Part shown: piece by piece, positions 1 to 64,000 of the stretch
How the letters are laid out: every line of letters begins with the position of its first letter
Numbering within the stretch: the stretch's first letter is position 1
NCBI GenBank assembly: GCA_001281695.1
Contig: LJIE01000001.1
Location: 2,937,521 to 3,001,520, forward strand
Length of the DNA: 64,000 nt
Source: a bacterium 336/3
GTDB taxonomy: Bacteria; Bacteroidota; Bacteroidia; Cytophagales; Thermonemataceae
Direction: 5' to 3'
Notes under the pieces: generated by a model
The model's database searches: none
Told to the model about the DNA's origin: nothing
The model's input: the letters and a program-made list of their open reading frames with translations, nothing else
Translations under genes and position numbers: made by a program

Positions 1-1
1 T

Positions 2-481
2 CTTACTTACAAAGCCAAAGAATTAGGCTACAATCCTGCTGTGATATTGAGTGGTAGAGCCATCAATGATAGCATGGGGGCTTATATTGCAAAGAAAACT
101 GTTCAGAAAATTATTAAACAGGGTAAAAGCCCCTCCGAAACTCGTGTACTTGTGATGGGTGTGACTTTCAAGGAAAATGTGAGTGACATTAGAAACTCAA
201 AAGTAGCTGATGTGATAAGAGAATTGCAATCATTCAGTTTACAAGTAGATGCCATTGACCCTCATGCAGATGCTCTTGAGTTTGAAGAAGAATATGGGCT
301 TTCTCTGGCTAAAAACCCACAAGGGACTTATGATGCTATTGTTTTAGCCGTCAATCATAAAGAATATTTACAACTGTCAGATATGGCTTTTAGCACTTTA
401 GCAAAAGAAAAAGCTCTTTTTGTAGATGTAAAAGGCATTTTCAGGAATAAAATACAAAACATGGAGTATTGGAGTTTGTAG
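2..481 (+). CDS. UDP/GDP-sugar dehydrogenase, C-terminal part (5' end outside window)
   Basis: The last 159 residues of a nucleotide-sugar dehydrogenase of the WecC/TviB/WbpA type, an NAD-dependent enzyme that oxidises UDP-HexNAc or UDP-hexose to the uronate for surface polysaccharide synthesis. The frame is open to the left edge, so the gene starts upstream. Visible family marks are the substrate-binding helix with L-T-Y-K-A-K-E-L-G-Y and the G-R-A-I-N-D-S-M-G motif, then the C-terminal Rossmann-like domain with MGVTFKENVSDIRNS. The catalytic Cys/Lys region lies outside the window. Substrate specificity cannot be told from this part. The gene ends just before a strong hairpin shared with the convergent neighbour. 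It probably belongs to a polysaccharide locus extending leftwards. Confidence 0.9.
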   Translation, partial: LTYKAKELGYNPAVILSGRAINDSMGAYIAKKTVQKIIKQGKSPSETRVLVMGVTFKENVSDIRNSKVADVIRELQSFSLQVDAIDPHADALEFEEEYGLSLAKNPQGTYDAIVLAVNHKEYLQLSDMAFSTLAKEKALFVDVKGIFRNKIQNMEYWSL

Positions 482-496
482 AAGTTTTCTTTAAAT

Positions 497-527
497 AAAA
501 AGACTCATAAAAATTATGAGTCTTTTT
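497..527. terminator. Bidirectional rho-independent terminator
   Basis: Perfect 14-bp inverted repeat (AAAAAGACTCATAA / TTATGAGTCTTTTT) with a 3-nt loop, A-tract on the left and T-tract on the right. It lies between the convergent dehydrogenase gene and the FAD oxidoreductase gene and can terminate both. Confidence 0.85.
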
Positions 528-557
528 ATTTAGTAATGTAGGCATTGAATTATTTTA

Positions 558-1763
558 TCATCCCAATTGTGAGGCTATCCAAGCTGTTGTCCAAGCTGAT
601 TGAAAATTGAAGCCTCCTGTAATTCCGTCTATATCAAGCACTTCACCAGTAAAATACAAATCAGGGTAACGTTTGCTTGACATGGTTTGGGCATTCATCT
701 CTAAAAGGTTTATACCTCCACAAGTAACAAACTCTTCTTTGAAAGTCGTTTTTCCATTTATAACATAGTTATCATACAATAAAACATTTACCAAAGCATT
801 AATTTCTTGCTTTTTTACATCTGCCCATTTCTGATTTTCCTGAATGCCTGCTTTAGCTAGTAAAAAATTCCACAATCGTTTAGGCAGTTCTGTAAAATTG
901 GTATTGGCAATTAAACTTGCTCCTCTCTGATTTTTTAGAGTCATGATTTGTTCTCTCAAAGCATCTTCTTTACTATCAATCCATGCTATTTCTGCTTCAA
1001 ACTGGTATTTTTTTTCAGCAAGTATCCTTGCTCCCCAAGCTGAAAGCCTTAAAATTACAGGCCCACTCATTCCCCAATGTGTAATGAGCAATGCCCCTTT
1101 CTCTTGTAGTTTTGTATCTTTGATGCGTACAGATGCTTTTGTGCTTACCCCCATAAGTTCTGTAATGGGGTTCTTAGGCATATTAAATGTAAATAGAGAA
1201 GGAACTGGTGGCTCAACCAATAATTCTAGTTTACTTAAAAAATTGAAATTCTCTACTTTTGTTTGCCCCCCAACAGCCACAATCACCTTATCAAAATGTA
1301 TTTTTTTAGGATTATTCTTAAACTCTAATAAAAAACCTTTTTCTTGTGGTATGATAGATATTATTTCTGTTTGTATTTGTATTTGAACTTTGTTTTTATG
1401 AGCTTCTTTTAAAAAACAATCTATAATAGTTTGAGAAGAATCTGTAACAGGAAATATTCTCCCATCTCCTTCTACTTTAAGGCGAACACCTCTTTCCTCA
1501 AGCCATGTACACATTTGTGTGGGACTAAACTCATGGAACAATGACTTTAAAAATTTTGAGCCTCTAGGATAAAATTTTGCCAATTCTGAGGGTTTGTGGC
1601 AGTCATGGGTCACATTACATCTGCCTCCACCTGAAACTGCCACTTTTGAAAGTAGTTTAGTTGTTTTTTCAAACAAAAAAACTTGAGCTTGAGGATGATG
1701 AGTACGAATATTAATTGCTGAAAAAAAACCTCCTGCCCCACCACCAATGACTGCTATTTTCAT
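558..1763 (-). CDS. NAD(P)/FAD-dependent oxidoreductase, HI0933/YhiN family
   Basis: 401 residues, normal length for the HI0933/YhiN flavoprotein family, often labelled aminoacetone oxidase family. The N-terminal dinucleotide-binding motif GGGAGG is at residues 7-12, the family signature SGGGRCNVTHD at 44-54, and the C-terminal FAD motif GEVLDIDGITGGFN about 25 residues from the end. It is predicted to be a soluble cytoplasmic FAD enzyme; the physiological substrate of this family is not established. It is transcribed divergently from nothing and lies 6 nt downstream of smpB on the same strand, so the two are probably co-transcribed. Start chosen at the ATG giving MKIAVIGGG directly before the FAD motif. 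Confidence 0.93.
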   Translation of the reverse strand: MKIAVIGGGAGGFFSAINIRTHHPQAQVFLFEKTTKLLSKVAVSGGGRCNVTHDCHKPSELAKFYPRGSKFLKSLFHEFSPTQMCTWLEERGVRLKVEGDGRIFPVTDSSQTIIDCFLKEAHKNKVQIQIQTEIISIIPQEKGFLLEFKNNPKKIHFDKVIVAVGGQTKVENFNFLSKLELLVEPPVPSLFTFNMPKNPITELMGVSTKASVRIKDTKLQEKGALLITHWGMSGPVILRLSAWGARILAEKKYQFEAEIAWIDSKEDALREQIMTLKNQRGASLIANTNFTELPKRLWNFLLAKAGIQENQKWADVKKQEINALVNVLLYDNYVINGKTTFKEEFVTCGGINLLEMNAQTMSSKRYPDLYFTGEVLDIDGITGGFNFQSAWTTAWIASQLG

Positions 1764-1769
1764 AGTTTT

Positions 1770-2237
1770 CTAAAATTTAGTCTTTTCCAGCTCTTTTTTA
1801 GCGTCTTTGGCTTTGAGGTCTTCACGTTTATCATAGAGTTTTTTACCTTTCGCCAGAGCTATTTCCATTTTAGCAAAACCTCTGTCATTGATAAAAAGCC
1901 TTACAGGTATAATCGTAAGCCCTTTATCTTCTAAACCTTTTTCTAATTTTCTGATTTCCTTCTTTTTAAGCAATAATTTTCTTTTACGTAAAGGCTCATG
2001 GTTATAATATGTACCCTCTCCGTATGGTGAAATATGCATTTGTATAATCCAAACCTCACTATCTTCTATATAACAATATGCATTTTGTAATTGTACTTTA
2101 CTTTGTCTGATAGACTTTATTTCTGTACCTGTCAGCATTAAGCCTGCTACATACGTTTCTAAAAAATGATATTCAAAAGATGCTTGTTTATTGCGAATAT
2201 TGACTGTTTTCTGTATTTTTTCTTTTTCCTTTGCCAT
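1770..2237 (-). CDS. smpB: SsrA-binding protein SmpB
   Basis: 155 residues, the usual SmpB length. SmpB binds tmRNA and brings it to stalled ribosomes for trans-translation. Family marks are the oligonucleotide-binding barrel segments GTEIKSIRQ near residue 37, the P-Y-x-x-G segment before YYNHEPLRKRKLLL, and the basic C-terminal tail KREDLKAKDAKKE that normally enters the decoding site. The tmRNA gene itself (ssrA) is not in this window. The gene sits 6 nt upstream of the FAD oxidoreductase gene, suggesting an operon. The ATG start is at the expected N-terminus. Confidence 0.96.
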   Translation of the reverse strand: MAKEKEKIQKTVNIRNKQASFEYHFLETYVAGLMLTGTEIKSIRQSKVQLQNAYCYIEDSEVWIIQMHISPYGEGTYYNHEPLRKRKLLLKKKEIRKLEKGLEDKGLTIIPVRLFINDRGFAKMEIALAKGKKLYDKREDLKAKDAKKELEKTKF

Positions 2238-2338
2238 AATCTCTCATAATATATAAATTTTGGGCTTGCAATTTACATTATTTTTATGCAAATTTTATGC
2301 TTTTAAAGGCTTTTTTTGATTAAAATATCTATGTCTTT

Positions 2339-2812
2339 ATGCCTACTATTCATTTAGAAACACACGTTAATGCCCCTATTGAAATATGCTTTGACCTTTC
2401 AAGAAGTATTGATTTGCACCAGATTTCCACCTCCAAAACCAACGAAAAAGCTATCGCAGGCAAAACTTCAGGACTGATTGAATTAGATGAATTTGTTACA
2501 TGGGAGGCTACTCACCTATTTGTACGCCAAAAACTTACAAGTATCATTTCTAAGTATGAGAAACCTTTTTATTTCAGAGATGAGCAGGTAAAAGGAGCGT
2601 TTAAGTATTTCAAACACGACCACTTTTTTGAAGAAAAAAATGGTAAAACACTTATGAAAGATATTTTTGAGTTTCAAGCCCCTTTGGGTATATTGGGAAG
2701 GCTTGCAGAATGGCTTTTTTTAACAAATTACATGAAGAAATTTCTCATTATCCGAAATAACACCATCAAGGAATATGCTGAAACAGATTTATGGAAGAAT
2801 GTTTTAAAATAA
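2339..2812 (+). CDS. SRPBCC (START-like) family protein
   Basis: 157 residues with the START/Bet v1-like pattern seen in Bacteroidota ligand-binding SRPBCC proteins: HLETHVNAPIEICFDLSRSI at the N-terminus, a central run of beta strands, and a long C-terminal helix (residues ~120-150). Members bind hydrophobic ligands; no substrate can be assigned. No signal peptide is seen, so it is presumably cytoplasmic. It is followed after 6 nt by the cytochrome c lipoprotein gene on the same strand, so the pair is probably one transcription unit. Confidence 0.75.
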   Translation: MPTIHLETHVNAPIEICFDLSRSIDLHQISTSKTNEKAIAGKTSGLIELDEFVTWEATHLFVRQKLTSIISKYEKPFYFRDEQVKGAFKYFKHDHFFEEKNGKTLMKDIFEFQAPLGILGRLAEWLFLTNYMKKFLIIRNNTIKEYAETDLWKNVLK

Positions 2813-2818
2813 AAGTTT

Positions 2819-3601
2819 ATGAATAAATTATTTTTATTATGGTTTGTATTGATTTTTTTATCATGCAAAAATAAAGAACCCGAATGGCATACCTTAAATT
2901 TTGGTGCATTTAAAATCAAAGCCCCTCAAGGCTGGAAGATTATCCCTCAAAAAAGTTTTGATAGTTATTTTGGAAGTTTAAGTGATAATAAAAATACCAT
3001 TTGGTTTGATTATGGCATGTATAGTGTTGATTTTGTTGGGAGAGAAGATAATTACTATCGGCATGCTAAGGATACTGTAAATGGGCTTCTAGCTTCTATT
3101 ACAATCCCTGATACAGCAGGCAAAGGACTTATTTCTATGCATATTGCTAAAATAAAAGAGAATACAAAATTTACAATCTGGACAGAGTCTAAGCAAACAG
3201 AGATGATTCTCAAGATGTATAAAAGTATTATTTTTAAGAACATTGATACATTAAAAAACCCACCTTTATCCTTGAAAAAATTCACCTTTAGCATAAGAGG
3301 AGGTGCAAAAACGCTGTTTGAACAAAATTGTGCAATGTGTCACAAATTAAATGGTTCATATATGACTGGTCCTCCACTTACAAAAGCCATGAGGAATAAA
3401 ACAAGTGAATGGGTATTTAAATTTTTAACATCACAAAAAACTCTTATTGGTAATACTTTTATTTATCAGAATAAAAAATATGATATAATTTGTGGAAATT
3501 TTTCTGATTTTACCAAAAGTGACGTGGAAGCTTTAGTAAATTACATTCAAGGACAAGATAGTTTTGAAGATGAGGATGAGTTTAATCAAAAAGCCCCATA
3601 A
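2819..3601 (+). CDS. Lipoprotein with C-terminal cytochrome c domain
   Basis: 260 residues. A lipoprotein signal ends at the lipobox LSC (Cys16), so the protein is expected on the periplasmic face of a membrane. Residues ~25-140 form an unrecognised domain. Residues ~160-246 are a class I cytochrome c domain with the heme-attachment motif C171-A-M-C174-H175 and the G-P-P-L segment at 184-187. The usual axial Met-Pro near the C-terminus is not present: the aligned segment reads C225-G-N-F-S-D-F before the terminal helix VEALVNYIQ, so Cys225 occupies the Met position. That suggests an unusual or regulatory heme rather than a standard electron carrier, but it is an alignment by eye. It lies downstream of the SRPBCC gene. 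Confidence 0.85.
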   Translation: MNKLFLLWFVLIFLSCKNKEPEWHTLNFGAFKIKAPQGWKIIPQKSFDSYFGSLSDNKNTIWFDYGMYSVDFVGREDNYYRHAKDTVNGLLASITIPDTAGKGLISMHIAKIKENTKFTIWTESKQTEMILKMYKSIIFKNIDTLKNPPLSLKKFTFSIRGGAKTLFEQNCAMCHKLNGSYMTGPPLTKAMRNKTSEWVFKFLTSQKTLIGNTFIYQNKKYDIICGNFSDFTKSDVEALVNYIQGQDSFEDEDEFNQKAP

Positions 3602-3614
3602 GAATTGGGGCTTT
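3590..3614. terminator. Terminator hairpin between convergent genes
   Basis: AAAGCCCCA / TGGGGCTTT, 9-bp stem with a 7-nt loop. The T-rich tail is on the minus strand (TTTTTGATT), so it mainly serves the minus-strand lipoprotein gene. It overlaps the 3' end of the cytochrome gene. Confidence 0.65.
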
Positions 3615-3617
3615 GAG

Positions 3618-4088
3618 TTATTTATCTGAGGGAGTTGCTTTGGTAATTACCATCACATCTCCATCTGGACCATCTTGATACAGAGGCATTCTTTTGGTTG
3701 TGTATTCAATCATAAACCATTTGTTTAAAAGCTTTTTATTGGCTCCAAATCCCTGATTTTCTGATGTAATTTCATTTTTAGGAAGCTCTACAAAAAAATT
3801 AATAGACTTATCTTCATTTCTACCAAATTCAAATTCTTTACCCTTTTCATCTTTGAAATAATTATGTTCTGCATCTCCAAAGGAAAAATCGACAAACTGC
3901 ATTTTAGCAGATTGAGTGCCTTTTTTTTCTTCTTTGGGTGTTTCTGTTTTCTTTTCTTCTTCTTTAGGAGTTTCTTTCTCAGTAGTTGTAGCCACAGAGT
4001 CTTTTTTGGGTGTATCTTCTTTTTTTTCAGCTTCTTTACAAGCTACAAGGCTTATAGATAAGCCTAATACGAAATACAGTGTTCTCAT
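3618..4088 (-). CDS. Lys/Glu-rich lipoprotein, function unknown
   Basis: 156 residues. A lipoprotein signal ends at L-V-A-C (Cys17). Residues ~18-62 are a low-complexity, highly charged K/E/T/P linker with repeats of the type KKETPKEEEKK, as seen in surface or periplasmic tethered proteins. Residues ~63-156 form a small globular domain (KMQFVDFSFGDAEHNYF onward) that I do not recognise. The linker would hold the domain away from the membrane. Long reading frames on the opposite strand here are produced by the purine-rich linker and are not genes. Confidence 0.7.
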   Translation of the reverse strand: MRTLYFVLGLSISLVACKEAEKKEDTPKKDSVATTTEKETPKEEEKKTETPKEEKKGTQSAKMQFVDFSFGDAEHNYFKDEKGKEFEFGRNEDKSINFFVELPKNEITSENQGFGANKKLLNKWFMIEYTTKRMPLYQDGPDGDVMVITKATPSDK

Positions 4089-4115
4089 TTTAATAAAAAT
4101 TTATAGTTGAAAATT

Positions 4116-4886
4116 TTAGTCCCAATATTTTTTTCTTTGTTTCAAGATAAAAAAAATACCTCTTAAAAATATCAGAAAATGATTGAATAAATTCGAAACA
4201 AAGCCATAATGTTTTTTAAGCACCTCATAACGCTCCCACAACGAAGTTTTTCGTTTTTGAGTAGTAAGTCCACCCAAAGAAAAATTAGCAATTACAATTT
4301 CAGTATTGATAATTTTTTGGGCATTTTTCAGGCATTCTATCACCCAATTTACATCCGCTGAGTATTTATATTGTAAATCGTAGAAAGGCACAATACTTTT
4401 TTTAGCAATAAAAGCCTGATGACAAACCACCATTCCTAAGCTTAAAGATTTCCATGTTAGATTTTTAGGTGTTTTTTGAGGTGTTATTTCACTTCTAAGC
4501 CCTAAAGGTTTAAGGGTTTCAGCTTCTAAAATCATGGCTTCACCATAATAAATATCTGCATTTTCTGGCTTTTGAAACACTTTTTCAAGGGTTGTGTGTT
4601 CATAAAAAGTATCGCCTGCATTCATAAATATAATGTATTCGCCTGTTGCATGGCTAATGGCCTTATTCATGGCATCATAAAGTCCTTTATCTGGCTCAGA
4701 AAGCCAAAAATGTATTTTAGATTCGTATTTTTTGATAATTTCTAATGTTTTATCCTTCGATTTTCCATCTATCACCACATATTCGATATGAGGATATGTT
4801 TGAGCAAAAACACTTTCAAATGTTTTTTCTAAATAAGACTCTGCATTATAAGTAACAGTAATGACTGATATTTTGGGTTGATACAT
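4116..4886 (-). CDS. Glycosyltransferase family 2
   Basis: 256 residues from the internal ATG at 4886, giving MYQPKISVITVTYNAESYL, the normal GT2 N-terminus. A GT-A fold glycosyltransferase that uses nucleotide sugars. Visible motifs are VVIDGKSKDKTLE (nucleotide-binding strand), LYDAMNKAI, and MNAGDTFYE, the metal-site region of the WcaE-like GT2 subgroup. The open frame runs 30 codons further upstream, but that stretch contains the terminator of the preceding gene and is not conserved-looking, so I reject the longer start. Acceptor and sugar are unknown; it may serve the same polysaccharide as the dehydrogenase at the left edge. Confidence 0.88.
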   Translation of the reverse strand: MYQPKISVITVTYNAESYLEKTFESVFAQTYPHIEYVVIDGKSKDKTLEIIKKYESKIHFWLSEPDKGLYDAMNKAISHATGEYIIFMNAGDTFYEHTTLEKVFQKPENADIYYGEAMILEAETLKPLGLRSEITPQKTPKNLTWKSLSLGMVVCHQAFIAKKSIVPFYDLQYKYSADVNWVIECLKNAQKIINTEIVIANFSLGGLTTQKRKTSLWERYEVLKKHYGFVSNLFNHFLIFLRGIFFILKQRKKYWD

Positions 4887-4938
4887 CGGTATAAACAATT
4901 TCTCAAAGATAATATAAGAAACATACACCACACAAATA

Positions 4939-4968
4939 AAAGCGTTCTGATATTTACCAGAACGCTTT
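4939..4968 (-). terminator. Terminator of the KTSC gene
   Basis: Perfect 11-bp stem AAAGCGTTCTG / CAGAACGCTTT with an 8-nt loop, directly after the stop of the KTSC-domain gene on the minus strand. It falls inside the 5' extension of the glycosyltransferase frame, supporting the shorter glycosyltransferase start at 4886. Confidence 0.75.
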
Positions 4969-4977
4969 GAATACATC

Positions 4978-5214
4978 TTATTTCTTAGTGGATTTTTTTT
5001 TCTTTTCGATTTTTTTGTAAGCGTAATGGTCTATAATATTTGCCCACATAAACTGCCCCAACGATTTGGCTTTCAGTAAATTCTGAAACACATTTTCAGG
5101 GACGTTGTAATAGGCATAAGTTCCTCCTTTCACAAATTCTACTTCTAAATACCTATCCTGAGAGTCGTAACCAACTGTGGCTAACATACTCGAATGCACA
5201 TTGATTTTATTCAT
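4978..5214 (-). CDS. KTSC domain-containing protein
   Basis: 78 residues, almost entirely a KTSC domain: SSMLATVGYDSQDRYLEVEF followed by G-x-Y-x-Y-x-N-V-P and a C-terminal helix ending in IIDHYAYKKI. The name-giving K-T-S-C tetrad is not conserved as such here (the region reads AKSLGQFMW). These small domains are associated with nucleic-acid metabolism in some lysyl-tRNA synthetase and ParB-like fusions, but no function is proven. A Lys-rich tail follows. Followed by a strong terminator, so it is a monocistronic unit. Confidence 0.78.
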   Translation of the reverse strand: MNKINVHSSMLATVGYDSQDRYLEVEFVKGGTYAYYNVPENVFQNLLKAKSLGQFMWANIIDHYAYKKIEKKKKSTKK

Positions 5215-5298
5215 AATTATTGTCGTTTTAATTACATCAGTAAAGATATTTACTTACTCCGTAATATTTTTGAGCAATAAAAAATTTAAAAAGATTTT

Positions 5299-5332
5299 TT
5301 TGATAGAATTTCATCTTAAAAGTGTATTTTTG
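5299..5332 (+). promoter_or_regulatory. Bacteroidota-type promoter for the TTG-start gene at 5352
   Basis: TTTG at 5299-5302 and a -7 box TATTTTTG (TAnnTTTG) at 5325-5332, spacer 22 nt. It lies 19 nt before the start codon of the unknown gene at 5352. Confidence 0.5.
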
Positions 5333-5351
5333 TTACAAACCCTGATGCATT

Positions 5352-5813
5352 TTGGAAACCTTACAAGAAATTGCTTTATTTTTAGATACCCCTGTTTTTT
5401 TGATTCAGGAAGGTAAAAGTCTCCTTTCTGACACTATAAACACTCAGACAGAACTTCTTTTTATTTTTGAAAATACCACAGACAAGGACTTTAAGAATAA
5501 ACAAGGCGAAAGGGTTTTGGATAAACTCATGCAGGCTCTTGTGGCTAAATATCCCACTCTTAGCGATATACCCAAAACTGAAATTGTAGCAGAAAAAAAT
5601 ATGGATTGGAATTTTTCAGATACTAATCTCAAAAAAGTGATTGTATTTAGTGAAAAAATTGCCAAACAATTAAGCCTTCAAAATCCTGTATATCAGATTT
5701 TTGAACAAAAAAATATTTCTTTCGTCATATCTAAACCCTTAGAAATGATTGAAACCCAAGTTGAAGAAAAAAAAACTCTTTGGAATACTCTTTTACAGTT
5801 TTTTGAGGGGTAA
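5352..5813 (+). CDS. Conserved-looking hypothetical protein (153 aa), TTG start
   Basis: 153 residues with no signal peptide or membrane segment. An in-frame stop lies at 5343 and there is no ATG before residue 60, so translation most likely starts at TTG 5352 (METLQEIALF). The layout is a small alpha/beta protein with a central VVIVFSEK-like strand and a C-terminal helix EEKKTLWNTLLQFFEG. The size and the closing Leu-Trp-x-x-Leu motif loosely recall the replication clamp-loader psi subunit, but this is only a faint resemblance and no assignment is made. The next gene follows after 2 nt, so the two are probably co-transcribed and translationally linked. Confidence 0.65.
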   Translation: METLQEIALFLDTPVFLIQEGKSLLSDTINTQTELLFIFENTTDKDFKNKQGERVLDKLMQALVAKYPTLSDIPKTEIVAEKNMDWNFSDTNLKKVIVFSEKIAKQLSLQNPVYQIFEQKNISFVISKPLEMIETQVEEKKTLWNTLLQFFEG

Positions 5814-5815
5814 CA

Positions 5816-6496
5816 ATGGCTTTTATTCTTCCTAAAAACACTGTGTTTCCTGATTTTTCTAAAGAAGAATTAGAAAGCTATGGTTTGATGCCATTACAGC
5901 AAAAATTAACAGAAGTATTTTTAAGAAAAATCACTCCTCAAGAATTTATTCCCTATTTTTTGGAACATAAAGAAATTCTTATTGGCTTATTATTACCTCA
6001 TCGTGGGCTGAAGGGACGCTTAGAGTATTTACTCCAATTAGGCAATGAATTACAAATTTTCGATATTTTTTTAGTACTATATGAATTATCTGATTTACAA
6101 GATATTGAAAAAGAAATATTAAAGATTTATCAGGAAGGTAAAATACTACTACCTTCAAATATCATTGTTAAAAATACAGGCTCCTATATGGATGGTGGTA
6201 GTATGGGGGTCTGTTGTACTAATTTAGACACGAATAAAGATTTTAATATATTTTTTCAACATTATAATTGGACACTTTCTAAAAATCCTCAAATGCTTTC
6301 AGGAGCTATTTATTATGATGGTTGGATAGTACCTATTAGAAGTCCGTTAGAAACACAAATATTGCAATTGCTTGAAGATTATTTCTATACAATTAGGAAT
6401 AATTTAGAAAAGGAAATTGTTTCAAACTATCTAAATTTTATTCGTTCTGATGATTATTTAGAACTTGCTCGTGTATTGGGTAGATTAGAGGTTTAA
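5816..6496 (+). CDS. Hypothetical protein (226 aa)
   Basis: 226 residues, soluble, not recognised. It begins MAFILPKNTVFPDFSKEEL and is rich in leucine helices in the first 110 residues, followed by a more polar segment with G-S-Y-M-D-G-G-S-M-G-V-C-C near residue 131, which looks like a loop with two adjacent cysteines, then helices to the end. Starts 2 nt after the preceding gene. Codon use matches the neighbours, so it looks like a real lineage-specific gene. Confidence 0.6.
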   Translation: MAFILPKNTVFPDFSKEELESYGLMPLQQKLTEVFLRKITPQEFIPYFLEHKEILIGLLLPHRGLKGRLEYLLQLGNELQIFDIFLVLYELSDLQDIEKEILKIYQEGKILLPSNIIVKNTGSYMDGGSMGVCCTNLDTNKDFNIFFQHYNWTLSKNPQMLSGAIYYDGWIVPIRSPLETQILQLLEDYFYTIRNNLEKEIVSNYLNFIRSDDYLELARVLGRLEV

Positions 6497-6591
6497 TTTT
6501 CCATTCATCATCATGAAATTCTATTTTCTATTATTTTGATAATTGTTATTTTTATGAAAATACTTTAAATTTCTAAAACTTTTAAAGTTTT

Positions 6592-7353
6592 ATGAAAACT
6601 CTAACCTGTACATTATCATTTTTCTTACTTATTGCCCAATTTTCTGCATTTGGACAAAATATTGACAAAGTCAAAGGTATACTTGCAAATAAGAGTTTTA
6701 CAAAACTAGATACTTATTTGATTAATTTTTGTGCAAAAAATCCCAATGCTCAGTATAGCCAAGAAATAAACAGACAGATAATTTCATCATATTATGAAAT
6801 TATAGTCTTTTTTAAAGAATCTGTACCCACTGAAATAGAAAGAATATCAAAAGTTTATCCATATAAAATTTATATGTTGGTAAAAGATGATAAGATTATT
6901 TATTTTAAAATCGAAAATCATCAAAAACCTAAAAATATCAAAATAGAAGAGATATTTTCAAATAAAGCAACTATACAAACATTTGAGAAGGCTTATTTAC
7001 TTACCTATAATCGTAAAGTTACCATTAATGATTTTTTTAAAACAAATATTGTTTATGGCTATTCTTGTGGTTATGCGGGTACTAAAACCGAATATGGAAT
7101 CAAACAGAGCAAACTTATTGAATTAAAAAATACTGAAGAATTGGAACAGTGGTTGGCTTCACCCATTCCCGAAATACAAGTATATGCAGTGGCTGGTTTC
7201 TATAAATTAAAACAACAAGGTTATCAGCCGACACCTAAACAACTTTCACTTATTAAACTTATCAAATCAAAAAAAGGAACTATCAATACTTGTCATGGGT
7301 GTATTTATATGAGAGAAGAAATTCAATTTGCTACACAGGATTTTGAGTTCTAA
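6592..7353 (+). CDS. Secreted hypothetical protein (253 aa)
   Basis: 253 residues with a Sec signal peptide (MKTLTCTLSFFLLIAQFSAFGQ, cleavage after FGQ region), so predicted periplasmic or outer surface. The mature part has an N-terminal helical region, a central YGYSCGYAGTKTEYG segment and a C-terminal helix-rich part ending in C-H-G-C-I-Y-M near residue 240. The C-x-x-C pair and the earlier Cys could form disulfides or a metal site. I do not recognise the family. It stands alone with about 95 nt of AT-rich DNA upstream. Confidence 0.6.
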   Translation: MKTLTCTLSFFLLIAQFSAFGQNIDKVKGILANKSFTKLDTYLINFCAKNPNAQYSQEINRQIISSYYEIIVFFKESVPTEIERISKVYPYKIYMLVKDDKIIYFKIENHQKPKNIKIEEIFSNKATIQTFEKAYLLTYNRKVTINDFFKTNIVYGYSCGYAGTKTEYGIKQSKLIELKNTEELEQWLASPIPEIQVYAVAGFYKLKQQGYQPTPKQLSLIKLIKSKKGTINTCHGCIYMREEIQFATQDFEF

Positions 7354-7398
7354 GCTTTTATTTCTTTTATAAAAATTTCATTATCATATGTAAACCCA

Positions 7399-7953
7399 TT
7401 ATTTTTCAACTATTTGAAAATATTTGGTAGGAACATGGTCTGTCAGCCAAACGCCATTATCAGAAATAAAAAATTCAAAACCATCTTGATGCATTTGTAG
7501 AGCTTTTACTTCTAAAATCACCAATTTTCCATGCCTTTGCCCAACTTTGGTGGCTGTTTGAGTATCAGCACTAAGGTGTACATGCTGTCTTTGACGTTTT
7601 TCAAGACCTGTTTTAAAAATAGACTCTATATGTTGCTCAGCAGTACCATGATACAACATTTCGGGTGGCTCTTGAGCAGTATAACCCAATTCTACTTCGA
7701 TGGAATGCCCTTGACTTGCTCTGATTTTTGTACAATCTTCATTAAAAGCATATCGTTTTTTATTGTTGTTTTCTACAATGTATTTGAGCTTCTCAAAATC
7801 AATCCTATTCCCCTTTTTATTACAGCCCGCAATGAGTTGATCTACATCAGCCCAGCCATTCTCATCTAATTTAATACCTATTATTTCAGGTTGATGTCTG
7901 AGAACAAGGCTCAAAAATTTTCCCAGTTTTAATGCTTCTTTATCACTAATCAT
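7399..7953 (-). CDS. kptA: RNA 2'-phosphotransferase (Tpt1/KptA)
   Basis: 184 residues, the usual size. Tpt1/KptA transfers an internal RNA 2'-phosphate to NAD+, giving ADP-ribose 1'',2''-cyclic phosphate and nicotinamide. Motifs are LSLVLRHQPE (Arg19-His20), KKRYAF (Arg67), RASQGHS at 78-84, YHGT at 101-104, RQRQHVHLS (residues 120-128) and GQRHG at 138-142. The Arg-His-Arg-Arg active-site tetrad of the family therefore appears complete. The bacterial role is unsettled, since bacteria do not splice tRNAs by the yeast pathway; a homologue from the Cytophagales member Runella slithyformis is well studied. The start overlaps the preceding lipoprotein gene by 8 nt. Confidence 0.95.
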   Translation of the reverse strand: MISDKEALKLGKFLSLVLRHQPEIIGIKLDENGWADVDQLIAGCNKKGNRIDFEKLKYIVENNNKKRYAFNEDCTKIRASQGHSIEVELGYTAQEPPEMLYHGTAEQHIESIFKTGLEKRQRQHVHLSADTQTATKVGQRHGKLVILEVKALQMHQDGFEFFISDNGVWLTDHVPTKYFQIVEK

Positions 7954-8740
7954 TTCCTAATTCTTTTAATTCTTCTACACCCAATTTTCCTAGAAGTCTG
8001 TTCCAATACAATAACACTTTGGGGTTGTTTTCGTTAGTGGCACTTAAGGGCGAAAATGGGAGCAGATAAAACATTTCTACTTCTTCTAGTTCAAGCCCTA
8101 TGAATTTTTTTGCATCAGCTTCTGCCCATTGTTCTGCTTCTGCATTGCTAAATGGCGGTCGGGTGTGGAAATCCCTTCTATCAGAACCTGCCATACTTTC
8201 GACCATATCACTAAATAAATACGTTTTAAACACTGTATTCTCTTTCTTTTTGCCATTTTTCTTATCTATAATATGCAAAGCAGCCCAAATATCGGTGTAT
8301 TTGCGTGTATCTGTTGTATTTTGGTCTAAAAGAGCCTCCAAACACTTGTTAAACATCTTGTTACGTTCTTTTTTCAAAGAGATTTGATACGCATTTTTGA
8401 TAGCCTTGATGTCAGTGGGATTCAAGCTTGTAGTATCTTTCATTTCAGATTTACAAGTTTGTGCAAATACTTTCGCCTGTGAGGTGTTTTCGTGGATAAA
8501 ATACACTTCTATTTTATCATCTTTCCGACGAATATTTTCGTTGATGATTTGTTCAAGAGCTTTTTCGTACTTTTGTCTTGTGAAAGTATCTTTTGGACTT
8601 ACACTCACGGTTTTGTCTAAGAATATGAGAGAATATGTATTAGACTGAGGTTTTGTAGTCACTGCCGATTTTTTATCTTCTCCTCCTTGGCATCCTACAA
8701 ATGCTATCAAAACAAACAAATATAAAATTCTTTGTAACAT
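7946..8740 (-). CDS. vWA-like lipoprotein
   Basis: 264 residues from the ATG at 8740, chosen because it starts a clean lipoprotein signal MLQRILYLFVLIAFVGC (Cys17); a GTG at 8764 that overlaps the upstream stop codon by one base is the alternative. The mature part looks like a von Willebrand A fold: strand SLIFLDKTVSV carries a D42-x-T-x-S46 metal-site variant, a helix follows, then strand KIEVYFIHENTS, and later TYLFSDMVES with Asp178 in the usual position. Function unknown. It sits between a coiled-coil membrane protein gene and kptA, overlapping the latter by 8 nt. Confidence 0.72.
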   Translation of the reverse strand: MLQRILYLFVLIAFVGCQGGEDKKSAVTTKPQSNTYSLIFLDKTVSVSPKDTFTRQKYEKALEQIINENIRRKDDKIEVYFIHENTSQAKVFAQTCKSEMKDTTSLNPTDIKAIKNAYQISLKKERNKMFNKCLEALLDQNTTDTRKYTDIWAALHIIDKKNGKKKENTVFKTYLFSDMVESMAGSDRRDFHTRPPFSNAEAEQWAEADAKKFIGLELEEVEMFYLLPFSPLSATNENNPKVLLYWNRLLGKLGVEELKELGND

Positions 8741-8763
8741 GGATATTTTAGGATGTTTAAGCA

Positions 8764-10443
8764 CTATTTTTTCTTGATTTTATTTTTTACTTTACTACTG
8801 ATGGTACTTGTTTTTGAAACAGAAGACTCTTCTGAGTTTTCTACTATTTCATTTTCTTCTGTACTTGTATTTTCTAGGTTTTCAGATTCTTCTGTTATTG
8901 AAGTATTGTCAAGAACTTCATTTTCTACAAATGCTCCATTATTTTCATTAGATTCTGTTTGTTTTTCTTTTCTTAATACTTTTTTTACTTTTTTCTCTTG
9001 TTCAAAAGCTTTTTCTTCTTCTTTGGCTATTCGTTCTTTTTCAGCAAGGGCTTGGGCTTCCTCTAATGCTTTTATTTCTTCTATTTTTTTGATTTCTTCT
9101 TTTTCAAGAGCAAGCTTACCTTTCTCATGTCCCATAGAAACCTCATAAATTTTCACTTCTACATCTATTTTATGCAATTGTTTTTTACAATTTAAGATAG
9201 ATTTTTGTAAAGCATCTTTTCTCTCTAAAAAAATATCATAGTCGCCAAGACTATCTAATTTATTCTTTTGGGCTTCTTCTACAGCCATTTGCAAACTAAC
9301 TTCTTTTTCAATAATTTCAATAATATCTAATTGCTTTTGACGAATTTTGTGCATTTTTTTGAGTTTCATCGGTATCTGAAACCAAATACGAATGTATGCT
9401 ACCAAAATAGGAAAAGCTATGCCCAAGCAAATTGCACCCGCCACCGCAAACATAACACCTGAAAGTACAAAAGCAAGCATACCTGAACTACTATTGACAA
9501 GGCTTTGGCTCAAATCTTCCGATTTTTTGGTAAGAGCTTCTACCATTTTTAGTGTTTGAATATTTTCTTCTTCTTGCAGAGAAACAATATTATTATTGAT
9601 ATTTGATTTGAGTTGGTCTGTTCGATAAGCTTCATAACGGAAATATCCTAAAATACAAAGTGTAACAATTGTGAACACTACTACCAATATTTTAAATACC
9701 AAGTAAATACGTTTCGATTTCAGTGTATTGTCTTGTGTATAGGGATATTCAATTAGTCTATCGTAAGCAGGTTTTAGAAGTACAGAAACCATCGCCAAAC
9801 CTACTGCAAAGCTCCATGCTTCTATATTATTCTTGATATTTAAAGCATATGCTACAATTTCATGTGAAATAACCAAATCGCCTATAATAAATACAAATGC
9901 TGCTATTAAAAATAAGATACCTCCCAAAAAAGAATTATTATTTCTCAGGCTTGCTATTTCTTTTTTAGATGATTCTATTTGATTATTAGTTTCCTGAAGG
10001 TCTGCATCTCTACGTTGTTTTAAATTAATTTGGTTATCAAGTGTATGATGAATGTTGGTCAGTTCTGTAAAGAGTGCATTATAATGCTTTCTATTTTCAG
10101 TTATTTTATATTCCACCTCTTGGATTTCTTCTTGATAGTGTGTTAAATCATCCACCAAAGCATTGAATCTAGATTTTTCAATCAAATAACTTTCATAGTT
10201 TCCTTTAGAAAGTCCAAAGTAACCATTCCAAAAACCAGATTGATAGTTTTCATTCTTTTCAATAGCTTCTTCAAACAAGTCTATAATGACAGGTTGTTTC
10301 AATACCTCTGCTTCTATTACAACAGGGGCACTTTCCTGAGAAATTTCAGGTTGTGTTTCTTTTGTTTCAGAAGTTTGAGAAATATTTTCTTCATTTAATC
10401 CCTCCTCTGCTTTCTCGTTGTAAACTTTGATAGCTTCTTCCAT
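8764..10443 (-). CDS. Large membrane protein with flanking coiled coils, function unknown
   Basis: 559 residues. Order: acidic disordered head (1-50), coiled coil (~85-168), membrane segments at about 172-192, 209-224, 246-268 and 322-352, a periplasmic or cytosolic helical loop between the third and fourth (~270-318), then a long charged coiled coil (~360-480) and an acidic Ser/Thr-rich tail ending in KNKIKKK. No enzyme motif is visible. Such proteins often act as scaffolds or mechanical sensors. It is the first gene after marC (6 nt gap) and precedes the vWA-like lipoprotein, so the three likely share a transcript. Confidence 0.7.
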   Translation of the reverse strand: MEEAIKVYNEKAEEGLNEENISQTSETKETQPEISQESAPVVIEAEVLKQPVIIDLFEEAIEKNENYQSGFWNGYFGLSKGNYESYLIEKSRFNALVDDLTHYQEEIQEVEYKITENRKHYNALFTELTNIHHTLDNQINLKQRRDADLQETNNQIESSKKEIASLRNNNSFLGGILFLIAAFVFIIGDLVISHEIVAYALNIKNNIEAWSFAVGLAMVSVLLKPAYDRLIEYPYTQDNTLKSKRIYLVFKILVVVFTIVTLCILGYFRYEAYRTDQLKSNINNNIVSLQEEENIQTLKMVEALTKKSEDLSQSLVNSSSGMLAFVLSGVMFAVAGAICLGIAFPILVAYIRIWFQIPMKLKKMHKIRQKQLDIIEIIEKEVSLQMAVEEAQKNKLDSLGDYDIFLERKDALQKSILNCKKQLHKIDVEVKIYEVSMGHEKGKLALEKEEIKKIEEIKALEEAQALAEKERIAKEEEKAFEQEKKVKKVLRKEKQTESNENNGAFVENEVLDNTSITEESENLENTSTEENEIVENSEESSVSKTSTISSKVKNKIKKK

Positions 10444-10449
10444 ATACTT

Positions 10450-11082
10450 TTACTTTATAATATCTTGTATAATTGGTTTAAGTCCACTGAAAAAGAATTC
10501 AACAGCAATGACCATTACGATAAGTCCCATAAGCCTCATCATTACATTGTTACCTGTTTCTCCCAATATCTTAATAATTTTGGATGAACTATACAAAATT
10601 ATATAAGTCAATAACATAACTATAAATATAGCAGATATCAGAACTACTTTTTGCTCAATACTTATAGCCTTTTCCATGAGTACAATGGCATTGGTTATAG
10701 CTCCTGGTCCACATATCATAGGTATAGCTAGTGGTGTAATCGAAATATCATTTACATAACTTTTAACTTCCGAATCACTAATCTTGGTTTTAGCTAATCG
10801 GGCTTGTAGCATATCCATTCCCATCAAAAAAAAGATAATTCCCCCCACTACTCGGAAGCTATTCACTGAAATACCAAAAAAATGAAATAACAATTCCCCT
10901 GAAAATGCAAATAAAATAATAGTTGCAAATGCCACAATAGAAGCTTTTCGAGCTGTTTTGGCTCTGGCCCTTTCATCTAATGAAGCCGTCATGGTCATAT
11001 ATACGGGCATTGTTCCTAAAGGGTTTATCAGTGTAAAAAATGATGTAAAACACAACAATCCAAATGATATAAGTTCGTGCAT
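10450..11082 (-). CDS. MarC family integral membrane protein
   Basis: 210 residues, the usual MarC/UPF0056 length, with six predicted membrane helices. Family marks are F-F-T-L-I-N-P-L-G-T-M-P-V-Y near residue 20, the central GGIIFFLMGMDML, and ITPLAIPMICGPGAITN near residue 115, corresponding to the duplicated N-P-x-G / P-x-x-x-G-P-G motifs. The family's substrate is not established and the original multidrug-resistance link was not upheld. It is the promoter-proximal gene of a minus-strand run that includes the coiled-coil membrane protein. Confidence 0.9.
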   Translation of the reverse strand: MHELISFGLLCFTSFFTLINPLGTMPVYMTMTASLDERARAKTARKASIVAFATIILFAFSGELLFHFFGISVNSFRVVGGIIFFLMGMDMLQARLAKTKISDSEVKSYVNDISITPLAIPMICGPGAITNAIVLMEKAISIEQKVVLISAIFIVMLLTYIILYSSSKIIKILGETGNNVMMRLMGLIVMVIAVEFFFSGLKPIIQDIIK

Positions 11083-11279
11083 AAGTATAACTCAAAAATT
11101 GAATAGTTGTAAAATTAAAGATTTTCATAATATAATCCCAAAGAAGCATCGAAAAATTGCTTATCTTTCATAAACAGTTATGAGGCTTGTTTATCAAGGT
11201 ATTATATTTTTTAGTTGTTCTACAATCAATATTTTTTAAGAAAAAATGCTTCAACATTTCTTTTTTTACAAAGTTTTTC

Positions 11280-11287
11280 TATTTTTG
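11280..11287 (+). promoter_or_regulatory. -7 promoter box TATTTTTG for the gene at 11332
   Basis: Exact TAnnTTTG match 44 nt before the chosen ATG. It lies inside the longer open frame and so favours the internal start. No clear -33 box. The remaining ~200 nt back to marC are AT-rich and show no other feature. Confidence 0.4.
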
Positions 11288-11331
11288 AATGTATTGAACC
11301 TGTGCTTTATAGAATTAATCAAACCATTACT

Positions 11332-11877
11332 ATGACTCCTGAAGAAGAAATTGAAATGTTAAAGGGTAAACAAGAATCGAAGGAAATGTCTTTTCCTATG
11401 CTATTCTTAGAAGGGCTTTTGTATAGCCTTCTTTCCTTTGGTTTGGTAATCGGAACATATACGATTATAGAAAAATATTTACCTTACAAATTGCTTACTC
11501 AATTAAATACATATGCTCTTTTTGTAATTAATGGAGTTATTGTAATTATTTTTGCTTCACTAATTTTTGCTTTGAGTAAAATAGGCAGTGGTTTGTTGGT
11601 ATGGCGTGTATTTATTCGAACACTCATTACAGGTTTAGTTTGTGGCAGTATCGTTTCTATAGCTTTTTTATCTTTGTTTAGATTTATGATTAGCATATCG
11701 GATGTAGCAAACGGTATTCATAAAATATCAAACTGGAACTCAGGAACTTTTCATTTCAAAGAAACTATCATTGCTTTTGCAACTGTTTTCTTAATGGCAT
11801 ATCCTATTCTTTTCATGTCTATCAAATACACCTTACACAAAATATTTTGGAGTACAGAAGATGAACTATTAGCCTAA
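11332..11877 (+). CDS. Four-helix membrane protein, function unknown
   Basis: 181 residues from ATG 11332 (MTPEEEIEMLKGKQ); the open frame extends 39 codons upstream, but a -7 promoter box lies there. About four membrane helices at residues ~25-45, 60-82, 90-115 and 148-168, with an acidic cytosolic head. It resembles small Bacteroidota DUF4199-type membrane proteins in layout, but I cannot assign it. The 3' end overlaps nuoN by 9 nt in convergent orientation. Confidence 0.6.
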   Translation: MTPEEEIEMLKGKQESKEMSFPMLFLEGLLYSLLSFGLVIGTYTIIEKYLPYKLLTQLNTYALFVINGVIVIIFASLIFALSKIGSGLLVWRVFIRTLITGLVCGSIVSIAFLSLFRFMISISDVANGIHKISNWNSGTFHFKETIIAFATVFLMAYPILFMSIKYTLHKIFWSTEDELLA

Positions 11878-13269
11878 AATAATACTTGGTTTTATAAAGA
11901 GTGTAATTAATAAAAAGGAGATTACGATACAAATCCACATCAAATACTTGGGAATTGGTGAAACTTGTTTTTCTTCTTTCTTTAAGAAAGCATAATAAGG
12001 TATCTTGAGGTAATAAAATAAGCCTACTATTGTATTTATCAAACCTACTACCAACCACCACAGACTTATATCGGAAGTTTTCAGATTATAACTTTCCCAT
12101 AATACAGAGAAAATCAAGATTTTAGCCATAAAACCTGCTGTTGGGGGCAATCCTGCTAAAGTGATTAAACCTATCATGATTGTACCCATTCCCCAAATAT
12201 CTTGTTGCCCTATCCCCTTAAAATCAGTCATTTCTGTGATTTGATATTGTTTTTCGTAATGCTCTATCAAAGCAAACACCAAAAAATTTGCCAGCACATA
12301 TACCACCAAATAAAAGAAAAGTGATTCTAAAGCAACATTACCCATAACAGATCCAATCAGCATATAACCAATTTGTGCTATAGAAGAATAAGCCAACATT
12401 CTTTTGATATTTTTTTGCCAAAAAGCCACCAAATTACCCCAAATGATACTGATCATGGCTACTACTCCTACAATGGTTTCTATATCATTTATCAAAGTTC
12501 CATAAGCTTGTATTATTTTATAAAGAGCTATGAGACCCGCTATTTTAGGAGCTACAGATAAAAATGCCACCACAGGAACTGGTGCAACCTGATAAGCATC
12601 TGGAGTCCAGATATGCCAAGGAACAGCCGAAATCTTCATGAGTAAACCTGCAATTGCCATAAAAAATGCAACATACAACAATACATCATTCTTAAAATGA
12701 AGTGTTAATAAAGATTCTAATAAAAATGTTCCTACAAAACCATACAACCATGACACCCCATACACCATAATCGCAGATGAGAACACCCCAAATAAAAGAT
12801 ATTTGATAGCTCCTTCATAACTCTCTTTTTTCCAAGAAAGTATCACTAAAATATAAGAAGCAATGGCTGCAAGCTCTAAAGCGACAAACAATGTTATCCA
12901 ATCTGTTGCAGAAATCATCATAAGTAATCCTAAACTACTTGAAAGCATCAGAAAAAGCCATTCAGGATGTTCTGATGTTTTTTCCAAAAATGAAGGTTTA
13001 GGGAAAACAATAGGAATACATAAAGCACTTATTAAAATAAGCCTTTTAAAATTCAGAAAAACCACATTTTCTTGGGGCAAATAAAAACTTACTATAATAC
13101 TTGTAACAAGTATTACACCATAAGTGATTGTACTAAACAGTGTATTTTTTTTTTTGAGAATTGCTAAAATTAGCAGAATAACCAAGCCCAAAACAAGAAT
13201 AAGCTCAGGCAATAAATAGCTTGTTTGTTTAAAAATCTTCTCTAAAAAAGATTGTATTTGTGTGTGCAA
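11869..13269 (-). CDS. nuoN: NADH-quinone oxidoreductase subunit N
   Basis: 466 residues with about 14 membrane helices. NuoN is one of the three antiporter-like proton-pumping subunits of respiratory complex I in the cytoplasmic membrane. The family signature is clear: LFVALELAAIASYILV near residue 130 and SAVPWHIWTPDAYQVAPVPV near residue 215, with the conserved Lys/Glu/Trp positions, and a second broken-helix Lys region (KNIKRMLAYSSIAQIGYML). It is not next to any other nuo gene; nuoL is 17 kb away and also alone. The upstream minus-strand gene is a small peptidase-like domain protein 37 nt away. Confidence 0.95.
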   Translation of the reverse strand: MHTQIQSFLEKIFKQTSYLLPELILVLGLVILLILAILKKKNTLFSTITYGVILVTSIIVSFYLPQENVVFLNFKRLILISALCIPIVFPKPSFLEKTSEHPEWLFLMLSSSLGLLMMISATDWITLFVALELAAIASYILVILSWKKESYEGAIKYLLFGVFSSAIMVYGVSWLYGFVGTFLLESLLTLHFKNDVLLYVAFFMAIAGLLMKISAVPWHIWTPDAYQVAPVPVVAFLSVAPKIAGLIALYKIIQAYGTLINDIETIVGVVAMISIIWGNLVAFWQKNIKRMLAYSSIAQIGYMLIGSVMGNVALESLFFYLVVYVLANFLVFALIEHYEKQYQITEMTDFKGIGQQDIWGMGTIMIGLITLAGLPPTAGFMAKILIFSVLWESYNLKTSDISLWWLVVGLINTIVGLFYYLKIPYYAFLKKEEKQVSPIPKYLMWICIVISFLLITLFIKPSIILG

Positions 13270-13306
13270 AACTGAAAATTAACTGTTTAATAATATTACT
13301 ATTTTT

Positions 13307-13600
13307 CTACAAAATTTCTATGACTTTGCCATAAACTTGTTTTGTCCAACCATTGATGCCACCTCTGTTGTTACCAATTAGGCAACCTTTGTTTTGGTCT
13401 ATGGCTTTTACAAGGTGTGTGTAGTAATTTCCTTTAACTTTACAATACACAATATCACCTATTTCTACTTCTTCAAGCATAATGGGAGCAAGTACATGTT
13501 CTTGTCCTGATTTGATTAGAGGAACCATCGAATTACCTTTCTCACTTGTAATAATTGTTTCTCCTGCCTGCAATTTTTCCAATTTATAATTTCTTCTCAT
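13307..13600 (-). CDS. Small S24/S26 peptidase-like domain protein
   Basis: 97 residues from ATG 13600; a GTG at 13624 is an alternative. The sequence resembles the beta-rich fold of LexA/phage repressor C-terminal domains and signal peptidases: G-N-S-M-V-P-L-I-K-S-G has the catalytic-Ser box (S-M-x-P), followed by VEIGDIVYCKV and a histidine-bearing strand YYTHLVKAI. The Lys general base expected in S24/S26 is not obvious (the position reads around H), so activity is doubtful. No HTH domain is present. Function unknown; possibly phage-repressor-like in origin. Confidence 0.65.
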   Translation of the reverse strand: MRRNYKLEKLQAGETIITSEKGNSMVPLIKSGQEHVLAPIMLEEVEIGDIVYCKVKGNYYTHLVKAIDQNKGCLIGNNRGGINGWTKQVYGKVIEIL

Positions 13601-13662
13601 ACAATTATTAACTGCTACAATCACCCTCCTCTTTTATTTTGTAGCAAGTTTATTTTTTTAAT

Positions 13663-14025
13663 TTATTTTCTCATAGAACCGAGTAAAAGCCCTCCTCCAC
13701 CTCCTACCAATCCAAAAATAGTAAGTAAGCTAAAAGCATCCATGTGTGCCAATGACACATGCAAATTCATGATAACTCCTACAATCAACATTACCACTGA
13801 ACCACCCATAATGAGCCAGCCTATTGGGTTTTTAGAATTAAAAAACAACATTCCTACTCCTATAATAAAACCCAAAAATAATACTCCAGCAGGAACACCT
13901 ACAGAACCATATCCAAAACGATAACCCATTGAAAAACTATTACTTATATGAATAGACTTCAAAAGCACGTACAAGCCCACCATCAACATGATTAAGCCTA
14001 TCAAAAATTTAGATGTAGAAGACAT
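13663..14025 (-). CDS. Small membrane protein, four helices
   Basis: 120 residues with four predicted membrane helices at about 7-24, 42-61, 66-87 and 98-116, glycine-rich towards the end (GLVGGGGGLLLGSMRK). No recognised family and no catalytic motif. It lies between two other minus-strand genes of unknown role with 32-38 nt gaps. Confidence 0.65.
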   Translation of the reverse strand: MSSTSKFLIGLIMLMVGLYVLLKSIHISNSFSMGYRFGYGSVGVPAGVLFLGFIIGVGMLFFNSKNPIGWLIMGGSVVMLIVGVIMNLHVSLAHMDAFSLLTIFGLVGGGGGLLLGSMRK

Positions 14026-14057
14026 TTTGAAATGAATTAATTGGTAATGACAAAGAT

Positions 14058-14660
14058 TTAAGGTTTCACAGATTTCTTGATTTGTTCTAGTTCTTCTGCA
14101 CTTGCTGAAATCTGCAATTTATCTAATATTTTAAGCATTTGTTCTGTTTCTATTGTATCATCTCCACTATTTGCCAAGAGAATCATATACATAGTTTCTA
14201 CGAAGCTTTTTTGAAGTGGTTTGATAAAAGGATTGTATTTTTTTAGTAATGGCTCTAACTCCCAAAAGCTTTTTAAGGCTTTTAGCCATTGGTCTTGGTA
14301 GGTTGAAAAACTCGAAATAATAAAACGCAATTCGTGTTTGAAGTCCTGAACAAACACTGTATCATTCATAGTGCCATCTGGCTCTGCAATTTTTCTAAAA
14401 ATGGCGTGTGTATCGTCATTGAGCTGTTCGTTATAAAACTGAGCAGCTGTTTTTGCTGCATGTTCTAATACACGCTCTTCAAAAAAATCTATTTGTTGAT
14501 CTAAATTAATACCAATAGCAACGGGTAAGGCTACTAAAAGTTCTAACATTTGCTCTGCGTTAAATAATAAATTACGAGAATTCATGTAAGGTGTAAGCTC
14601 GTAGCGTATTTCTGTTATTTTATTTTGCAAAAACTCAAAATCTTCTTGATTGATTTCCAT
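14058..14660 (-). CDS. Hypothetical helical protein (200 aa)
   Basis: 200 residues, soluble, acidic, almost all alpha-helical by composition (MEINQEDFEFLQNKITEIRYEL and repeated amphipathic stretches). No signal peptide. Not recognised. It is 31 nt downstream of the S41 protease gene on the same strand, so it may be co-transcribed with it. Confidence 0.6.
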   Translation of the reverse strand: MEINQEDFEFLQNKITEIRYELTPYMNSRNLLFNAEQMLELLVALPVAIGINLDQQIDFFEERVLEHAAKTAAQFYNEQLNDDTHAIFRKIAEPDGTMNDTVFVQDFKHELRFIISSFSTYQDQWLKALKSFWELEPLLKKYNPFIKPLQKSFVETMYMILLANSGDDTIETEQMLKILDKLQISASAEELEQIKKSVKP

Positions 14661-14691
14661 AACTAATGATTTGAATGATTTTGCAAAATAA

Positions 14692-16056
14692 TTATTTTTT
14701 TATAAAAATTTTAGGATTCATTAATTTTATTGTTCCATGATGCTCTTTATTGAATACCTCGTTGGCTTCTTTGGTTACAAAAAGCTCTTGTGTATTTTCA
14801 ATATTTCTTTGTAAAACACCTGTAGTTAAGAAGTTTAATGCATCTTTTAAACATGCTTCATTAACATCCCCAAAATTTCTGCTTACATCGTCAATTTGTA
14901 GTTTATCAGGAGTTAAGCCTTCAAAATAGTCTCCAAAATTATTGGCATTGAAACTCTGAAAAGCTACTGGAGCAACTACATAATTGGCATTGGCATTGGT
15001 TCTATCCATAATAATGGGCAATACAGGAAAACCCACTGGCTTACCAGCAGTAGCCGAACCTATTATTTTCACATCCAAATAAGGTTTTAAACTATTGATA
15101 GTCAACTCACTGGCGGATGCTGTCGAAGAAGTAGTAATAAATACCACTCTTGAGAGATTCAGTTTGCCTGAAGAATTATCAAAATATGAAGTCTCATCAA
15201 ATTCACTATAACGACTATTCCAGCGTTCTGTAAACATTACTTTCCCTTTTGCTGAGGCTGGAGCAATTAAATTACACAGATATTTAGCTAAAAAAACATA
15301 TCCTCCTCCGTTATATCGTAAATCCACTACTAGTTCTGTTGCCCCTTGAGAAGCAAAAAAATCAAAGGCTTGAGTCAATTCTGCTTCAGTATCTTTACCT
15401 CCATTTCCTCCTAAAAAGCTATTAAACATTAGATAAGCTACTTTCTTACCATTGTTATCAATTACTCTTTTATCTAAAATAAAATTAGCTGTGTAGGTTT
15501 GGGGAGTTAGTGTAATGGTTACCTCTGAACCATCATTTTTACGAAATAAAATGGTTATGTTTGTGCTATTAAATAAAGCTGTATTTAACTGACTTACAGT
15601 AGTTGTACTATTATCTGGTACAATATCATTTACTTTTAACAAACGCCAACCACGTTGTATTCCTTGTTTACCTGCTGCTGAGTTGGCATACACAAACGAT
15701 ATTCGTAAATCATTTTCGGAAATAAAGCGATATCCACAACCATAATCAACTCTATTGCCAGCTGAAACATTATCCCATTCAGATTTTCTTTGAACAAACG
15801 AGAATCTATCAACATATTTTCCATTAAGAACAGGACTATAAGTCTTCACTACAGAAATAACATCTTCTGCTGTAGAATAATTTTTGGGTTTAAAGTCAAA
15901 TATATCAGGCATTCTATCAGTCCATAGATACAATTCTTTGGAGTAAATATAAACACTATCTCTAAGGTCTACTCCTACCTGATAGTTTTCAGTCTTTTTG
16001 CAAGACCAGAAACTAACAAATGCAATGATTATAAGTGTGATTTTTAAGGGCTTCAT
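14692..16056 (-). CDS. S41 family (C-terminal processing) peptidase, lipoprotein
   Basis: 454 residues. Lipoprotein signal with lipobox W-S-C (Cys19), so envelope-located. Residues ~25-85 are a cap or N-terminal domain, ~115-185 a PDZ-like domain (G-I-Q-R-G-W-R-L-L-K-V-N-D), and ~200-400 the S41 protease domain with DLRYNGGG at 245-252, the nucleophile region S-T-A-S-A-S-E at 311-317 and Lys339 in AGKPVG. Ser314 and Lys339 are 25 residues apart, as are the Ser/Lys pair of E. coli Tsp, so the catalytic dyad looks intact. The typical Bacteroidota motif FEGLTPD follows. Substrate unknown. Confidence 0.92.
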   Translation of the reverse strand: MKPLKITLIIIAFVSFWSCKKTENYQVGVDLRDSVYIYSKELYLWTDRMPDIFDFKPKNYSTAEDVISVVKTYSPVLNGKYVDRFSFVQRKSEWDNVSAGNRVDYGCGYRFISENDLRISFVYANSAAGKQGIQRGWRLLKVNDIVPDNSTTTVSQLNTALFNSTNITILFRKNDGSEVTITLTPQTYTANFILDKRVIDNNGKKVAYLMFNSFLGGNGGKDTEAELTQAFDFFASQGATELVVDLRYNGGGYVFLAKYLCNLIAPASAKGKVMFTERWNSRYSEFDETSYFDNSSGKLNLSRVVFITTSSTASASELTINSLKPYLDVKIIGSATAGKPVGFPVLPIIMDRTNANANYVVAPVAFQSFNANNFGDYFEGLTPDKLQIDDVSRNFGDVNEACLKDALNFLTTGVLQRNIENTQELFVTKEANEVFNKEHHGTIKLMNPKIFIKK

Positions 16057-16145
16057 AGTAAATTAATATTAATAAGTTTGCGTTTTGCTAAGACAAAATA
16101 AAATACAAAATAGTTTAAATGCAAATCTGTTATTTTTAATATAAC

Positions 16146-16183
16146 AAAAAAGTCCTTAGATATATTGCTCTAAAGACTTTTTT
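16146..16183 (-). terminator. Terminator of the STAS-like gene
   Basis: AAAAAAGTCCTTAGA / TCTAAAGACTTTTTT, 15-bp stem with one G-T-type mismatch and an 8-nt loop. It is 12 nt after the stop of the 16195-16608 minus-strand gene and separates it from the S41 protease gene. Confidence 0.75.
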
Positions 16184-16194
16184 AATAAATATTT

Positions 16195-16608
16195 TTAAGA
16201 TTCTGAAAGCCAATCTAAGGCATTTTTTTCTTGTTGAAATACTTGAAAATAACGATAAATAAATCGATACTTTTTTTGAAGTTTAGTTTTGAGATTATCA
16301 ATAGAAATTTTTTGCATCACATCATCAGAAGTAACAAAAGCTACTCTTTGGAGTCCATTTTGTAGAGCCTGTGGTAACCATGTAGAAGCTATCCATTCAT
16401 TAGAACTTGTCCAAGAGCTACTACACTGGATTGTATTGCTAACAAGCTTTTTGATACCACTTGCCTGCATGACTTCCAATGCTTCTTGTAAACCCTGACG
16501 AATTTGTTCTGACGCTACTTTGGTTTTCCAATCTATTTTTAGGTAGCTATTTTGTTCACTATAGAGTGTATAGTTTTCGGTTTCGTAAAATAAACTGCTT
16601 TCCAACAT
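16195..16608 (-). CDS. SpoIIAA/STAS-like domain protein
   Basis: 137 residues matching the pattern of Bacteroidota SpoIIAA-like (STAS-fold) proteins: YTLYSEQNSYLKIDWKTKVAS strand pair, a helix EQIRQGLQEALEVMQ, the strand KKLVSNTI, then W-I-A-S-T-W-L-P near residue 75, RVAFVTSDD, and a final F-Q-Q-E-K-N-A-L-D-W-L motif. Such proteins are usually stand-alone and of unknown function; some respond to stress. A typical phosphorylatable Ser/Thr position is not clear. Single-gene unit with its own terminator. Confidence 0.68.
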   Translation of the reverse strand: MLESSLFYETENYTLYSEQNSYLKIDWKTKVASEQIRQGLQEALEVMQASGIKKLVSNTIQCSSSWTSSNEWIASTWLPQALQNGLQRVAFVTSDDVMQKISIDNLKTKLQKKYRFIYRYFQVFQQEKNALDWLSES

Positions 16609-16699
16609 AGTAAAATTTTTTACAATTTACGCTAATAGTCAAGAAGTTACAAGTGTTGTTTTTACAAATTTCTGTATGATGTAAGTTTTTTATAAAAAT

Positions 16700-17437
16700 T
16701 TATCGAGAACTGGGTTTCGTTGTATCTTCTTGAAACAAGAATTTTCTAATTTTCCAAGCAGGAATGCTGATATAAAACTTCACTATAAGTACTTGGTCTT
16801 TGCTTTCTTTAAGTCCCCACAAAGAAATATTATCAATATAATCGGAAGTTGGTCTTAAAAGAGTTGTGTTTATTCCTAAACCATAACCATTTTTGAGCAA
16901 GTAAGTTATAGCCAAAGATGTTGGAAAAATAGCCGAAACATTGCCATACGTTTCAGATATTGCTCGTGTTTGGAGTTCGTTTTGCAAACGCTCTCCTGTT
17001 TCAGTTTTTGGTAAGAAACGCAAAAAACCGATTCCCTGACTGATATGAGCTATCCAGTGTTTTTTTCTGAGAAAATTATATTGTAAATCAAATTGAAAAG
17101 TAACCAAATTGGTTCTAAAAAACTGATTGGGGGTAGTAGTATTAGAAAATTCGTAGGTATAATTTTCACCTCGTACATTGCCGACACTTAGATTAAAATG
17201 TCCGTTCCAGCGTTTTTTTTTCGCAAATTTAAGCCCTAAATGCACCGAAGAACTCCACAAACCATACGAATTGGACAAGTCGCCCTTGTACGAATTTGCA
17301 CTTACTCCTATTTCCCACAATTTATGTAAACGATAATTATTAAAAGTATCTTTCTGAATAACTACGCTATCTTCTTGAGCCAAACAAACTACATTTGCCA
17401 AAAGAAAAAGAATAATATAGAATAGTTTTTTTATCAT
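16700..17437 (-). CDS. Outer membrane beta-barrel protein
   Basis: 245 residues with a signal peptide (MIKKLFYIILFLLANVVCLAQ). The mature part has alternating aromatic/hydrophobic strands such as WEIGVSANSYKGDLS, VHLGLKFAKKKRW, FQFDLQYNFL, and ends in a strand-like segment before a charged tail, consistent with an 8-10 stranded barrel. It overlaps the comB stop by 4 nt (ATGA), so it is translationally linked to it. Exact role unknown. Confidence 0.72.
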   Translation of the reverse strand: MIKKLFYIILFLLANVVCLAQEDSVVIQKDTFNNYRLHKLWEIGVSANSYKGDLSNSYGLWSSSVHLGLKFAKKKRWNGHFNLSVGNVRGENYTYEFSNTTTPNQFFRTNLVTFQFDLQYNFLRKKHWIAHISQGIGFLRFLPKTETGERLQNELQTRAISETYGNVSAIFPTSLAITYLLKNGYGLGINTTLLRPTSDYIDNISLWGLKESKDQVLIVKFYISIPAWKIRKFLFQEDTTKPSSR

Positions 17438-18141
17438 AATACATTCACCAATTCCTCTCCTTGCATTTTAGGTAAGACATTATACAGGTTTTCTGTCAAA
17501 CAGAACTCTATATCTTTTTCAATTCCAAGCTTTTTAAGCCTTTGGACATGGGAGCATTGCAGAACGGTTTCAAGCATTTTAGGTTTACTATCTCGATACA
17601 AGACTTTTGAAATCAGTGCTGAGTCATTACTGATTTCAAAGATATCAGAAAGTCCATCTACTACTGCTCCTGCAAAAAGGGTATCTTCTAAATTCACTTT
17701 ACCTTTCCAACCCGAACAAACTATTAATACATCTTTTTGGGTCTCTTTTAGATAATCAATAACACTTTGTTTATTCAAAAAAGCTCCTACGAGTATTTCA
17801 TCAGCTTTTTCTGAGAGTTTGATGGCTTGTGTACCATTGGTAGTTGTCAAAGCTATTTTTTTTCCTTTCACAGCCTGTTCCATATAACTAAAAGGAGAGT
17901 TTCCTAAATCGAAACCTTCTACCATTTTCCCATCTCGTTCAGCAGCAATCAAATAGCCTTTTTCTCGCATTTTCAGGCAATCTTCAAGCTCTCTAATAGG
18001 AACAATGGATGCTACTCCATGAACTAGTGCTGTAACCATACATGAGGTAGCTCTTAAAATATCATTTACAACAACAATTGTATTTTCTAATTGATATAAA
18101 TGTAATAATTCTGGCGAAAGGCAAACGTCTATTTGTGGCAT
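17434..18141 (-). CDS. comB: 2-phosphosulfolactate phosphatase (ComB family)
   Basis: 235 residues, normal for ComB, a Mg-dependent phosphatase that converts 2-phosphosulfolactate to sulfolactate. Motifs are VVVNDILRATSCMVTAL near residue 25, A-A-E-R-D-G-K near 67, D-L-G-N-S-P, TTTNGTQAI near residue 100, and G-A-F-L-N with VCSGWKGKVNLEDTLFAGAVVD. In methanogens it serves coenzyme M synthesis; in Bacteroidota a sulfolactate or sulfonate role is likely but not proven. The downstream outer membrane protein gene overlaps by 4 nt and ybaB is 6 nt upstream. Confidence 0.93.
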   Translation of the reverse strand: MPQIDVCLSPELLHLYQLENTIVVVNDILRATSCMVTALVHGVASIVPIRELEDCLKMREKGYLIAAERDGKMVEGFDLGNSPFSYMEQAVKGKKIALTTTNGTQAIKLSEKADEILVGAFLNKQSVIDYLKETQKDVLIVCSGWKGKVNLEDTLFAGAVVDGLSDIFEISNDSALISKVLYRDSKPKMLETVLQCSHVQRLKKLGIEKDIEFCLTENLYNVLPKMQGEELVNVL

Positions 18142-18147
18142 TGTATT

Positions 18148-18480
18148 TTATAAACCAAACTTACTAAAATCTAACCCAGGGATATCAGGCATGATACCTC
18201 CTGTAATTTTTTGCATGTGAGCAGCAGCTTTTTCATCTACTTCTTCTATGGCTTTGTTGATAGCAGCTACAATCAAGTCTTGCATAACTTCTTTATCCTC
18301 AGGCTTTATAATATCGCTATCTACCTCTATTTTAATGACTTGCTTTTTGCCATTGACAGTAGCTTTTACCATACCTGCTCCTGCTTCGGCAGTTGCTGTA
18401 ATATTTTTGAGTTCGTCTTGGGCTTCTTTCAGTTTAGACTGCATTTCTTTCACTTTGCCCATGATGTTGAGAATATTCAT
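18148..18480 (-). CDS. YbaB/EbfC family nucleoid-associated protein
   Basis: 110 residues from ATG 18480 (MNILNIMGKVKEMQSKLKEAQ); a TTG three codons upstream is the alternative. A small dimeric DNA-binding protein with an N-terminal helix (KVKEMQSKLKEAQDELKN), the tweezer-like beta core ATAEAGAGMVKATVNGKKQV, and a C-terminal helix ending in the G-G-I-M-P-D-I-P-G region. In many bacteria ybaB lies by dnaX and recR; here it lies between a DUF420 gene and comB. Confidence 0.92.
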   Translation of the reverse strand: MNILNIMGKVKEMQSKLKEAQDELKNITATAEAGAGMVKATVNGKKQVIKIEVDSDIIKPEDKEVMQDLIVAAINKAIEEVDEKAAAHMQKITGGIMPDIPGLDFSKFGL

Positions 18481-18499
18481 ACAAATCAATTTTAAAGTT

Positions 18500-19036
18500 T
18501 TAAGTATAATAAGGGCTAATCATGAGATACACAATTACACCTGTTATAGAAACATACAACCAAATAGGAAAAGCTATTTTGGTCATCTTTTTGTGACTCA
18601 CAAAATCCTTATTAAGAGCATAATACAAGGATAGCAACACAAAACGTACCACTACCATTGAAAGTAAAATATGACTTACAAGAATTGAAAGATAAATCAT
18701 TCTATAGCCATTTTCAGGATATTTGGTACTTTCATTAGAAAAGTGATATAACACATACGTTACCAAAAACAAACTTCCTAATGAAAAGGCTGCAAGCATG
18801 GTATTTTGGTGAGCTTTAATATTTTTCTGTTTGATGAAAACCAAGCCCAATATCAATAAAATAGCTGTAAGTGAATTAATTACAGCATTTACATGAGGTA
18901 ACATTTTTGTCCATTCACCCAAATTTACTTTTACCCTAATACCCAATAAAATACCCACTACAACAGGAATGGCAACAGAAAGGATATTGATAATCGTTTT
19001 GTTAAAAATTTTAGGTGCCGAAAGTTCAGTTTGCAT
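18500..19036 (-). CDS. DUF420 family membrane protein
   Basis: 178 residues with five predicted membrane helices. The DUF420 pattern is clear: LPHVNAVINSLTAILLILG near residue 46, IKAHQNTMLAAFSLGSLFLVTYVLYH with two His (His75, His98 region), and the C-terminal FPIWLYVSITGVIVYLM. The conserved histidines suggest heme or copper handling. The family is typically found near cytochrome c oxidase genes in Bacteroidota; none lie here. It is 8 nt downstream of a lipoprotein gene. Confidence 0.85.
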   Translation of the reverse strand: MQTELSAPKIFNKTIINILSVAIPVVVGILLGIRVKVNLGEWTKMLPHVNAVINSLTAILLILGLVFIKQKNIKAHQNTMLAAFSLGSLFLVTYVLYHFSNESTKYPENGYRMIYLSILVSHILLSMVVVRFVLLSLYYALNKDFVSHKKMTKIAFPIWLYVSITGVIVYLMISPYYT

Positions 19037-19044
19037 AATAATTA

Positions 19045-19653
19045 TTACGATTTTACAGTCTTTTTAGGTGGACTTTTAAGTTGAAATGATTCAAAAAATA
19101 ATTTAATATCTTTTTCAGAAGGATATCCCTTCACGCTGGATATACTCATTTGATAGGCTCTGTTTTCTACCAAATAAATTCTATATACTAAATAAAAATT
19201 GCCAGAAGCTCCTGCTTTTAAAGATATACCCTTATAACTACCTAATGTAATATCTTTGTTTTCAATAATTTGTTTTTCTGTAAATTTATGGGTGTCTATT
19301 ACTTGTTTTTCTTGATTTTCGAGGAATTTTTTCTCTCCATATTTTTGAATTTTCCCTGGCTCATAGTCTCTATAATAGAGCATATAACGAACTGAATCTC
19401 CTTGTTGTGAAACAATGTATTGTACAGCTTGGTCTGTTGTATCTACATCTTTTTCAGGAGGTTCAGGGAAATTGATTCTGAATAACTCCTCTTCTACAAT
19501 TGGTGAACCTATAGTGGGAGTTAGTGTATCTAATATGACTATTGTTGAGTCATCTTTTTTGACAACTTGTTCTTTTCCTTTCTTGGTTGGGGTACTACAA
19601 GACAATAAAATAAAACTGAAAAGAACGGGTGTAATTAAAAATAATTTGGACAT
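19045..19653 (-). CDS. Lipoprotein, function unknown (202 aa)
   Basis: 202 residues from ATG 19653 (MSKLFLITPVLFSFILLSC, lipobox Cys19); an ATG at 19671 is also possible. The mature part has a Thr/Pro/Asp linker, then a domain with FRINFPEPPEKDVDT, a strand VRYMLYYRDYEPG and a C-terminal A-Y-Q-M-S-I-S-S-V-K-G-Y-P-S-E-K-D-I-K-L-F segment. The last part has the look of PsbP- or DUF1795-type folds, but this is not certain. An 11-bp hairpin covers both candidate starts, see that entry. Confidence 0.65.
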   Translation of the reverse strand: MSKLFLITPVLFSFILLSCSTPTKKGKEQVVKKDDSTIVILDTLTPTIGSPIVEEELFRINFPEPPEKDVDTTDQAVQYIVSQQGDSVRYMLYYRDYEPGKIQKYGEKKFLENQEKQVIDTHKFTEKQIIENKDITLGSYKGISLKAGASGNFYLVYRIYLVENRAYQMSISSVKGYPSEKDIKLFFESFQLKSPPKKTVKS

Positions 19654-19683
19654 AGTACTTGCGAAAAACATTGCAAGTACTAT
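19652..19683 (-). promoter_or_regulatory. Hairpin enclosing the start codons of the 19653 lipoprotein gene
   Basis: Perfect 11-bp inverted repeat ATAGTACTTGC / GCAAGTACTAT with a 10-nt loop. On the minus-strand mRNA one ATG (19671) lies in the loop and the other (19653) overlaps the 3' stem. On the plus strand a T7 run follows the stem, so it could alternatively be an antisense terminator. Confidence 0.45.
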
Positions 19684-19718
19684 TTTTTTGGAGGAAAAAT
19701 CAAGAAATTTCTATTTTT

Positions 19719-20240
19719 TTAGAGTTTGTTTACAAAAAAAGTAACCGTACCACTTGAAATAGATTCTACTTTTACATTTTTTCTTTCTAAACAAGATTCT
19801 AATTGAAGCTCAATATTAGTTTTAAAACTTTGCACACTTTCTTCAGAAAGATTTGATAAATTAGGAAGATGCTCTAAAGCTACTAGATGTCCATTGTCAT
19901 CAATTTTAACTTTGAAAACAACTTTACCTCGTTCAGAAGCATTGAGTAATGGTTCGATGGAGCAATTTAACTTCCAGCCTTTTACCTGCCAGTCTGCAAT
20001 GATAGAAGTTTTTGTTTTAACTCCTCTCAAATCTGTAATGGTTGTAGGTGATATAGGTGCAGTGGCAGAGGTTGTTTCTGTATTGTAATAGTAAGCATTT
20101 GTAGAATCTAATTTATTTGGCTCATGGAGTGTTGCTACTTGCTCGTTTCTATCAATATATAAAAAAGCTCCAACAACTGCTATCAGCACTGTTAGAGATG
20201 CCACGAAATAATACAATCTATTTGGGTTATAATTTTTCAT
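19719..20240 (-). CDS. TonB-like C-terminal domain protein with one membrane anchor
   Basis: 173 residues from ATG 20240 (MKNYNPNRLYYFVASLTVLIAVVGAFLYI). One membrane helix at about 10-29, then a Thr/Ala/Ser/Pro linker (~45-75) and a C-terminal domain of ~85 residues with G-K-V-V-F-K-V-K-I-D-D-N-G-H-L, a pattern typical of TonB/AgmX C-terminal domains in Bacteroidota, ending in VTFFVNKL. It lacks the Pro-rich spacer and companion ExbB/ExbD genes. Likely periplasmic. It heads the minus-strand run down to the outer membrane protein gene at 16700. Confidence 0.65.
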   Translation of the reverse strand: MKNYNPNRLYYFVASLTVLIAVVGAFLYIDRNEQVATLHEPNKLDSTNAYYYNTETTSATAPISPTTITDLRGVKTKTSIIADWQVKGWKLNCSIEPLLNASERGKVVFKVKIDDNGHLVALEHLPNLSNLSEESVQSFKTNIELQLESCLERKNVKVESISSGTVTFFVNKL

Positions 20241-20379
20241 AGATATACGAAAGGTCAAATCCTTTTGCATAGATTACAAGCAAATTCCTTGCTAATTTTT
20301 TTTAATTGTTAATTTTTTGTTAAATGATGCTGTAATATTTTTAATTTTTTTACAAAAAAACAAAGCATTCAAGAAAATT

Positions 20380-20409
20380 TTTGAGCATCCTCTTTTTTTT
20401 GTACTTTTG
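20380..20409 (+). promoter_or_regulatory. Promoter of argS
   Basis: TTTG at 20380-20383, 18-nt spacer, TACTTTTG (TAnnTTTG) at 20402-20409. It lies 26 nt before the argS ATG, so the leader is short. A strong Bacteroidota housekeeping promoter match. The ~195-nt gap back to the TonB-like gene contains nothing else visible. Confidence 0.75.
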
Positions 20410-20435
20410 CAGGCTCAAATCAACCTTTGCCAACT

Positions 20436-22217
20436 ATGTCGCATATAGAAAATACACTTATTGAATACATCGAAAAAGCCTTTGAATCGGTTTTTAACAA
20501 AAATATTTCAAATATAGCTTTACAAGAAACCAAAAAAGAGTTTGAAGGTTCACATACATTTGTAGTTTTTCCATATACCAAAGAATTAGGGCAAAAACCT
20601 GCTGATATTGCTCAAAAAATTGGAGAATATTTGGCTCAAAATTGCCCAATTGTCGAAAAATTTAATGTTGTACAAGGTTTTTTGAATCTTTCTATCAAAG
20701 CTGAAACATGGATTCAGTTCTTTGATACACTTCTTCAAGAAACACCCAAAGCTACTAAAAATCAGAAGGTTGTGGTAGAATACTCCTCTCCTAATACTAA
20801 TAAACCTCTGCATTTGGGGCATTTGAGAAATAACTTTTTAGGTTATTCAGTAGCTCAGATTCTTGAAGAGGCTGGTTATGAAGTCCATAAAACACAGATT
20901 ATCAATGATAGAGGTATTCATATCTGTAAATCGATGCTTGCCTACGAAAAATTTGGCAATGGAGAAACCCCTGAAAGTAGTGGCTTGAAGGGTGATAAAC
21001 TGGTGGGTAAATATTATGTGGAATTCAATAACTTATACAAATCACAAATTGATGCTCTTAAAAGCAAAGGTGTAAGTCAAGAAGATGCTGAAAAACAAGC
21101 ACCAGCAATTCAAGAAGCACAAAAAATGCTTTTGGACTGGGAAAGTGGAGATGAAAAAATAGTTGCTCTTTGGAAAAAAATGAATGGTTGGGTATATGAG
21201 GGTTTTGATGCCACCTACAAAAAAATTGGTGTAAGTTTTGATTCAAAATACTACGAATCCAACACCTATCTTCTGGGAAAAGACATTGTGGAAGAAGGTT
21301 TACAAAAAGGTGTTTTTTACAAAAAAGAAGATGGTTCTGTGTGGATAGACCTTACAGAAGATGGTTTAGATAATAAATTGGTCTTGCGTTCAGATGGAAC
21401 ATCTGTATATATCACTCAAGATTTGGGCACAGCCGAATTGCGTTTTAAAGACCAACAAATGCAAAAAATGGTGTATGTGGTTGGTAATGAACAAGATTAT
21501 CATTTTAAAGTTTTATTTTTGATTCTCAAAAAACTTGGCAGAAGTTATGCAGAAGGCTTACATCATTTGAGTTATGGCATGGTGGAACTTCCTTCGGGTA
21601 AAATGAAATCGAGAGAGGGTACTGTTGTAGATGCAGATGATTTGGTGGAAGAGGTGATTGAAATAGCTAAAGAGAAAAGTATTGAAAAACTGAAGGCTTC
21701 AGGAGCTTTTGAGCTTTTTAGTGAAGAAGAAAAAGAACAGCTTTATGAAATGATAGGTTTAGGAGCATTGAAGTATTTCCTGCTTAAAATAGACCCTCAG
21801 AAAAAAATGCTTTACAATCCAGATGAATCTGTAAGTTTTGAAGGTGATGCTGCTCCGTTTATTCAATATACGCATGCTCGTATTTGTTCTGTTATCAGAA
21901 AAGGTTCTGAAATAGAAAAGGCAGATTGGCAAAATGGTTATAAAACGCTACATCCTTTAGAATTATCTCTGATTAACTTGCTTAGTCAATACAACAAAAC
22001 TATAGAGTTAGCTACTGAAAGATTCGCTCCTTATATTCTTACACAATACATTTATGATTTGAGTAAAACATTTAGCAGTTTTTATGCAGAGTGTTCTATT
22101 CTCAAAGCTGAGAGTTTGGAGGCTGGAAATTTCCGTTTAGTATTGTCTAAAGAAGTCGCTAAAACCATTAAAAAAGGAATGCTTTTATTAGGTATTGATG
22201 TACCTGAAAGAATGTAA
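20436..22217 (+). CDS. argS: Arginyl-tRNA synthetase
   Basis: 593 residues from ATG 20436; the frame could start three codons earlier at TTG but the promoter and family favour the ATG. Class I synthetase charging tRNA-Arg in the cytoplasm. The N-terminal domain is followed by the ATP-binding HLGH box at 126-129 (SSPNTNKPLHLGHLRNN), the catalytic Rossmann fold, the KMSKS-equivalent loop GKMKSREGTVVDADD, and the anticodon-binding helical domain ending in LLLGIDVPERM. Both catalytic signatures are intact. It has its own promoter and a terminator, so it is monocistronic. Confidence 0.97.
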   Translation: MSHIENTLIEYIEKAFESVFNKNISNIALQETKKEFEGSHTFVVFPYTKELGQKPADIAQKIGEYLAQNCPIVEKFNVVQGFLNLSIKAETWIQFFDTLLQETPKATKNQKVVVEYSSPNTNKPLHLGHLRNNFLGYSVAQILEEAGYEVHKTQIINDRGIHICKSMLAYEKFGNGETPESSGLKGDKLVGKYYVEFNNLYKSQIDALKSKGVSQEDAEKQAPAIQEAQKMLLDWESGDEKIVALWKKMNGWVYEGFDATYKKIGVSFDSKYYESNTYLLGKDIVEEGLQKGVFYKKEDGSVWIDLTEDGLDNKLVLRSDGTSVYITQDLGTAELRFKDQQMQKMVYVVGNEQDYHFKVLFLILKKLGRSYAEGLHHLSYGMVELPSGKMKSREGTVVDADDLVEEVIEIAKEKSIEKLKASGAFELFSEEEKEQLYEMIGLGALKYFLLKIDPQKKMLYNPDESVSFEGDAAPFIQYTHARICSVIRKGSEIEKADWQNGYKTLHPLELSLINLLSQYNKTIELATERFAPYILTQYIYDLSKTFSSFYAECSILKAESLEAGNFRLVLSKEVAKTIKKGMLLLGIDVPERM

Positions 22218-22242
22218 TAGAAGTTTTAGAAGTAAGATATAA

Positions 22243-22271
22243 AACGCTATAATCGTGTAGATTATAGCGTT
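22243..22271. terminator. Bidirectional terminator between argS and the polysaccharide cluster
   Basis: Perfect 11-bp stem AACGCTATAAT / ATTATAGCGTT with a 7-nt loop and T-tract TATTTTTTC on the plus side. The stop codon of the convergent 739-residue gene lies inside the right arm. Confidence 0.8.
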
Positions 22272-24481
22272 ATTTTTTCAAAATCTTTGGTTTTAAAAGA
22301 GTATATCCACAGATATTTAGCATTCTGGGCTCTGGCTATTTGCTTCAACTCTTCTACTGAGTAGCCTTCTTTCCATGTTTTTTCTCTTGAGGAATGGTCG
22401 AAGTAGGAATACCCGTAAGCTCCAATAGCTGATTCGGAAGGTGGCAAACCCCTAATGGTAGCAATACCAGTGGTATAGGGGGCTATCATTAAGATTTCTC
22501 CTTGACTAAAAATGGGATTTCTAAAAATACTTACATCTTTATAGGCAATATATAAAAGTGATTCTTTCTTGATACTTACAGGTTGTTTATCTAATTTTTC
22601 CCAACTTTTAATAATTTGATAAAATTCATTTTGATTTAGTTTTTCTTGGATTTTAGAGCTATACATTGTATTAAAAGTATTCCAGTTTTCTTGGCAACAA
22701 GTAAATTTTGTGATAAAATGGTGAAGTTTCCAATCCATTTTATCAATTCCCAAAATAGCACTTCTGAGTGTTAAATCTTTTTGGAAGGTAGCTTCTACAT
22801 TTTTATAAAACTTCCCTAGGAAAATAAATATAACCACTCCAATCGCTCCTACTCTTACATATTTTACCCATGAATACTTTTCATAATTGATTCTTACAAA
22901 AGGAACATAACCCAATATAAAAGCAGCACAAAGCCATTTATGCAAACCCAAGAAATACATTCCTGTAGAGCCATACAATTGTAAAATTATGTTGGGAGCT
23001 AAACCAGCCAATGCAGCTATCCACAACCATTCTACAACAAAAGCCTTTTTTTCATAAATAACATTTTTGATTGTTAGCCCTTCATTTTTAAGGTATAAAA
23101 ATGTTGCTGTATACAAGACAGCATAGAAAATAAATATCAATGTAAAATACTGAGCTTCATGTTGTTTAAAGAAAAAGAACCAGCCCCAAGAACCTTCATA
23201 AGAGTGTTGTCGTCCTGTAAAGGTTGTTTCGGCTGTTAGCATATAACAACTAAATAAAATTGTAATTGTCATAACCATAACCATCCATCCTTGCATTTTT
23301 TTATACCACTCAAAACGAAGGAAATAATACCCAATACAAGCTGTAAATATGACTATGGTAGCTACATGACTAAAGCCCATTATAAATAGCATAATGGGAA
23401 GATATAGAAAGAAAAATAGGTTTTGATAGTTTTTTGTTTCTGCAAATCTGATAACACTTGTCAAAAAAGCCCAAACCAAACACAATGCTATAGTATAAGG
23501 TGAACTCATTACAAAGTGATACCCTAATAAGCCTGCCATATACATATTGTTGGGTACAGGAACAAACAAAATAATGACCAAAAGCCAAAACTGCCATGAG
23601 TCAATCCCAAAACTTGGTTGTATGTTTTTCTTGATTGCAAAATAATATTGTAGGTCAGAAGCCAAAGAAGATAACAATCTGAAAAACAAACTAAAAAAAA
23701 TCACTTGATAAGCCAAGTTATAAAACAACCATGTTGGTATATCAAGTAATAGCGATAAATTTGCTGTTAGCCAATGGGTTGCAGTATTATAGTGCATAAA
23801 AAACACTCCATCTACTCCTGTTGTAGGTGTTTGGTAAGTTTGATACATTTTGGATAATACAGAATGGTAACTAATATCTATGGTTTCAAACTTATATTTT
23901 TGTGAACCAATTGCAATGGATTCCTGAAAAGCATGTGTATAGCCAATTTTTGCATAATGTTCATTGATAAAATATGCTCCTATCAGAATCGAAGCCACCA
24001 AACATATTAGTATTTGAGAACGTTTAGCTTCTTTGAAAAAATCTTTATAAACCCATAACGCCATCAGATAACCCAAACCAGCTACGCCCCAAACTAGTAT
24101 TTGTGTAAAAGGTAAAAAACGTACTAAAAAGCCTACTAAACCAACCCCTAAAAGTGTATAGATGACTATTAAATTATCTGTTTGCCACCAGTTTCTTTCT
24201 TTCTTTTTAGCAAGTACAAACAATGATGTGAACTGAATAAATAGAGATACCCCCAAGATTCTTAATATAGCTATACTATCTGTATCAAAACCTTTTCGAT
24301 ACAACATATAAATAATACTGATAATCACAGCTACCAAAGAAGCAAAAACAGCCTGAAAACGATATGAACGCATAAAACGCTTTTGTTTTTTGGCGAAATA
24401 TAGCTTAAAATTTAGTATTTTATGAAGTTCATCTAATTTTTTATACAAGGAGAGTAATTTAATTTCTACATTTGCACTCAT
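22262..24481 (-). CDS. Large multi-pass membrane protein (GT-C-like), function unknown
   Basis: 739 residues with about 13 membrane helices between residues ~45 and ~555, a cytosolic coiled head (MSANVEIKLLSLYKKLDELHK), and a soluble C-terminal domain of ~150 residues containing IAPYTTGIATIRGLPPSESAI and ending FKTKDFEKITL. The topology, with a long first external loop and a C-terminal periplasmic domain, resembles GT-C membrane glycosyltransferases, but no D-x-D/E motif is secure. It is transcribed away from the flippase; the starts are only 17 nt apart, so the promoters overlap. A role in surface polysaccharide assembly is inferred from context. Confidence 0.7.
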   Translation of the reverse strand: MSANVEIKLLSLYKKLDELHKILNFKLYFAKKQKRFMRSYRFQAVFASLVAVIISIIYMLYRKGFDTDSIAILRILGVSLFIQFTSLFVLAKKKERNWWQTDNLIVIYTLLGVGLVGFLVRFLPFTQILVWGVAGLGYLMALWVYKDFFKEAKRSQILICLVASILIGAYFINEHYAKIGYTHAFQESIAIGSQKYKFETIDISYHSVLSKMYQTYQTPTTGVDGVFFMHYNTATHWLTANLSLLLDIPTWLFYNLAYQVIFFSLFFRLLSSLASDLQYYFAIKKNIQPSFGIDSWQFWLLVIILFVPVPNNMYMAGLLGYHFVMSSPYTIALCLVWAFLTSVIRFAETKNYQNLFFFLYLPIMLFIMGFSHVATIVIFTACIGYYFLRFEWYKKMQGWMVMVMTITILFSCYMLTAETTFTGRQHSYEGSWGWFFFFKQHEAQYFTLIFIFYAVLYTATFLYLKNEGLTIKNVIYEKKAFVVEWLWIAALAGLAPNIILQLYGSTGMYFLGLHKWLCAAFILGYVPFVRINYEKYSWVKYVRVGAIGVVIFIFLGKFYKNVEATFQKDLTLRSAILGIDKMDWKLHHFITKFTCCQENWNTFNTMYSSKIQEKLNQNEFYQIIKSWEKLDKQPVSIKKESLLYIAYKDVSIFRNPIFSQGEILMIAPYTTGIATIRGLPPSESAIGAYGYSYFDHSSREKTWKEGYSVEELKQIARAQNAKYLWIYSFKTKDFEKITL

Positions 24482-24498
24482 TTGTAAATAGTTTATTC

Positions 24499-25761
24499 AT
24501 GCTTTCAGCATCAGGAAGAAAAACCTTAATTCAAAATTTCTTGGCGTTGGCTATTATTCAGGGTACTAATTTTTTATTACCTTTAATTTTAATGCCTTAT
24601 CTCAATAGTTCTATTGGTATTGATAGGTTTGGGGTAGTAAGTCTCATCCAAACGGTGATGATTTTTTTGGGGACATTTACCGATTTTGGATTTAATCTAT
24701 CTGCAACTCGTGAAATATCCATTCATAAAAATAATGCAGAACATACTGCCTTTATTTTCAACAAAGTGATTGTTATCAAACTTTTATTGTGTTTGGTTGC
24801 CTTCATTGTTTTAATGATACTTGCTTTACTTATTCCTAAATTTTACAAAGATTTTTGGGGTTATATCTTAGGCTTTTCGATAGTATTGGGTCAAGTTTTA
24901 TTACCTGTCTGGTTTTTTCAGGGTATCGAGAAGATGAAGTATCTCACCTATCTGAATGTAATTGCTAAAATTGTTTTTACCATTCTTATTTTTGTATTTG
25001 TCAAACAGCCAGACGATTATCTACTGGTTTTGCTGTTTTTTGGACTGGGAAATATTGTATCTGGCATTTTAGGTATTTTACTTGCTTACAAACAATTAGA
25101 AAAACCTTCTCTCAAATTACCCTCCAAAACTATTATCCAAAAAGAACTAAAAGATGGTTGGCATTTATTTGTTGCTAATTTTTCGATTATGAGCTACATT
25201 CACAGCAATTTACTGATCTTAAGTCTATTTGCTAACGACTATATTCTAGGAATTTATAGTATTGCTGAAAAAACAGTTCTTGCCATGCGACAAATTCTAG
25301 TTGTCTTATCACAAGCTATTTATCCCAAAATATGTCAGTTTGCCCAAGAATCGCATCAAGGCTTAAGAAATTTTTATAAAAAACTTTTTATTCCTTTTTT
25401 TGGATTATACTTAGTTTTTTCTTGTTCAGTATTTTTATTTGCTGATTTTACAGTTTTTATTCTAGCAAAAAAACACATTCCTGAAGCAACTCATCTTTTA
25501 CGATTATTGTGTTTTACTCCTTTTATTGTGGGGCTTAATATTCCTGCATACCAAACATTACTCGCTTATGAACATCAAAAAAGCTATATGATGATTTTAA
25601 GTTTAGGCTCTCTATTGAGTGTATTTCTAAATTTGGGTTTATCTTGGGCATTTCAGGCAGATGGTACAGCTATTTCTATTATCATTACAGAAACTTTTAT
25701 TACAATAGGCTTGCATTGGATTTTGCACAAAAATCATCCAAAAGAAAGGTTATTTGCTTAA
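24499..25761 (+). CDS. Wzx-type polysaccharide flippase
   Basis: 420 residues from ATG 24499 (MLSASGRKTLIQNFLALAII); an upstream TTG at 24472 overlaps the divergent gene and is less likely. Twelve or so membrane helices in the MATE/Wzx pattern. It moves undecaprenyl-linked sugar repeat units across the cytoplasmic membrane. Family marks are LILMPYLNSSIGIDRFGVVSLIQTV at the N-terminus and WFFQGIEKMKYLTYLNVIAKI near residue 140. It starts the plus-strand polysaccharide cluster. Confidence 0.9.
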   Translation: MLSASGRKTLIQNFLALAIIQGTNFLLPLILMPYLNSSIGIDRFGVVSLIQTVMIFLGTFTDFGFNLSATREISIHKNNAEHTAFIFNKVIVIKLLLCLVAFIVLMILALLIPKFYKDFWGYILGFSIVLGQVLLPVWFFQGIEKMKYLTYLNVIAKIVFTILIFVFVKQPDDYLLVLLFFGLGNIVSGILGILLAYKQLEKPSLKLPSKTIIQKELKDGWHLFVANFSIMSYIHSNLLILSLFANDYILGIYSIAEKTVLAMRQILVVLSQAIYPKICQFAQESHQGLRNFYKKLFIPFFGLYLVFSCSVFLFADFTVFILAKKHIPEATHLLRLLCFTPFIVGLNIPAYQTLLAYEHQKSYMMILSLGSLLSVFLNLGLSWAFQADGTAISIIITETFITIGLHWILHKNHPKERLFA

Positions 25762-25786
25762 AATGTATTTTTGTAATTTTTTTATG

Positions 25787-25794
25787 TATTTTTG
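25787..25794 (+). promoter_or_regulatory. -7 promoter box for the methyltransferase gene
   Basis: Exact TATTTTTG, 27 nt before the ATG at 25822; a second copy lies at 25766-25773. The longer frame starting at TTG 25792 would begin inside this box, supporting the ATG. No good -33 element. Confidence 0.4.
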
Positions 25795-25821
25795 GCAAAA
25801 TTTTCAACACGCTCTTACAAT

Positions 25822-26493
25822 ATGCATTACTACGACATCAAAGACAAAGATTATTTTACTGGTACTCGTATAGATTTAATTCAGCTATTGCCTAATAATC
25901 CTGAACAAAAAGTTCTTGAGATTGGAGCTGGTGGCGGTGATACTATTACCTACATCAAAAAAAATAATTTAGCAAAAGAAGTAATGGGTTTGGAGCTTTT
26001 TGAAATTCCCAATTCAAATCAATCCAATCCTGCCATTGATAAATTTGTTCTAGGAAATATAGAGCAAATGGACGTTCCTGCTGAGGAAAATTATTTTGAT
26101 GTAATTATTTGTGGTGATGTTTTAGAACACTTGATAGACCCTTGGGCTGTCGTAGAAAAACTTACTAAATATTTAAAGGTAGGTGGAGTCATGATTGCCA
26201 GCCTTCCGAATGTTCGAGAGATGAATACACTCATCAAAATTGCTATGTTGGGCGACTTTAGATACAAAGAAGAAGGTGGTGTTTTGGATAAAACACATTT
26301 GAGGTTTTTTTGCAAGAAAAATATTCTGAATTTACTTACAACTGCCAAATTAAAGCCAGTTTATAACTGTCCCAGTTTTAAATATAATCCTAGCCAAAAA
26401 AGCAGAAAAATTATGAATATGCTTACATTAGGACTATTTCAAAATTTCCTTACATTCCAACATCTCGTAATTTCTAAAAAAACAGCTAATTGA
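25822..26493 (+). CDS. Class I SAM-dependent methyltransferase
   Basis: 223 residues from ATG 25822 (MHYYDIKDKDYFTGTRIDLI). The SAM-binding motif I is VLEIGAGGGD at 31-40, the acidic motif at end of strand 2 is around GLEL, and motif II/III is FDVIICGDVLEHLIDPW at about 92-108, followed by LPNVREM. This matches the methyltransf_23/UbiG-like type in polysaccharide and O-antigen clusters, where it methylates a sugar or lipid-linked glycan. Acceptor unknown. The stop codon overlaps the next start by one base (TGATG). Confidence 0.88.
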   Translation: MHYYDIKDKDYFTGTRIDLIQLLPNNPEQKVLEIGAGGGDTITYIKKNNLAKEVMGLELFEIPNSNQSNPAIDKFVLGNIEQMDVPAEENYFDVIICGDVLEHLIDPWAVVEKLTKYLKVGGVMIASLPNVREMNTLIKIAMLGDFRYKEEGGVLDKTHLRFFCKKNILNLLTTAKLKPVYNCPSFKYNPSQKSRKIMNMLTLGLFQNFLTFQHLVISKKTAN

Positions 26494-27548
26494 TGCCTCC
26501 TAAAGTATATATCATACTCTTAAATTATAAAATTTGGAAAGATACAATTGAGTGTTTGGAGAGTTTGTATAAATTGGATTATCCTAATTATCAGGTAATT
26601 GTTGTAGATAATCCTACCAAACCAGCCAACGATTCTCTTGTTCATATACGTCAGTGGGCAGAAGGCTCTTTATCTGTTGATTTTCCTCAAAATGCTCTAT
26701 CATATTTGAGTAGCCCGTCTATTCAAAAGCCCATATCTTTTCAATACTTTACTCAACAAGATATTGAAGAAAAAAAGGCTCAAGGGAATGGTTCCTCCAA
26801 TCTGATACTGATTCAGGCTCAAGAAAATAAAGGATTTGCCAAAGGAAATAATATTGCCTTAGACTATTGTATGCAACAAGCTGATTTTGAGTATGTATGG
26901 ATACTTAACAATGATACTGTTGTAGAAAAAGATAGTTTAAAGGCTTTGGTAGAATATTATGAGGTACATAAGAGTACAGGTTTAGGGATTTTAGGCGGAA
27001 AAGTGCGTTATTATCAACAACCTGATACACTACAATGTGCAGCAGGTGCAACTTATAATAAGTGGCTTGCACATAGCAGACAAATAGGAAATGGACAAAA
27101 AGATATAGGACAATTTGATAATCAAGATTTTAAATTTGATTTAGTGATTGGGGCTTGTACATTTGTGAGTCGAAATTTTATAGAAAAAGTTGGTTTTTTA
27201 GGAGAAGATTATTTTTTATATTTTGAAGAACAAGACTGGGCTGAGAGAGGAAAAAGAAAAGGGTTTCATTTGGGTTATACTCACAAAGCTATTATTTATC
27301 ATAAAGAAGGTAGTACTGTTGGGGGTAACCAGCTTGCAGTCAATAGTATCAATGCTTTATCGGATTTTTATTATGCTCGTAGCAAAGTCATTTTTACTAA
27401 AAAATTTCATAAAGGTTTGTGTTTGATGACTGTTTATCTGAGTTTTATATTTATTTTACTGAATAGAGTTCGCAGAAAGCAATTTAATAGAATCCCCATG
27501 CTTCTGAAAATTTTATTTAACCCTAAACGCATGTATGAAGATTCATAA
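26493..27548 (+). CDS. Glycosyltransferase family 2 (rhamnosyltransferase-like)
   Basis: 351 residues from ATG 26493. N-terminal GT-A domain: VYIILLNYKIWKDTIECLESL and VIVVDNPT, then ENKGFAKGNNIALDY, WILNNDTVVEKDSL (the NNDT metal-binding motif), and YFLYFEEQDWAERGKRKGF, where E-E-Q-D-W is the catalytic ED motif of WbbL-like enzymes. A C-terminal hydrophobic segment (~315-335) suggests membrane association. Substrate unknown. Coupled to the methyltransferase gene by a one-base overlap and to the next gene by a 14-nt overlap. Confidence 0.92.
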   Translation: MPPKVYIILLNYKIWKDTIECLESLYKLDYPNYQVIVVDNPTKPANDSLVHIRQWAEGSLSVDFPQNALSYLSSPSIQKPISFQYFTQQDIEEKKAQGNGSSNLILIQAQENKGFAKGNNIALDYCMQQADFEYVWILNNDTVVEKDSLKALVEYYEVHKSTGLGILGGKVRYYQQPDTLQCAAGATYNKWLAHSRQIGNGQKDIGQFDNQDFKFDLVIGACTFVSRNFIEKVGFLGEDYFLYFEEQDWAERGKRKGFHLGYTHKAIIYHKEGSTVGGNQLAVNSINALSDFYYARSKVIFTKKFHKGLCLMTVYLSFIFILLNRVRRKQFNRIPMLLKILFNPKRMYEDS

Positions 27549-28734
27549 AAAACATATTGCATATACTATTTTATTGATGTTTTTTGTGTATGGACTTGAT
27601 AATTTCATTTTTGAGAGGCAATTCTTTTTTAATGAAATCTTATCTTTGTTAGGAGTAATTTTTTTTGCAAAAGAAGTCCTTTTTAAGCAACAGAATGGGG
27701 TTATCAGGATTCCAACTTCTCCTATTTATAAGTTAATTGTTTATACCATTTTATTGGGTTGTTTCCACTTACTTATTTCCATTTTTACCAAAACCAACTG
27801 GTATTTTTATTTTAGAAGTAGTGTTATTTTCTATTCTATTTTTTCATTCTTTGTTGGTTTTTATTTATACCCATATTTAGAAGGTTTTATTATTAAAATT
27901 AGACGTTTATTAATTCTTTACATGTCTTATGCCTTGATATTTCCTTCTATTCTTTTGCTTGAGCGTTTTATGGGAACAGTTTTTTTCCCTTTCTGGTTTA
28001 CCAACAAACGCTTTATAAGCCTTATTTTACTGGTAATTTTAGACATTTTACTCGCTATTCGTTACGAATCGCTTACTGTAGTAATTGTAACATTCTTACT
28101 TCTGATTCTCATTTTTATACCTAACTATACATACTTTAAAGCCTTTTCTATTGCTGTTACTACCTGTTTTTTAATATTTTTCATTGCATTTATTCCTGCC
28201 TTCAAAAAATATGAAACTAGTCATTATTCATTATTTGGAAGTATTAGACAAGTATCAGATCAACATTTTTTACTGAGATTAGACGGTAATTCTACTTGGC
28301 GAGCTGTTTTTTGGTATAGAATAACTGTTGAAAATTTCCCGCAAAATGTTGTAGGAATTGGATTTGGAACACCTCTCCTAGCATATAAAAAAGGTGCAGA
28401 CTCTGTTGAAAGTGATTTTGATGATGAACATGACATTCATGTGATGGGTTGCCATAATACATACCTAACAGTTGCTACTCGTATGGGGATTTTATTTTGG
28501 ATATTCCTGATATACATGTATCGTTCCGTTTTCAAAGACTTCTACAAATATCGTTCTTATTACAACCAAAATATTGGTGATTACTGGCTCATAATTAGTT
28601 TTTTATCTGTAAGCATTGTAGGATTATTCAATTTGGTACTTGAAAGCCCTACAGGAGCTTCATTATATTGGATGGGGTTAGGTTTAGTAGCTCAAGCAAT
28701 AGAAAAACGCAAAAAGTCTTTAGAACAAGTTTAA
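27535..28734 (+). CDS. O-antigen polymerase/ligase-like membrane protein (Wzy/WaaL)
   Basis: 399 residues, ~11 membrane helices and a large external loop (~235-315) with R-x-x-x-W (STWRAVFWYR), G-I-G-F-G-T and a late M-G-C-H-N-T-Y-L motif, the H-N-x-Y-L signature of the O-antigen ligase/polymerase fold. It would polymerise or ligate undecaprenyl-linked glycan in the outer leaflet. Polymerase and ligase cannot be told apart from sequence alone. It overlaps the preceding GT2 gene by 14 nt and converges with the GT4 gene, with a 15-nt overlap. Confidence 0.85.
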   Translation: MKIHKKHIAYTILLMFFVYGLDNFIFERQFFFNEILSLLGVIFFAKEVLFKQQNGVIRIPTSPIYKLIVYTILLGCFHLLISIFTKTNWYFYFRSSVIFYSIFSFFVGFYLYPYLEGFIIKIRRLLILYMSYALIFPSILLLERFMGTVFFPFWFTNKRFISLILLVILDILLAIRYESLTVVIVTFLLLILIFIPNYTYFKAFSIAVTTCFLIFFIAFIPAFKKYETSHYSLFGSIRQVSDQHFLLRLDGNSTWRAVFWYRITVENFPQNVVGIGFGTPLLAYKKGADSVESDFDDEHDIHVMGCHNTYLTVATRMGILFWIFLIYMYRSVFKDFYKYRSYYNQNIGDYWLIISFLSVSIVGLFNLVLESPTGASLYWMGLGLVAQAIEKRKKSLEQV

Positions 28735-29826
28735 GTATTGAGATGCGATTTTGACAGGACTGTATTGCTCTCTAACCTCATTTTTTAAACCTTGAAAATA
28801 TTGTTTTTGATTAGCCATGTTTTGATAAGTATCTATCATTTTCTCTGCTAATTCTCTTTCATTTTTAGGCTCTTCCACATAAATTGCTTTCCCCATACTT
28901 ACTTCTTCCAAAGAACCACAACGAGTGGTAATGGTCGGCTTCCCAAAGCCCATAGCTTCTATGACAGGTATACCAAAACCTTCAAACAAAGATGGAAATA
29001 CAAAATAAGAACAATGTTGGTATAACATTCCTAAGTCTTTATCAGATACATAACCTGTAAATAATACATTCTCAGTTTTACTGATTTCAGCCTTTAATTT
29101 TTCCTGATATTCGCCATATTGCCCTCCTTGTAAGTTTTTGTTTTGCCCTACAAGTACTAGTTTTAAATTGCTGTTGGTTTCTTTTTGAAATAGCTGAAAA
29201 GCTTTTACCAATGTCATTAAGTTCTTATGTGGAAACCAAGCACTTACAGATAAAATGTATTCAAATGGGTAGAAAGGCTGGGTTTCTTGTTCTAGATGTG
29301 AAAACTCTACAGGAACATGAATTTTTGCAAGTTTAGCTTCATATTTTTTACCAAAATGTTTGATAATATCTTGGCGTACAAATTCTGAAATACATACTAC
29401 ATTTTTTGCTCTGAATAGTGTGTATTGATGCGATAAATATTGAAAAAGGCGTTTAGTTTTTGAAAAAAACTCAGGATAATTCAGATATTGTAAATCATGT
29501 ATAGTAGTAATATGCGATGGTTTACTTGAAAACTGTAAAGGTGTAATATAATTAGGATTAAAAATTGTTTGAGCATCTCTATGATAGTTTTTCATGACTA
29601 AAGCGTAATCATACAATGCTCTATTACGCTTCATCTCAACCCATTCTATATTATATTTATTGATAATTTCATCATAGTCAGATTTGTATTCAGAATTTAG
29701 AAGTATTGTAAATACTGATGTATCTGTTTGTTTTTGTATTCCTTTTAAGATATTGTAAAAATATTGTTCAGCCCCTCCTACTCTTCCTGGGTGAATAAAC
29801 AGACCGCTAATAAGTATTTTTTTCAT
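28720..29826 (-). CDS. Glycosyltransferase family 4
   Basis: 368 residues, GT-B fold. The N-terminal domain starts ILISGLFIHPGRVGGAEQYFYN; the C-terminal domain has VSAWFPHKNLMTLVKAFQLF, VLVGQN, TGYVSDKDLGMLYQHC and the donor-binding E-x7-E motif FEGFGIPVIEAMGFGKPTITT. A retaining glycosyltransferase using a nucleotide-sugar donor. It is encoded opposite to the rest of the cluster but converges with the polymerase gene, so it presumably adds another sugar to the same glycan. Confidence 0.92.
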   Translation of the reverse strand: MKKILISGLFIHPGRVGGAEQYFYNILKGIQKQTDTSVFTILLNSEYKSDYDEIINKYNIEWVEMKRNRALYDYALVMKNYHRDAQTIFNPNYITPLQFSSKPSHITTIHDLQYLNYPEFFSKTKRLFQYLSHQYTLFRAKNVVCISEFVRQDIIKHFGKKYEAKLAKIHVPVEFSHLEQETQPFYPFEYILSVSAWFPHKNLMTLVKAFQLFQKETNSNLKLVLVGQNKNLQGGQYGEYQEKLKAEISKTENVLFTGYVSDKDLGMLYQHCSYFVFPSLFEGFGIPVIEAMGFGKPTITTRCGSLEEVSMGKAIYVEEPKNERELAEKMIDTYQNMANQKQYFQGLKNEVREQYSPVKIASQYLNLF

Positions 29827-29843
29827 AACATAGGTAAAATAGA

Positions 29844-29876
29844 GAAACTCTTTATAAAAGCTTTACAAAGAGTTTC
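29844..29876 (-). terminator. Hairpin between LysM/BON and GT4 genes
   Basis: GAAACTCTTT / AAAGAGTTTC, 10-bp stem, with a nested AAAGCTTT in the loop. It follows the stop of the LysM/BON gene on the minus strand but the T-run is weak, so it could also act in the leader of the GT4 gene. Confidence 0.4.
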
Positions 29877-29918
29877 ACAAAAATAATAAGTTCTAGTAAA
29901 AAGTTATTGAATTTAAGA

Positions 29919-30332
29919 TTATTTAGGGATTACTAATTCCATACCTACTTTGATAAGGTCAGGATTAGAGCCAATAACTGATTTATTGGCATTATAGATT
30001 TCCATATATAATGCACCATTACCCAATTGCTCTTGAGCTATTCCCCAAAGAGTATCACCAGGTTGCACTACATATACATCTCCGTCCCCTTCTTCTTCTT
30101 CCTCCTCTTCTTCTTCTTCATTTACAGTTATTCCAGAGATAATTTTAGAAATGCCTGGTATGTCTTGTACCAGAGCAAGTGCTTCTTCTTTATCGTCTGC
30201 TGTTTCGACTTCACCTCTAACTGTCACTTCTGTGCCATTGACAATTACTTCCAAATTGTCAATTTTATCTGAAATAGCTTCTTCTACTTGTTTTTTAATA
30301 GCTTGTCCTGCAATGTCATTTAAGTCGAACAT
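29919..30332 (-). CDS. BON-LysM domain protein (YgaU/Kbp-like)
   Basis: 137 residues: a BON domain (~10-70, DKIDNLEVIVNGTEVTVRGEVET), a poly-Glu linker (~71-82), and a C-terminal LysM domain (~86-136, VVQPGDTLWGIAQEQLGNG). Architecture and length match E. coli YgaU/Kbp, a cytoplasmic potassium-binding protein. No signal peptide is present, in keeping with that. Monocistronic in appearance. Function by homology only. Confidence 0.9.
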   Translation of the reverse strand: MFDLNDIAGQAIKKQVEEAISDKIDNLEVIVNGTEVTVRGEVETADDKEEALALVQDIPGISKIISGITVNEEEEEEEEEEGDGDVYVVQPGDTLWGIAQEQLGNGALYMEIYNANKSVIGSNPDLIKVGMELVIPK

Positions 30333-30408
30333 AATGATAACGTTTTTAAAGTGAATAAATTTTCAGAAAAATACTTAAAAAAATAACATTTACAAATAGT
30401 TTTAAAAC

Positions 30409-30627
30409 TTATTTTTTGATATTTTTTTTAGGTGTTTGGGGTTGTTTTTTGTTTTTTCCTTCTTGCTCTAATCGCAAATTTTTACGATACCCATAAACAA
30501 ACAAACATATCAACATCATCATGAGTATCCAATAATTATTAGCAAAATTACCTTTCATTACTTCATAAATCCCAATAATTAGAAAGCCCACAGAGGCTGA
30601 AAGCAAAACAATATCTAAAAGTTTCAT
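30409..30627 (-). CDS. Small two-helix membrane protein
   Basis: 72 residues with two membrane helices (~4-22, 30-47) and a basic, Lys/Gln/Pro tail. No recognised family. It lies 7 nt downstream of nuoL on the same strand, so it is probably co-transcribed and could be a small accessory or just a passenger. Confidence 0.6.
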   Translation of the reverse strand: MKLLDIVLLSASVGFLIIGIYEVMKGNFANNYWILMMMLICLFVYGYRKNLRLEQEGKNKKQPQTPKKNIKK

Positions 30628-30634
30628 TGTGTAT

Positions 30635-32641
30635 TTAATTGAAATAGTGAATTACAAAAAATAATAACGCTAAGACAGCTAAAATGGTAAACCCAAAATA
30701 AGCCTGAATGTACTTTCCTTGCGTTTCTCTTAAAATCCCTCCCAAAAATTTCCCAATCCATAATATAAAATGAATGAGTCCATCTACAATTATTTTATCT
30801 ATCCAAGCAATGATATGAGCTAAAACCACTTTCAATTTAGGTATAAAATTGATAAAGCTATCTATTTTCTTTTCAATATGTGTACTAACATGAGCAAGCC
30901 ACATAATAGGCTCAATGAGCATACTTATACCTTCTATCCTTTGGATTTGATAGTTTTTAAAAAGGAATTGAGCTATAGTTCTTGGTATTCTAAAAATAAT
31001 AGGAGGTATCTCAAATGATATTTTCAATATTTGTGTGATTGCTACAGATGTTTTTTGCCAAAAACCTAATAGAATTCCTAAAACAGCTAAAAAAGATGTG
31101 ATGAGAGCCACTTCAATATGAGAAACTTGATTGGGTTGCGGTAAATTAGATTTCAAGAGTTCCCACAACCAGCTTTTTTCAGCAACAAAAGGGTTCAATG
31201 AAAAAAATATGCCTAATGTTCCTATACTTAAAAACAACAATGGAATTTTAAAATTTAATGGCGTTTTTTCAAATTCAATAGTTTCATTTTGAGACTTTTC
31301 TAATCTAAATTCTCCAAAAAACACCAACGCCCACTGACGAGCCATATAAAATGCTGTCAGAAAAGATGCAAGCAAAGGCAGAATCAAAAGCACCCAACTT
31401 AAAAAGTTCTTATACATTGCATTGTATTGAAAAATATGTATAAAAATAGCATCTTTTGACAGAAATCCTGAAAAAAGTGGTAACCCTGCAAGAGCAAACA
31501 TACAAAGAGTATAAATCACAAATACAAAAGGCATTTTTTGTTTCAAACCACCCATATTATGCATGTCTTGAACATCAAAATGAAGATGATATTGTTTTTC
31601 TACTTGATGTAATTGATGAATAATCACTCCAGCACACAAAAAAAGCCCTGCTTTGAAAAATGCATGTGTAAATAAGTGTAACAAGCTTGCTTCATAACCT
31701 CCTACCCCTATTCCAAGTATCATCAAACCTAATTGCGAAATCGTAGAATAAGCAAGTACCTTTTTAATATCTTTTTGGAATACAGCCCAATAAGCCCCTA
31801 AAAACATACTTATTGCTCCAATGATAGCTATAAAAGTTTTGGTTTCAGGAGTTAAAAAGAAAGACATTTTAGCCATCAAAAACACACCTGCTGCAACCAT
31901 GGTAGCTGCATGTATGAGTGCTGAAATAGGCGTAGGCCCTTCCATAGCATTGGGTAGCCAAATATGCAATGGAAACTGTGCTGATTTTGCCATAGCTCCC
32001 AAAAATATACATATCCCAATCCAAGTTTGTAATGTGTGTTGCTCAGTAGTGAATTTTAGTGTAAATAAATCTGAAAATGAGAGGGTTTTAAAATTTGTAA
32101 AAATAAGTATCAAACCTATCAAAAAACCAATATCTCCTATTCTATTCACTAAAAACGCTTTTCTAGATGCCCAAACAGCTTCGGGGCGTTCTTGCCAGAA
32201 ACCAATAAGTAAATAAGATGTAAAACCCACTATTTCCCAAAAAACATATGTTTGGAGTAAATTAGAAGATACTATCAAGGCGAGCATTGCAAACGTAAAC
32301 AATTGTAAATAAGCAAAATAACGACTCAAATTTTTCTCTTGAGCCATATACACACTCGAAAAAATGCTTACCATCAATGCTACAAAAAGCACCAAGAGTA
32401 GCATCAAGCTCTCTAAATTCTTGATTTCAAAACCCAAACGTATTTTTGAAAGGCTTACCCACTCAAAAACTTCATAAAATGGTTTTGAGATAAATAAAAA
32501 GATATAACCTGCTGTTAGCAAACTTACTAAAAATGAAACATGGCTTGCCAATGCTGCCCATTTTTGAGTTTTCTTCTGGTTTAAGAAAAGTGTAAGAAAT
32601 GTAAAAAAAGGTGTAAGTAATACAATCAGTAAAAAAGCCAT
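30635..32641 (-). CDS. nuoL: NADH-quinone oxidoreductase subunit L
   Basis: 668 residues from ATG 32641 (MAFLLIVLLTPFFTFLT); the frame continues to a TTG at 32665, which falls in a -7 box, so I use the ATG. About 16 membrane helices; proton-pumping subunit of complex I. Family motifs are FWEIVGFTSYLLIGFW near 130, HIWLPNAMEGPTPISALIHAATMVAAGVF near 225, and KKVLAYSTISQLGLM near 300. The C-terminal ~100 residues include an amphipathic helix typical of the lateral arm. Isolated from other nuo genes. Confidence 0.95.
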   Translation of the reverse strand: MAFLLIVLLTPFFTFLTLFLNQKKTQKWAALASHVSFLVSLLTAGYIFLFISKPFYEVFEWVSLSKIRLGFEIKNLESLMLLLVLFVALMVSIFSSVYMAQEKNLSRYFAYLQLFTFAMLALIVSSNLLQTYVFWEIVGFTSYLLIGFWQERPEAVWASRKAFLVNRIGDIGFLIGLILIFTNFKTLSFSDLFTLKFTTEQHTLQTWIGICIFLGAMAKSAQFPLHIWLPNAMEGPTPISALIHAATMVAAGVFLMAKMSFFLTPETKTFIAIIGAISMFLGAYWAVFQKDIKKVLAYSTISQLGLMILGIGVGGYEASLLHLFTHAFFKAGLFLCAGVIIHQLHQVEKQYHLHFDVQDMHNMGGLKQKMPFVFVIYTLCMFALAGLPLFSGFLSKDAIFIHIFQYNAMYKNFLSWVLLILPLLASFLTAFYMARQWALVFFGEFRLEKSQNETIEFEKTPLNFKIPLLFLSIGTLGIFFSLNPFVAEKSWLWELLKSNLPQPNQVSHIEVALITSFLAVLGILLGFWQKTSVAITQILKISFEIPPIIFRIPRTIAQFLFKNYQIQRIEGISMLIEPIMWLAHVSTHIEKKIDSFINFIPKLKVVLAHIIAWIDKIIVDGLIHFILWIGKFLGGILRETQGKYIQAYFGFTILAVLALLFFVIHYFN

Positions 32642-32662
32642 AACTTGTTGAAAGCAGATACG

Positions 32663-32670
32663 CAAAAATA
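32663..32670 (-). promoter_or_regulatory. -7 promoter box of nuoL
   Basis: Exact TATTTTTG on the minus strand, 21 nt before the ATG at 32641. It supports the shorter nuoL start and an own promoter for nuoL. Confidence 0.45.
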
Positions 32671-32798
32671 ATATTTTTTTGTAAAAAGTATTATTTTTAT
32701 GTTATTGATTCGCCATTGGGCTTTAAAATATTATACCTTTTTATAATTTTCACAACCAATAAACTTATCATTCATCATTCATAACTTATCATTCTCCT

Positions 32799-33788
32799 AT
32801 GTCCTACATACAAAACCCTGATTTAGAAACATTTGCACCTGATGACTGGAAAGGAACACCTCTTAACTCTCAAGACAGATTTATAAATTTACATACACTT
32901 TTCAGATATTCATTTTTAGATGTTTTGAAGTGGCAAACGACTGCCAATCCCCATAAAAAAGAAAAAAAATCTTCTACATGGAGGTTAGAAGTCAAAAAGA
33001 ATGAAGATTTTTTTGATAATCAGGTTAATTCCATCACTTGGCTTGGGCATGCTTCATTTTTGATGTGTTTAGGCGGTAAAAGATTACTCATTGACCCCAT
33101 TTTGTATCCTTTACCTCTGATGAAAAAATTTTCGGAGCTACCTTGTAGCCCTGAAAAATTCAGAGATATTGATTATTTGTTAATTTCTCATAACCATAGA
33201 GACCATGCTGATGAGCAGTCTATCAAACTTATTAGCAAGCAAAATCCTCGTATGCAAGTTCTTACAGGACTTAAAAATGATATTTTACTTACACCTTGGC
33301 TTAACAAGCAATCTATACAAATGGCAGGTTGGTATCAGTTATTCAATGATACTGCCGATTTGAAAATCTACTATCTTCCTACTCGCCATTGGGCTATTCG
33401 TTACACATGGGATTTGAATAAAATGCTTTGGGGAGCTTTTATCATTCAATATCAGAATATTACCATTTATTTTGGTGGTGATAGTGGTTATGATGAGCAT
33501 TTTAAAGAAGCTGCAAGCCTTTTTCCAAATATTGATTATGCCATTTTAGGCATTGGGGCTTATGAGCCTCGTTGGTTTATGCGACAAAGCCATACAGCCC
33601 CAGACGAAGCTGTGCAAGCCTTCCACGATTTGAAAGCCAAAACCATGATTCCTATGCACTATGGAACTTTCGATTTGGCTGATGAGCCTCTATACAAACC
33701 TTTAGAAATCATTAAAAACCTTGAAGAACAAAAGCAAATTCAAGGGAATTTAAAAGTATTAAATATTGGAGAGGCATTTATTTTGTAA
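32799..33788 (+). CDS. MBL-fold metal-dependent hydrolase (NAPE-PLD/UlaG-like)
   Basis: 329 residues. Metallo-beta-lactamase fold with the metal motif H131-x-H133-x-D135-H136 (SHNHRDHAD), further ligands H197 (PTRHW), D228 (GGDSGY) and H287 (PMHYGTF). This set is typical of the NAPE-PLD/UlaG subgroup. The N-terminal ~70 residues are a family-specific extension. The substrate could be a phospholipid or phosphodiester. No signal peptide. Followed after 13 nt by a small membrane-protein gene. Confidence 0.9.
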   Translation: MSYIQNPDLETFAPDDWKGTPLNSQDRFINLHTLFRYSFLDVLKWQTTANPHKKEKKSSTWRLEVKKNEDFFDNQVNSITWLGHASFLMCLGGKRLLIDPILYPLPLMKKFSELPCSPEKFRDIDYLLISHNHRDHADEQSIKLISKQNPRMQVLTGLKNDILLTPWLNKQSIQMAGWYQLFNDTADLKIYYLPTRHWAIRYTWDLNKMLWGAFIIQYQNITIYFGGDSGYDEHFKEAASLFPNIDYAILGIGAYEPRWFMRQSHTAPDEAVQAFHDLKAKTMIPMHYGTFDLADEPLYKPLEIIKNLEEQKQIQGNLKVLNIGEAFIL

Positions 33789-33801
33789 ATCTAATAATAC
33801 C

Positions 33802-34212
33802 ATGAAATTAAAAGAATTATCTGATTTTCAGGTTTATACTTTGTATCAAAACAAACGTTTATCATCAGATGTAAAAGAACAAGTGATTCAGGAATTCAGG
33901 CGAAGAAAATTTTCATCAGAAGATAAAAAGACGCTGGAAGAAGAATATCACCATTTAACTTATTCGTTTAATGACCTTACATTCTTTCGAACGGTTTTAA
34001 TAACCATATTTGCACCATTTTTTCATATCATTCTTGTGTTCACTTTTTTCATATTTTTCAATGGGTTTGTTTTAAAAGGGCATTTTAATAGATGGAAAAC
34101 TTTTTGGAAATTTACAATGCTGGGGTATGTATTGTGGCTTATTCTTGTAGTCTTACTAAATATTATTATTTTAAAAATAAAAATCAATCAATATTATTTA
34201 TTTCAAAAATAA
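33802..34212 (+). CDS. Membrane protein with two helices (136 aa)
   Basis: 136 residues from ATG 33802 (MKLKELSDFQVYTLYQNKRLS); a longer frame begins inside the MBL gene and is less likely. A charged N-terminal helical part (~1-62) resembling a short degenerate DUF-type helix repeat, then two membrane helices (~75-100, 112-130). Unknown function. Located 13 nt after the MBL hydrolase gene. Confidence 0.6.
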   Translation: MKLKELSDFQVYTLYQNKRLSSDVKEQVIQEFRRRKFSSEDKKTLEEEYHHLTYSFNDLTFFRTVLITIFAPFFHIILVFTFFIFFNGFVLKGHFNRWKTFWKFTMLGYVLWLILVVLLNIIILKIKINQYYLFQK

Positions 34213-34229
34213 TTTTCAATAAAAATTTA

Positions 34230-34257
34230 TTGTTTATCAATAAATTATTTATCTTTA
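34230..34257 (+). promoter_or_regulatory. Probable promoter of the DUF2975/HTH pair
   Basis: TTG at 34230-34232, 17-nt spacer, TATCTTTA at 34250-34257 (one mismatch to TAnnTTTG), 25 nt before the ATG. Confidence 0.4.
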
Positions 34258-34282
34258 CGACATAATTCTAAACTTTAAAATT

Positions 34283-34819
34283 ATGTCTTTAAAAACAGAT
34301 TTTATCATCAAGGTATTGCATGTTGTTTCTTGGATTATCTTTATTGGTCTTTGTATAGAAACAGGAGGTCTTACATTTAATTATGTTTATAGTTTATTTA
34401 AACCCATTATAGCCAAGCACTCATATATGGGGCTTAATCTTTCAGAGATTTACAGAGAAAACAAAATTACATATACAGCCTTCTTTAGTTTTGCTATCAT
34501 TATTTCAGGGCTTAAAGCTTTTATATTTTACCTAATTATCGAAATTTTTTTAAAGCTCAATATGGTTAAACCTTTTAGTGAAAAAATTGCGTCTTTAATT
34601 TCTAAAATGAGTTATCATGCCTTTTCAGTGGGTATTTTAGGCATTATTGCTCATCAGTTTACCAAAAGGTTTATTCATCGAGGGTATGATGTGGATATCA
34701 TAGAAAAATATTGGAATGATAGTGCAGCATTTTTGATGATGGCTGCAATTCTTTTTATCATTGCTCAAATTTTCCAGAAAGGACTCGAATTACAAAGTGA
34801 AAACGAATTAACTGTCTAA
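34283..34819 (+). CDS. DUF2975 family membrane protein
   Basis: 178 residues with four membrane helices at about 10-30, 62-88, 108-125 and 145-162. The pattern, with helix 1 followed by a short external loop and a final helix, matches DUF2975 proteins, which commonly pair with a small YozG-like HTH regulator. That regulator is encoded 3 nt downstream. Function unknown; a signal or toxin-immunity type membrane partner has been suggested by context only. Confidence 0.8.
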   Translation: MSLKTDFIIKVLHVVSWIIFIGLCIETGGLTFNYVYSLFKPIIAKHSYMGLNLSEIYRENKITYTAFFSFAIIISGLKAFIFYLIIEIFLKLNMVKPFSEKIASLISKMSYHAFSVGILGIIAHQFTKRFIHRGYDVDIIEKYWNDSAAFLMMAAILFIIAQIFQKGLELQSENELTV

Positions 34820-34822
34820 ATT

Positions 34823-35029
34823 ATGCCTATAATCGTAAATCTTGATGTGATGATGGCAAAACGCAAAATGTCATTGAATGAACTTTCAGAAAAAGTAGAT
34901 TTAACGCTTGCCAATCTTTCTATTCTCAAAACGGGAAAAGCCAAAGCTATTCGCTTCAGCACTCTTGAGGCTATTTGTAAAGTACTAAACTGTCAACCTG
35001 GTGATATATTGGAGTATCGAGAGGATTAA
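34823..35029 (+). CDS. Small HTH Cro/C1-type (YozG-like) regulator
   Basis: 68 residues, entirely a helix-turn-helix domain: VNLDVMMAKRKMSLNELSEKVDLT, then LANLSILKTGKAKAIRFSTLEAICKVL and the C-Q-P-G-D-I-L-E-Y motif of YozG proteins. DNA-binding transcription factor, probably a dimer, and probably autoregulating the pair with the DUF2975 gene. Confidence 0.92.
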   Translation: MPIIVNLDVMMAKRKMSLNELSEKVDLTLANLSILKTGKAKAIRFSTLEAICKVLNCQPGDILEYRED

Positions 35030-35120
35030 TCAACAATATATTTCAGAATATAAATAAAAAATAACATTTATAAACATTTTTCAAAAAAGATAGTTTTACT
35101 ATTAAAATTATCCTTTTTGT

Positions 35121-35900
35121 ATGGAAGACTTACTATCTCTCGAAAATCTTATCAGTTTACTCACACTTTCTGTTTTAGAAATTGTATTAGGTATTGATAA
35201 TGTTATTTTCATTTCAATACTAGCAGGAAAACTCCCCAAAAGTCAGGAAGCAAAAGCCCGAAATTGGGGACTCATTTTGGCTGCTATTCTTAGGTTGGCT
35301 TTATTGGGCTGTATTTCTTGGATTATCAAAATGGATAAAACCCTCTTTTCGCTTTGGGGGCACAACTTGGATGGCAAGGATATTATTTTGATTATTGGAG
35401 GCTTATTTTTGATGGCAAAAAGCACTTCTGAAATTCATGGAAAATTGGAAGCTGTTGAAATGGATCAAGAAAAAACATCCAAAGCATCTGGAGTATTTAC
35501 ATGGATTTTAATTCAGATTGTACTAATCAACTTAGTTTTTTCTTTTGATAGTATCCTGACAGCCATTGGTTTGGTAAAAGAGATTCCGATTATGGTAGCC
35601 TCTGTAGTTATTTCAACAGCTATCATGTTTATTTTTGCAAAGTCCATCAACGATTTCATCAATCGCCATCCAACATTTAAAATTTTGGCTTTGGCATTCC
35701 TGATCATGATTGGATTCTTACTCATGGTTGAGGCCTTTGATGTTCATGTAGATAAAGATTATATCTATTTTGCGATGGCATTTGCAATTTTGATTGAGGC
35801 TGTCAATATGCGTTTAAGAAAGAAAGCTGTTGCACCTGTTCAACTTCGTAATCAGCATTTACACAAAGAAAACGACCCTGCACAGATTCTCAATAAATAA
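35121..35900 (+). CDS. TerC family integral membrane protein
   Basis: 259 residues, seven membrane helices. TerC-family marks are EIVLGIDNVIFISILAGKLP at ~20-38, LRLALLGCISWII, the GGLFLMAKSTSEIH motif near 90, and FSFDSILTAIGLVKEIP near residue 140, where the two acidic IDN/FDS motifs are conserved metal-binding sites. Members are linked to Mn export or metal loading. Tellurite resistance is not implied. Ends in a terminator. Confidence 0.93.
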   Translation: MEDLLSLENLISLLTLSVLEIVLGIDNVIFISILAGKLPKSQEAKARNWGLILAAILRLALLGCISWIIKMDKTLFSLWGHNLDGKDIILIIGGLFLMAKSTSEIHGKLEAVEMDQEKTSKASGVFTWILIQIVLINLVFSFDSILTAIGLVKEIPIMVASVVISTAIMFIFAKSINDFINRHPTFKILALAFLIMIGFLLMVEAFDVHVDKDYIYFAMAFAILIEAVNMRLRKKAVAPVQLRNQHLHKENDPAQILNK

Positions 35901-35915
35901 AATCTGTTTAAATAT

Positions 35916-35946
35916 AAAAACGCCAAGCATTATGCTTGGCGTTTTT
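35916..35946. terminator. Strong bidirectional terminator
   Basis: Perfect 14-bp stem AAAAACGCCAAGCA / TGCTTGGCGTTTTT with a 3-nt loop (TTA), A-tract left and T-tract right, between convergent terC and the lipid kinase gene. Confidence 0.9.
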
Positions 35947-35948
35947 AA

Positions 35949-36830
35949 TTATCCTGCCAAAACGTACAAACTACTTGGCTGAATAGATACATTGAGCTTT
36001 TCTCCCAAAGAAAAATTTTCACCATCTAAATGTACTGAACCCGATTTCTTACGCTCTAAACTCACTTTTTTAGTTCTAAATGTTTGGTAGTATTTTGTTT
36101 TAGGAAGCTGTTTCAAAAATAAGTCTAAGCCTATTTTTGGCATTTGCCATTTAGGAAAAGGTTGTAAGATACATACATCTATATAGCCATCCTGAATATC
36201 AGCTTGTGGGGCAATATAAGCATTATTTCCATATTGGGAAGCATTGGCAAATGTAATAGAAAATGCTTCTAATTCCATTTTACCTTCATCTGTTTCTAAA
36301 ATATATCTTTCTGGTTTGTAGCCAAAAAATGCTTTCAAAGTGCTTTCTACATAAGTTTTAAATCCTCTTTTGCCTGCTTGTGCAAAAAGACTACTTACAT
36401 AAGCATCAAAACCCACTCCTGACGTACAAAAAAATGGTTTTTCATTGATAAGACAAGTATCTATAATTTCTTTCTTAAAAGTTTTAATTCTTTCAATTGC
36501 TTTTGCAGGCGATTGATACAGGTTGAGGTGCCTTGCCAAGCCATTTCCCGAACCATAAGGAATAATACCTAAGGCTGTTTGAGTTCCTATCAGAGCTTGA
36601 GCTACTTCATTGATAGTTCCATCTCCTCCTACTGCTACCACACAATCTTTACCTTCTTCTACAGCTTTGAGAGTAAGTTCAGTTGCATGATTTTCCCTTT
36701 CAGTAAAAGAAACTGATGCATCAAATTGATTTTTAGGAAATTGGCTTTCGATCAAATCTACTACCTTTTTCTTAGATTTTCCTCCAGAAATTGGATTGAC
36801 TACAAATTGTATTTTTATAGGTGTGTTCAT
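35949..36830 (-). CDS. Diacylglycerol kinase-family (YegS-like) lipid kinase
   Basis: 293 residues, typical DagK/YegS/LCB5 family length. Nucleotide-binding motifs are FVVNPISGGKS near the N-terminus and VVAVGGDGTINEVAQAL with GGDGT at 68-72; YGSGNGLARHLNL follows, and a C-terminal beta domain with SVHLDGE closes the fold. It phosphorylates a lipid such as diacylglycerol or sphingoid-like bases, consistent with Bacteroidota lipid metabolism, but the substrate is unknown. It converges with terC. Confidence 0.92.
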   Translation of the reverse strand: MNTPIKIQFVVNPISGGKSKKKVVDLIESQFPKNQFDASVSFTERENHATELTLKAVEEGKDCVVAVGGDGTINEVAQALIGTQTALGIIPYGSGNGLARHLNLYQSPAKAIERIKTFKKEIIDTCLINEKPFFCTSGVGFDAYVSSLFAQAGKRGFKTYVESTLKAFFGYKPERYILETDEGKMELEAFSITFANASQYGNNAYIAPQADIQDGYIDVCILQPFPKWQMPKIGLDLFLKQLPKTKYYQTFRTKKVSLERKKSGSVHLDGENFSLGEKLNVSIQPSSLYVLAG

Positions 36831-36968
36831 ATTGAGTTAATTTTCAGTTTAAATAAATTTAATAAGTTGTTTCATAGAGGCAATACATATATCAAAAATT
36901 ATGCAAATCATTGATTTTAATCATATTAAATTTTAAAATATTATACTTTTTTTGAAAAATATTAAATC

Positions 36969-38312
36969 ATGAATCCTATTTCAGAACTTATCAGCAAATA
37001 CAATGTAGCAGTACCTCGCTATACGAGCTATCCAACTGTACCTTATTGGGAAGATAATTTGAATCAAAATACTTGGATAAATTCTATTCAAAACAATTTT
37101 AAGAAAGATGAAGGTATCAGTTTATATGTCCATTTACCTTTTTGTGAAAGTTTGTGTACATATTGTGGTTGCAATAAACGTATTACAAAGAACCATGCTG
37201 TAGAACTTCCTTATATAGAAACTCTTTTGCAAGAATGGCAAATGTATTTGGCTTTATTTCCTGAAAAACCCATTATCAAGGAAATTCATTTGGGAGGTGG
37301 TACACCCACTTTTTTCTCAGCAGAAAACTTAAGTTACCTAATTTTAACCATTTTAGAATCTGTTTATTTAGCTCCTGAGGCAGAATTGAGTGTAGAAGTT
37401 CACCCCAACTATACCAATTCTAAGCAGTTACAAGCACTTTATGATGTAGGTTTCAGGCGTTTGAGTGTAGGTATTCAAGATTTTGACGAAAAGGTTCAAT
37501 TTTTAATCAATCGCCCACAAAGTTTTAAGCAAACTCAAACCATATTTGAAGAAGCCCGAAAAATCGGCTATACATCTATCAATGCTGATATTATTTATGG
37601 CTTACCAGCTCAAAGTCTTCAAACCATTGAAAAAACTATTGAATACATCAAGATTTTGAAACCCGAACGCATTGCATTTTATAGTTATGCTCATGTTCCT
37701 TGGAAAATACCAGCCCAAAGGCGTTATACAGAAGATGATTTGCCTCAAGCACAAGAAAAACAAGCCTTATACGAATTGGGCAGAGACTTACTCAAAGAGT
37801 CTGGTTATGTAGATATAGGTTTAGACCATTTTTCTCTCCCACAAGACACACTCTATCAAGCGTCTTTAAATGGTACTTTACACAGGAACTTTATGGGCTA
37901 CACTACCCAAACAGGTAATTTACTGATTGGCTTAGGGGCTTCATCCATCAGTGATACAGGTGATGCTTTCATGCAAAATATCAAAGAAATTGAGGCTTAT
38001 CAAAAGGCTATTGAGCAAAAACAATTTGCGATTTTCAAAGGGCATTTGCTTACTCAAGAAGATAAACTGATTCGTCAATATATTTTAGATATTATGTGTT
38101 CTTACCAGACTACCTTTGGAAAAGAAATGGATGAAAAAGAGTTAGAAGAGTATCTTGATGATTTGATAAAAAACCATTTGATTGTTTACAAACACCCTCA
38201 TTTACAGGTAACAGATTTGGGTAAAATGTTTTTGAGAAACATTGCACTACAAATAGATAAACGTTATTGGGCGAAACAAGAAAATGCAAAAGTTTTTAGT
38301 AACGCTATTTAA
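36969..38312 (+). CDS. hemN: Oxygen-independent coproporphyrinogen III oxidase
   Basis: 447 residues, radical-SAM enzyme that converts coproporphyrinogen III to protoporphyrinogen IX without oxygen in heme synthesis. The cluster-binding motif is C59-x3-C63-x2-C66-x-C68 (CESLCTYCGC), preceded by RYTSYPTVPYW, the HemN-specific N-terminal signature. GGGTPTF follows, then SVGIQDF, and an HemN C-terminal domain with YTTQTGNLLIGLGASSIS. The full HemN motif set distinguishes it from HemW. Monocistronic. Confidence 0.96.
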   Translation: MNPISELISKYNVAVPRYTSYPTVPYWEDNLNQNTWINSIQNNFKKDEGISLYVHLPFCESLCTYCGCNKRITKNHAVELPYIETLLQEWQMYLALFPEKPIIKEIHLGGGTPTFFSAENLSYLILTILESVYLAPEAELSVEVHPNYTNSKQLQALYDVGFRRLSVGIQDFDEKVQFLINRPQSFKQTQTIFEEARKIGYTSINADIIYGLPAQSLQTIEKTIEYIKILKPERIAFYSYAHVPWKIPAQRRYTEDDLPQAQEKQALYELGRDLLKESGYVDIGLDHFSLPQDTLYQASLNGTLHRNFMGYTTQTGNLLIGLGASSISDTGDAFMQNIKEIEAYQKAIEQKQFAIFKGHLLTQEDKLIRQYILDIMCSYQTTFGKEMDEKELEEYLDDLIKNHLIVYKHPHLQVTDLGKMFLRNIALQIDKRYWAKQENAKVFSNAI

Positions 38313-38347
38313 TATTGCTTTTTTAATCATCAAATGGAATTATTTTG

Positions 38348-38355
38348 TATTTTTG
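38348..38355 (+). promoter_or_regulatory. -7 promoter box for the 158-residue gene
   Basis: Exact TATTTTTG, 22 nt before the ATG at 38378. No clear -33 box. Confidence 0.45.
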
Positions 38356-38377
38356 AGTACAGAATAATTCTATTTTT

Positions 38378-38854
38378 ATGAGAGCAGAATCTATTGGTAA
38401 TAAAAAGTATTCGTTGTTAGATAATGCTGGAAAATCCATTGGAACACTTAGTTATGAGGGTTGGTTTTCTCAGAAAGCCCAAGCAACATTTGACAATAAC
38501 CTTCTTTATTTCAAGCCCGAAGGTTTTTGGGGTACAAGCATTGAAGTACAAGAAAATAGTAAGCATTTAGCTTCTATTTCTATGAATTGGATGGGCGGGG
38601 TATCTATCAAAACCAACAATGGTATTGAGTATTCTATTAAACATAAAGGCTTCTGGAATTCTAAATTTGTTCTTTTTGATAGTAAAAAAGAGCCTTTATT
38701 AGAATTTAATCCAAGTTTTAAGTGGAGTAAATGGGCTTATGAATATGATATTCAGGTCTTGGATAAGAAAATTCTTGATGACCTACATATCGTTTTTTCA
38801 GCATTTTATGCGACTGTTTTTATATTCAGAACCATGACTAAAGGAGCAGCTTAA
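38378..38854 (+). CDS. Hypothetical protein with repeated G-F-W motif
   Basis: 158 residues, beta-rich. Two similar segments, F-K-P-E-G-F-W-G-T-S-I-E-V (~44-56) and I-K-H-K-G-F-W-N-S-K-F-V-L (~88-100), suggest an internal duplication. The strand-rich layout with a C-terminal hydrophobic helix is reminiscent of LURP-one/tubby-like folds, but that is only a guess. Co-directional with the next gene after 3 nt. Confidence 0.6.
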   Translation: MRAESIGNKKYSLLDNAGKSIGTLSYEGWFSQKAQATFDNNLLYFKPEGFWGTSIEVQENSKHLASISMNWMGGVSIKTNNGIEYSIKHKGFWNSKFVLFDSKKEPLLEFNPSFKWSKWAYEYDIQVLDKKILDDLHIVFSAFYATVFIFRTMTKGAA

Positions 38855-38857
38855 AAG

Positions 38858-39226
38858 ATGAATGCAAATAAAGTAAACCCAGAAGATTTAGAGCTAGAGT
38901 TTAGATGGGGACAATTGTTAAATAAAATACAAAAGACTGTTGGGCAAAGACCCAAAGATTTAAACGGTGTTCTTTTTTTAATAGGTGTTCAAGAACTTGG
39001 TAAAGGACATAAAAACTTTACTAAAGAAGAAAAACAAGACCTGATGCACATTGCAATTTGCAGAGTATTGAGCAAATTGGGTTTTTATACACTTGTAGGA
39101 ACAGATCAAGAGGGTTGGCCTCATTGGGAGCTTGCAAAGCCTTTACCCCAATTTGATTTGCTCGAACAAGAAAAACTACTTAAAAATCAGGTTTTAGAAT
39201 ATTTTGAAGATGAACAAATATTCTGA
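38858..39226 (+). CDS. Conserved-looking hypothetical protein (122 aa)
   Basis: 122 residues, soluble, helical with a beta patch. It has K-D-L-N-G-V-L-F-L-I-G-V-Q-E-L-G and H-I-A-I-C-R-V-L-S-K-L-G-F-Y, then G-T-D-Q-E-G-W-P-H-W-E. It reads like a compact Bacteroidota family, but I cannot name a function. Probably an operon with the gene at 38378, starting 3 nt after it. Confidence 0.62.
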   Translation: MNANKVNPEDLELEFRWGQLLNKIQKTVGQRPKDLNGVLFLIGVQELGKGHKNFTKEEKQDLMHIAICRVLSKLGFYTLVGTDQEGWPHWELAKPLPQFDLLEQEKLLKNQVLEYFEDEQIF

Positions 39227-39286
39227 TACATTTTTTTTTTTCATCTTTATTGTATATTTTTATCCGAAACTAATGTGTAAATTCTT

Positions 39287-41206
39287 ATGAAACGTGGTCT
39301 TACCATCCGTCTGAAAATCCTTCTTGGCTTCTTTGCCTTGATTTTGATATTTGCAGGATACGGTGTTTATAACATTTATATCATCAACAATAATGAAAAA
39401 AGTATTGAAAATACTCAAGTAATTATTGACCCTTCTTTTGATGTAATCAAAGATTTCAAACTCATGGTTGAAGGCTCTCAAAGGCTTACAATTGCATGGG
39501 CGTTTTCATCTATTCTCACAGAAGATAAAGAAAAGTTAAAAGAAATTCAGGATATACAATATCCTAAGCTCAAGGAGAATTTAAAAGGTTTGATGACAAA
39601 GTGGACTGATACTACACAAAAAGCAAAAGTAGATAGTGTATTTACACAATTTGAGGATTTTATAAAAAACCAGAAGAAAAAAGTAATGGAAGAGATTATT
39701 ACTGAGGAAGATAGGGTACAAAAACTTTTGGAGATGAATAACGTGGCTGAAACTGATATCAACCCTACAGCAAAGAATATTATCGAAAAACTTGATAAAA
39801 TTGAAGACTTCAAAAGAACAGAAAAAGATAGAGCTCAGATTAGTATTATCAAATCATTTGGTAGCTTGAAATTTCAAATTATCATCTTAATTGGTTTGGT
39901 TATCTTGCTTGGTATTTCCATTGCCTTCACGCTTACCAATAACATTGTACAACCTATTAATTATATCAATAAGGTTATCTCCCAACTTGGTAAAGGAGAA
40001 TTACCTGAAGACAAGAAAACGAAATTTAGACGAGATGAAATTGGGCAAATTGCTTCTTCAGTGGATAACCTAATTAATGGTTTACGCTCTACATCTCAGT
40101 TTGCCGAAAGTATTGGTCGTGGTATTTATAATGCAGAGTATAAGCCTCTTTCTGAAAACGACGTATTAGGAAATGCCTTGATAGAGATGAGGGACAACTT
40201 GGAAAAAGTAGATTATGAAGACCGTATTCGTAACTGGGCTACAGAAGGTCTTGCCACATTTGGTGATATTTTACGTAAAAACAATGATGATATCAATCGC
40301 CTTGCAGATGTAATTATCTCCGAACTCGTTAAAAAGCTTAATGCAAACCAAGGAGGATTATTTATTGTAAATAAAGATGAAGATGGAAGTGAGGAATATT
40401 TGAAAATGGAGGCTTGTTATGCTTGGGATAAAAAGAAATATTTGGAACAAAAAGTGTATTTAGGTGATGGGCTTACAGGACAAGCATGGCAAGAACAAGC
40501 TACCATTTATCTTACTGAAGTTCCCAATGATTACATCACTATTACATCAGGTTTAGGAAAAACCAATCCACGTAGTATTCTGATTGTACCTCTCAAAGTA
40601 AATGATGAAGTATTTGGAGTTGTGGAAATTGCAAGTATCTCAGAAATAGAAAATTATCAAATACAATTCGTTGAGCGTGTAGCTGAATCCATCGCCTCTA
40701 CCATTGCAACTGTGAAAAACACTGAGCAAACTGCCAAACTTCTTGAAGAATCTAAAATGCTTACAGAACAAATGAAAGCTCAAGAAGAAGAAATGATTCA
40801 AAACATGGAAGAGTTGCAGGCAACACAAGAAGAGATGGAACGTTCACAAATTGTTGCTCTTGAAAAAGATGCCTTGCTCAATGCCAACAACTTGATTTTC
40901 TACTTAAGTAGGAAATTTACTATTAATTCTGCTAATGAACTTGCTTCTCAACTTTTATACTATGCTCCTAATGAGTTTGAAGGTTTAAACATGACAGAGG
41001 TATTTTATTCTGATGCTAAATTTGAGGAAATGAAAGTTAATTTGAGCAGAGGGGAATATTGGAGTGGTATGACTACTATCAAAGCCAAAAGTGGAGATGA
41101 ATTACTTGTTAAAATTTCTGCTGGATCTTTGGGTATTGGTATGAGTAATAACCGTTATATTATTATTATGGATAATATCAATGACATTAAAATGCTTCAA
41201 AACTAG
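39287..41206 (+). CDS. Membrane sensor with HAMP, GAF and PAS but no kinase domain
   Basis: 639 residues. Order: membrane helix 1 (~11-31), a periplasmic helical sensor domain (~40-190), membrane helix 2 (~193-215), HAMP (~216-268), a GAF domain (~310-470, with L-G-D-G-L-T-G-Q-A), a coiled coil rich in Glu/Gln (~475-525) and a C-terminal PAS domain (~530-635). The protein stops there: no HisKA, HATPase, GGDEF or MCP signalling domain is present. It may signal through a partner protein or by scaffold changes. A strong terminator follows, so the gene is complete. Confidence 0.85.
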   Translation: MKRGLTIRLKILLGFFALILIFAGYGVYNIYIINNNEKSIENTQVIIDPSFDVIKDFKLMVEGSQRLTIAWAFSSILTEDKEKLKEIQDIQYPKLKENLKGLMTKWTDTTQKAKVDSVFTQFEDFIKNQKKKVMEEIITEEDRVQKLLEMNNVAETDINPTAKNIIEKLDKIEDFKRTEKDRAQISIIKSFGSLKFQIIILIGLVILLGISIAFTLTNNIVQPINYINKVISQLGKGELPEDKKTKFRRDEIGQIASSVDNLINGLRSTSQFAESIGRGIYNAEYKPLSENDVLGNALIEMRDNLEKVDYEDRIRNWATEGLATFGDILRKNNDDINRLADVIISELVKKLNANQGGLFIVNKDEDGSEEYLKMEACYAWDKKKYLEQKVYLGDGLTGQAWQEQATIYLTEVPNDYITITSGLGKTNPRSILIVPLKVNDEVFGVVEIASISEIENYQIQFVERVAESIASTIATVKNTEQTAKLLEESKMLTEQMKAQEEEMIQNMEELQATQEEMERSQIVALEKDALLNANNLIFYLSRKFTINSANELASQLLYYAPNEFEGLNMTEVFYSDAKFEEMKVNLSRGEYWSGMTTIKAKSGDELLVKISAGSLGIGMSNNRYIIIMDNINDIKMLQN

Positions 41207-41220
41207 AAGCTTAGTACAAT

Positions 41221-41260
41221 AAAGAAAAAGCCTTCTAAAAATTTAGAAGGCTTTTTCTTT
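41221..41260. terminator. Strong bidirectional terminator
   Basis: 19-bp perfect inverted repeat around AAAAAGCCTTCTAAA / TTTAGAAGGCTTTTT with a minimal loop, between the sensor gene and the convergent TerB-like gene. Confidence 0.9.
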
Positions 41261-41281
41261 ATATTGTCTTTTATATTTATA

Positions 41282-41710
41282 TTATGCAAAAATTTTCTTT
41301 ACATCGGCTTCGTTTGCACCTTGTTCAATAGCTTTTACCAATTTACCAATAAAAAGAGAGCCATTGCCTTGTGCCACTCCCATTTCTTCAGCAAAGCGAA
41401 CACACAATTCAATCTCATTATTATGTACAATTCCATCTGCAAGCATCATTCCTACCAATTCATATAATTGTCTGTATATCATATCTGCATTGCCAGATTG
41501 AGCCATAGCTATTTGCCCTGAGAATTTCTCTATTTCATCCATGTTTTTTGCAGAGATGTTATAGCTTTTTGCAATTTTGAGCAAATAATCCTTTTCCACT
41601 TGATCATAATAACCATCAGCCTTAGCCATTTCAATTAAATTTTGCAAATGACTACGTGTTTGATTTTTACCATTAGCGTTATTGCTGCGGAAGATGTTTA
41701 ACCAAGACAT
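41282..41710 (-). CDS. TerB-like (tellurite resistance TerB family) protein
   Basis: 142 residues from ATG 41710 (MSWLNIFRSNNANG); three codons upstream there is another ATG. A helical protein with the TerB pattern: LIEMAKADGYYDQVEKDYLLKIA near residue 30 and MMLADGIVHNNEIELCVRFAEEMG near residue 90, where the acidic A-D-G motif of TerB is duplicated. Metal-binding is likely; a tellurite role is not implied. Unlinked to terC in this window, which is 5.4 kb away. Confidence 0.82.
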   Translation of the reverse strand: MSWLNIFRSNNANGKNQTRSHLQNLIEMAKADGYYDQVEKDYLLKIAKSYNISAKNMDEIEKFSGQIAMAQSGNADMIYRQLYELVGMMLADGIVHNNEIELCVRFAEEMGVAQGNGSLFIGKLVKAIEQGANEADVKKIFA

Positions 41711-41869
41711 AATAAACAAAGATTTAGAATTCCTTAAATGGTGTTACGATATTTAGTGGTTAAAGGTTACACAATCTTAAAAAAAAAAAATAAGATTATA
41801 AACTTTTTTAAAATAAAATTCACAAAAAATGCCTTCTTTTGTCAGAAATCTAATAATATAATTTTATTT

Positions 41870-42364
41870 ATGTGGAAAAAAATCATTTTTGATGTAATAG
41901 CTTCATTATTATCATCTTACATATTGGCTGTTTGGTTAGACTACAATTTTGTAGGCAGTAAGTTTGAAGTAGAGTCTTTAATTTTTGGAATTCTTTTTGG
42001 AGTTCTTGCTCTTGCTCAAATTATACTTTTTTATATACTCAGAAAAAAGCAGTCTCCTCCTCTACCCTTACTCAATAAAATATTTGATATAATTTTTCCA
42101 TTTTTTTTAATTGGAACTATTTTAAGTTTTATTGGAATGGGTATTTATATTGGTGATATTTATGATGAACGTGTTGGACAAAGAATTATGGATTCTGTAT
42201 CTAATGACTTTACTCGCAATTTTATAGATATCTATGCTAGTGGGGGACAAGGTGCATTGATTGTCAAGCCCTTAGGCTTGTTATTATTTTTACTATCTAC
42301 TTCCATTAGTCGCTTTTTGGGAGCAAGCTTAAAAACGCAAAAAATTCCCAAACCAAAAGTTTAG
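41870..42364 (+). CDS. Membrane protein, function unknown (164 aa)
   Basis: 164 residues from ATG 41870 (MWKKIIFDVIASLLSSYILA); the frame upstream is a low-complexity Lys/Asn-rich extension and is rejected. Four membrane helices at about 4-22, 32-54, 70-92 and 130-148, with an external loop rich in Asp (GDIYDERVGQRIMD). No family recognised. Confidence 0.55.
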   Translation: MWKKIIFDVIASLLSSYILAVWLDYNFVGSKFEVESLIFGILFGVLALAQIILFYILRKKQSPPLPLLNKIFDIIFPFFLIGTILSFIGMGIYIGDIYDERVGQRIMDSVSNDFTRNFIDIYASGGQGALIVKPLGLLLFLLSTSISRFLGASLKTQKIPKPKV

Positions 42365-42401
42365 GAATTAGGCTAACAAAAGTTTCCTCTATAAAATTAT
42401 T

Positions 42402-42524
42402 TTATGAGGGCAAAAATGACATCATTGTAAAGCCAATAGCCAATAATAAAGCTACTTCTACAAAATCTAATATTTTTTTCATAGTCATAGACTTTTGATG
42501 ATTAGTAGATAATGAAATTTTCAT
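42402..42524 (-). CDS. 40-residue hydrophobic microprotein
   Basis: A short frame on the minus strand: ATG at 42524, stop TAA at 42402. The N-terminal 17 residues are polar (MKISLSTNHQKSMTMKK) and residues ~18-38 form one membrane helix, ILDFVEVALLLAIGFTMMSF, ending LPS. Two further in-frame ATGs allow a 26-28-residue form. It fills the only large gap between two plus-strand genes, which supports a real gene. Possible small membrane regulator or toxin-like peptide. No partner is evident. Confidence 0.5.
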   Translation of the reverse strand: MKISLSTNHQKSMTMKKILDFVEVALLLAIGFTMMSFLPS

Positions 42525-42629
42525 TTCGTTTAAGATTTAACATTTCTATATACAAGACCCTCGATTTTTCTGAAGGGTTGCAAGACTGCAAAAAAAAATA
42601 TACAAAAAATAAACCAAACTTTTAAAATC

Positions 42630-42875
42630 ATGAAAATTAGTGCCGAATTAAGTTTATATCCTTTGGATAATGATTACATACAAATCGTTTTAGATTTTAT
42701 TGAATCTCTCAAAAAAAACTCAAGCCTTGAAGTTATTACGAATGGTATGAGTACACAAATATTTGGTGATATAGATGAAGTAATGTCTACCATTACAAGG
42801 GCTACAAAGGAACTATATGAGCAAAAAAAAGCTATTTTGGTTATGAAAATTGGGAAAGGCATCTTAAAATTATAG
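42630..42875 (+). CDS. Thiamine-binding protein domain (MTH1187/YkoF-like)
   Basis: 81 residues, a ferredoxin-like MTH1187/YqgV (thiamine-binding) fold: M-K-I-S-A-E-L-S-L-Y-P-L-D-N-D-Y, I-Q-I-V-L-D-F-I-E-S-L, V-I-T-N-G-M-S-T-Q-I-F-G-D. The N-G-M-S-T-Q motif is the family hallmark. Likely a cytoplasmic binder of thiamine or its precursor. Upstream of ftsK and possibly independent of it, since ftsK has its own -7 box. Confidence 0.85.
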   Translation: MKISAELSLYPLDNDYIQIVLDFIESLKKNSSLEVITNGMSTQIFGDIDEVMSTITRATKELYEQKKAILVMKIGKGILKL

Positions 42876-42893
42876 TATTTTTCAGAAATTGCG

Positions 42894-42901
42894 TATTTTT
42901 G
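42894..42901 (+). promoter_or_regulatory. -7 promoter box of ftsK
   Basis: Exact TATTTTTG, 28 nt before the ftsK ATG. No clear -33 element. Confidence 0.45.
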
Positions 42902-42929
42902 CATAATTACCCAAATTTATATCTGATAC

Positions 42930-45602
42930 ATGGCAGAGAATACCTATATTCAAAACAAACCTATTTCCACAGAAAAGAAAAAAAAGAAGAAATTAATTTT
43001 CAAGCCTCTTCAAGACCGTAGGGTTCAGTTAATTATTGGTTTCTTTTTTATATTTTTTTCTATCTATCTCTTTACTGCATTTACATCTTATTTGTTTACT
43101 GCACAAGCAGATCAAAGTATTGTTGAAGCATTTCATGACACTGGAACACGTGAAGCTGGTGATGAAGTAGAAAATTGGCTGGGTATTTATGGAGCCATTT
43201 TCTCTTATTACTTTATCTATCGTTGGTTTGGAATAGGGGCGTTTCTACTGGTTATGTTACTTTTTCTTTATGGGTTTAGGATTGTTTTTAGAGTTCACTT
43301 ACTACCAGCAGGAAAAGTTTGGGGCCTAGGTATTTTTATAGTATTATGGCTTAGTACGTTGCTTGGCTATTTAGCCTCTAATCTGCCCGAAAATACATGG
43401 CTACATGGTATTACAGGAGTTACAGGTTTTGAGATAGCCCTTACAGTCAAAGCTCTTTTGGGTTGGGGAACAATTTTATTACTGATTTTCTGCTTATTAG
43501 CCTTTGTGATTTATTTTTTCAATGTCACCTCTTTGAAAAGCAATAAGATAAATAATACCGCTGAAGAAGAGCCTATCACTGCACCTAAAGAAACCGAAAA
43601 AGTTAAAAGGAAATCTATCAAAGAAGAATCAAGTAATTTACAAAATACAGAACCTATTGAAATAGAAGTAGATGAGGCTAAAATTTCTAGTGATATTCTA
43701 CAGGATAAAAATAAAATAGATGATGAACTAGAGAAAATGGGTATTAAACTCATTTCCAAAAAAGATAAAGTAGAAAATACTATAATTAAAGAACCTCTTG
43801 TTGAAGAACGCAGAATAGAAGAAAATACAGATGCTTTGGATGAAGATGATTTACTCAACGAAAAAGAATGGGAAACACCTATAAATCTTAAAGATGTAGC
43901 CAAAGAAGAGTCTCTTGAACTAGAAATAAAAGAAAGAAGAGTTGAAACAAAAGACACATCAAAAAATAAAGAAATTTCTTTAGAGATAGAAAACATCACT
44001 CCTATTCCAACAAATGTAGTTATGCCTGATGTAGAAATAGAGAATGTTGATGAAGATGATGAAAGTAGTGATTTGGAAACTGGATTTTCGACAAATTATG
44101 ACCCAACACTCGATTTGAGTAGATATGTCTATCCAACACTTGAGTTACTCCGAGAACCAACTCAAAACGCCGTCCAAGTAACCAAAGAAGAGCTTGAAGC
44201 CAACAAAGACAAAATTGTTGAAACTTTAGGGCATTATGGAATTGGTATTGGCTCTATCAAGGCAACTATCGGACCTACTGTTACACTTTACGAAATTGTA
44301 CCAGACGCAGGGGTTCGTATTTCTAAAATTAAGAATTTAGAAGATGATATTGCTCTTTCATTAGCAGCTTTGGGTATTCGTATTATTGCTCCTATCCCTG
44401 GGAAAGGAACAATTGGTATTGAAGTTCCTAACCAAAAACGTGAACTTGTAGCCATGCGAAGTCTCATTGCTCATGAGAAATTCAAGAATAGCACCATGGA
44501 TTTGCCCATAGTATTTGGAAAAACTGTTACAAACGAAATTTTTGTAATAGATTTAGCTAAAATGCCTCACTTACTCATGGCTGGAGCAACCGGACAAGGT
44601 AAATCGGTAGGTTTGAATGTGATTCTAACATCATTATTATATAAAAAGCATCCTTCTCAACTCAAATTTGTACTCGTTGACCCCAAGAAAGTAGAATTGA
44701 CGCTTTTCAATAAGATTGAGAAACACTTTTTGGCAAAATTACCCAACGAAGAAGAAGCCATTATCACAGATACATCTAAGGTAATCAATACTTTAAATTC
44801 TTTGTGTATCGAAATGGACAGTCGTTATAGTTTACTCAAAGATGCTGCTTGTAGGAATATTAAAGAGTACAATCAGAAATTTACAGATAGAAAGCTCAAT
44901 CCCAAAAACGGGCATAAATTTTTACCTTATATTGTACTTGTTATTGATGAGCTTGCCGATTTGATGATGACAGCAGGCAAAGAAGTGGAACAGCCTATTG
45001 CCCGTTTGGCTCAGCTTGCCAGAGCCATTGGTATTCATTTGGTGGTTGCTACACAACGCCCATCTGTAAATGTCATTACAGGTATTATCAAGGCGAACTT
45101 CCCTTCAAGGCTTTCATTTAGAGTTACTTCCAAAATAGACTCTAGAACTATTTTAGATACAGGTGGAGCAGAACAACTCATTGGTATGGGTGATATGCTG
45201 TATTCGGCTGGTTCTGACCTTACTCGTTTGCAATGTGCTTTCATAGATACTCCTGAAGTAGAAAATCTTTGTGATTTTATTTCTGACCAGCAAGGCTATG
45301 CCTCTGCATACATGCTTCCTGAGTATGTGGGTGAGTCTGCAGAAAGCAACAGTGAAGATTTTGATTTTTCAGATAGAGATGCTTTATTTGAAGAAGCTGC
45401 TCGTATCATTGTGATGCACCAGCAAGGTAGTACCTCATTGCTACAAAGAAGACTCAAATTGGGCTACAACCGAGCAGGCAGACTCATTGACCAACTCGAA
45501 AGAGCAGGTATTGTAGGAGCCTTTGAAGGTAGTAAAGCCCGTGAAGTATTGGTAGCTGATGAAATTGAGCTGGATAAGTTGCTAAAGAGTTTGGATAAGT
45601 AA
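42930..45602 (+). CDS. ftsK: DNA translocase FtsK
   Basis: 890 residues. The N-terminal membrane domain has four helices within ~35-205; then comes an acidic Glu/Asp-rich linker (~215-390), and the motor begins near 415 with the alpha domain (ETLGHYGIGIGSIKATIGPTVTLYE). Walker A is GATGQGKSVGL at ~551-561 and the RecA-like beta domain has VLVIDELADLMM as Walker B and RLAQLARAIGIHLVVATQRPSV. The C-terminal gamma domain (winged helix, residues ~825-888) includes GSTSLLQRRLKLGYNRAGRLIDQLERAG, which recognises KOPS-like sites. Pumps DNA at the division septum for dimer resolution. Confidence 0.97.
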   Translation: MAENTYIQNKPISTEKKKKKKLIFKPLQDRRVQLIIGFFFIFFSIYLFTAFTSYLFTAQADQSIVEAFHDTGTREAGDEVENWLGIYGAIFSYYFIYRWFGIGAFLLVMLLFLYGFRIVFRVHLLPAGKVWGLGIFIVLWLSTLLGYLASNLPENTWLHGITGVTGFEIALTVKALLGWGTILLLIFCLLAFVIYFFNVTSLKSNKINNTAEEEPITAPKETEKVKRKSIKEESSNLQNTEPIEIEVDEAKISSDILQDKNKIDDELEKMGIKLISKKDKVENTIIKEPLVEERRIEENTDALDEDDLLNEKEWETPINLKDVAKEESLELEIKERRVETKDTSKNKEISLEIENITPIPTNVVMPDVEIENVDEDDESSDLETGFSTNYDPTLDLSRYVYPTLELLREPTQNAVQVTKEELEANKDKIVETLGHYGIGIGSIKATIGPTVTLYEIVPDAGVRISKIKNLEDDIALSLAALGIRIIAPIPGKGTIGIEVPNQKRELVAMRSLIAHEKFKNSTMDLPIVFGKTVTNEIFVIDLAKMPHLLMAGATGQGKSVGLNVILTSLLYKKHPSQLKFVLVDPKKVELTLFNKIEKHFLAKLPNEEEAIITDTSKVINTLNSLCIEMDSRYSLLKDAACRNIKEYNQKFTDRKLNPKNGHKFLPYIVLVIDELADLMMTAGKEVEQPIARLAQLARAIGIHLVVATQRPSVNVITGIIKANFPSRLSFRVTSKIDSRTILDTGGAEQLIGMGDMLYSAGSDLTRLQCAFIDTPEVENLCDFISDQQGYASAYMLPEYVGESAESNSEDFDFSDRDALFEEAARIIVMHQQGSTSLLQRRLKLGYNRAGRLIDQLERAGIVGAFEGSKAREVLVADEIELDKLLKSLDK

Positions 45603-45603
45603 A

Positions 45604-46095
45604 ATGAGTATTTTCAAGTATTTTATATTTTGGCTTTTATTACTAGTGGTATCACCCTATAAAATATCTGCTCAAATAAATATTAAAGATACTTTAATAC
45701 ACAATTTTATAGAAATATTCTGCCAAGATTTATCAATTAAAAAGATTAATGAAACATCTTGTAAAAATGATATTCTTGATTTTTTGGAAATAAGAAAACC
45801 TGATACGCTCAAATATTTTCTGTATGAAAGTGATTATATCTATCTAAAAAAACAAGCTATAAATCCTTATTCAAGTATTTTTAAACAAAAATATTTAAAA
45901 AAGATAAAAGTAAAAAAAGGCTCAATTTTGTCTCCCTGCATAACTCTTCTGTCTATTCCCTTATTTACTCAAGATTTAAAAACTGCTATTATTAAATATC
46001 AATCTTGTGGTTTAAGTAGAGTTTATTTGTACCATCGCCAAAATTTGAATAGCAGATGGATATTGGTTTGTAAATTATGGCAAAATGGTAGTTAA
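45604..46095 (+). CDS. Secreted hypothetical protein (163 aa)
   Basis: 163 residues with a signal peptide (MSIFKYFIFWLLLLVVSPYKISAQ). The mature part has several Cys (near residues 40, 54, 111, 134 and 155), with beta-like segments and a C-terminal R-V-Y-L-Y-H-R-Q-N-L-N-S-R-W-I-L-V. Unknown. It starts 1 nt after the ftsK stop, so it may be cotranscribed; it is not the LolA often found in this place. Confidence 0.55.
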   Translation: MSIFKYFIFWLLLLVVSPYKISAQINIKDTLIHNFIEIFCQDLSIKKINETSCKNDILDFLEIRKPDTLKYFLYESDYIYLKKQAINPYSSIFKQKYLKKIKVKKGSILSPCITLLSIPLFTQDLKTAIIKYQSCGLSRVYLYHRQNLNSRWILVCKLWQNGS

Positions 46096-46119
46096 AATTA
46101 CTTTAAAGTTTCAAATTTT

Positions 46120-46263
46120 ATGCTTATTCAACATATATCGATACTAAACACTACTCAAAAACAAACTTTGTTTAATATCTGGAATGCTGAATATCCTGAA
46201 AAATTAACCTATCAAAATCTCTCAAATAATGGATATAGAAAGTATTGTGTTTCCTCATTTTGA
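46120..46263 (+). pseudogene. Truncated acetyltransferase (GNAT-like) N-terminal remnant
   Basis: A 47-codon frame, ATG 46120 to TGA 46261, beginning MLIQHISILNTTQKQTLFNIW and continuing N-A-E-Y-P-E-K-L. The 'L-W/I-W-N-x-E-Y-P' opening is typical of a group of Bacteroidota GNAT acetyltransferases, which are about 150-170 residues. The rest is missing: the frame runs into the next gene, the Crp/Fnr regulator, with which it overlaps by 35 nt. It looks like a gene cut by a deletion. Could alternatively be a short leader peptide. Confidence 0.4.
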
Positions 46264-46801
46264 GCAGTATATAAAGCTTAGTTCAGAACTGAAATACGAG
46301 CTTGCAAACAGAATCCATTTGCGTACTTTCCAGAAAGGCGAACTGGTACACAATGCCGATACCATTTGTGTTAAGAGTTATTTTATCAGAAAAGGGCTTT
46401 TGCGTACTTATTTTCTCAAAGATGATAAAGAAATCAGTGAATATTTTAGTAGTGAAAATGAATGGGTAAACTCTCCTCGAAGTTTTATTAAACAAAAACT
46501 CGATATTTACTATATTGATGCTCTTGAAAAAACAGAAGCTTTTTCTCTTCACGTTCAAGATTTGGTTTATCTGTTTGATAATTTCCCTGAAATGGAACGT
46601 TATGCAAGGCTTTCTATGGGGACAGTTTCTGGATATATGATAGAACGTATTTTTTCCTTGAGATTTACTACTGCCAAAGAGAAATATGAGCATTTTTTAG
46701 AAACTTATCAGCATATCCACCACCGTATCCCGTTGGGGATGATAGCCTCTTATTTGGGTATTTCACAAGAAACTCTTTCAAGAATCAGAGCAGAAAAGTA
46801 A
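46229..46801 (+). CDS. Crp/Fnr family transcription regulator
   Basis: 190 residues with an N-terminal cyclic-nucleotide-binding-like domain (~20-115; R-T-F-Q-K-G-E-L-V and SYFIRKGLLRTYFL) and a C-terminal winged helix (HHRIPLGMIASYLGISQETLSRIRAEK, the recognition helix in the last 15 residues). There are no Cys residues for an iron-sulfur cluster in the N-terminal part, only one Cys near residue 41, so it is not a classic FNR. Target inferred to be the next gene, which carries a TTGAT-N4-GTCAA box. Confidence 0.9.
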   Translation: MDIESIVFPHFEQYIKLSSELKYELANRIHLRTFQKGELVHNADTICVKSYFIRKGLLRTYFLKDDKEISEYFSSENEWVNSPRSFIKQKLDIYYIDALEKTEAFSLHVQDLVYLFDNFPEMERYARLSMGTVSGYMIERIFSLRFTTAKEKYEHFLETYQHIHHRIPLGMIASYLGISQETLSRIRAEK

Positions 46802-46805
46802 TTTT

Positions 46806-46819
46806 TTGATATAGGTCAA
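46806..46819 (+). promoter_or_regulatory. FNR/DNR-type palindromic operator
   Basis: TTGAT-ATAG-GTCAA, embedded in a TTTTGA-N6-TCAAAA inverted repeat. It starts 5 nt after the Crp/Fnr stop codon and lies upstream of the hydrolase gene. A -7-like element CACCTTTG (one mismatch) is at 46842-46849, so the operator centre is about 43 nt from the expected transcription start, the class II activator spacing. Confidence 0.55.
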
Positions 46820-46873
46820 AATTTATGATTTTTAGACTTCTCACCTTTGTAAAAACTTAAAACTTTATCAAAG

Positions 46874-47710
46874 ATGAGAAATATTCTAATTCTATGGCTT
46901 TTATTGGCTTTTTCAAATTCTGTTTTTGCACAAATTAAACTCAATACCCCACACACAGAAAGTATTTTGTATCTTTCTAAAAGTAAAAAACAGCCCTTAG
47001 TAGTAGGACTTGGTGGCTCAGAAGGTGGTAATGCATGGACAAGTAACCGTTGGAAAGCAACAAGAGAACAATTTTTGGAAAAAGGTTACGCCTTTTTGGC
47101 AATTGGATATTTTGGAGCAGAAGGAACACCTAAAATATTGGATAAAATAGCCATTGAAGATATTTACAACGCTATTCAGGAAGCTACTAAGAATCCTCAA
47201 ATCAATAAGAAGAAAATTGCCATCATAGGTGGCTCAAGAGGTGCTGATTTGGCTCTTTTGGTGGCAAGTTATTACCCAGCAGATATTGATTGTGTGGTGG
47301 GAATTGTACCCAGTCATGCTGTCTTCCCTGGACATACACAAACATTTGAGTCTTCTTGTTGGACTTATCAGGGCAAAGAGCTTCCTTTTATACCTGTCAA
47401 CGAAGAATCCATTCCTTTTTTACAAAAAAGAGATTTAAGAGGTGCTTTTTCTACTATGCTCAAAGATACCATAGCAGAGCAGAAATCTTTGATTTCTGTA
47501 GAGAAAATTCAGGGGAATATTCTATTCCTTTCTGCTACTCAAGATGAGATTGCTCCCACCAAAGAAATGGCAGATAAAATGATGGCAAGGCTCAAAGAGA
47601 AAAAATTTAAGTACCATTATGAACATATTGCCATTGAAGGAGGGCATACAGAGCCTCTCAAACATTTTGACAAAGTATTTGTATTTCTGGAAAAATATTT
47701 CGCTAAATAA
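46874..47710 (+). CDS. Secreted alpha/beta hydrolase (BAAT/acyl-CoA thioester hydrolase-like)
   Basis: 278 residues with a signal peptide (MRNILILWLLLAFSNSVFAQ). Alpha/beta hydrolase fold: VVGLGGSEGGN oxyanion strand, nucleophile Ser121 in IIGGSRGAD, Asp224 (ATQDEIAPT) and His258 (GGHTEPL), giving a full Ser-Asp-His triad. The C-terminal half matches the BAAT/dienelactone-type domain. It likely hydrolyses an ester or thioester in the periplasm. Probably activated by the adjacent Crp/Fnr regulator. Confidence 0.88.
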   Translation: MRNILILWLLLAFSNSVFAQIKLNTPHTESILYLSKSKKQPLVVGLGGSEGGNAWTSNRWKATREQFLEKGYAFLAIGYFGAEGTPKILDKIAIEDIYNAIQEATKNPQINKKKIAIIGGSRGADLALLVASYYPADIDCVVGIVPSHAVFPGHTQTFESSCWTYQGKELPFIPVNEESIPFLQKRDLRGAFSTMLKDTIAEQKSLISVEKIQGNILFLSATQDEIAPTKEMADKMMARLKEKKFKYHYEHIAIEGGHTEPLKHFDKVFVFLEKYFAK

Positions 47711-47713
47711 TGT

Positions 47714-47745
47714 AAAAAGCTTCTTTGATTATAAAGAAGCTTTTT
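47714..47745 (+). terminator. Terminator of the hydrolase gene
   Basis: 13-bp stem AAAAAGCTTCTTT / AAAGAAGCTTTTT with a 6-nt loop, 4 nt after the stop codon. Confidence 0.85.
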
Positions 47746-47834
47746 ATTTGTTAAGAGTAAGAATTTGTCATTGTACCTTTTGATTTTTATAAAAAATGTG
47801 GTTTTATTGCACTCTATTATAAAAATACAACTTT

Positions 47835-48077
47835 ATGACACCTGAAAAACTTTCTAAAATGAAGCTGCAAGAGCTTGAAAAACAAGAAAAAGCATTAAGA
47901 ATAGCTACTCCCGTTTTAGGTGGTCTTCTTGTGGTAATGTTTGTATTAAGTATTTTACTTTTTATCCGACAAGGTTTTAGTGCTTTTTCTACAATGCCTG
48001 TGGCTTTTTTACCTCTATTGATTGTTAATATTATTAATTTAAAGAAAGTAAGAAAAGAAATTGCCTCCAGAAAATAA
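47835..48077 (+). CDS. Small two-helix membrane protein (80 aa)
   Basis: 80 residues: an N-terminal charged helix (MTPEKLSKMKLQELEKQEKALR), a membrane helix (~24-45), a short loop and a second membrane helix (~52-69) with a basic tail. It resembles small proteins loosely labelled redox-active disulfide protein 2, but no Cys is present, so no function is claimed. Probably in an operon with the reductase gene 2 nt downstream. Confidence 0.65.
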   Translation: MTPEKLSKMKLQELEKQEKALRIATPVLGGLLVVMFVLSILLFIRQGFSAFSTMPVAFLPLLIVNIINLKKVRKEIASRK

Positions 48078-48079
48078 GT

Positions 48080-48610
48080 ATGAGTAGAAAACTAATTCTT
48101 TATATTGCCACAAGTCTTGATGGCTACATAGCTAAACCCAATGATGATTTGAGTTTTTTAGATATAGTTTCCAAAGAAGGAGAAGACTATGGTTATGAGG
48201 GTTTTACAAATACTATAGATACTGTTATTCTAGGTAGAAAAACGTATGATTGGGTGATGGAACAGGTACCTGAATTTCCACATGCTGACAAAAATGCATA
48301 TATTATCACCAGAACACACAAAGAACCTATCGGGAAAACTGTATTTTATACAGAAAGTCTAAAAGATTTAGTTCTTCAACTCAAATCTCAAGAGGGAAAG
48401 CATATCTTTTGTGATGGTGGAGCAGAAATTGTCAATATACTACTCAAAGATAACTTGATAGATGAAATAATTCTATCTATCATTCCTATTTTAGTAGGTG
48501 ATGGCATCAAATTATTTCAAAGTGGCAGACCTGAACAAAAAATGCATCTTATTTCAACCAAAACCTTTGATACAGGTCTTGTACAACTACATTATAGCTG
48601 TTTACCTTAA
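48080..48610 (+). CDS. Dihydrofolate reductase family protein (RibD C-terminal-like)
   Basis: 176 residues, RibD C-terminal/DHFR-like fold. Motifs are RKLILYIATSLDGYIAKPNDDLSFL at the N-terminus (S-L-D-G-Y-I), TVILGRKTYDWV near residue 49, and IFCDGGAEIVNILLKDNLIDEIILSIIPILVGDGIKLF near 112-150, the family signature. NADPH-dependent reductase of unknown substrate; too short and divergent for true FolA. Ends 4 nt into rodA in convergent orientation. Confidence 0.9.
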   Translation: MSRKLILYIATSLDGYIAKPNDDLSFLDIVSKEGEDYGYEGFTNTIDTVILGRKTYDWVMEQVPEFPHADKNAYIITRTHKEPIGKTVFYTESLKDLVLQLKSQEGKHIFCDGGAEIVNILLKDNLIDEIILSIIPILVGDGIKLFQSGRPEQKMHLISTKTFDTGLVQLHYSCLP

Positions 48611-49914
48611 TCCCTACTAAATAACTGATTTCTATGGCTATCCAATTTTAATAATAAGAAAAGTAAAACTGTAAAGCCCCACAACGAAGAGCCTCCATAA
48701 CTCATGAAAGGCAGTGGTACACCAATGGTTGGAAAAAGCCCCACTGTCATAGAAATATTAAAGGCAAAATGTGCAAATAAAATAGATGCCACACAGTAAC
48801 CATAAATTCGAGCAAATCTATTTTTCTGTCGTTCAGATATAAAAATGATACGAATAAAAAGTGTTACAAAAAGTCCTATCACCACAATACTTCCTAAAAA
48901 GCCAAACTCCTCTCCTATTGTACAAAAAATAAAATCAGTTTGTTGTTCTGGTACAAAACCATACTTGGTTTGTGTACCTTCTAAGTATCCCTTTCCAGCA
49001 AAACCACCAGAACCTATGGTTATTTTGGATTGAGCCAAATTATAATAAGGACCACTTTTTTTATCCACAGCGTTTTCATCAATAAGTACCATAATACGCT
49101 CTTGATGATATTTTTTGAGTTTGCTAAAAATTTTAGGTGTAAAAATGATAAAGCTTATCAATACTACAGCAGAGCCCACAGCCAAAAACCAATGATTTGA
49201 TGTCATTTTACGTCTCGTAAAAAGCATAAAACCTATAATTAAGAGTATAATCAAAAATATTGCAAAAGCTAAAAATACAGGTTTAATAATCAGTGAAAGA
49301 ATGAATAATACAGCAAATAAAATCTCTACCAAAATAATCCATAAAGGCATACCCTCTCTGTATAAGGCCAATTGCAAAAATGTAAACACCATCAAAGATC
49401 CAAAATCACCTTGCTTTAAAATGAGTAAAGCAGGCAAAGCAAATAGTCCACCAATTACCATCCATATTTTTTTATCTGTAAGTTTGGAACCTGGGCTACC
49501 CAAATAACGAGCAAGAGCTAATGAAAGTCCTATTTTAGCAAATTCTGTAGGTTGTAAGCTAAAACTACCTATGGCTATCCAGTTCTGATTTCCTTTTACT
49601 TCTTTTCCTATGACAAGCACAGCCATTAATAATAGAATTGTAACACCATAAACTACATATGATATTCCTTCTATAAAACGATAATCTAATAAAAAAATTA
49701 AGACTATTAAGACAACAGCTGTTCCTGCAAACATTAATTGTCTTCCCGCAAAAGAACTAATATCATAAATTGCCTTTGGATTTTCTTCGTTGAAAGAGGC
49801 TGAATAAACACTCGTCACACCGATAAAAATCAAAGCTACATAAATAAATACGGTTAATACATCTAAATTAGCTAGAGGGCTTCTGCTATTCTTTGGGATT
49901 GAGTTGGTTATCAT
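48607..49914 (-). CDS. rodA: Rod shape-determining protein RodA
   Basis: 435 residues, SEDS family with ten membrane helices, the peptidoglycan glycosyltransferase for cell elongation that pairs with PBP2. Family motifs are G-N-Q-N-W-I-A-I-G-S-F-S-L-Q-P-T-E-F-A-K, the catalytic-loop region with D-K-K-S-G-P-Y-Y-N-L, and C-terminal F-P-T-I-G-V-P-L-P-F-M-S-Y-G-G-S-S, all conserved. Start overlaps the mrdA stop by 29 nt, so the two are translationally coupled. Confidence 0.96.
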   Translation of the reverse strand: MITNSIPKNSRSPLANLDVLTVFIYVALIFIGVTSVYSASFNEENPKAIYDISSFAGRQLMFAGTAVVLIVLIFLLDYRFIEGISYVVYGVTILLLMAVLVIGKEVKGNQNWIAIGSFSLQPTEFAKIGLSLALARYLGSPGSKLTDKKIWMVIGGLFALPALLILKQGDFGSLMVFTFLQLALYREGMPLWIILVEILFAVLFILSLIIKPVFLAFAIFLIILLIIGFMLFTRRKMTSNHWFLAVGSAVVLISFIIFTPKIFSKLKKYHQERIMVLIDENAVDKKSGPYYNLAQSKITIGSGGFAGKGYLEGTQTKYGFVPEQQTDFIFCTIGEEFGFLGSIVVIGLFVTLFIRIIFISERQKNRFARIYGYCVASILFAHFAFNISMTVGLFPTIGVPLPFMSYGGSSLWGFTVLLFLLLKLDSHRNQLFSRD

Positions 49915-51847
49915 CTTCCAATTCGTCTTCTTCTTTACGTTGTAGAGCTTTTATACTATCTTGTTTACGTTTTTCTACACGCCAAATGCTATCTTGGCGT
50001 ACAAGTTCACGTTTATTAAACACTTTATCAAAAACCATTTTTTCGGTAGATTCAATTTTACCCACTTCCCATGGTTTTAATTTTATGGCAGTAGTATCTT
50101 TAAGATACTTTTGCATCATCAAACTAGCAATTGTACCTGCCCAGATACCTCCAAAACCTGCATTTTCAACATATACGGCAATAGCAATACGAGGTTTTTG
50201 GCGTGGTGCAAAAGCTATAAATGTAGAGTGGTCTTCGCCATGAGGGTTTTGCACTGTTCCTGTTTTTGCACAAATTTCGCCAGCATACAAATTTACTTGT
50301 TGAGCCATAGGTCCTACTGTACCTGCTTTAAATGCACCTGCCATTCCTGCAATAATAGGTTCAAAGTATTGAACATTAATACCAGTTTCATGCCTAATTC
50401 TATACTTTTCGAGCGGTTTTCCTTCTTTGCCTACAGATTTAATGAGGTGAGGTGTATAATAGTATCCTCTATTAGCAATGATACAAGTTTGATTTGCCAT
50501 TTGGAGCAACGTAACACCCATTTCTCCCTGCCCAATACTCAAGGAATAAATATTAGAATAATTCCAATTATTTTTATAAACTCTGTTAAATCTATCTACT
50601 AATGGAATACTTCCTGCACCTTCATCGGCAATATCTACTCCTAAACGTCTTCCAAAGCCAAATTTCATTACTTTTTCTCTCCATGCCTTATAACCTTCTT
50701 GCAAACTGGCAAAACTTTCTCCTTTTTGGTGTACAACTCTTCTAAATGCCTGATAATAGTAAGGATTACAAGAATATTGAATAGATGATTGTGGGTTTGT
50801 CATGTATGGGTGTCCATGACATTTTACAAGACTCTGATTACAAGGAAGATATGTAGAATCTGTGAGTACTCCATCTTGCAAGCCTATCAAAGCTTGAACT
50901 GTTTTGAAGGTAGAACCGGGTGGATATGCTGATTGTGTAGCCCTATTAAATAGTAGTAAATCAGGATCTCTACTTATTTTAGTATAATTTTTCTTAAAAT
51001 CCCCACCTGTAAGCAAATTGGGATTATAAGAAGGAGAGCTTATCAATGCTAATATTTCACCAGTTGCAGGCTCTATGGCTACTATAGCTCCTGTTTTATT
51101 TTGCATGAGGGCTTCTCCATAACGCTGTAATTCAATGTCTATACTCGCTTGTAAATTTTCTCCTGCGATAGCAGCCTCATCTAATTTCCCATCCTGATAG
51201 CTACCAATAACTTGATTAAATTTATTTTTAATTTGATGCTTCACTCCTTTTTTGCCTCTCAGGTACTGTTCATAGCTTGATTCTATCCCACTTTTTCCAA
51301 TATAATCCCCTGGTTTATAATATTCACTACTATCTTTTTTGAGTTGTTCTGGGCTGATTTCGCCTATGTAGCCCAAAGCATTTGCCATAGCAGGACTTGT
51401 ATAAACCCTTACAGTACGCTTAGAGATATAAAACCCTGGGAAATCAATGAGTTTATCCTGAATTTTAGCAAAATCTATTTTTGATAATTGTGCAGCAAAA
51501 ACCCCCTCATTGGCTATTGCTCTGATAGCTTTTACCTTATCTATAAATTCTTGTTTAGTAATATCAAATAATTTACAAAAGGCTAATGTATCAAGTCTTT
51601 TTGCTTCCTTGGGTACAACCATCAAGTCATATACAGGCTCATTGTAAACAATGAGTTTACCATTGCGATCGAAAATAAGACCTCTGTCAGGATAAATTGT
51701 CATTTTTTGAATAGCATTGGCATTGGCAGACTCTCTGTACTTTTCGTCTAATACCTGCATGCCAAAAAGTTTGATAAGCAACACTAAACCCACCAAAGAG
51801 AATATCCCATATAAAATAAATCGTTTTTCTGAATTGATTTCATTCAT
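49886..51847 (-). CDS. mrdA: Penicillin-binding protein 2 (elongation transpeptidase)
   Basis: 653 residues, class B PBP. One N-terminal membrane helix (~10-28), a dimerisation/pedestal domain (~45-220) and a transpeptidase domain with SxxK as S-T-F-K in YPPGSTFKTVQALIGL, SxN as S-C-N in YSCNPYY, and KTG as K-T-G-T in CAKTGTVQNP. All catalytic motifs are intact. It crosslinks peptidoglycan during elongation with RodA. Acidic C-terminal tail. It overlaps mreD by 4 nt. Confidence 0.96.
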   Translation of the reverse strand: MNEINSEKRFILYGIFSLVGLVLLIKLFGMQVLDEKYRESANANAIQKMTIYPDRGLIFDRNGKLIVYNEPVYDLMVVPKEAKRLDTLAFCKLFDITKQEFIDKVKAIRAIANEGVFAAQLSKIDFAKIQDKLIDFPGFYISKRTVRVYTSPAMANALGYIGEISPEQLKKDSSEYYKPGDYIGKSGIESSYEQYLRGKKGVKHQIKNKFNQVIGSYQDGKLDEAAIAGENLQASIDIELQRYGEALMQNKTGAIVAIEPATGEILALISSPSYNPNLLTGGDFKKNYTKISRDPDLLLFNRATQSAYPPGSTFKTVQALIGLQDGVLTDSTYLPCNQSLVKCHGHPYMTNPQSSIQYSCNPYYYQAFRRVVHQKGESFASLQEGYKAWREKVMKFGFGRRLGVDIADEGAGSIPLVDRFNRVYKNNWNYSNIYSLSIGQGEMGVTLLQMANQTCIIANRGYYYTPHLIKSVGKEGKPLEKYRIRHETGINVQYFEPIIAGMAGAFKAGTVGPMAQQVNLYAGEICAKTGTVQNPHGEDHSTFIAFAPRQKPRIAIAVYVENAGFGGIWAGTIASLMMQKYLKDTTAIKLKPWEVGKIESTEKMVFDKVFNKRELVRQDSIWRVEKRKQDSIKALQRKEEDELEDDNQLNPKE

Positions 51848-52365
51848 TTCTTACGACTGGTAAAAAATAGATATTGAACAATAATTAATAAAACAAGTGT
51901 AAATATGGTACTAAAAAAGGCTTTTTGTAAACTCAGCCATACCAATTTCCCTGTCCAAGCTTCCAATAAGAATACAGCTAAATGATGAATAAATATCAAG
52001 ACACTTGCATAAGTTATAAACCAAGGCAAACTAATTTCCCGGATGGAAATTTCTCTGATTTCATCTTCATCCATATTGCTTCTTGCAGCCAGTAAACTCA
52101 CCAAATATGGACGTATGAATGCAAGCAAAACACACGCAGAAGCGTGAATACCTGGCGAATACTCAAATAAATCTATAGTTATACCTATAAAAAACCCTAT
52201 CAATAACAACCTACTTTTACTAATAGTGGGCGATAACGAAATCAGAAAACCCACATACAAATAACTAAAAATCAGTTGCCCAAACACCAATTTACGGGCT
52301 ACAAAAATATGAAATAACAAATACCCTAAAAATGCTAATATTTGGGAAATTACTCTACTGTTCAT
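51844..52365 (-). CDS. mreD: Rod shape-determining protein MreD
   Basis: 173 residues, five to six membrane helices (~5-25, 30-50, 55-75, 100-125, 140-165) with little sequence identity but the position, length and membrane pattern of MreD directly before mrdA/rodA. It belongs to the elongasome, scaffolding MreC and PBP2. The identification rests largely on gene order. The mreB and mreC genes usually upstream are absent; a YfhO gene precedes it with a 1-nt overlap (TAATG). Confidence 0.78.
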   Translation of the reverse strand: MNSRVISQILAFLGYLLFHIFVARKLVFGQLIFSYLYVGFLISLSPTISKSRLLLIGFFIGITIDLFEYSPGIHASACVLLAFIRPYLVSLLAARSNMDEDEIREISIREISLPWFITYASVLIFIHHLAVFLLEAWTGKLVWLSLQKAFFSTIFTLVLLIIVQYLFFTSRKK

Positions 52366-54959
52366 TACTTATTCTGCTTACTTTGTCTCCAAACTATAAA
52401 AATACCACCTAAAAGTAAGACAAGCATGACAATAGAGCTGATCAATGCCAATCTTTCTCCTTTATAATATACATCAGGTTCGAATTTAAACTCTATTGTA
52501 TGTTTCCCTGAAGGAACAACCAATCCTCTGAGTAAATAGTTTACTTTCAAGTGTTCTACTGGTTTTCCATCTATGTATGCTTTCCAGCCAGATGTTGCTG
52601 TTTTATAATAAATTTCTGAAAATACAGCTAACTGAATACCATTTGCATTACTTTCATACACCATTTTATCTGGTGAATTGCTTGTCAATTTAATTTGTGC
52701 TGATGCATCAAAACGAACATCTTTTAGTTGCTCTGCTCCTTTTTGCTGTTGTAAAAAAGCTGTTTTAGAAGGTAAAATTGTACGCAAACTTTTAAACTCT
52801 TCATCTGCATTATTGACAATTTTATAGTTTTCTACAAACCAAACAGCTCCTTTGGCATCAGGATTTACAATGCCTATATTCTTATTATCTTTTAAAGGTA
52901 CAATAAAATATTTGATATTGAGCATATCTAAGAGAGGTTTATATTGCGAACCTTTTTCTAAATTACCTCCACTGCTTTGCATATCCTTGTATAAAGAGTC
53001 TACTTCTGTATCCATATATACAGTAATAACATCCTGATAACGACGCATTTTGGCTGCATGATACCCTCCTGCTGAAAAGTGAAAATATGAGCTTGTTGCA
53101 TCATTATAAGGATTACCTAAATTAAGTACTCTAAAATAACTCTTATCTTTTAAAATTTGCTCATTAGCTTGTGTAGGCTCTATATTGATAGCTTCTTCTT
53201 TAGCAACAAACTTATCGTTATTCAAATAACGTTTATCAACTCCCCATAAGTCAATAAGAGCTAAAAGAGCTAGTACAGATACTAAAATATTGAAATTGAT
53301 ATATTTTCTTGTGTAAGCAAAAAGACCTCCTATTGCCAATAGTATAAAAATTACACTTCTCCATGCATCTGCCGTAAACATACTTGCTCTATCTGCCTGA
53401 ATGCCTTGAATCAAGGCTTTTGCCAAACTGGGGCTTTGTGTCTTGATAGCCTGTTGAATAGCTTTATCTTGTGGTGCAGTAAAATCTATGATGCTACCAC
53501 CCAACAATGCAAGCAACAATAAAAACCCTCCCAATCCAATGGCAACCCATTTAATACGTTTTTCAAGGTTTTGTTTATTTTCTATATTTACCTCTGATGC
53601 ATATAATTTTTGTATTTCTTCCAAACCTAAAGCAGCTCCAATGACTAAAAATATAGGCATAAAGGAAAGTATCATGGTTACAGCTCTAAACTTATTGAAC
53701 AGAGGCAAATAGTCAAATAAAATATCATTTAAAAAGAAGTTCTTACCCCAAGCAATGCTCAAACAAAGCAGTACACTTCCTAAAAGCCACCATTTGAGTG
53801 TATTTTTACTTAAAAACATTCCTAAAACAAATAAAAACAAAAGCACAGCTCCCATATATGCAGGTCCGCCTGTACCTGGCTGATCGCCCCAATATAAAGA
53901 AGGTATGAGTCCTTGTGATTCTAAAATATTGACAAGTTGCTCCATAGGCATTCCCATTGCCTCACCTTCCTTTTCCAAAGCCTTCATAATATTTGAATCT
54001 TCTTTGGGACCTTCAAAAGAGCTACCACCATAACCATTGGCAATTAGTATATTGAGTGTTTCTCCTATACCATAACTCCAATTAAATGCATAAGACTTAT
54101 CCAATCCATCTGATTTTTGGGCTTTCTTATTTTTACTTTTATTTTCAGGAAATGCAACATTTTCAGGACTATCTGAAAGCTCATTTTTACCTCTGATAGT
54201 TTCTTTGGTATATTCGTTTATTACTAAATAACGATTAATATGATTACTCAAACTCAAAGCACCTGCCACCACACAAATAGCAGAAGCAATCCAAAATTGT
54301 TTCATGGCTTTCTCTTTGAATGCTATGAAGAACTGTACTCCTGCAAATACCAAGAAAGTAAGCCCCAAATAATAGGTCATTTGGACAAAATTGGCATATT
54401 GGTGAATAGCTGAAAAAAACATTACTAAAATACCTCCAATAATAAACTTACCCCGATAAGTATAAACCACAGCTCCAATCACCATAGGAATGGTCGCTAC
54501 TGAAATACATTTAGAAACATGCCCTGCCCCAATATTGATGATATTGTAGGATGTAAATGCATAGGCAATAGCCCCCAAAGCAGAAATCCAAGGATTAAAA
54601 CCCATTAAACTTAATCCAATATAAGCTCCAAGCATATATAAGAAAACCAAATTGGCTGGTTCTGGTAAAGTATAAACCAATGCTCTACCCAAATGAACGG
54701 ATATGCTGGAAGGATAATCAATCATAATCATATAATTAGGCATCCCTGCAAACATCCACGGATTCCAGTAAGGATATTCACCTGTTTCTTTGAGGTATTG
54801 CTTTCCTTGATGAGATGCACCCAAATGTTGCACCACATCATGTTGTTTGAGTGTCTGCCCTTTCATTACAGGCGACATATAAGCCAAAGAAATAACTATG
54901 AAAGCCACTACGATAAGTATGTGTGGCAAAGCTTTTTTTAGGATTGCGTTCCAATTCAT
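52365..54959 (-). CDS. YfhO family large membrane protein
   Basis: 864 residues from ATG 54959 (MNWNAILKKALPHILIVVAFIV); the frame could begin earlier at a TTG. About 12-13 membrane helices (YfhO pattern), with VMKGQTLKQHDVVQHLGASHQGKQYLKETGEYPYWNPWMFAGMPNYM near residues 28-80, and a C-terminal periplasmic beta domain (W-K-A-Y-I-D-G-K-P-V-E-H-L-K-V-N-Y-L-L-R-G) before the last helix. The family is linked to glycosylation of cell-wall or lipid-linked polymers in Gram-positive bacteria; its role here is unknown. Coupled to mreD. Confidence 0.88.
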   Translation of the reverse strand: MNWNAILKKALPHILIVVAFIVISLAYMSPVMKGQTLKQHDVVQHLGASHQGKQYLKETGEYPYWNPWMFAGMPNYMIMIDYPSSISVHLGRALVYTLPEPANLVFLYMLGAYIGLSLMGFNPWISALGAIAYAFTSYNIINIGAGHVSKCISVATIPMVIGAVVYTYRGKFIIGGILVMFFSAIHQYANFVQMTYYLGLTFLVFAGVQFFIAFKEKAMKQFWIASAICVVAGALSLSNHINRYLVINEYTKETIRGKNELSDSPENVAFPENKSKNKKAQKSDGLDKSYAFNWSYGIGETLNILIANGYGGSSFEGPKEDSNIMKALEKEGEAMGMPMEQLVNILESQGLIPSLYWGDQPGTGGPAYMGAVLLFLFVLGMFLSKNTLKWWLLGSVLLCLSIAWGKNFFLNDILFDYLPLFNKFRAVTMILSFMPIFLVIGAALGLEEIQKLYASEVNIENKQNLEKRIKWVAIGLGGFLLLLALLGGSIIDFTAPQDKAIQQAIKTQSPSLAKALIQGIQADRASMFTADAWRSVIFILLAIGGLFAYTRKYINFNILVSVLALLALIDLWGVDKRYLNNDKFVAKEEAINIEPTQANEQILKDKSYFRVLNLGNPYNDATSSYFHFSAGGYHAAKMRRYQDVITVYMDTEVDSLYKDMQSSGGNLEKGSQYKPLLDMLNIKYFIVPLKDNKNIGIVNPDAKGAVWFVENYKIVNNADEEFKSLRTILPSKTAFLQQQKGAEQLKDVRFDASAQIKLTSNSPDKMVYESNANGIQLAVFSEIYYKTATSGWKAYIDGKPVEHLKVNYLLRGLVVPSGKHTIEFKFEPDVYYKGERLALISSIVMLVLLLGGIFIVWRQSKQNK

Positions 54960-55113
54960 GGTATAAAAACGGAAAAATGCCTTGCAATATAGCAAGAAGC
55001 CTGATAGGTTTTAAACTACTCCGCAAAATTATTTATTTTTTAGAGCTTTTATATTTTTTATGATAATTTTTTATTGGTATAATTGAATTATAAAACTTTA
55101 TCTATCTACAATT

Positions 55114-55827
55114 ATGAAAAAAGCCTTAATAATAATCGTTCTATGTTTAATAAACTATACAAGTTCTTTTGCTCAAATTGCTCAAGGTACAAAATGGCTG
55201 AGTGGAAGTATTAATTATTTTTCCAAGAGTGATGATACATTAGGAGGTTTCGGCAATTACAAGACAATGTATCAATCCTTTAGCTTTTCTCCCGTTTTTG
55301 GTTATTTTATCAAAGAAAACCAACTATTAGGAATAGGGTTTATCTATTCTAATTCTAATAATTCTATCAATTATGACGATACTTTCAATAATAATGGTGG
55401 TACCAGTTTAGTAAACCAAAGTAAATCTAATTTGTATGGTGTCCAATTGTTTTATAGAAAGTTTTTTCCTTTATCATCTAAATTTTACATAGCAGCTGAA
55501 AGTAATTTTTATATAAAAGGAGGTAAAAAGAAACAAGAACTTCCTGATAATTTAGATATATCTAATATAAAAACAAATATCACACAAACTAGATTATCTG
55601 GAAAACTTGCTTTGATTTATTTCTTTACATCAAAATTTGCTACTGAAATGAACATTGGTGGTCTAAATTTAGATTATAACAAAAGTAAAGGCTCTTATGA
55701 GCAAAGGGTTTATACAGGAGCAGGAACATTTATCAGAGAAACTATCAAGTTTGAGAATCAAGATATAAATATGTCTTCCTCATTTTTCTTCAACAACATC
55801 AGTTTAGGCTTTCAGTTTTATTTTTAA
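55114..55827 (+). CDS. Outer membrane beta-barrel protein
   Basis: 237 residues with a signal peptide (MKKALIIIVLCLINYTSSFAQ). Beta-rich: alternating strands such as WLSGSINYFSKSDD, SFSFSPVFGYFI, LYGVQLFYRKFFP, and a C-terminal strand ending in aromatic F-Q-F-Y-F, the usual C-terminal signature of outer membrane barrels. OmpA-like/OMP_b-brl type, about eight strands. Role unknown. Terminator downstream. Confidence 0.78.
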   Translation: MKKALIIIVLCLINYTSSFAQIAQGTKWLSGSINYFSKSDDTLGGFGNYKTMYQSFSFSPVFGYFIKENQLLGIGFIYSNSNNSINYDDTFNNNGGTSLVNQSKSNLYGVQLFYRKFFPLSSKFYIAAESNFYIKGGKKKQELPDNLDISNIKTNITQTRLSGKLALIYFFTSKFATEMNIGGLNLDYNKSKGSYEQRVYTGAGTFIRETIKFENQDINMSSSFFFNNISLGFQFYF

Positions 55828-55850
55828 TCATTTCTTTTTATTTATAATTT

Positions 55851-55887
55851 GCCCTACAAAAGAAAATTTCTTATGTAGGGCTTTTTT
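55851..55887 (+). terminator. Terminator of the outer membrane protein gene
   Basis: GCCCTACAAAAGAAA / TTTCTTATGTAGGGC, 15-bp stem with one mismatch and a T6 run. It follows the stop by 24 nt. Confidence 0.75.
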
Positions 55888-55953
55888 AATACGCTTATAA
55901 TCAAATTATTAAATAAATATCTTTTAAACTATCTTATCAATCTTGTATATTTT

Positions 55954-55985
55954 TTTGTTTGTCTTGTTTTCATCCTTTAGATTTG
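55954..55985 (+). promoter_or_regulatory. Promoter of nupC
   Basis: TTTG at 55954-55957, 20-nt spacer, TAGATTTG at 55978-55985 (TAnnTTTG). It is 43 nt before the nupC ATG. The preceding ~65 nt of AT-rich DNA shows nothing further. Confidence 0.5.
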
Positions 55986-56028
55986 GCAAGTTTATACATA
56001 CATCATTTTCAGTTACAACTTCTTTTGA

Positions 56029-57264
56029 ATGGAACGTTTTACAGGAATCATTGGGATTGTCCTTATTTTGGGATTAGCATTTTTATTATCAAACAACAGA
56101 AAAGCTATTAATTATAGATTGGTTGGTGTTGGATTGGGTTTACAAGTAATTCTGGCTTTGTTTATTTTAAAAGTCCCTTTTGGAAAAGTTATTTTTGGAG
56201 AGCTGGGGGCTGGTATTACCAAGCTACTTACTTTTGCAGACAAAGGTGCTGATTTTGTGTTTGGTTCTTTGGTAAACAAAGACCTCATGGAAAAAGCCTT
56301 CGGAAAAGGTAATGATTTTGTATTTTTCTTAAAAGTAATTCCTACCATCATTTTTGTAGCTGTACTTGTCAATATTGCTTATCATATTGGTTTGATGCAA
56401 AGAATTGTGTCTGTGATGGCAAAAGGTGTACATGCTCTTATGCGTGTAAGTGGTGCTGAAGCTGTATCAAATGTAGCCAGTACATTTGTGGGACAGGTCG
56501 AAGCCCAAATCATGATTAAACCCTATCTCAAAGGTATGACCAACTCAGAACTACTTGCTTCTATGGCTGGTAGCATGGCTTGCATTGCTGGTGGCGTGAT
56601 GGCTGTTTATATTTCATTTGGTATTCCTGCTGAATATTTGCTTGCAGCAAGTTTGATGGCTGCACCAGGGGCTTTGGTTATTTCCAAAATCATATATCCT
56701 GAAACAGAAGAATCTCAAACCAAAGGTGTTGTAAAATTAGAAGTTCATAAAAGTCATGCTAATTTAGTTGATGCTATTTCTGGAGGGGCTAGTGATGGTT
56801 TGAAAGTTGGTTTGAATGTAATTGCTATGCTCATTGGCTTTATCGCTCTCATTGCATTGGTAGATTTTGCTTTAGGTGCTGCTGGTGGTCTTTTTAATCA
56901 AGAGTTGAGTTTAAAAATTGTTTTAGGATGGGTTTTTTCTGGTTTTGCATGGACAATGGGCGTACCCGCTCAAGATATTCAAACAGCAGGTTCTCTCATG
57001 GGTACAAAAATGGTTATCAATGAGTTTGTAGCTTATTTAGACCTGAAAGCTATTAAAGGAACTTTAGATCCCAAAACGCTAGTTATTACAAGTTTTGCTT
57101 TGTGTGGATTTGCAAATTTTAGCTCTATTGCCATTCAGGTGGGTGGTATTAGTGAGCTTGCCCCTGAAAGACGTTCTGATTTAGCTAAGTTGGGCTTCAA
57201 AGCTTTGATTGCAGGAACACTTGCCTCTTATCTTTCTGCTACTCTTGCAGGTATTGTTATGTAA
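56029..57264 (+). CDS. nupC: Concentrative nucleoside transporter (NupC/CNT family)
   Basis: 411 residues with the CNT pattern: IGIVLILGLAFLLSNNRKAINYR at the N-terminus, GLQVILALFILKVPFGKVIF, the S-N-V-A-S-T-F-V-G-Q-V-E-A-Q-I-M-I-K-P-Y motif near residue 150 which binds nucleoside and sodium, and L-C-G-F-A-N-F-S-S-I-A-I-Q-V-G-G-I near residue 370. Imports nucleosides with Na+ or H+ across the cytoplasmic membrane. Own promoter and terminator. Confidence 0.94.
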   Translation: MERFTGIIGIVLILGLAFLLSNNRKAINYRLVGVGLGLQVILALFILKVPFGKVIFGELGAGITKLLTFADKGADFVFGSLVNKDLMEKAFGKGNDFVFFLKVIPTIIFVAVLVNIAYHIGLMQRIVSVMAKGVHALMRVSGAEAVSNVASTFVGQVEAQIMIKPYLKGMTNSELLASMAGSMACIAGGVMAVYISFGIPAEYLLAASLMAAPGALVISKIIYPETEESQTKGVVKLEVHKSHANLVDAISGGASDGLKVGLNVIAMLIGFIALIALVDFALGAAGGLFNQELSLKIVLGWVFSGFAWTMGVPAQDIQTAGSLMGTKMVINEFVAYLDLKAIKGTLDPKTLVITSFALCGFANFSSIAIQVGGISELAPERRSDLAKLGFKALIAGTLASYLSATLAGIVM

Positions 57265-57284
57265 AGAATTCATAATTTTTCTAT

Positions 57285-57321
57285 AAAAAAAGAGGTTTTT
57301 TGCATAAAAGCCTCTTTTTTT
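57285..57321 (+). terminator. Terminator of nupC
   Basis: AAAAAAAGAGG / CCTCTTTTTTT, 11-bp stem with a 15-nt loop and T-tract. It separates nupC from the tsf promoter. Confidence 0.7.
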
Positions 57322-57342
57322 ATATGATTCCTCATACTACAA

Positions 57343-57373
57343 TTTGCTTTTTAAAATAAAATTCGTATCTTTG
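57343..57373 (+). promoter_or_regulatory. Promoter of tsf
   Basis: TTTG at 57343-57346, 19-nt spacer, TATCTTTG at 57366-57373, a textbook Bacteroidota housekeeping promoter, 38 nt before the tsf ATG. Confidence 0.85.
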
Positions 57374-57411
57374 CACCCAAATTAAAAAAGATAAATAAAC
57401 CTTTTATTTTT

Positions 57412-58242
57412 ATGGCAATTACTGCACAAGATGTGAACAAACTCCGCCAAATGACTGGCATGGGTATGATGGATTGCAAACAAGCTCTTACAGAGGCTGA
57501 TGGTGATTTTGACAAAGCTATTGAAGTTTTACGTAAAAAAGGAGAGAAAATCTCTGCTAAACGTGCTGATAACGAGACAAAAGAGGGTGTAGTAATGATT
57601 TACACTTCTGATGCTCAAAACGAAGGTATTATGTTTTCTTTCAATTGCGAAACTGAATCAGTTGCTAAAAACGCTGAATTCAACAGTTTAGCAGAAAGAA
57701 TTATGAAAGAAGCTATTGCAAACAAACCAGCTACTACTGAAACATTGATGCAATTAAGCTCTGATGGAAAAGCTCTTCAAGAATATGTTACCGATTTTGT
57801 AGGTAAAGTAGGTGAAAAAATATTAGTAACAGCTTATGCACACTTACAAGGAGAGAAAGTAATTTCTTACTTACATAGCAATAACAAATTAGGTGTTTTG
57901 ATTGCTTTAGATGGTACAAATGGTGTAGATGCTGTAAGTGTTGGAAAAGACCTTGCTATGCAAATCGCAGCTATGAGCCCTATCGCAGTAGATAGAGAAG
58001 ATATTCCTCAAAACCTTTTAGATAAAGAGTTGGAAATCGGTATGGAGCAAGCTCGTAACGAAGGAAAACCTGAAAATATGTTAGAAAAAATTGGTCAAGG
58101 TAAAGTAACTAAATTTGTAAAAGATAGCACTTTATTGAACCAAGAATTTGTAAAAGATGGTTCTAAAAATGTAAAACAACATTTAGAAAGTATCAGCAAA
58201 GATTTGAAAGTAAAAACTTTCAAAAGAATTTCTGTTATCTAA
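57412..58242 (+). CDS. tsf: Elongation factor Ts
   Basis: 276 residues, standard length. Guanine-nucleotide exchange factor for EF-Tu. N-terminal UBA-like domain with VNKLRQMTGMGMMDCKQALTEADGDFDKAIEVLRKKGE, the EF-Ts signatures, then the core domains with EGVVMIYTSDAQNEGIMFSFNCETESVAKN and HLQGEKVISYLH. It is not preceded by rpsB as in most bacteria; the upstream neighbour is nupC and a terminator lies between, so it is transcribed from its own promoter. Confidence 0.97.
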   Translation: MAITAQDVNKLRQMTGMGMMDCKQALTEADGDFDKAIEVLRKKGEKISAKRADNETKEGVVMIYTSDAQNEGIMFSFNCETESVAKNAEFNSLAERIMKEAIANKPATTETLMQLSSDGKALQEYVTDFVGKVGEKILVTAYAHLQGEKVISYLHSNNKLGVLIALDGTNGVDAVSVGKDLAMQIAAMSPIAVDREDIPQNLLDKELEIGMEQARNEGKPENMLEKIGQGKVTKFVKDSTLLNQEFVKDGSKNVKQHLESISKDLKVKTFKRISVI

Positions 58243-58269
58243 GAATCCGAACACATATTGTAAATTTTA

Positions 58270-58302
58270 CAAACCTTCATAGCCTCGTGTTATGAAGGTT
58301 TG
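58270..58302 (+). terminator. Hairpin after tsf, terminator-like
   Basis: CAAACCTTCATA / TATGAAGGTTTG, 12-bp stem with a 9-nt loop, 27 nt after the tsf stop. The T-run is poor, so termination could be partial. Confidence 0.55.
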
Positions 58303-58411
58303 TGCTTGAAAAGAAGTTACTTAAAAATCAAAATAATCACGTTTTTAAATTAGAATAGTTCAATTTTCAAATTATATTCTTGTTAAATACTTGATTACAA
58401 ACAAAAAAACT

Positions 58412-59365
58412 ATGAAAAATGTACAAATGATAACATTGTGGGTGTTGGTTGTAGGGTTGATTGGTTACACCATTTATGACAAAAGATTTAATAAACAGGA
58501 TGCTGCTAATTATCAAGATGGCTCTTGGCATCAGACCCAACTAATTAATTTCAAACTGCCTGAAAACTTAAATTTTGCAGGTGAAACAGTTCCTTTAGAC
58601 AACATAAATGTAAGACAACGTCTTGATAGAGAGTTTTACGCTTTTATGTTTGGGCATGCTGGTACAGCCATGACCATCAAAAAAGCTGATCAGTGGCTTC
58701 CTCGTTTTGAGAAAATATTATTAGAAATGGGTGTTCATCCCGATTTTAAATACCTCCCAATTATTGAAAGTAATTTGAGCAATGCCATCTCTCCTGCTGG
58801 AGCTACAGGTTTCTGGCAAATCATGCCCGAAGTAGCTGGACATTATGGTTTGGAAATCAGTGATGAAGTAGATGAACGCTACCATCCTATCAAATCGGCT
58901 TATGCTGCGGCTAAGATATTAAAAGAAAACTATGATAAATTTGGAAATTGGGCATTGGCTGCTGCTGCTTACAACGCAGGACCTGGTTATTTGGAAGGGA
59001 CCATCCAGTTTCAACAAAGTAAATCATATTATCATTTGCATTTATACCCTGAAACAGCTCGCTATGTAATTCGTATGATTGCTTTTAAAAATCTTTATGA
59101 AAACCCTGTTCGTTTTGGCTATCCTATTACAAAAGATAATATTTACACAGCAGAACCTACCAAAACCATCAAAGTAAAAGAAACAATTCTTGATTTAGCT
59201 GAATTTGCTATCCAAAATGGTATTACTTATAAAACACTCATAGATTTAAACCCTTGGCTAAAAGCTAAATCTTTAACTGTAAAACAGGGAAAATCGTATG
59301 AAATAGAATTGCCCCTCAATGCAAAACCTGTTGCGAAAGATAGTGTTCAGATAGAGAAGAAGTAA
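58412..59365 (+). CDS. Membrane-anchored lytic transglycosylase (SLT family)
   Basis: 317 residues from ATG 58412 (MKNVQMITLWVLVVGLIGYTIYD, a membrane anchor ~6-22); a TTG lies 7 codons upstream. Lytic transglycosylase domain (~85-230): catalytic Glu119 in IIESNLSNAISPAGATGFWQIMP and the A-Y-N-A-G-P-G motif at ~186-192, which close the active site; typical of MltD/Slt enzymes cutting peptidoglycan glycan strands. A LysM-like C-terminal region (~255-305, D-L-A-E-F-A-I-Q-N-G-I-T-Y-K-T-L-I-D-L-N-P-W-L) follows. Confidence 0.92.
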   Translation: MKNVQMITLWVLVVGLIGYTIYDKRFNKQDAANYQDGSWHQTQLINFKLPENLNFAGETVPLDNINVRQRLDREFYAFMFGHAGTAMTIKKADQWLPRFEKILLEMGVHPDFKYLPIIESNLSNAISPAGATGFWQIMPEVAGHYGLEISDEVDERYHPIKSAYAAAKILKENYDKFGNWALAAAAYNAGPGYLEGTIQFQQSKSYYHLHLYPETARYVIRMIAFKNLYENPVRFGYPITKDNIYTAEPTKTIKVKETILDLAEFAIQNGITYKTLIDLNPWLKAKSLTVKQGKSYEIELPLNAKPVAKDSVQIEKK

Positions 59366-59391
59366 ACTATCTCTTTTGAGATAGTTTTTTT
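59364..59391. terminator. Terminator hairpin between convergent genes
   Basis: AAACTATCTC / GAGATAGTTT with a TTTT loop and a T-run, overlapping both stop codons of the transglycosylase gene and the minus-strand lipoprotein gene. Confidence 0.75.
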
Positions 59392-59888
59392 ACTATTTTC
59401 ATAAAATCTAAGTTTGTACTACTTATTATTGTATCTCTAATTATTTTATTTTTTTGGAGTTGTAAGATTATAATTTCTTCATTAGCCACAATACCTCTTC
59501 CTTGTAAATAATATAAAATATAATGTCTATCTCCTTTAGCTAAGGCTATTAGCTGTCTATTAGGCAAATCGCCACTTATTGAACAAGTTAAATCTGCTTC
59601 CTCATCAGGATTTGCTATTTTCCAGCCTTTTTTAGAAAATGGGTCAGGATATTTCTCAGAAAGATATTGAATTACTGAGGCTGGGATATATTTCTTGTCA
59701 TGGTAAATACCATACTTTAAGGTTAATTCTTTGAGAGAATCTGCTTGTCTTTGCTGTTGAGCTAACTTTATTATTTCTTTAAAATTTTGATATGGAAGTA
59801 TCTCTACTCTTTGAGAATATACTGGCTCAGCATTATCATTACAAGAAACAAAACATGAAATAAACACGATAAAAAGTAAAACTTTCAT
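59367..59888 (-). CDS. Lipoprotein, function unknown (173 aa)
   Basis: 173 residues, lipoprotein signal with F-V-S-C lipobox (Cys16). The mature part contains a helix-rich N-terminal half (EIIKLAQQQRQADSLKEL) and a beta-rich C-terminal half with Y-I-L-Y-Y-L-Q-G-R-G-I-V-A-N-E. Not recognised. It sits downstream of the protease gene on the minus strand, with the protease terminator in between. Confidence 0.6.
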   Translation of the reverse strand: MKVLLFIVFISCFVSCNDNAEPVYSQRVEILPYQNFKEIIKLAQQQRQADSLKELTLKYGIYHDKKYIPASVIQYLSEKYPDPFSKKGWKIANPDEEADLTCSISGDLPNRQLIALAKGDRHYILYYLQGRGIVANEEIIILQLQKNKIIRDTIISSTNLDFMKIVKKLSQKR

Positions 59889-59936
59889 AGTCTTAAAGAA
59901 TTGATAAGTAATTTATCATTTTTTTATCAAAACAAA

Positions 59937-59959
59937 AAGGAGAAACCAAGTTTCTCCTT
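59937..59959 (-). terminator. Terminator of the anti-sigma/protease gene
   Basis: AAGGAGAAAC / GTTTCTCCTT with a 3-nt loop, followed on the minus strand by CTTTTTGTTTT. It lies 23 nt after the stop of the 59983 gene. Confidence 0.8.
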
Positions 59960-59982
59960 CTCTATTTTTTATGTTTTATTGA

Positions 59983-61086
59983 CTATTTTTTCTCTTTACC
60001 ATACACCTTCAGTTCAAAGATGTAGTTTTGGATAGCCTTGATTTGTTGAGGACGCTTCATGGTAAACAATCTACTCTGTTTTGGTAAAATAATTGGTTTT
60101 TCGGGTTTCTGATGAGCTTCCAAAGAATCTACAAGAGCTTTGATGTATTTTGCTTTGATGGCAAAAGCTGCTCCTTCTTGTTTGGTATGCTTTCTATTGA
60201 TGATACCCACCAAAAATCCTTTATCATCCAAAAGAGGTCCACCACTATTCCCTGGGTTTACAGGAATAGACACCTGATACTCCAAACTATCACCCTCAAA
60301 ACCTGTTCGAGAGGCTACTTCTCCTTTACCATACACCAAATCTTCACGAGGGTACGCCAATGTAAAAACTTCCTCGCCCAAATCTACTGGTTCATAACGA
60401 AACATATAAGGTAGAGGGTTGAAATTTGTAAACTTGTCGTCTGTAATCTGTAAAATCGCCAAATCTCGTTGCTCATCTTTATAAAATACAACTGCTTTAT
60501 ATCTTTGAACGGAATCTTGTTTTGCTTCTGCATAAATAGCTGTTGCATCTTTCACAGCATGATAGTTCGTCAATAAATAACCATTCTGAGAAATTACAAA
60601 AGCTGTTGCTGTATGGTCAACGACAGGCTCATCTTGTTTTTCATTTTGTTCTTCTAAAGAGCTTTGTCGTCTTTTTACAGCATCCAAGTCCTTTTTAAGC
60701 GACTGAAAGTAAGTTATCTGTTGACTTTCTAAGTTATTTAGGTTTCTGGCATTCCAAAGTACTCCAATTGCCGTAAGGATAGCCACAGAAGCCGCCACAG
60801 CCATTGTAGGGAAATGCTTTTTCCAAAAGGTCTGAACAATCGGATGTTTATAAAATACCCAAGCTTTGTGTTTTTCCAAATCTTTATGAAATACGTTCAT
60901 TTGAGCTTTCAAACGCTCACGTTCAGCATGTTGATTGAGTGTTTCTAAGAAAAAACGATGTTGTTCTACTTCTTCTGCAAAAAGAGGTTCTGTTTGCAAT
61001 TTTTCTTGAAACTGTTGCAACGAATCTCCTTCCAAATTACCTTTTAGGTAGCTTTCTATCCATTCGTATCGTTGTTGCAAATTCAT
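59983..61086 (-). CDS. Anti-sigma-like protein fused to trypsin-like (HtrA/S1C) protease
   Basis: 367 residues. Residues 1-80 are a cytoplasmic helical domain of the kind seen at the N-terminus of Bacteroidota anti-sigma factors (RYEWIESYLKGNLEGDSLQQFQEKL), but without a zinc motif. A membrane helix follows at ~93-111, then a coiled coil (~115-150) and a trypsin-like protease domain ~157-325 with His176 (TNYHAVKDA), Asp208 (RDLAILQI) and Ser281 (PVNPGNSGGPLL), a complete triad. No PDZ domain. The gene follows the sigma factor gene (50 nt apart, same strand), so the protein probably controls that sigma factor and senses periplasmic stress. Confidence 0.85.
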   Translation of the reverse strand: MNLQQRYEWIESYLKGNLEGDSLQQFQEKLQTEPLFAEEVEQHRFFLETLNQHAERERLKAQMNVFHKDLEKHKAWVFYKHPIVQTFWKKHFPTMAVAASVAILTAIGVLWNARNLNNLESQQITYFQSLKKDLDAVKRRQSSLEEQNEKQDEPVVDHTATAFVISQNGYLLTNYHAVKDATAIYAEAKQDSVQRYKAVVFYKDEQRDLAILQITDDKFTNFNPLPYMFRYEPVDLGEEVFTLAYPREDLVYGKGEVASRTGFEGDSLEYQVSIPVNPGNSGGPLLDDKGFLVGIINRKHTKQEGAAFAIKAKYIKALVDSLEAHQKPEKPIILPKQSRLFTMKRPQQIKAIQNYIFELKVYGKEKK

Positions 61087-61136
61087 GATAAGTTAAAGTT
61101 TTAAATGTTTAATATTATTACGTTGAATAATGAATT

Positions 61137-61742
61137 TTATTTATATTTCTCAAAAAACAACTTTTTAAGTCGCATTAAGCATTTGTATTTCTGATTCTTG
61201 GCATTATCAGCATTGGTATAACCCATTTTTTCAGATATATCTTGCATCGAAAGATTTTCGATATAGAAATCCTTGAGAAGTGTTCTACAAGGCTCTCCTA
61301 TAATATCCAAAGCTTGAGCCATTGCTCCATATTTATGTTCTCCATCCTCTGCATTAATTTCCTCTTCTTCAAAAGGAATAAAACTTTCAAAATCTTCTAT
61401 TTTGCCATAATAACGCCCTTTCTCTCTCAATCTCTTTAGCCAAAGCCTTCTACACACCGAATACACAAATGTTTTGATTTGGCATGTCAGCAAGAAATTC
61501 TCTTGCTTGAGTTTCTCATATAGTACCAAAATAGCCTCCTGATACAAATCTTTGGCATCTTGGTCTGTACCATTGTTTTGAATTATAAAATGTAAAATAG
61601 TTGGATAATGTTGTTTATAAACTATTTCCAATACTTTACTATCTCCCTGACGCAAACCTGCGATAATATCTGTTTCTGAATACTGCAAAGCCTGATGACT
61701 CATGAATGATTTAGGTGTATTTTGAAGCAGGAATTTAGCCAT
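61137..61742 (-). CDS. ECF-type RNA polymerase sigma factor
   Basis: 201 residues. Region 2 at ~35-105 (D-S-K-V-L-E-I-V-Y-K-Q-H-Y-P-T-I-L and D-A-K-D-L-Y-Q-E-A-I-L-V-L-Y-E-K-L, with TFVYSVCRRLWLKRLRE), and region 4 at ~140-198 (L-S-M-Q-D-I-S-E-K-M-G-Y-T-N-A-D-N-A-K-N-Q-K-Y-K-C-L-M-R-L-K). This is a small group 4 sigma-70. Start uncertain: ATG at 61742 or the ATG 13 codons further (61703). It precedes the membrane protease/anti-sigma gene on the same strand. Confidence 0.9.
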   Translation of the reverse strand: MAKFLLQNTPKSFMSHQALQYSETDIIAGLRQGDSKVLEIVYKQHYPTILHFIIQNNGTDQDAKDLYQEAILVLYEKLKQENFLLTCQIKTFVYSVCRRLWLKRLREKGRYYGKIEDFESFIPFEEEEINAEDGEHKYGAMAQALDIIGEPCRTLLKDFYIENLSMQDISEKMGYTNADNAKNQKYKCLMRLKKLFFEKYK

Positions 61743-62021
61743 TGCTTTTTAATATTCAAAATCCATATTACATAAAAGCAAGAATGCTTCTATTCATGTA
61801 ATTTTCCTTTGATACCATTTTCAAAAAAAAGTAACCCAAGTTCTCTTTGTCAAATTTTTATTTATTTTTTAAGATTCTGATTTTCATACTGTTCAATCTA
61901 AATTTTAAATAGTAATTGTTCATTGTTTTTACTATACATTGTTAAGTCTATGTTTAGCCAAAGTGTATCATTTTTAACTATTTCATAATTTTTCTTTCAT
62001 CATAAAGCAAAATTAAAAAAC

Positions 62022-62040
62022 GTAGTTTGTAAAAAACTAC
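62022..62040 (+). promoter_or_regulatory. Hairpin directly before the TTG start of the LpxH-like gene
   Basis: GTAGTTT / AAACTAC with a 5-nt loop ends 1 nt before the TTG start codon at 62042. It could hide the ribosome binding site. The rest of the ~300-nt divergent gap back to the sigma factor gene is AT-rich; no further clear feature or short gene is seen. Confidence 0.35.
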
Positions 62041-62041
62041 C

Positions 62042-62878
62042 TTGAAAAAGCACCATAAAACAATCATCATTTCGGATGTACATTTAGGGACATCAGGCTC
62101 AAAAGCGAAACAGTTAGTTCGTTTTTTAAAGCAAAATACTTGTGAAAACTTGATTTTGAATGGAGATATTATAGATGGTTGGCAGTTACAGCGTTCATCG
62201 GGCAAGTGGAAAAGAAAGCACACTCGTTTTTTTAAGCTGATTTTAAAAATGGTTGATAAATATAAAACGAAAGTTATTTATCTGAGAGGTAACCATGATG
62301 ATTTTTTAGACCAAATTCTGCCTATACGCATTGGTAAAATCTCTATCATGCGAGATTATATCTATGAAAGTGCAGGAAAACGTTTTTACATTACACATGG
62401 AGATATTTTTGATAGTATCACAACAAAACTAAAATTCATTGCCAAATTGGGCGATATTGGTTATACTTTCTTGTTGTGGTTGAATAAATGTTACAACCAA
62501 TACCGAGCCAAACGAGGCTTGCCTTACTACTCACTTTCACAAAAAATAAAAGCAAAAGTAAAGTCGGCTGTTTCGTATATTGATGATTTTGAAAAAGAAC
62601 TAGCTAATTTCGCTCGTGTTAAAGAGTGTGATGGGATTATTTGTGGGCATATTCATCAGCCCGCCATCAAAGAAATAGATGGCATTATATACATGAACTC
62701 AGGCGATTGGGTAGAATCGCTGACTGCACTTACTGAGGATTTTAAAGGCAATTGGGAACTTGTTCATTATATCAAAGACATAGACATGCATGCTGAGTAT
62801 GCCAAAGAGGAAGATAAAGATGATGAATTAGACGAATTAACTGACTTTGATATTCAAGATTTAATTAGCCAATCGTAA
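62042..62878 (+). CDS. UDP-2,3-diacylglucosamine diphosphatase-like metallophosphoesterase
   Basis: 278 residues starting at TTG 62042 (MKKHHKTIIISDVHLG); no ATG fits. A calcineurin-like phosphoesterase with D12-x-H14 (SDVHLG), GDIIDGW (D42), RGNHDD (N84, H85), THGD and a GHIHQPA motif, a complete dinuclear metal site. Most like LpxH-type enzymes that hydrolyse UDP-2,3-diacylglucosamine in lipid A synthesis, but the family includes other UDP-sugar pyrophosphatases. The acidic tail is variable. Confidence 0.88.
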   Translation: MKKHHKTIIISDVHLGTSGSKAKQLVRFLKQNTCENLILNGDIIDGWQLQRSSGKWKRKHTRFFKLILKMVDKYKTKVIYLRGNHDDFLDQILPIRIGKISIMRDYIYESAGKRFYITHGDIFDSITTKLKFIAKLGDIGYTFLLWLNKCYNQYRAKRGLPYYSLSQKIKAKVKSAVSYIDDFEKELANFARVKECDGIICGHIHQPAIKEIDGIIYMNSGDWVESLTALTEDFKGNWELVHYIKDIDMHAEYAKEEDKDDELDELTDFDIQDLISQS

Positions 62879-62996
62879 AGATTTTACTCTTATATCAATT
62901 GAATCAGAAAAATTGTAGCACTTTGTTACAATTTTTTTTATTTTTTGTTGTTATTTTAATGATCATTCAATAAATTAGCAAATAATATTTCCAATT

Positions 62997-63845
62997 ATGC
63001 AAACGATCAACATACCCACTTCTGACGGTTATACACTTTCAGGAAGTATCTATCATTCTGATTTAAAACCAGATAAGATATTACTTATCAATCCTGCAGT
63101 TGCTGTACCTCAGCGTTATTACTCCGAATTTGCTCAATTCATGGTTCAGAAAGGCTATACGGTTTACACCTACGATTATAGAGGTATTGGTGCTTCCAAA
63201 TACTCAAAATTAAAAGGTTTTAAAGCTGATATGCAGGATTGGGCAACCAAAGATTTGACAGGAGTTTTATCGTTTATTCAAGAAAAGCATCCAAACACCT
63301 CTCTTTCTGTGGTAGGGCATAGTTTTGGTGGAAACTGTTTGGGACTCAACGAAAAATCAGAAAATGTATTTGATAAGATAGTAATGGTAGGCTCACAACA
63401 TGGATATTATGGCCATTATTGGGCAAGTAAAAAACCTCTTTTATTTGCGTTATGGAACATCTTTATCCCTACTTTTAGCCATTTATATGGATACTTCCCA
63501 TCTCAGTATTTTGGAATGGGTGAACAACTTCCCAAAGGAGTAGCTTTGGAATGGGCTAAAATATGCCGAAACCCACAATGGCTCTTTGCATACTTGCCTG
63601 AAAATAAAAATTATTACGGAAAAATAAAGCAACCCTTGCTTGCTATTAGTATAGAAGATGATTGGTATGCCCCAAAAAAAGCTGTAGAAAAACTTTTTGA
63701 AGATGGTTATAAAAACGCTCAAGCCAAACGTTTACACTTATATCCAAAAGATTTTGGCATGAAAGAAATTGGACATTTTGGCTTTTTCAAGAAGAAAAAT
63801 AAAGAACAATTATGGCATTTAGTAAGTGATTTTTTGAATGACTAG
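62997..63845 (+). CDS. Alpha/beta hydrolase family protein
   Basis: 282 residues. YbgC/esterase-like alpha/beta hydrolase: N-P-A-V-A-V-P-Q-R-Y-Y oxyanion region, nucleophile Ser109 in VVGHSFGGN, an acid in S-I-E-D-D-W-Y-A-P and His in E-I-G-H-F-G-F-F. No signal peptide; cytoplasmic. Followed 15 nt later by a TetR-type regulator gene, a common pairing. Confidence 0.86.
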   Translation: MQTINIPTSDGYTLSGSIYHSDLKPDKILLINPAVAVPQRYYSEFAQFMVQKGYTVYTYDYRGIGASKYSKLKGFKADMQDWATKDLTGVLSFIQEKHPNTSLSVVGHSFGGNCLGLNEKSENVFDKIVMVGSQHGYYGHYWASKKPLLFALWNIFIPTFSHLYGYFPSQYFGMGEQLPKGVALEWAKICRNPQWLFAYLPENKNYYGKIKQPLLAISIEDDWYAPKKAVEKLFEDGYKNAQAKRLHLYPKDFGMKEIGHFGFFKKKNKEQLWHLVSDFLND

Positions 63846-63860
63846 TAAAATTTTTAACCT

Positions 63861-64000
63861 ATGACTGAACCTGCAAAAAAATATAGCAAGAAAGAGGAAA
63901 TCATGTGGATAGCATCCGATATTTTCAGGCAAAATGGCTACCATAATACCAGTATTTCGGATTTGGCAAAAGCTTGTGGTTTACACAATGCTCATTTTTA
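63861..64000 (+). CDS. TetR/AcrR regulator, N-terminal part (3' end outside window)
   Basis: The first 46 residues only: MTEPAKKYSKKEEIMWIASD, then F-R-Q-N-G-Y-H-N-T-S-I-S-D-L-A-K-A-C-G-L-H-N-A-H-F. This is the HTH of TetR family repressors (helix 1, and helices 2-3 with N-T-S-I-S-D-L-A and G-L-H). The ligand domain is beyond the window. It starts 15 nt after the hydrolase gene and probably regulates it or the downstream genes. Confidence 0.88.
   Translation, partial: MTEPAKKYSKKEEIMWIASDIFRQNGYHNTSISDLAKACGLHNAHF

Follow-up and report, generated by a model that had tools for sequence, protein, structure and literature searches.

A putative anti-sigma factor fused to an HtrA-like protease forms a two-gene module with an ECF sigma factor in Cytophagales and Sphingobacteriales

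Why should the gene of an ECF sigma factor be followed by a gene that joins, in one chain, an anti-sigma-like head and a trypsin-like protease, and could the protease control the sigma factor? We examined such a pair in a window of 64,000 nucleotides (the whole stretch of DNA analysed here). Its features, all on the minus strand, are as follows.

61809..61837, minus strand: predicted sigma-dependent autoregulatory promoter, GGGTTAC-N15-GTATCAA (motif match; equal to G000:C1:2999329-2999357).
61137..61742, minus strand: ECF sigma factor gene, 201 aa (open reading frame and profile matches).
59983..61086, minus strand: gene of the putative anti-sigma/HtrA-like protease fusion, 367 aa (open reading frame, profiles, AlphaFold2 model).
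60865..61086, minus strand: cytoplasmic head, residues 1-74, most likely a zinc-less anti-sigma domain (profiles, models).
60751..60813, minus strand: transmembrane helix, about residues 92-112, limits set by eye (model, alignment).
60787..60798, minus strand: V97-A98-A99-S100 within the transmembrane helix, predicted site-2 cleavage site (between A99 and S100) and VAA degron.
60643..60750, minus strand: periplasmic coil, residues 113-148, with conserved L130, R/K132, K138 and Q141.
60112..60615, minus strand: HtrA/DegS-like protease domain, residues 158-325, triad H176/D208/S281 (profiles, model).
60001..60066, minus strand: conserved C-terminal tail, residues 341-362, occupying the place of the PDZ domain in other HtrAs.

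The product of 61137-61742 matches both the ECF profile (TIGR02937 sigma70-ECF, 4.7e-19, 68.6 bits against a cut-off of 42.9) and sigma region 2 (Sigma70_r2, 1.2e-6, 28.7 bits against a cut-off of 24), the two marks of an ECF sigma-70 factor; from the sigma alignment, its conserved start is probably an internal methionine at about 61703. The fusion gene follows on the same strand after 50 bases, so that an ECF-type sigma factor does stand beside the fusion gene, as a preliminary description of this locus had stated. The AlphaFold2 model of the fusion (58 sequences, mean pLDDT 88.3) gives the order of the chain as a helical head, one transmembrane helix, a coil, an HtrA/DegS-like protease and a conserved C-terminal tail, with no PDZ domain. 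The divergent neighbour of the operon is a metallophosphoesterase gene. Directly 3' of the fusion lies the gene of a 173-aa putative lipoprotein (59367-59888, minus strand), which we considered as a third operon member and rejected, no homologue being found among the open reading frames of the compared loci.

The sigma gene and the protease-bearing fusion are a recurring two-gene module. In a first set of 59 genomes (58 relatives and the genome itself), 26 carry the fusion, and the sigma gene is directly upstream on the same strand in all 26, with a gap of -50 to 173 bases; this count includes two loci with shortened heads (L020 and L025). Four weak loci of the 30 have the protease only, and their flanks, about 1.5 kb long, contain nothing that matches this sigma. 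A scan of named genomes, confined to the best 80 of 582 relatives of the query (the 582 not all necessarily being fusions) and partly overlapping the first set, covered Pontibacter, Hymenobacter, Rufibacter, Pedobacter, Mucilaginibacter, Raineya and other genera. Here the sigma gene is upstream in 79 of the 80 loci, the sole exception (L106) starting 114 bases from a contig end. Across a phylum sample of 296 genomes we found 26 matches at 1e-50, of which 21 run from head to tail (G035, with a shortened head, among them) and 5 cover the protease region only. When the two are matched up by eye from their coordinates, all 21 head-to-tail fusions adjoin a sigma gene. These 21 sigma genes also head the list of sigma matches (E ≤ 4.2e-66); the list then drops to 4.7e-52, and none of the weaker matches listed lies beside a fusion. 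We therefore rejected chance neighbourhood on linkage of 26/26, 79/80 and 21/21. The preliminary description had pointed to the order of head, membrane helix and protease next to sigma genes in relatives as a check, and to fusions scattered away from any sigma gene as evidence against its proposal: the order recurs and the linkage is near-complete. Module carriers comprise many Cytophagales and Sphingobacteriales, and 21 of the 296 genomes across the phylum sample. At one locus (L046:4474-4982) the sigma gene is split into two frames beside an intact fusion, by sequencing error or decay, and at another (L002:753-1301, minus strand) a second, related sigma open reading frame lies directly downstream of the fusion.

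The periplasmic part of the fusion matches Trypsin_2 over residues 160-295 (1.2e-23) as well as HtrA/Deg profiles; together with the model, this bears out the single chain of head, one membrane helix, coiled coil and trypsin-like protease described earlier. H176, D208 and S281, already reported as an intact triad, are kept in the alignment columns of 97/97 distinct sequences, the window's own included. The domain thus has the trypsin-like fold family and His/Asp/Ser triad of HtrA/Deg (S1C) proteases, and we rejected a pseudo-enzyme reading. In sequence it is closest, among solved structures, to DegQ- and DegP-like proteases, with DegS, HtrA1 and RsgI9 (7sjy) lower in the list; in structure HtrA1 and DegS rank best (Z 20.7 to 18.5 among the 50 matches listed), also with Foldseek. 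None of the four Pfam matches of the window protein is a PDZ domain. The tail in its place is modelled as a helix (345-353) and then a strand (356-362), with pLDDT 97 for residues 341-360, and is strongly conserved (Q348 in 97/97, R345 in 96/97, K360 in 94/97). The same genome has 5 HtrA protease matches, the fusion included. Elsewhere, four lipoprotein-like proteins (L123-L126) and a secreted one (L128) have the same protease and a similar tail with no anti-sigma head, and no sigma match was found in the stretches examined around them. Since such headless proteins exist, the fusion looks like an anti-sigma head and membrane helix joined to a pre-existing protease-tail module.

In the model, residues 82-148 form one continuous helix made up of the membrane segment and the coil. 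Leaving aside the protease and the tail, no segment is better conserved than the transmembrane helix (mean entropy, 58 sequences). Among the 97 distinct sequences, A98 and A99 are invariant, position 97 is V in 85, I in 10 and A in 2, and position 100 is S in 88, T in 8 and A in 1. Because these conserved residues are contiguous and not on one helix face, their conservation appears to suit a site of cleavage and a degron better than helix packing. In E. coli, RseA after the site-2 cut also ends in VAA. For the RsgI proteins of Clostridium thermocellum, one study reports that fragments with a VAA or IAA end are degraded by ClpXP and that RsgI2-NF-FAA, an XAA-ended RsgI fragment, is not (PMC12203970). 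The genome of the window encodes an M50 site-2 protease and ClpX, a finding of low discriminating value as both occur in all 14 control genomes. We consider it quite likely that a site-2 protease and ClpXP would finish the process at this VAA-S motif.

Overall, we lean towards a one-piece RseA-plus-DegS-like regulator of the adjacent ECF sigma, with a small predicted regulon. The fusion would be anchored in the membrane and act as anti-sigma factor to the product of the gene directly before it, with a zinc-less cytoplasmic head that holds the sigma and a periplasmic HtrA/DegS-like domain that is both sensor and trigger. Engaging an envelope-stress ligand would activate the protease, which would then cut either its own chain or that of an adjacent subunit of an oligomer, at the variable linker or the coil close to the membrane, and so do in one molecule the job of DegS on RseA. 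A site-2 protease would next cut the transmembrane helix between VAA and S, ClpXP would degrade the VAA-ended head, and the freed sigma would transcribe its own operon and a few small-lipoprotein genes from GGGTTAC-N15-GTATTAA promoters. The sequence itself shows the pair of genes and their domains, that the triad is intact, that a motif resembling a degron is conserved, and which genes stand behind a common promoter motif; sigma binding, self-cleavage, the order of the cuts and the signal we infer. Protease activity would then control sigma, as the preliminary description proposed. If this is true, no separate protein is needed for the site-1 cut that starts regulated intramembrane proteolysis, the enzyme being part of the inhibitor.

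The step on which this reading turns is the first cut. It is plausible, though finely balanced, that the fused protease makes this cut or gates it. Conservation of the triad throughout the family speaks for catalysis, but a quality-control or sensing role could conserve it too. Against self-triggering we count the variable linker, the missing PDZ domain for a DegS-type signal, and the other HtrAs of the genome, which could make the first cut. Hence the main competitor is that the protease domain is a sensor or effector only, binding or digesting misfolded envelope proteins, and that a separate HtrA makes the first cut. We regard this as less probable, yet a serious contender. It fits the separate HtrA proteins in the same genome and the lack of a conserved self-cleavage site: none was found, and linker 149-157 is the most variable segment (58 sequences). 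It also fits RsgI9, whose protease-like domain is described as polysaccharide-binding, autocleavage being ascribed to the RsgI periplasmic domain (PMC12203970). A mere binding module, however, would have no need of a triad intact in every sequence; an effector role explains the triad equally well.

RsgI9 of C. thermocellum is the nearest precedent that we found for joining a trypsin-like ectodomain to an anti-sigma protein. It too spans the membrane, and its ectodomain is of the S1C trypsin-like type (7sjy was found by sequence at 6.5e-8); its transmembrane XAA motif, recognised by ClpXP in a chimera (PMC12203970), can be set beside the VAAS of the fusion. The differences are substantial: in the same study the RsgI head is described as beta-barrel-like and binds SigI, and RsgI9 is an orphan whose protease-like domain is described as polysaccharide-binding (PMC12203970), whereas the fusion head is helical and its presumed partner is the adjacent ECF sigma. 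The triad count of 97/97 refers to the fusion family, and the triad of RsgI9 is outside it. We rejected membership of the RsgI family on the all-helical head model and on the match of the partner to the ECF profile.

The RseA/DegS/RseP system of E. coli and the MucA/AlgW system of Pseudomonas share with the fusion the plan of head and membrane helix, an HtrA protease, a cut in the membrane and ClpXP (PMC10202637, in part), and the protease domain matches the DegS and AlgW structures at Z of about 20. There, however, the anti-sigma factor and the site-1 protease are separate and DegS senses through its PDZ domain, whereas here both are in one chain, with the conserved tail in place of PDZ; membership of DegS itself was rejected (no PDZ, and TIGR02038 at 54.6 bits against a cut-off of 422.95). 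That DegS and RseP act in this proteolysis as two separate proteins is well documented (PMC10202637), and two reviews, in the sections examined, treat DegS as a separate protease or name no such fusion (PMC8103513, PMC7593790). Among the titles found in the open-licence literature, a body from which subscription journals are mostly absent, none concerned an anti-sigma/HtrA fusion or its regulon. Other ECF sigma/anti-sigma pairs of the phylum have the same gene order and head type with a non-protease ectodomain; one of them is encoded in the genome of the window, where the paralogous sigma G000:C1:2145453 (L111:1711-2975) stands with a gene of this kind, whose ectodomain matches no assigned family.

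The anti-sigma function of the head had been proposed from position and topology, and profile comparisons now lend it support. Helices span residues 3-14, 20-32 and 34-74 in the AlphaFold2 model of the fusion, and the head modelled alone is all-helical. Residues 1-75 contain no cysteine, which agrees with the earlier remark that the usual zinc motif is lacking and places the head outside the zinc anti-sigma (ZAS) heads with their HxxxCxxC motif. No Pfam family matched the head of the window fusion. At E ≤ 1, 41 of 58 homologues match the NCBIfam 'anti-sigma factor' NF052375 (best 7.2e-9), 12 a 'putative anti-sigmaE protein' profile (best 0.014) and 7, weakly, zf-HC2 (best 0.0063); such matches call for caution, as the unrelated endo_SpGH101 also catches 22/58 members at that threshold (best 4e-4), and the window protein's own NF052375 match (0.0017) is under the curated cut-off. 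After paralogous sigmas, 9 of 11 loci have a gene with such a head, a transmembrane helix and a different ectodomain; the other two (L115 and L116) have no gene with such a head there and were dropped. These nine heads, selected because they follow a paralogous sigma and because a head is present (the fusion profile flagged 8, and L118 was recognised by eye; L120-L121 are left out), align with our head profile at 98.1% probability and E 1.2e-13 (hhalign). Four of the nine bear cysteines, and the three of these that were scanned, which come from other classes, all match zf-HC2 above cut-off. We therefore think it most likely that the head belongs to the family of anti-sigma domains, as a member without zinc. 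By sequence and model it is a helical, homologous head beside a sigma gene, as in the helical anti-sigma domains of the RseA/MucA/RsiW type.

Structural comparison of the head adds a hint only. The head profile found no significant match among solved structures (best E 0.12), nor did Foldseek at E ≤ 0.001. The top VIA match of the head model, first of 9 aligned chains, is the MucA cytoplasmic domain (6in7_A; Z 4.8 over 54 residues, rmsd 2.9; Foldseek E 9.1), a Z value that is common among helical bundles and not significant by itself. In a covariation analysis of head and sigma (96 pairs, Neff 40), the head was not enriched over the protease, which cannot contact sigma; we take the absent signal as lack of power and not as evidence. 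We consider it very probable that the head holds the sigma. In one family (f11; L020:1528-2535 and L025:1525-2517) the fusion is without head helices 1-2 and retains the last head helix, the transmembrane helix, the protease, the promoter and the gene pair; the frame upstream of the shortened head holds stops and no recognisable head.

The homology of the head to anti-sigma heads also bears on a second alternative, in which the fusion is a membrane-tethered quality-control protease merely co-transcribed with sigma, its head an anchor or dimerisation element and not an anti-sigma domain. The headless protease-plus-tail proteins with no sigma match would suit it, but the position of the fusion after sigma is the one that head genes take after 9/11 paralogous sigmas, and the near-complete sigma linkage and the VAAS in the membrane helix further weigh against it, so that we hold it to be improbable. 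Least probable of all is a fusion needed for sigma activity, as a pro-sigma activator and not only an inhibitor: the shortened heads of L020 and L025, which retain the last head helix only, and the dual role of some FecR-like regulators as pro-sigma activators favour it, but no FecR family is among the Pfam matches of the window protein and its overall plan is that of RseA/MucA.

Which genes would the freed sigma serve? The consensus of the promoters before the sigma genes is GGGTTAC-N15-GTATTAA. We found GGTTAC-N13..18-GTAT[TC]A within about 160 bases upstream of sigma at 89 of 105 loci (0.015 expected from shuffles), a set in which some genomes are counted twice and many are close relatives; the spacer is 15 in 79 of the 89 and 16 in 10. 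In 77 distinct copies of GGTTAC-N15-GTAT, a G precedes in 70, and T, A and A follow in 73, 75 and 75, respectively. We infer that this sigma uses the shared motif. The looser GGTTAC-N15-GTAT is too loose for a genome scan, with 6 sites in the window's own genome versus 12 in the reversed control, and a stricter pattern was therefore used. Strict GGGTTAC-N15-GTATNAA has 87 sites in 43 module-bearing genomes (reversed control, 5). In 43 genomes lacking the module, of which 33 belong to the order and 10 to the class, it has 3 sites and its reversed control 6. It is present in 32 of the 43 module genomes and absent from 11, including one of the same genus. Because sigma promoters, in part from these very genomes, served to define the motif, the real test lies in the sites before other genes.

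We looked downstream of 80 of the 87 strict sites, the other seven being just before sigma genes by position. Behind the 80 are 42 small lipoprotein genes (45-130 aa, hydrophobic start, lipobox Cys), 11 sigma genes, 4 sites inside open reading frames and 23 others; among 799 gene starts remote from the motif, 21 are those of small lipoproteins. Of the 23, six precede DUF4349-like lipoproteins, assigned by Pfam for L132 and by eye for the other five; four precede small AMPK1_CBM-like proteins, of which one was confirmed; two, in sister genomes, precede a larger lipoprotein judged by eye to be VWA-like; one is a sigma promoter cut by the end of its stretch (L189); and ten are in no class. These counts are not independent, the genomes being related. 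One family (f24; L137, L176, L179 and L181) has a sigma-type promoter before a small AMPK1_CBM/CBM48-like protein, as judged by Pfam on L181 alone. Two of the three strict sites in module-less genomes were examined (L205 and L206), and neither is before a small lipoprotein. Among the named loci, 74 of 79 have the sigma promoter by a looser pattern, and 59 of 79 have a divergent motif copy within 2 kb upstream (shuffles, 0.0 loci). A small lipoprotein gene follows this divergent copy in 59/59; of the 60 cases listed, 58 have the gene 34-48 bases after the motif. In the window's own genome, two strict sites are before small lipoproteins (C1:2357532 and 2358276), and others before a DUF4349 lipoprotein (2151388) and the sigma operon; none of the three non-sigma sites adjoins the operon of the window.

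The predicted regulon is hence small, made up mostly of small lipoproteins or the sigma itself, and its richness in lipoproteins points to an envelope signal. A sharp promoter motif and a very small predicted regulon make this a compact, testable envelope-stress circuit, and the module suggests a regulator for many small lipoproteins. A bolder version, which we put forward only tentatively, is a single-chain envelope-stress switch in which the anti-sigma factor cleaves itself as its own site-1 protease once its HtrA domain, which has no PDZ, is engaged, and the small lipoproteins, often encoded divergently, are a built-in third component, either protective envelope fillers or a ligand or substrate in feedback on the protease. 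A flavobacterial promoter map, in the part available, gives a CGT-type ECF motif (PMC9723704), and the promoter and regulon described here were not met in the open-licence literature searched. The C-terminal tail, the VAAS motif, the promoter and the lipoprotein targets are additions to the preliminary description. The small lipoproteins themselves (L031-L110 and the window's own genome) are of low complexity, some with heptad-like AAAKVDS repeats.
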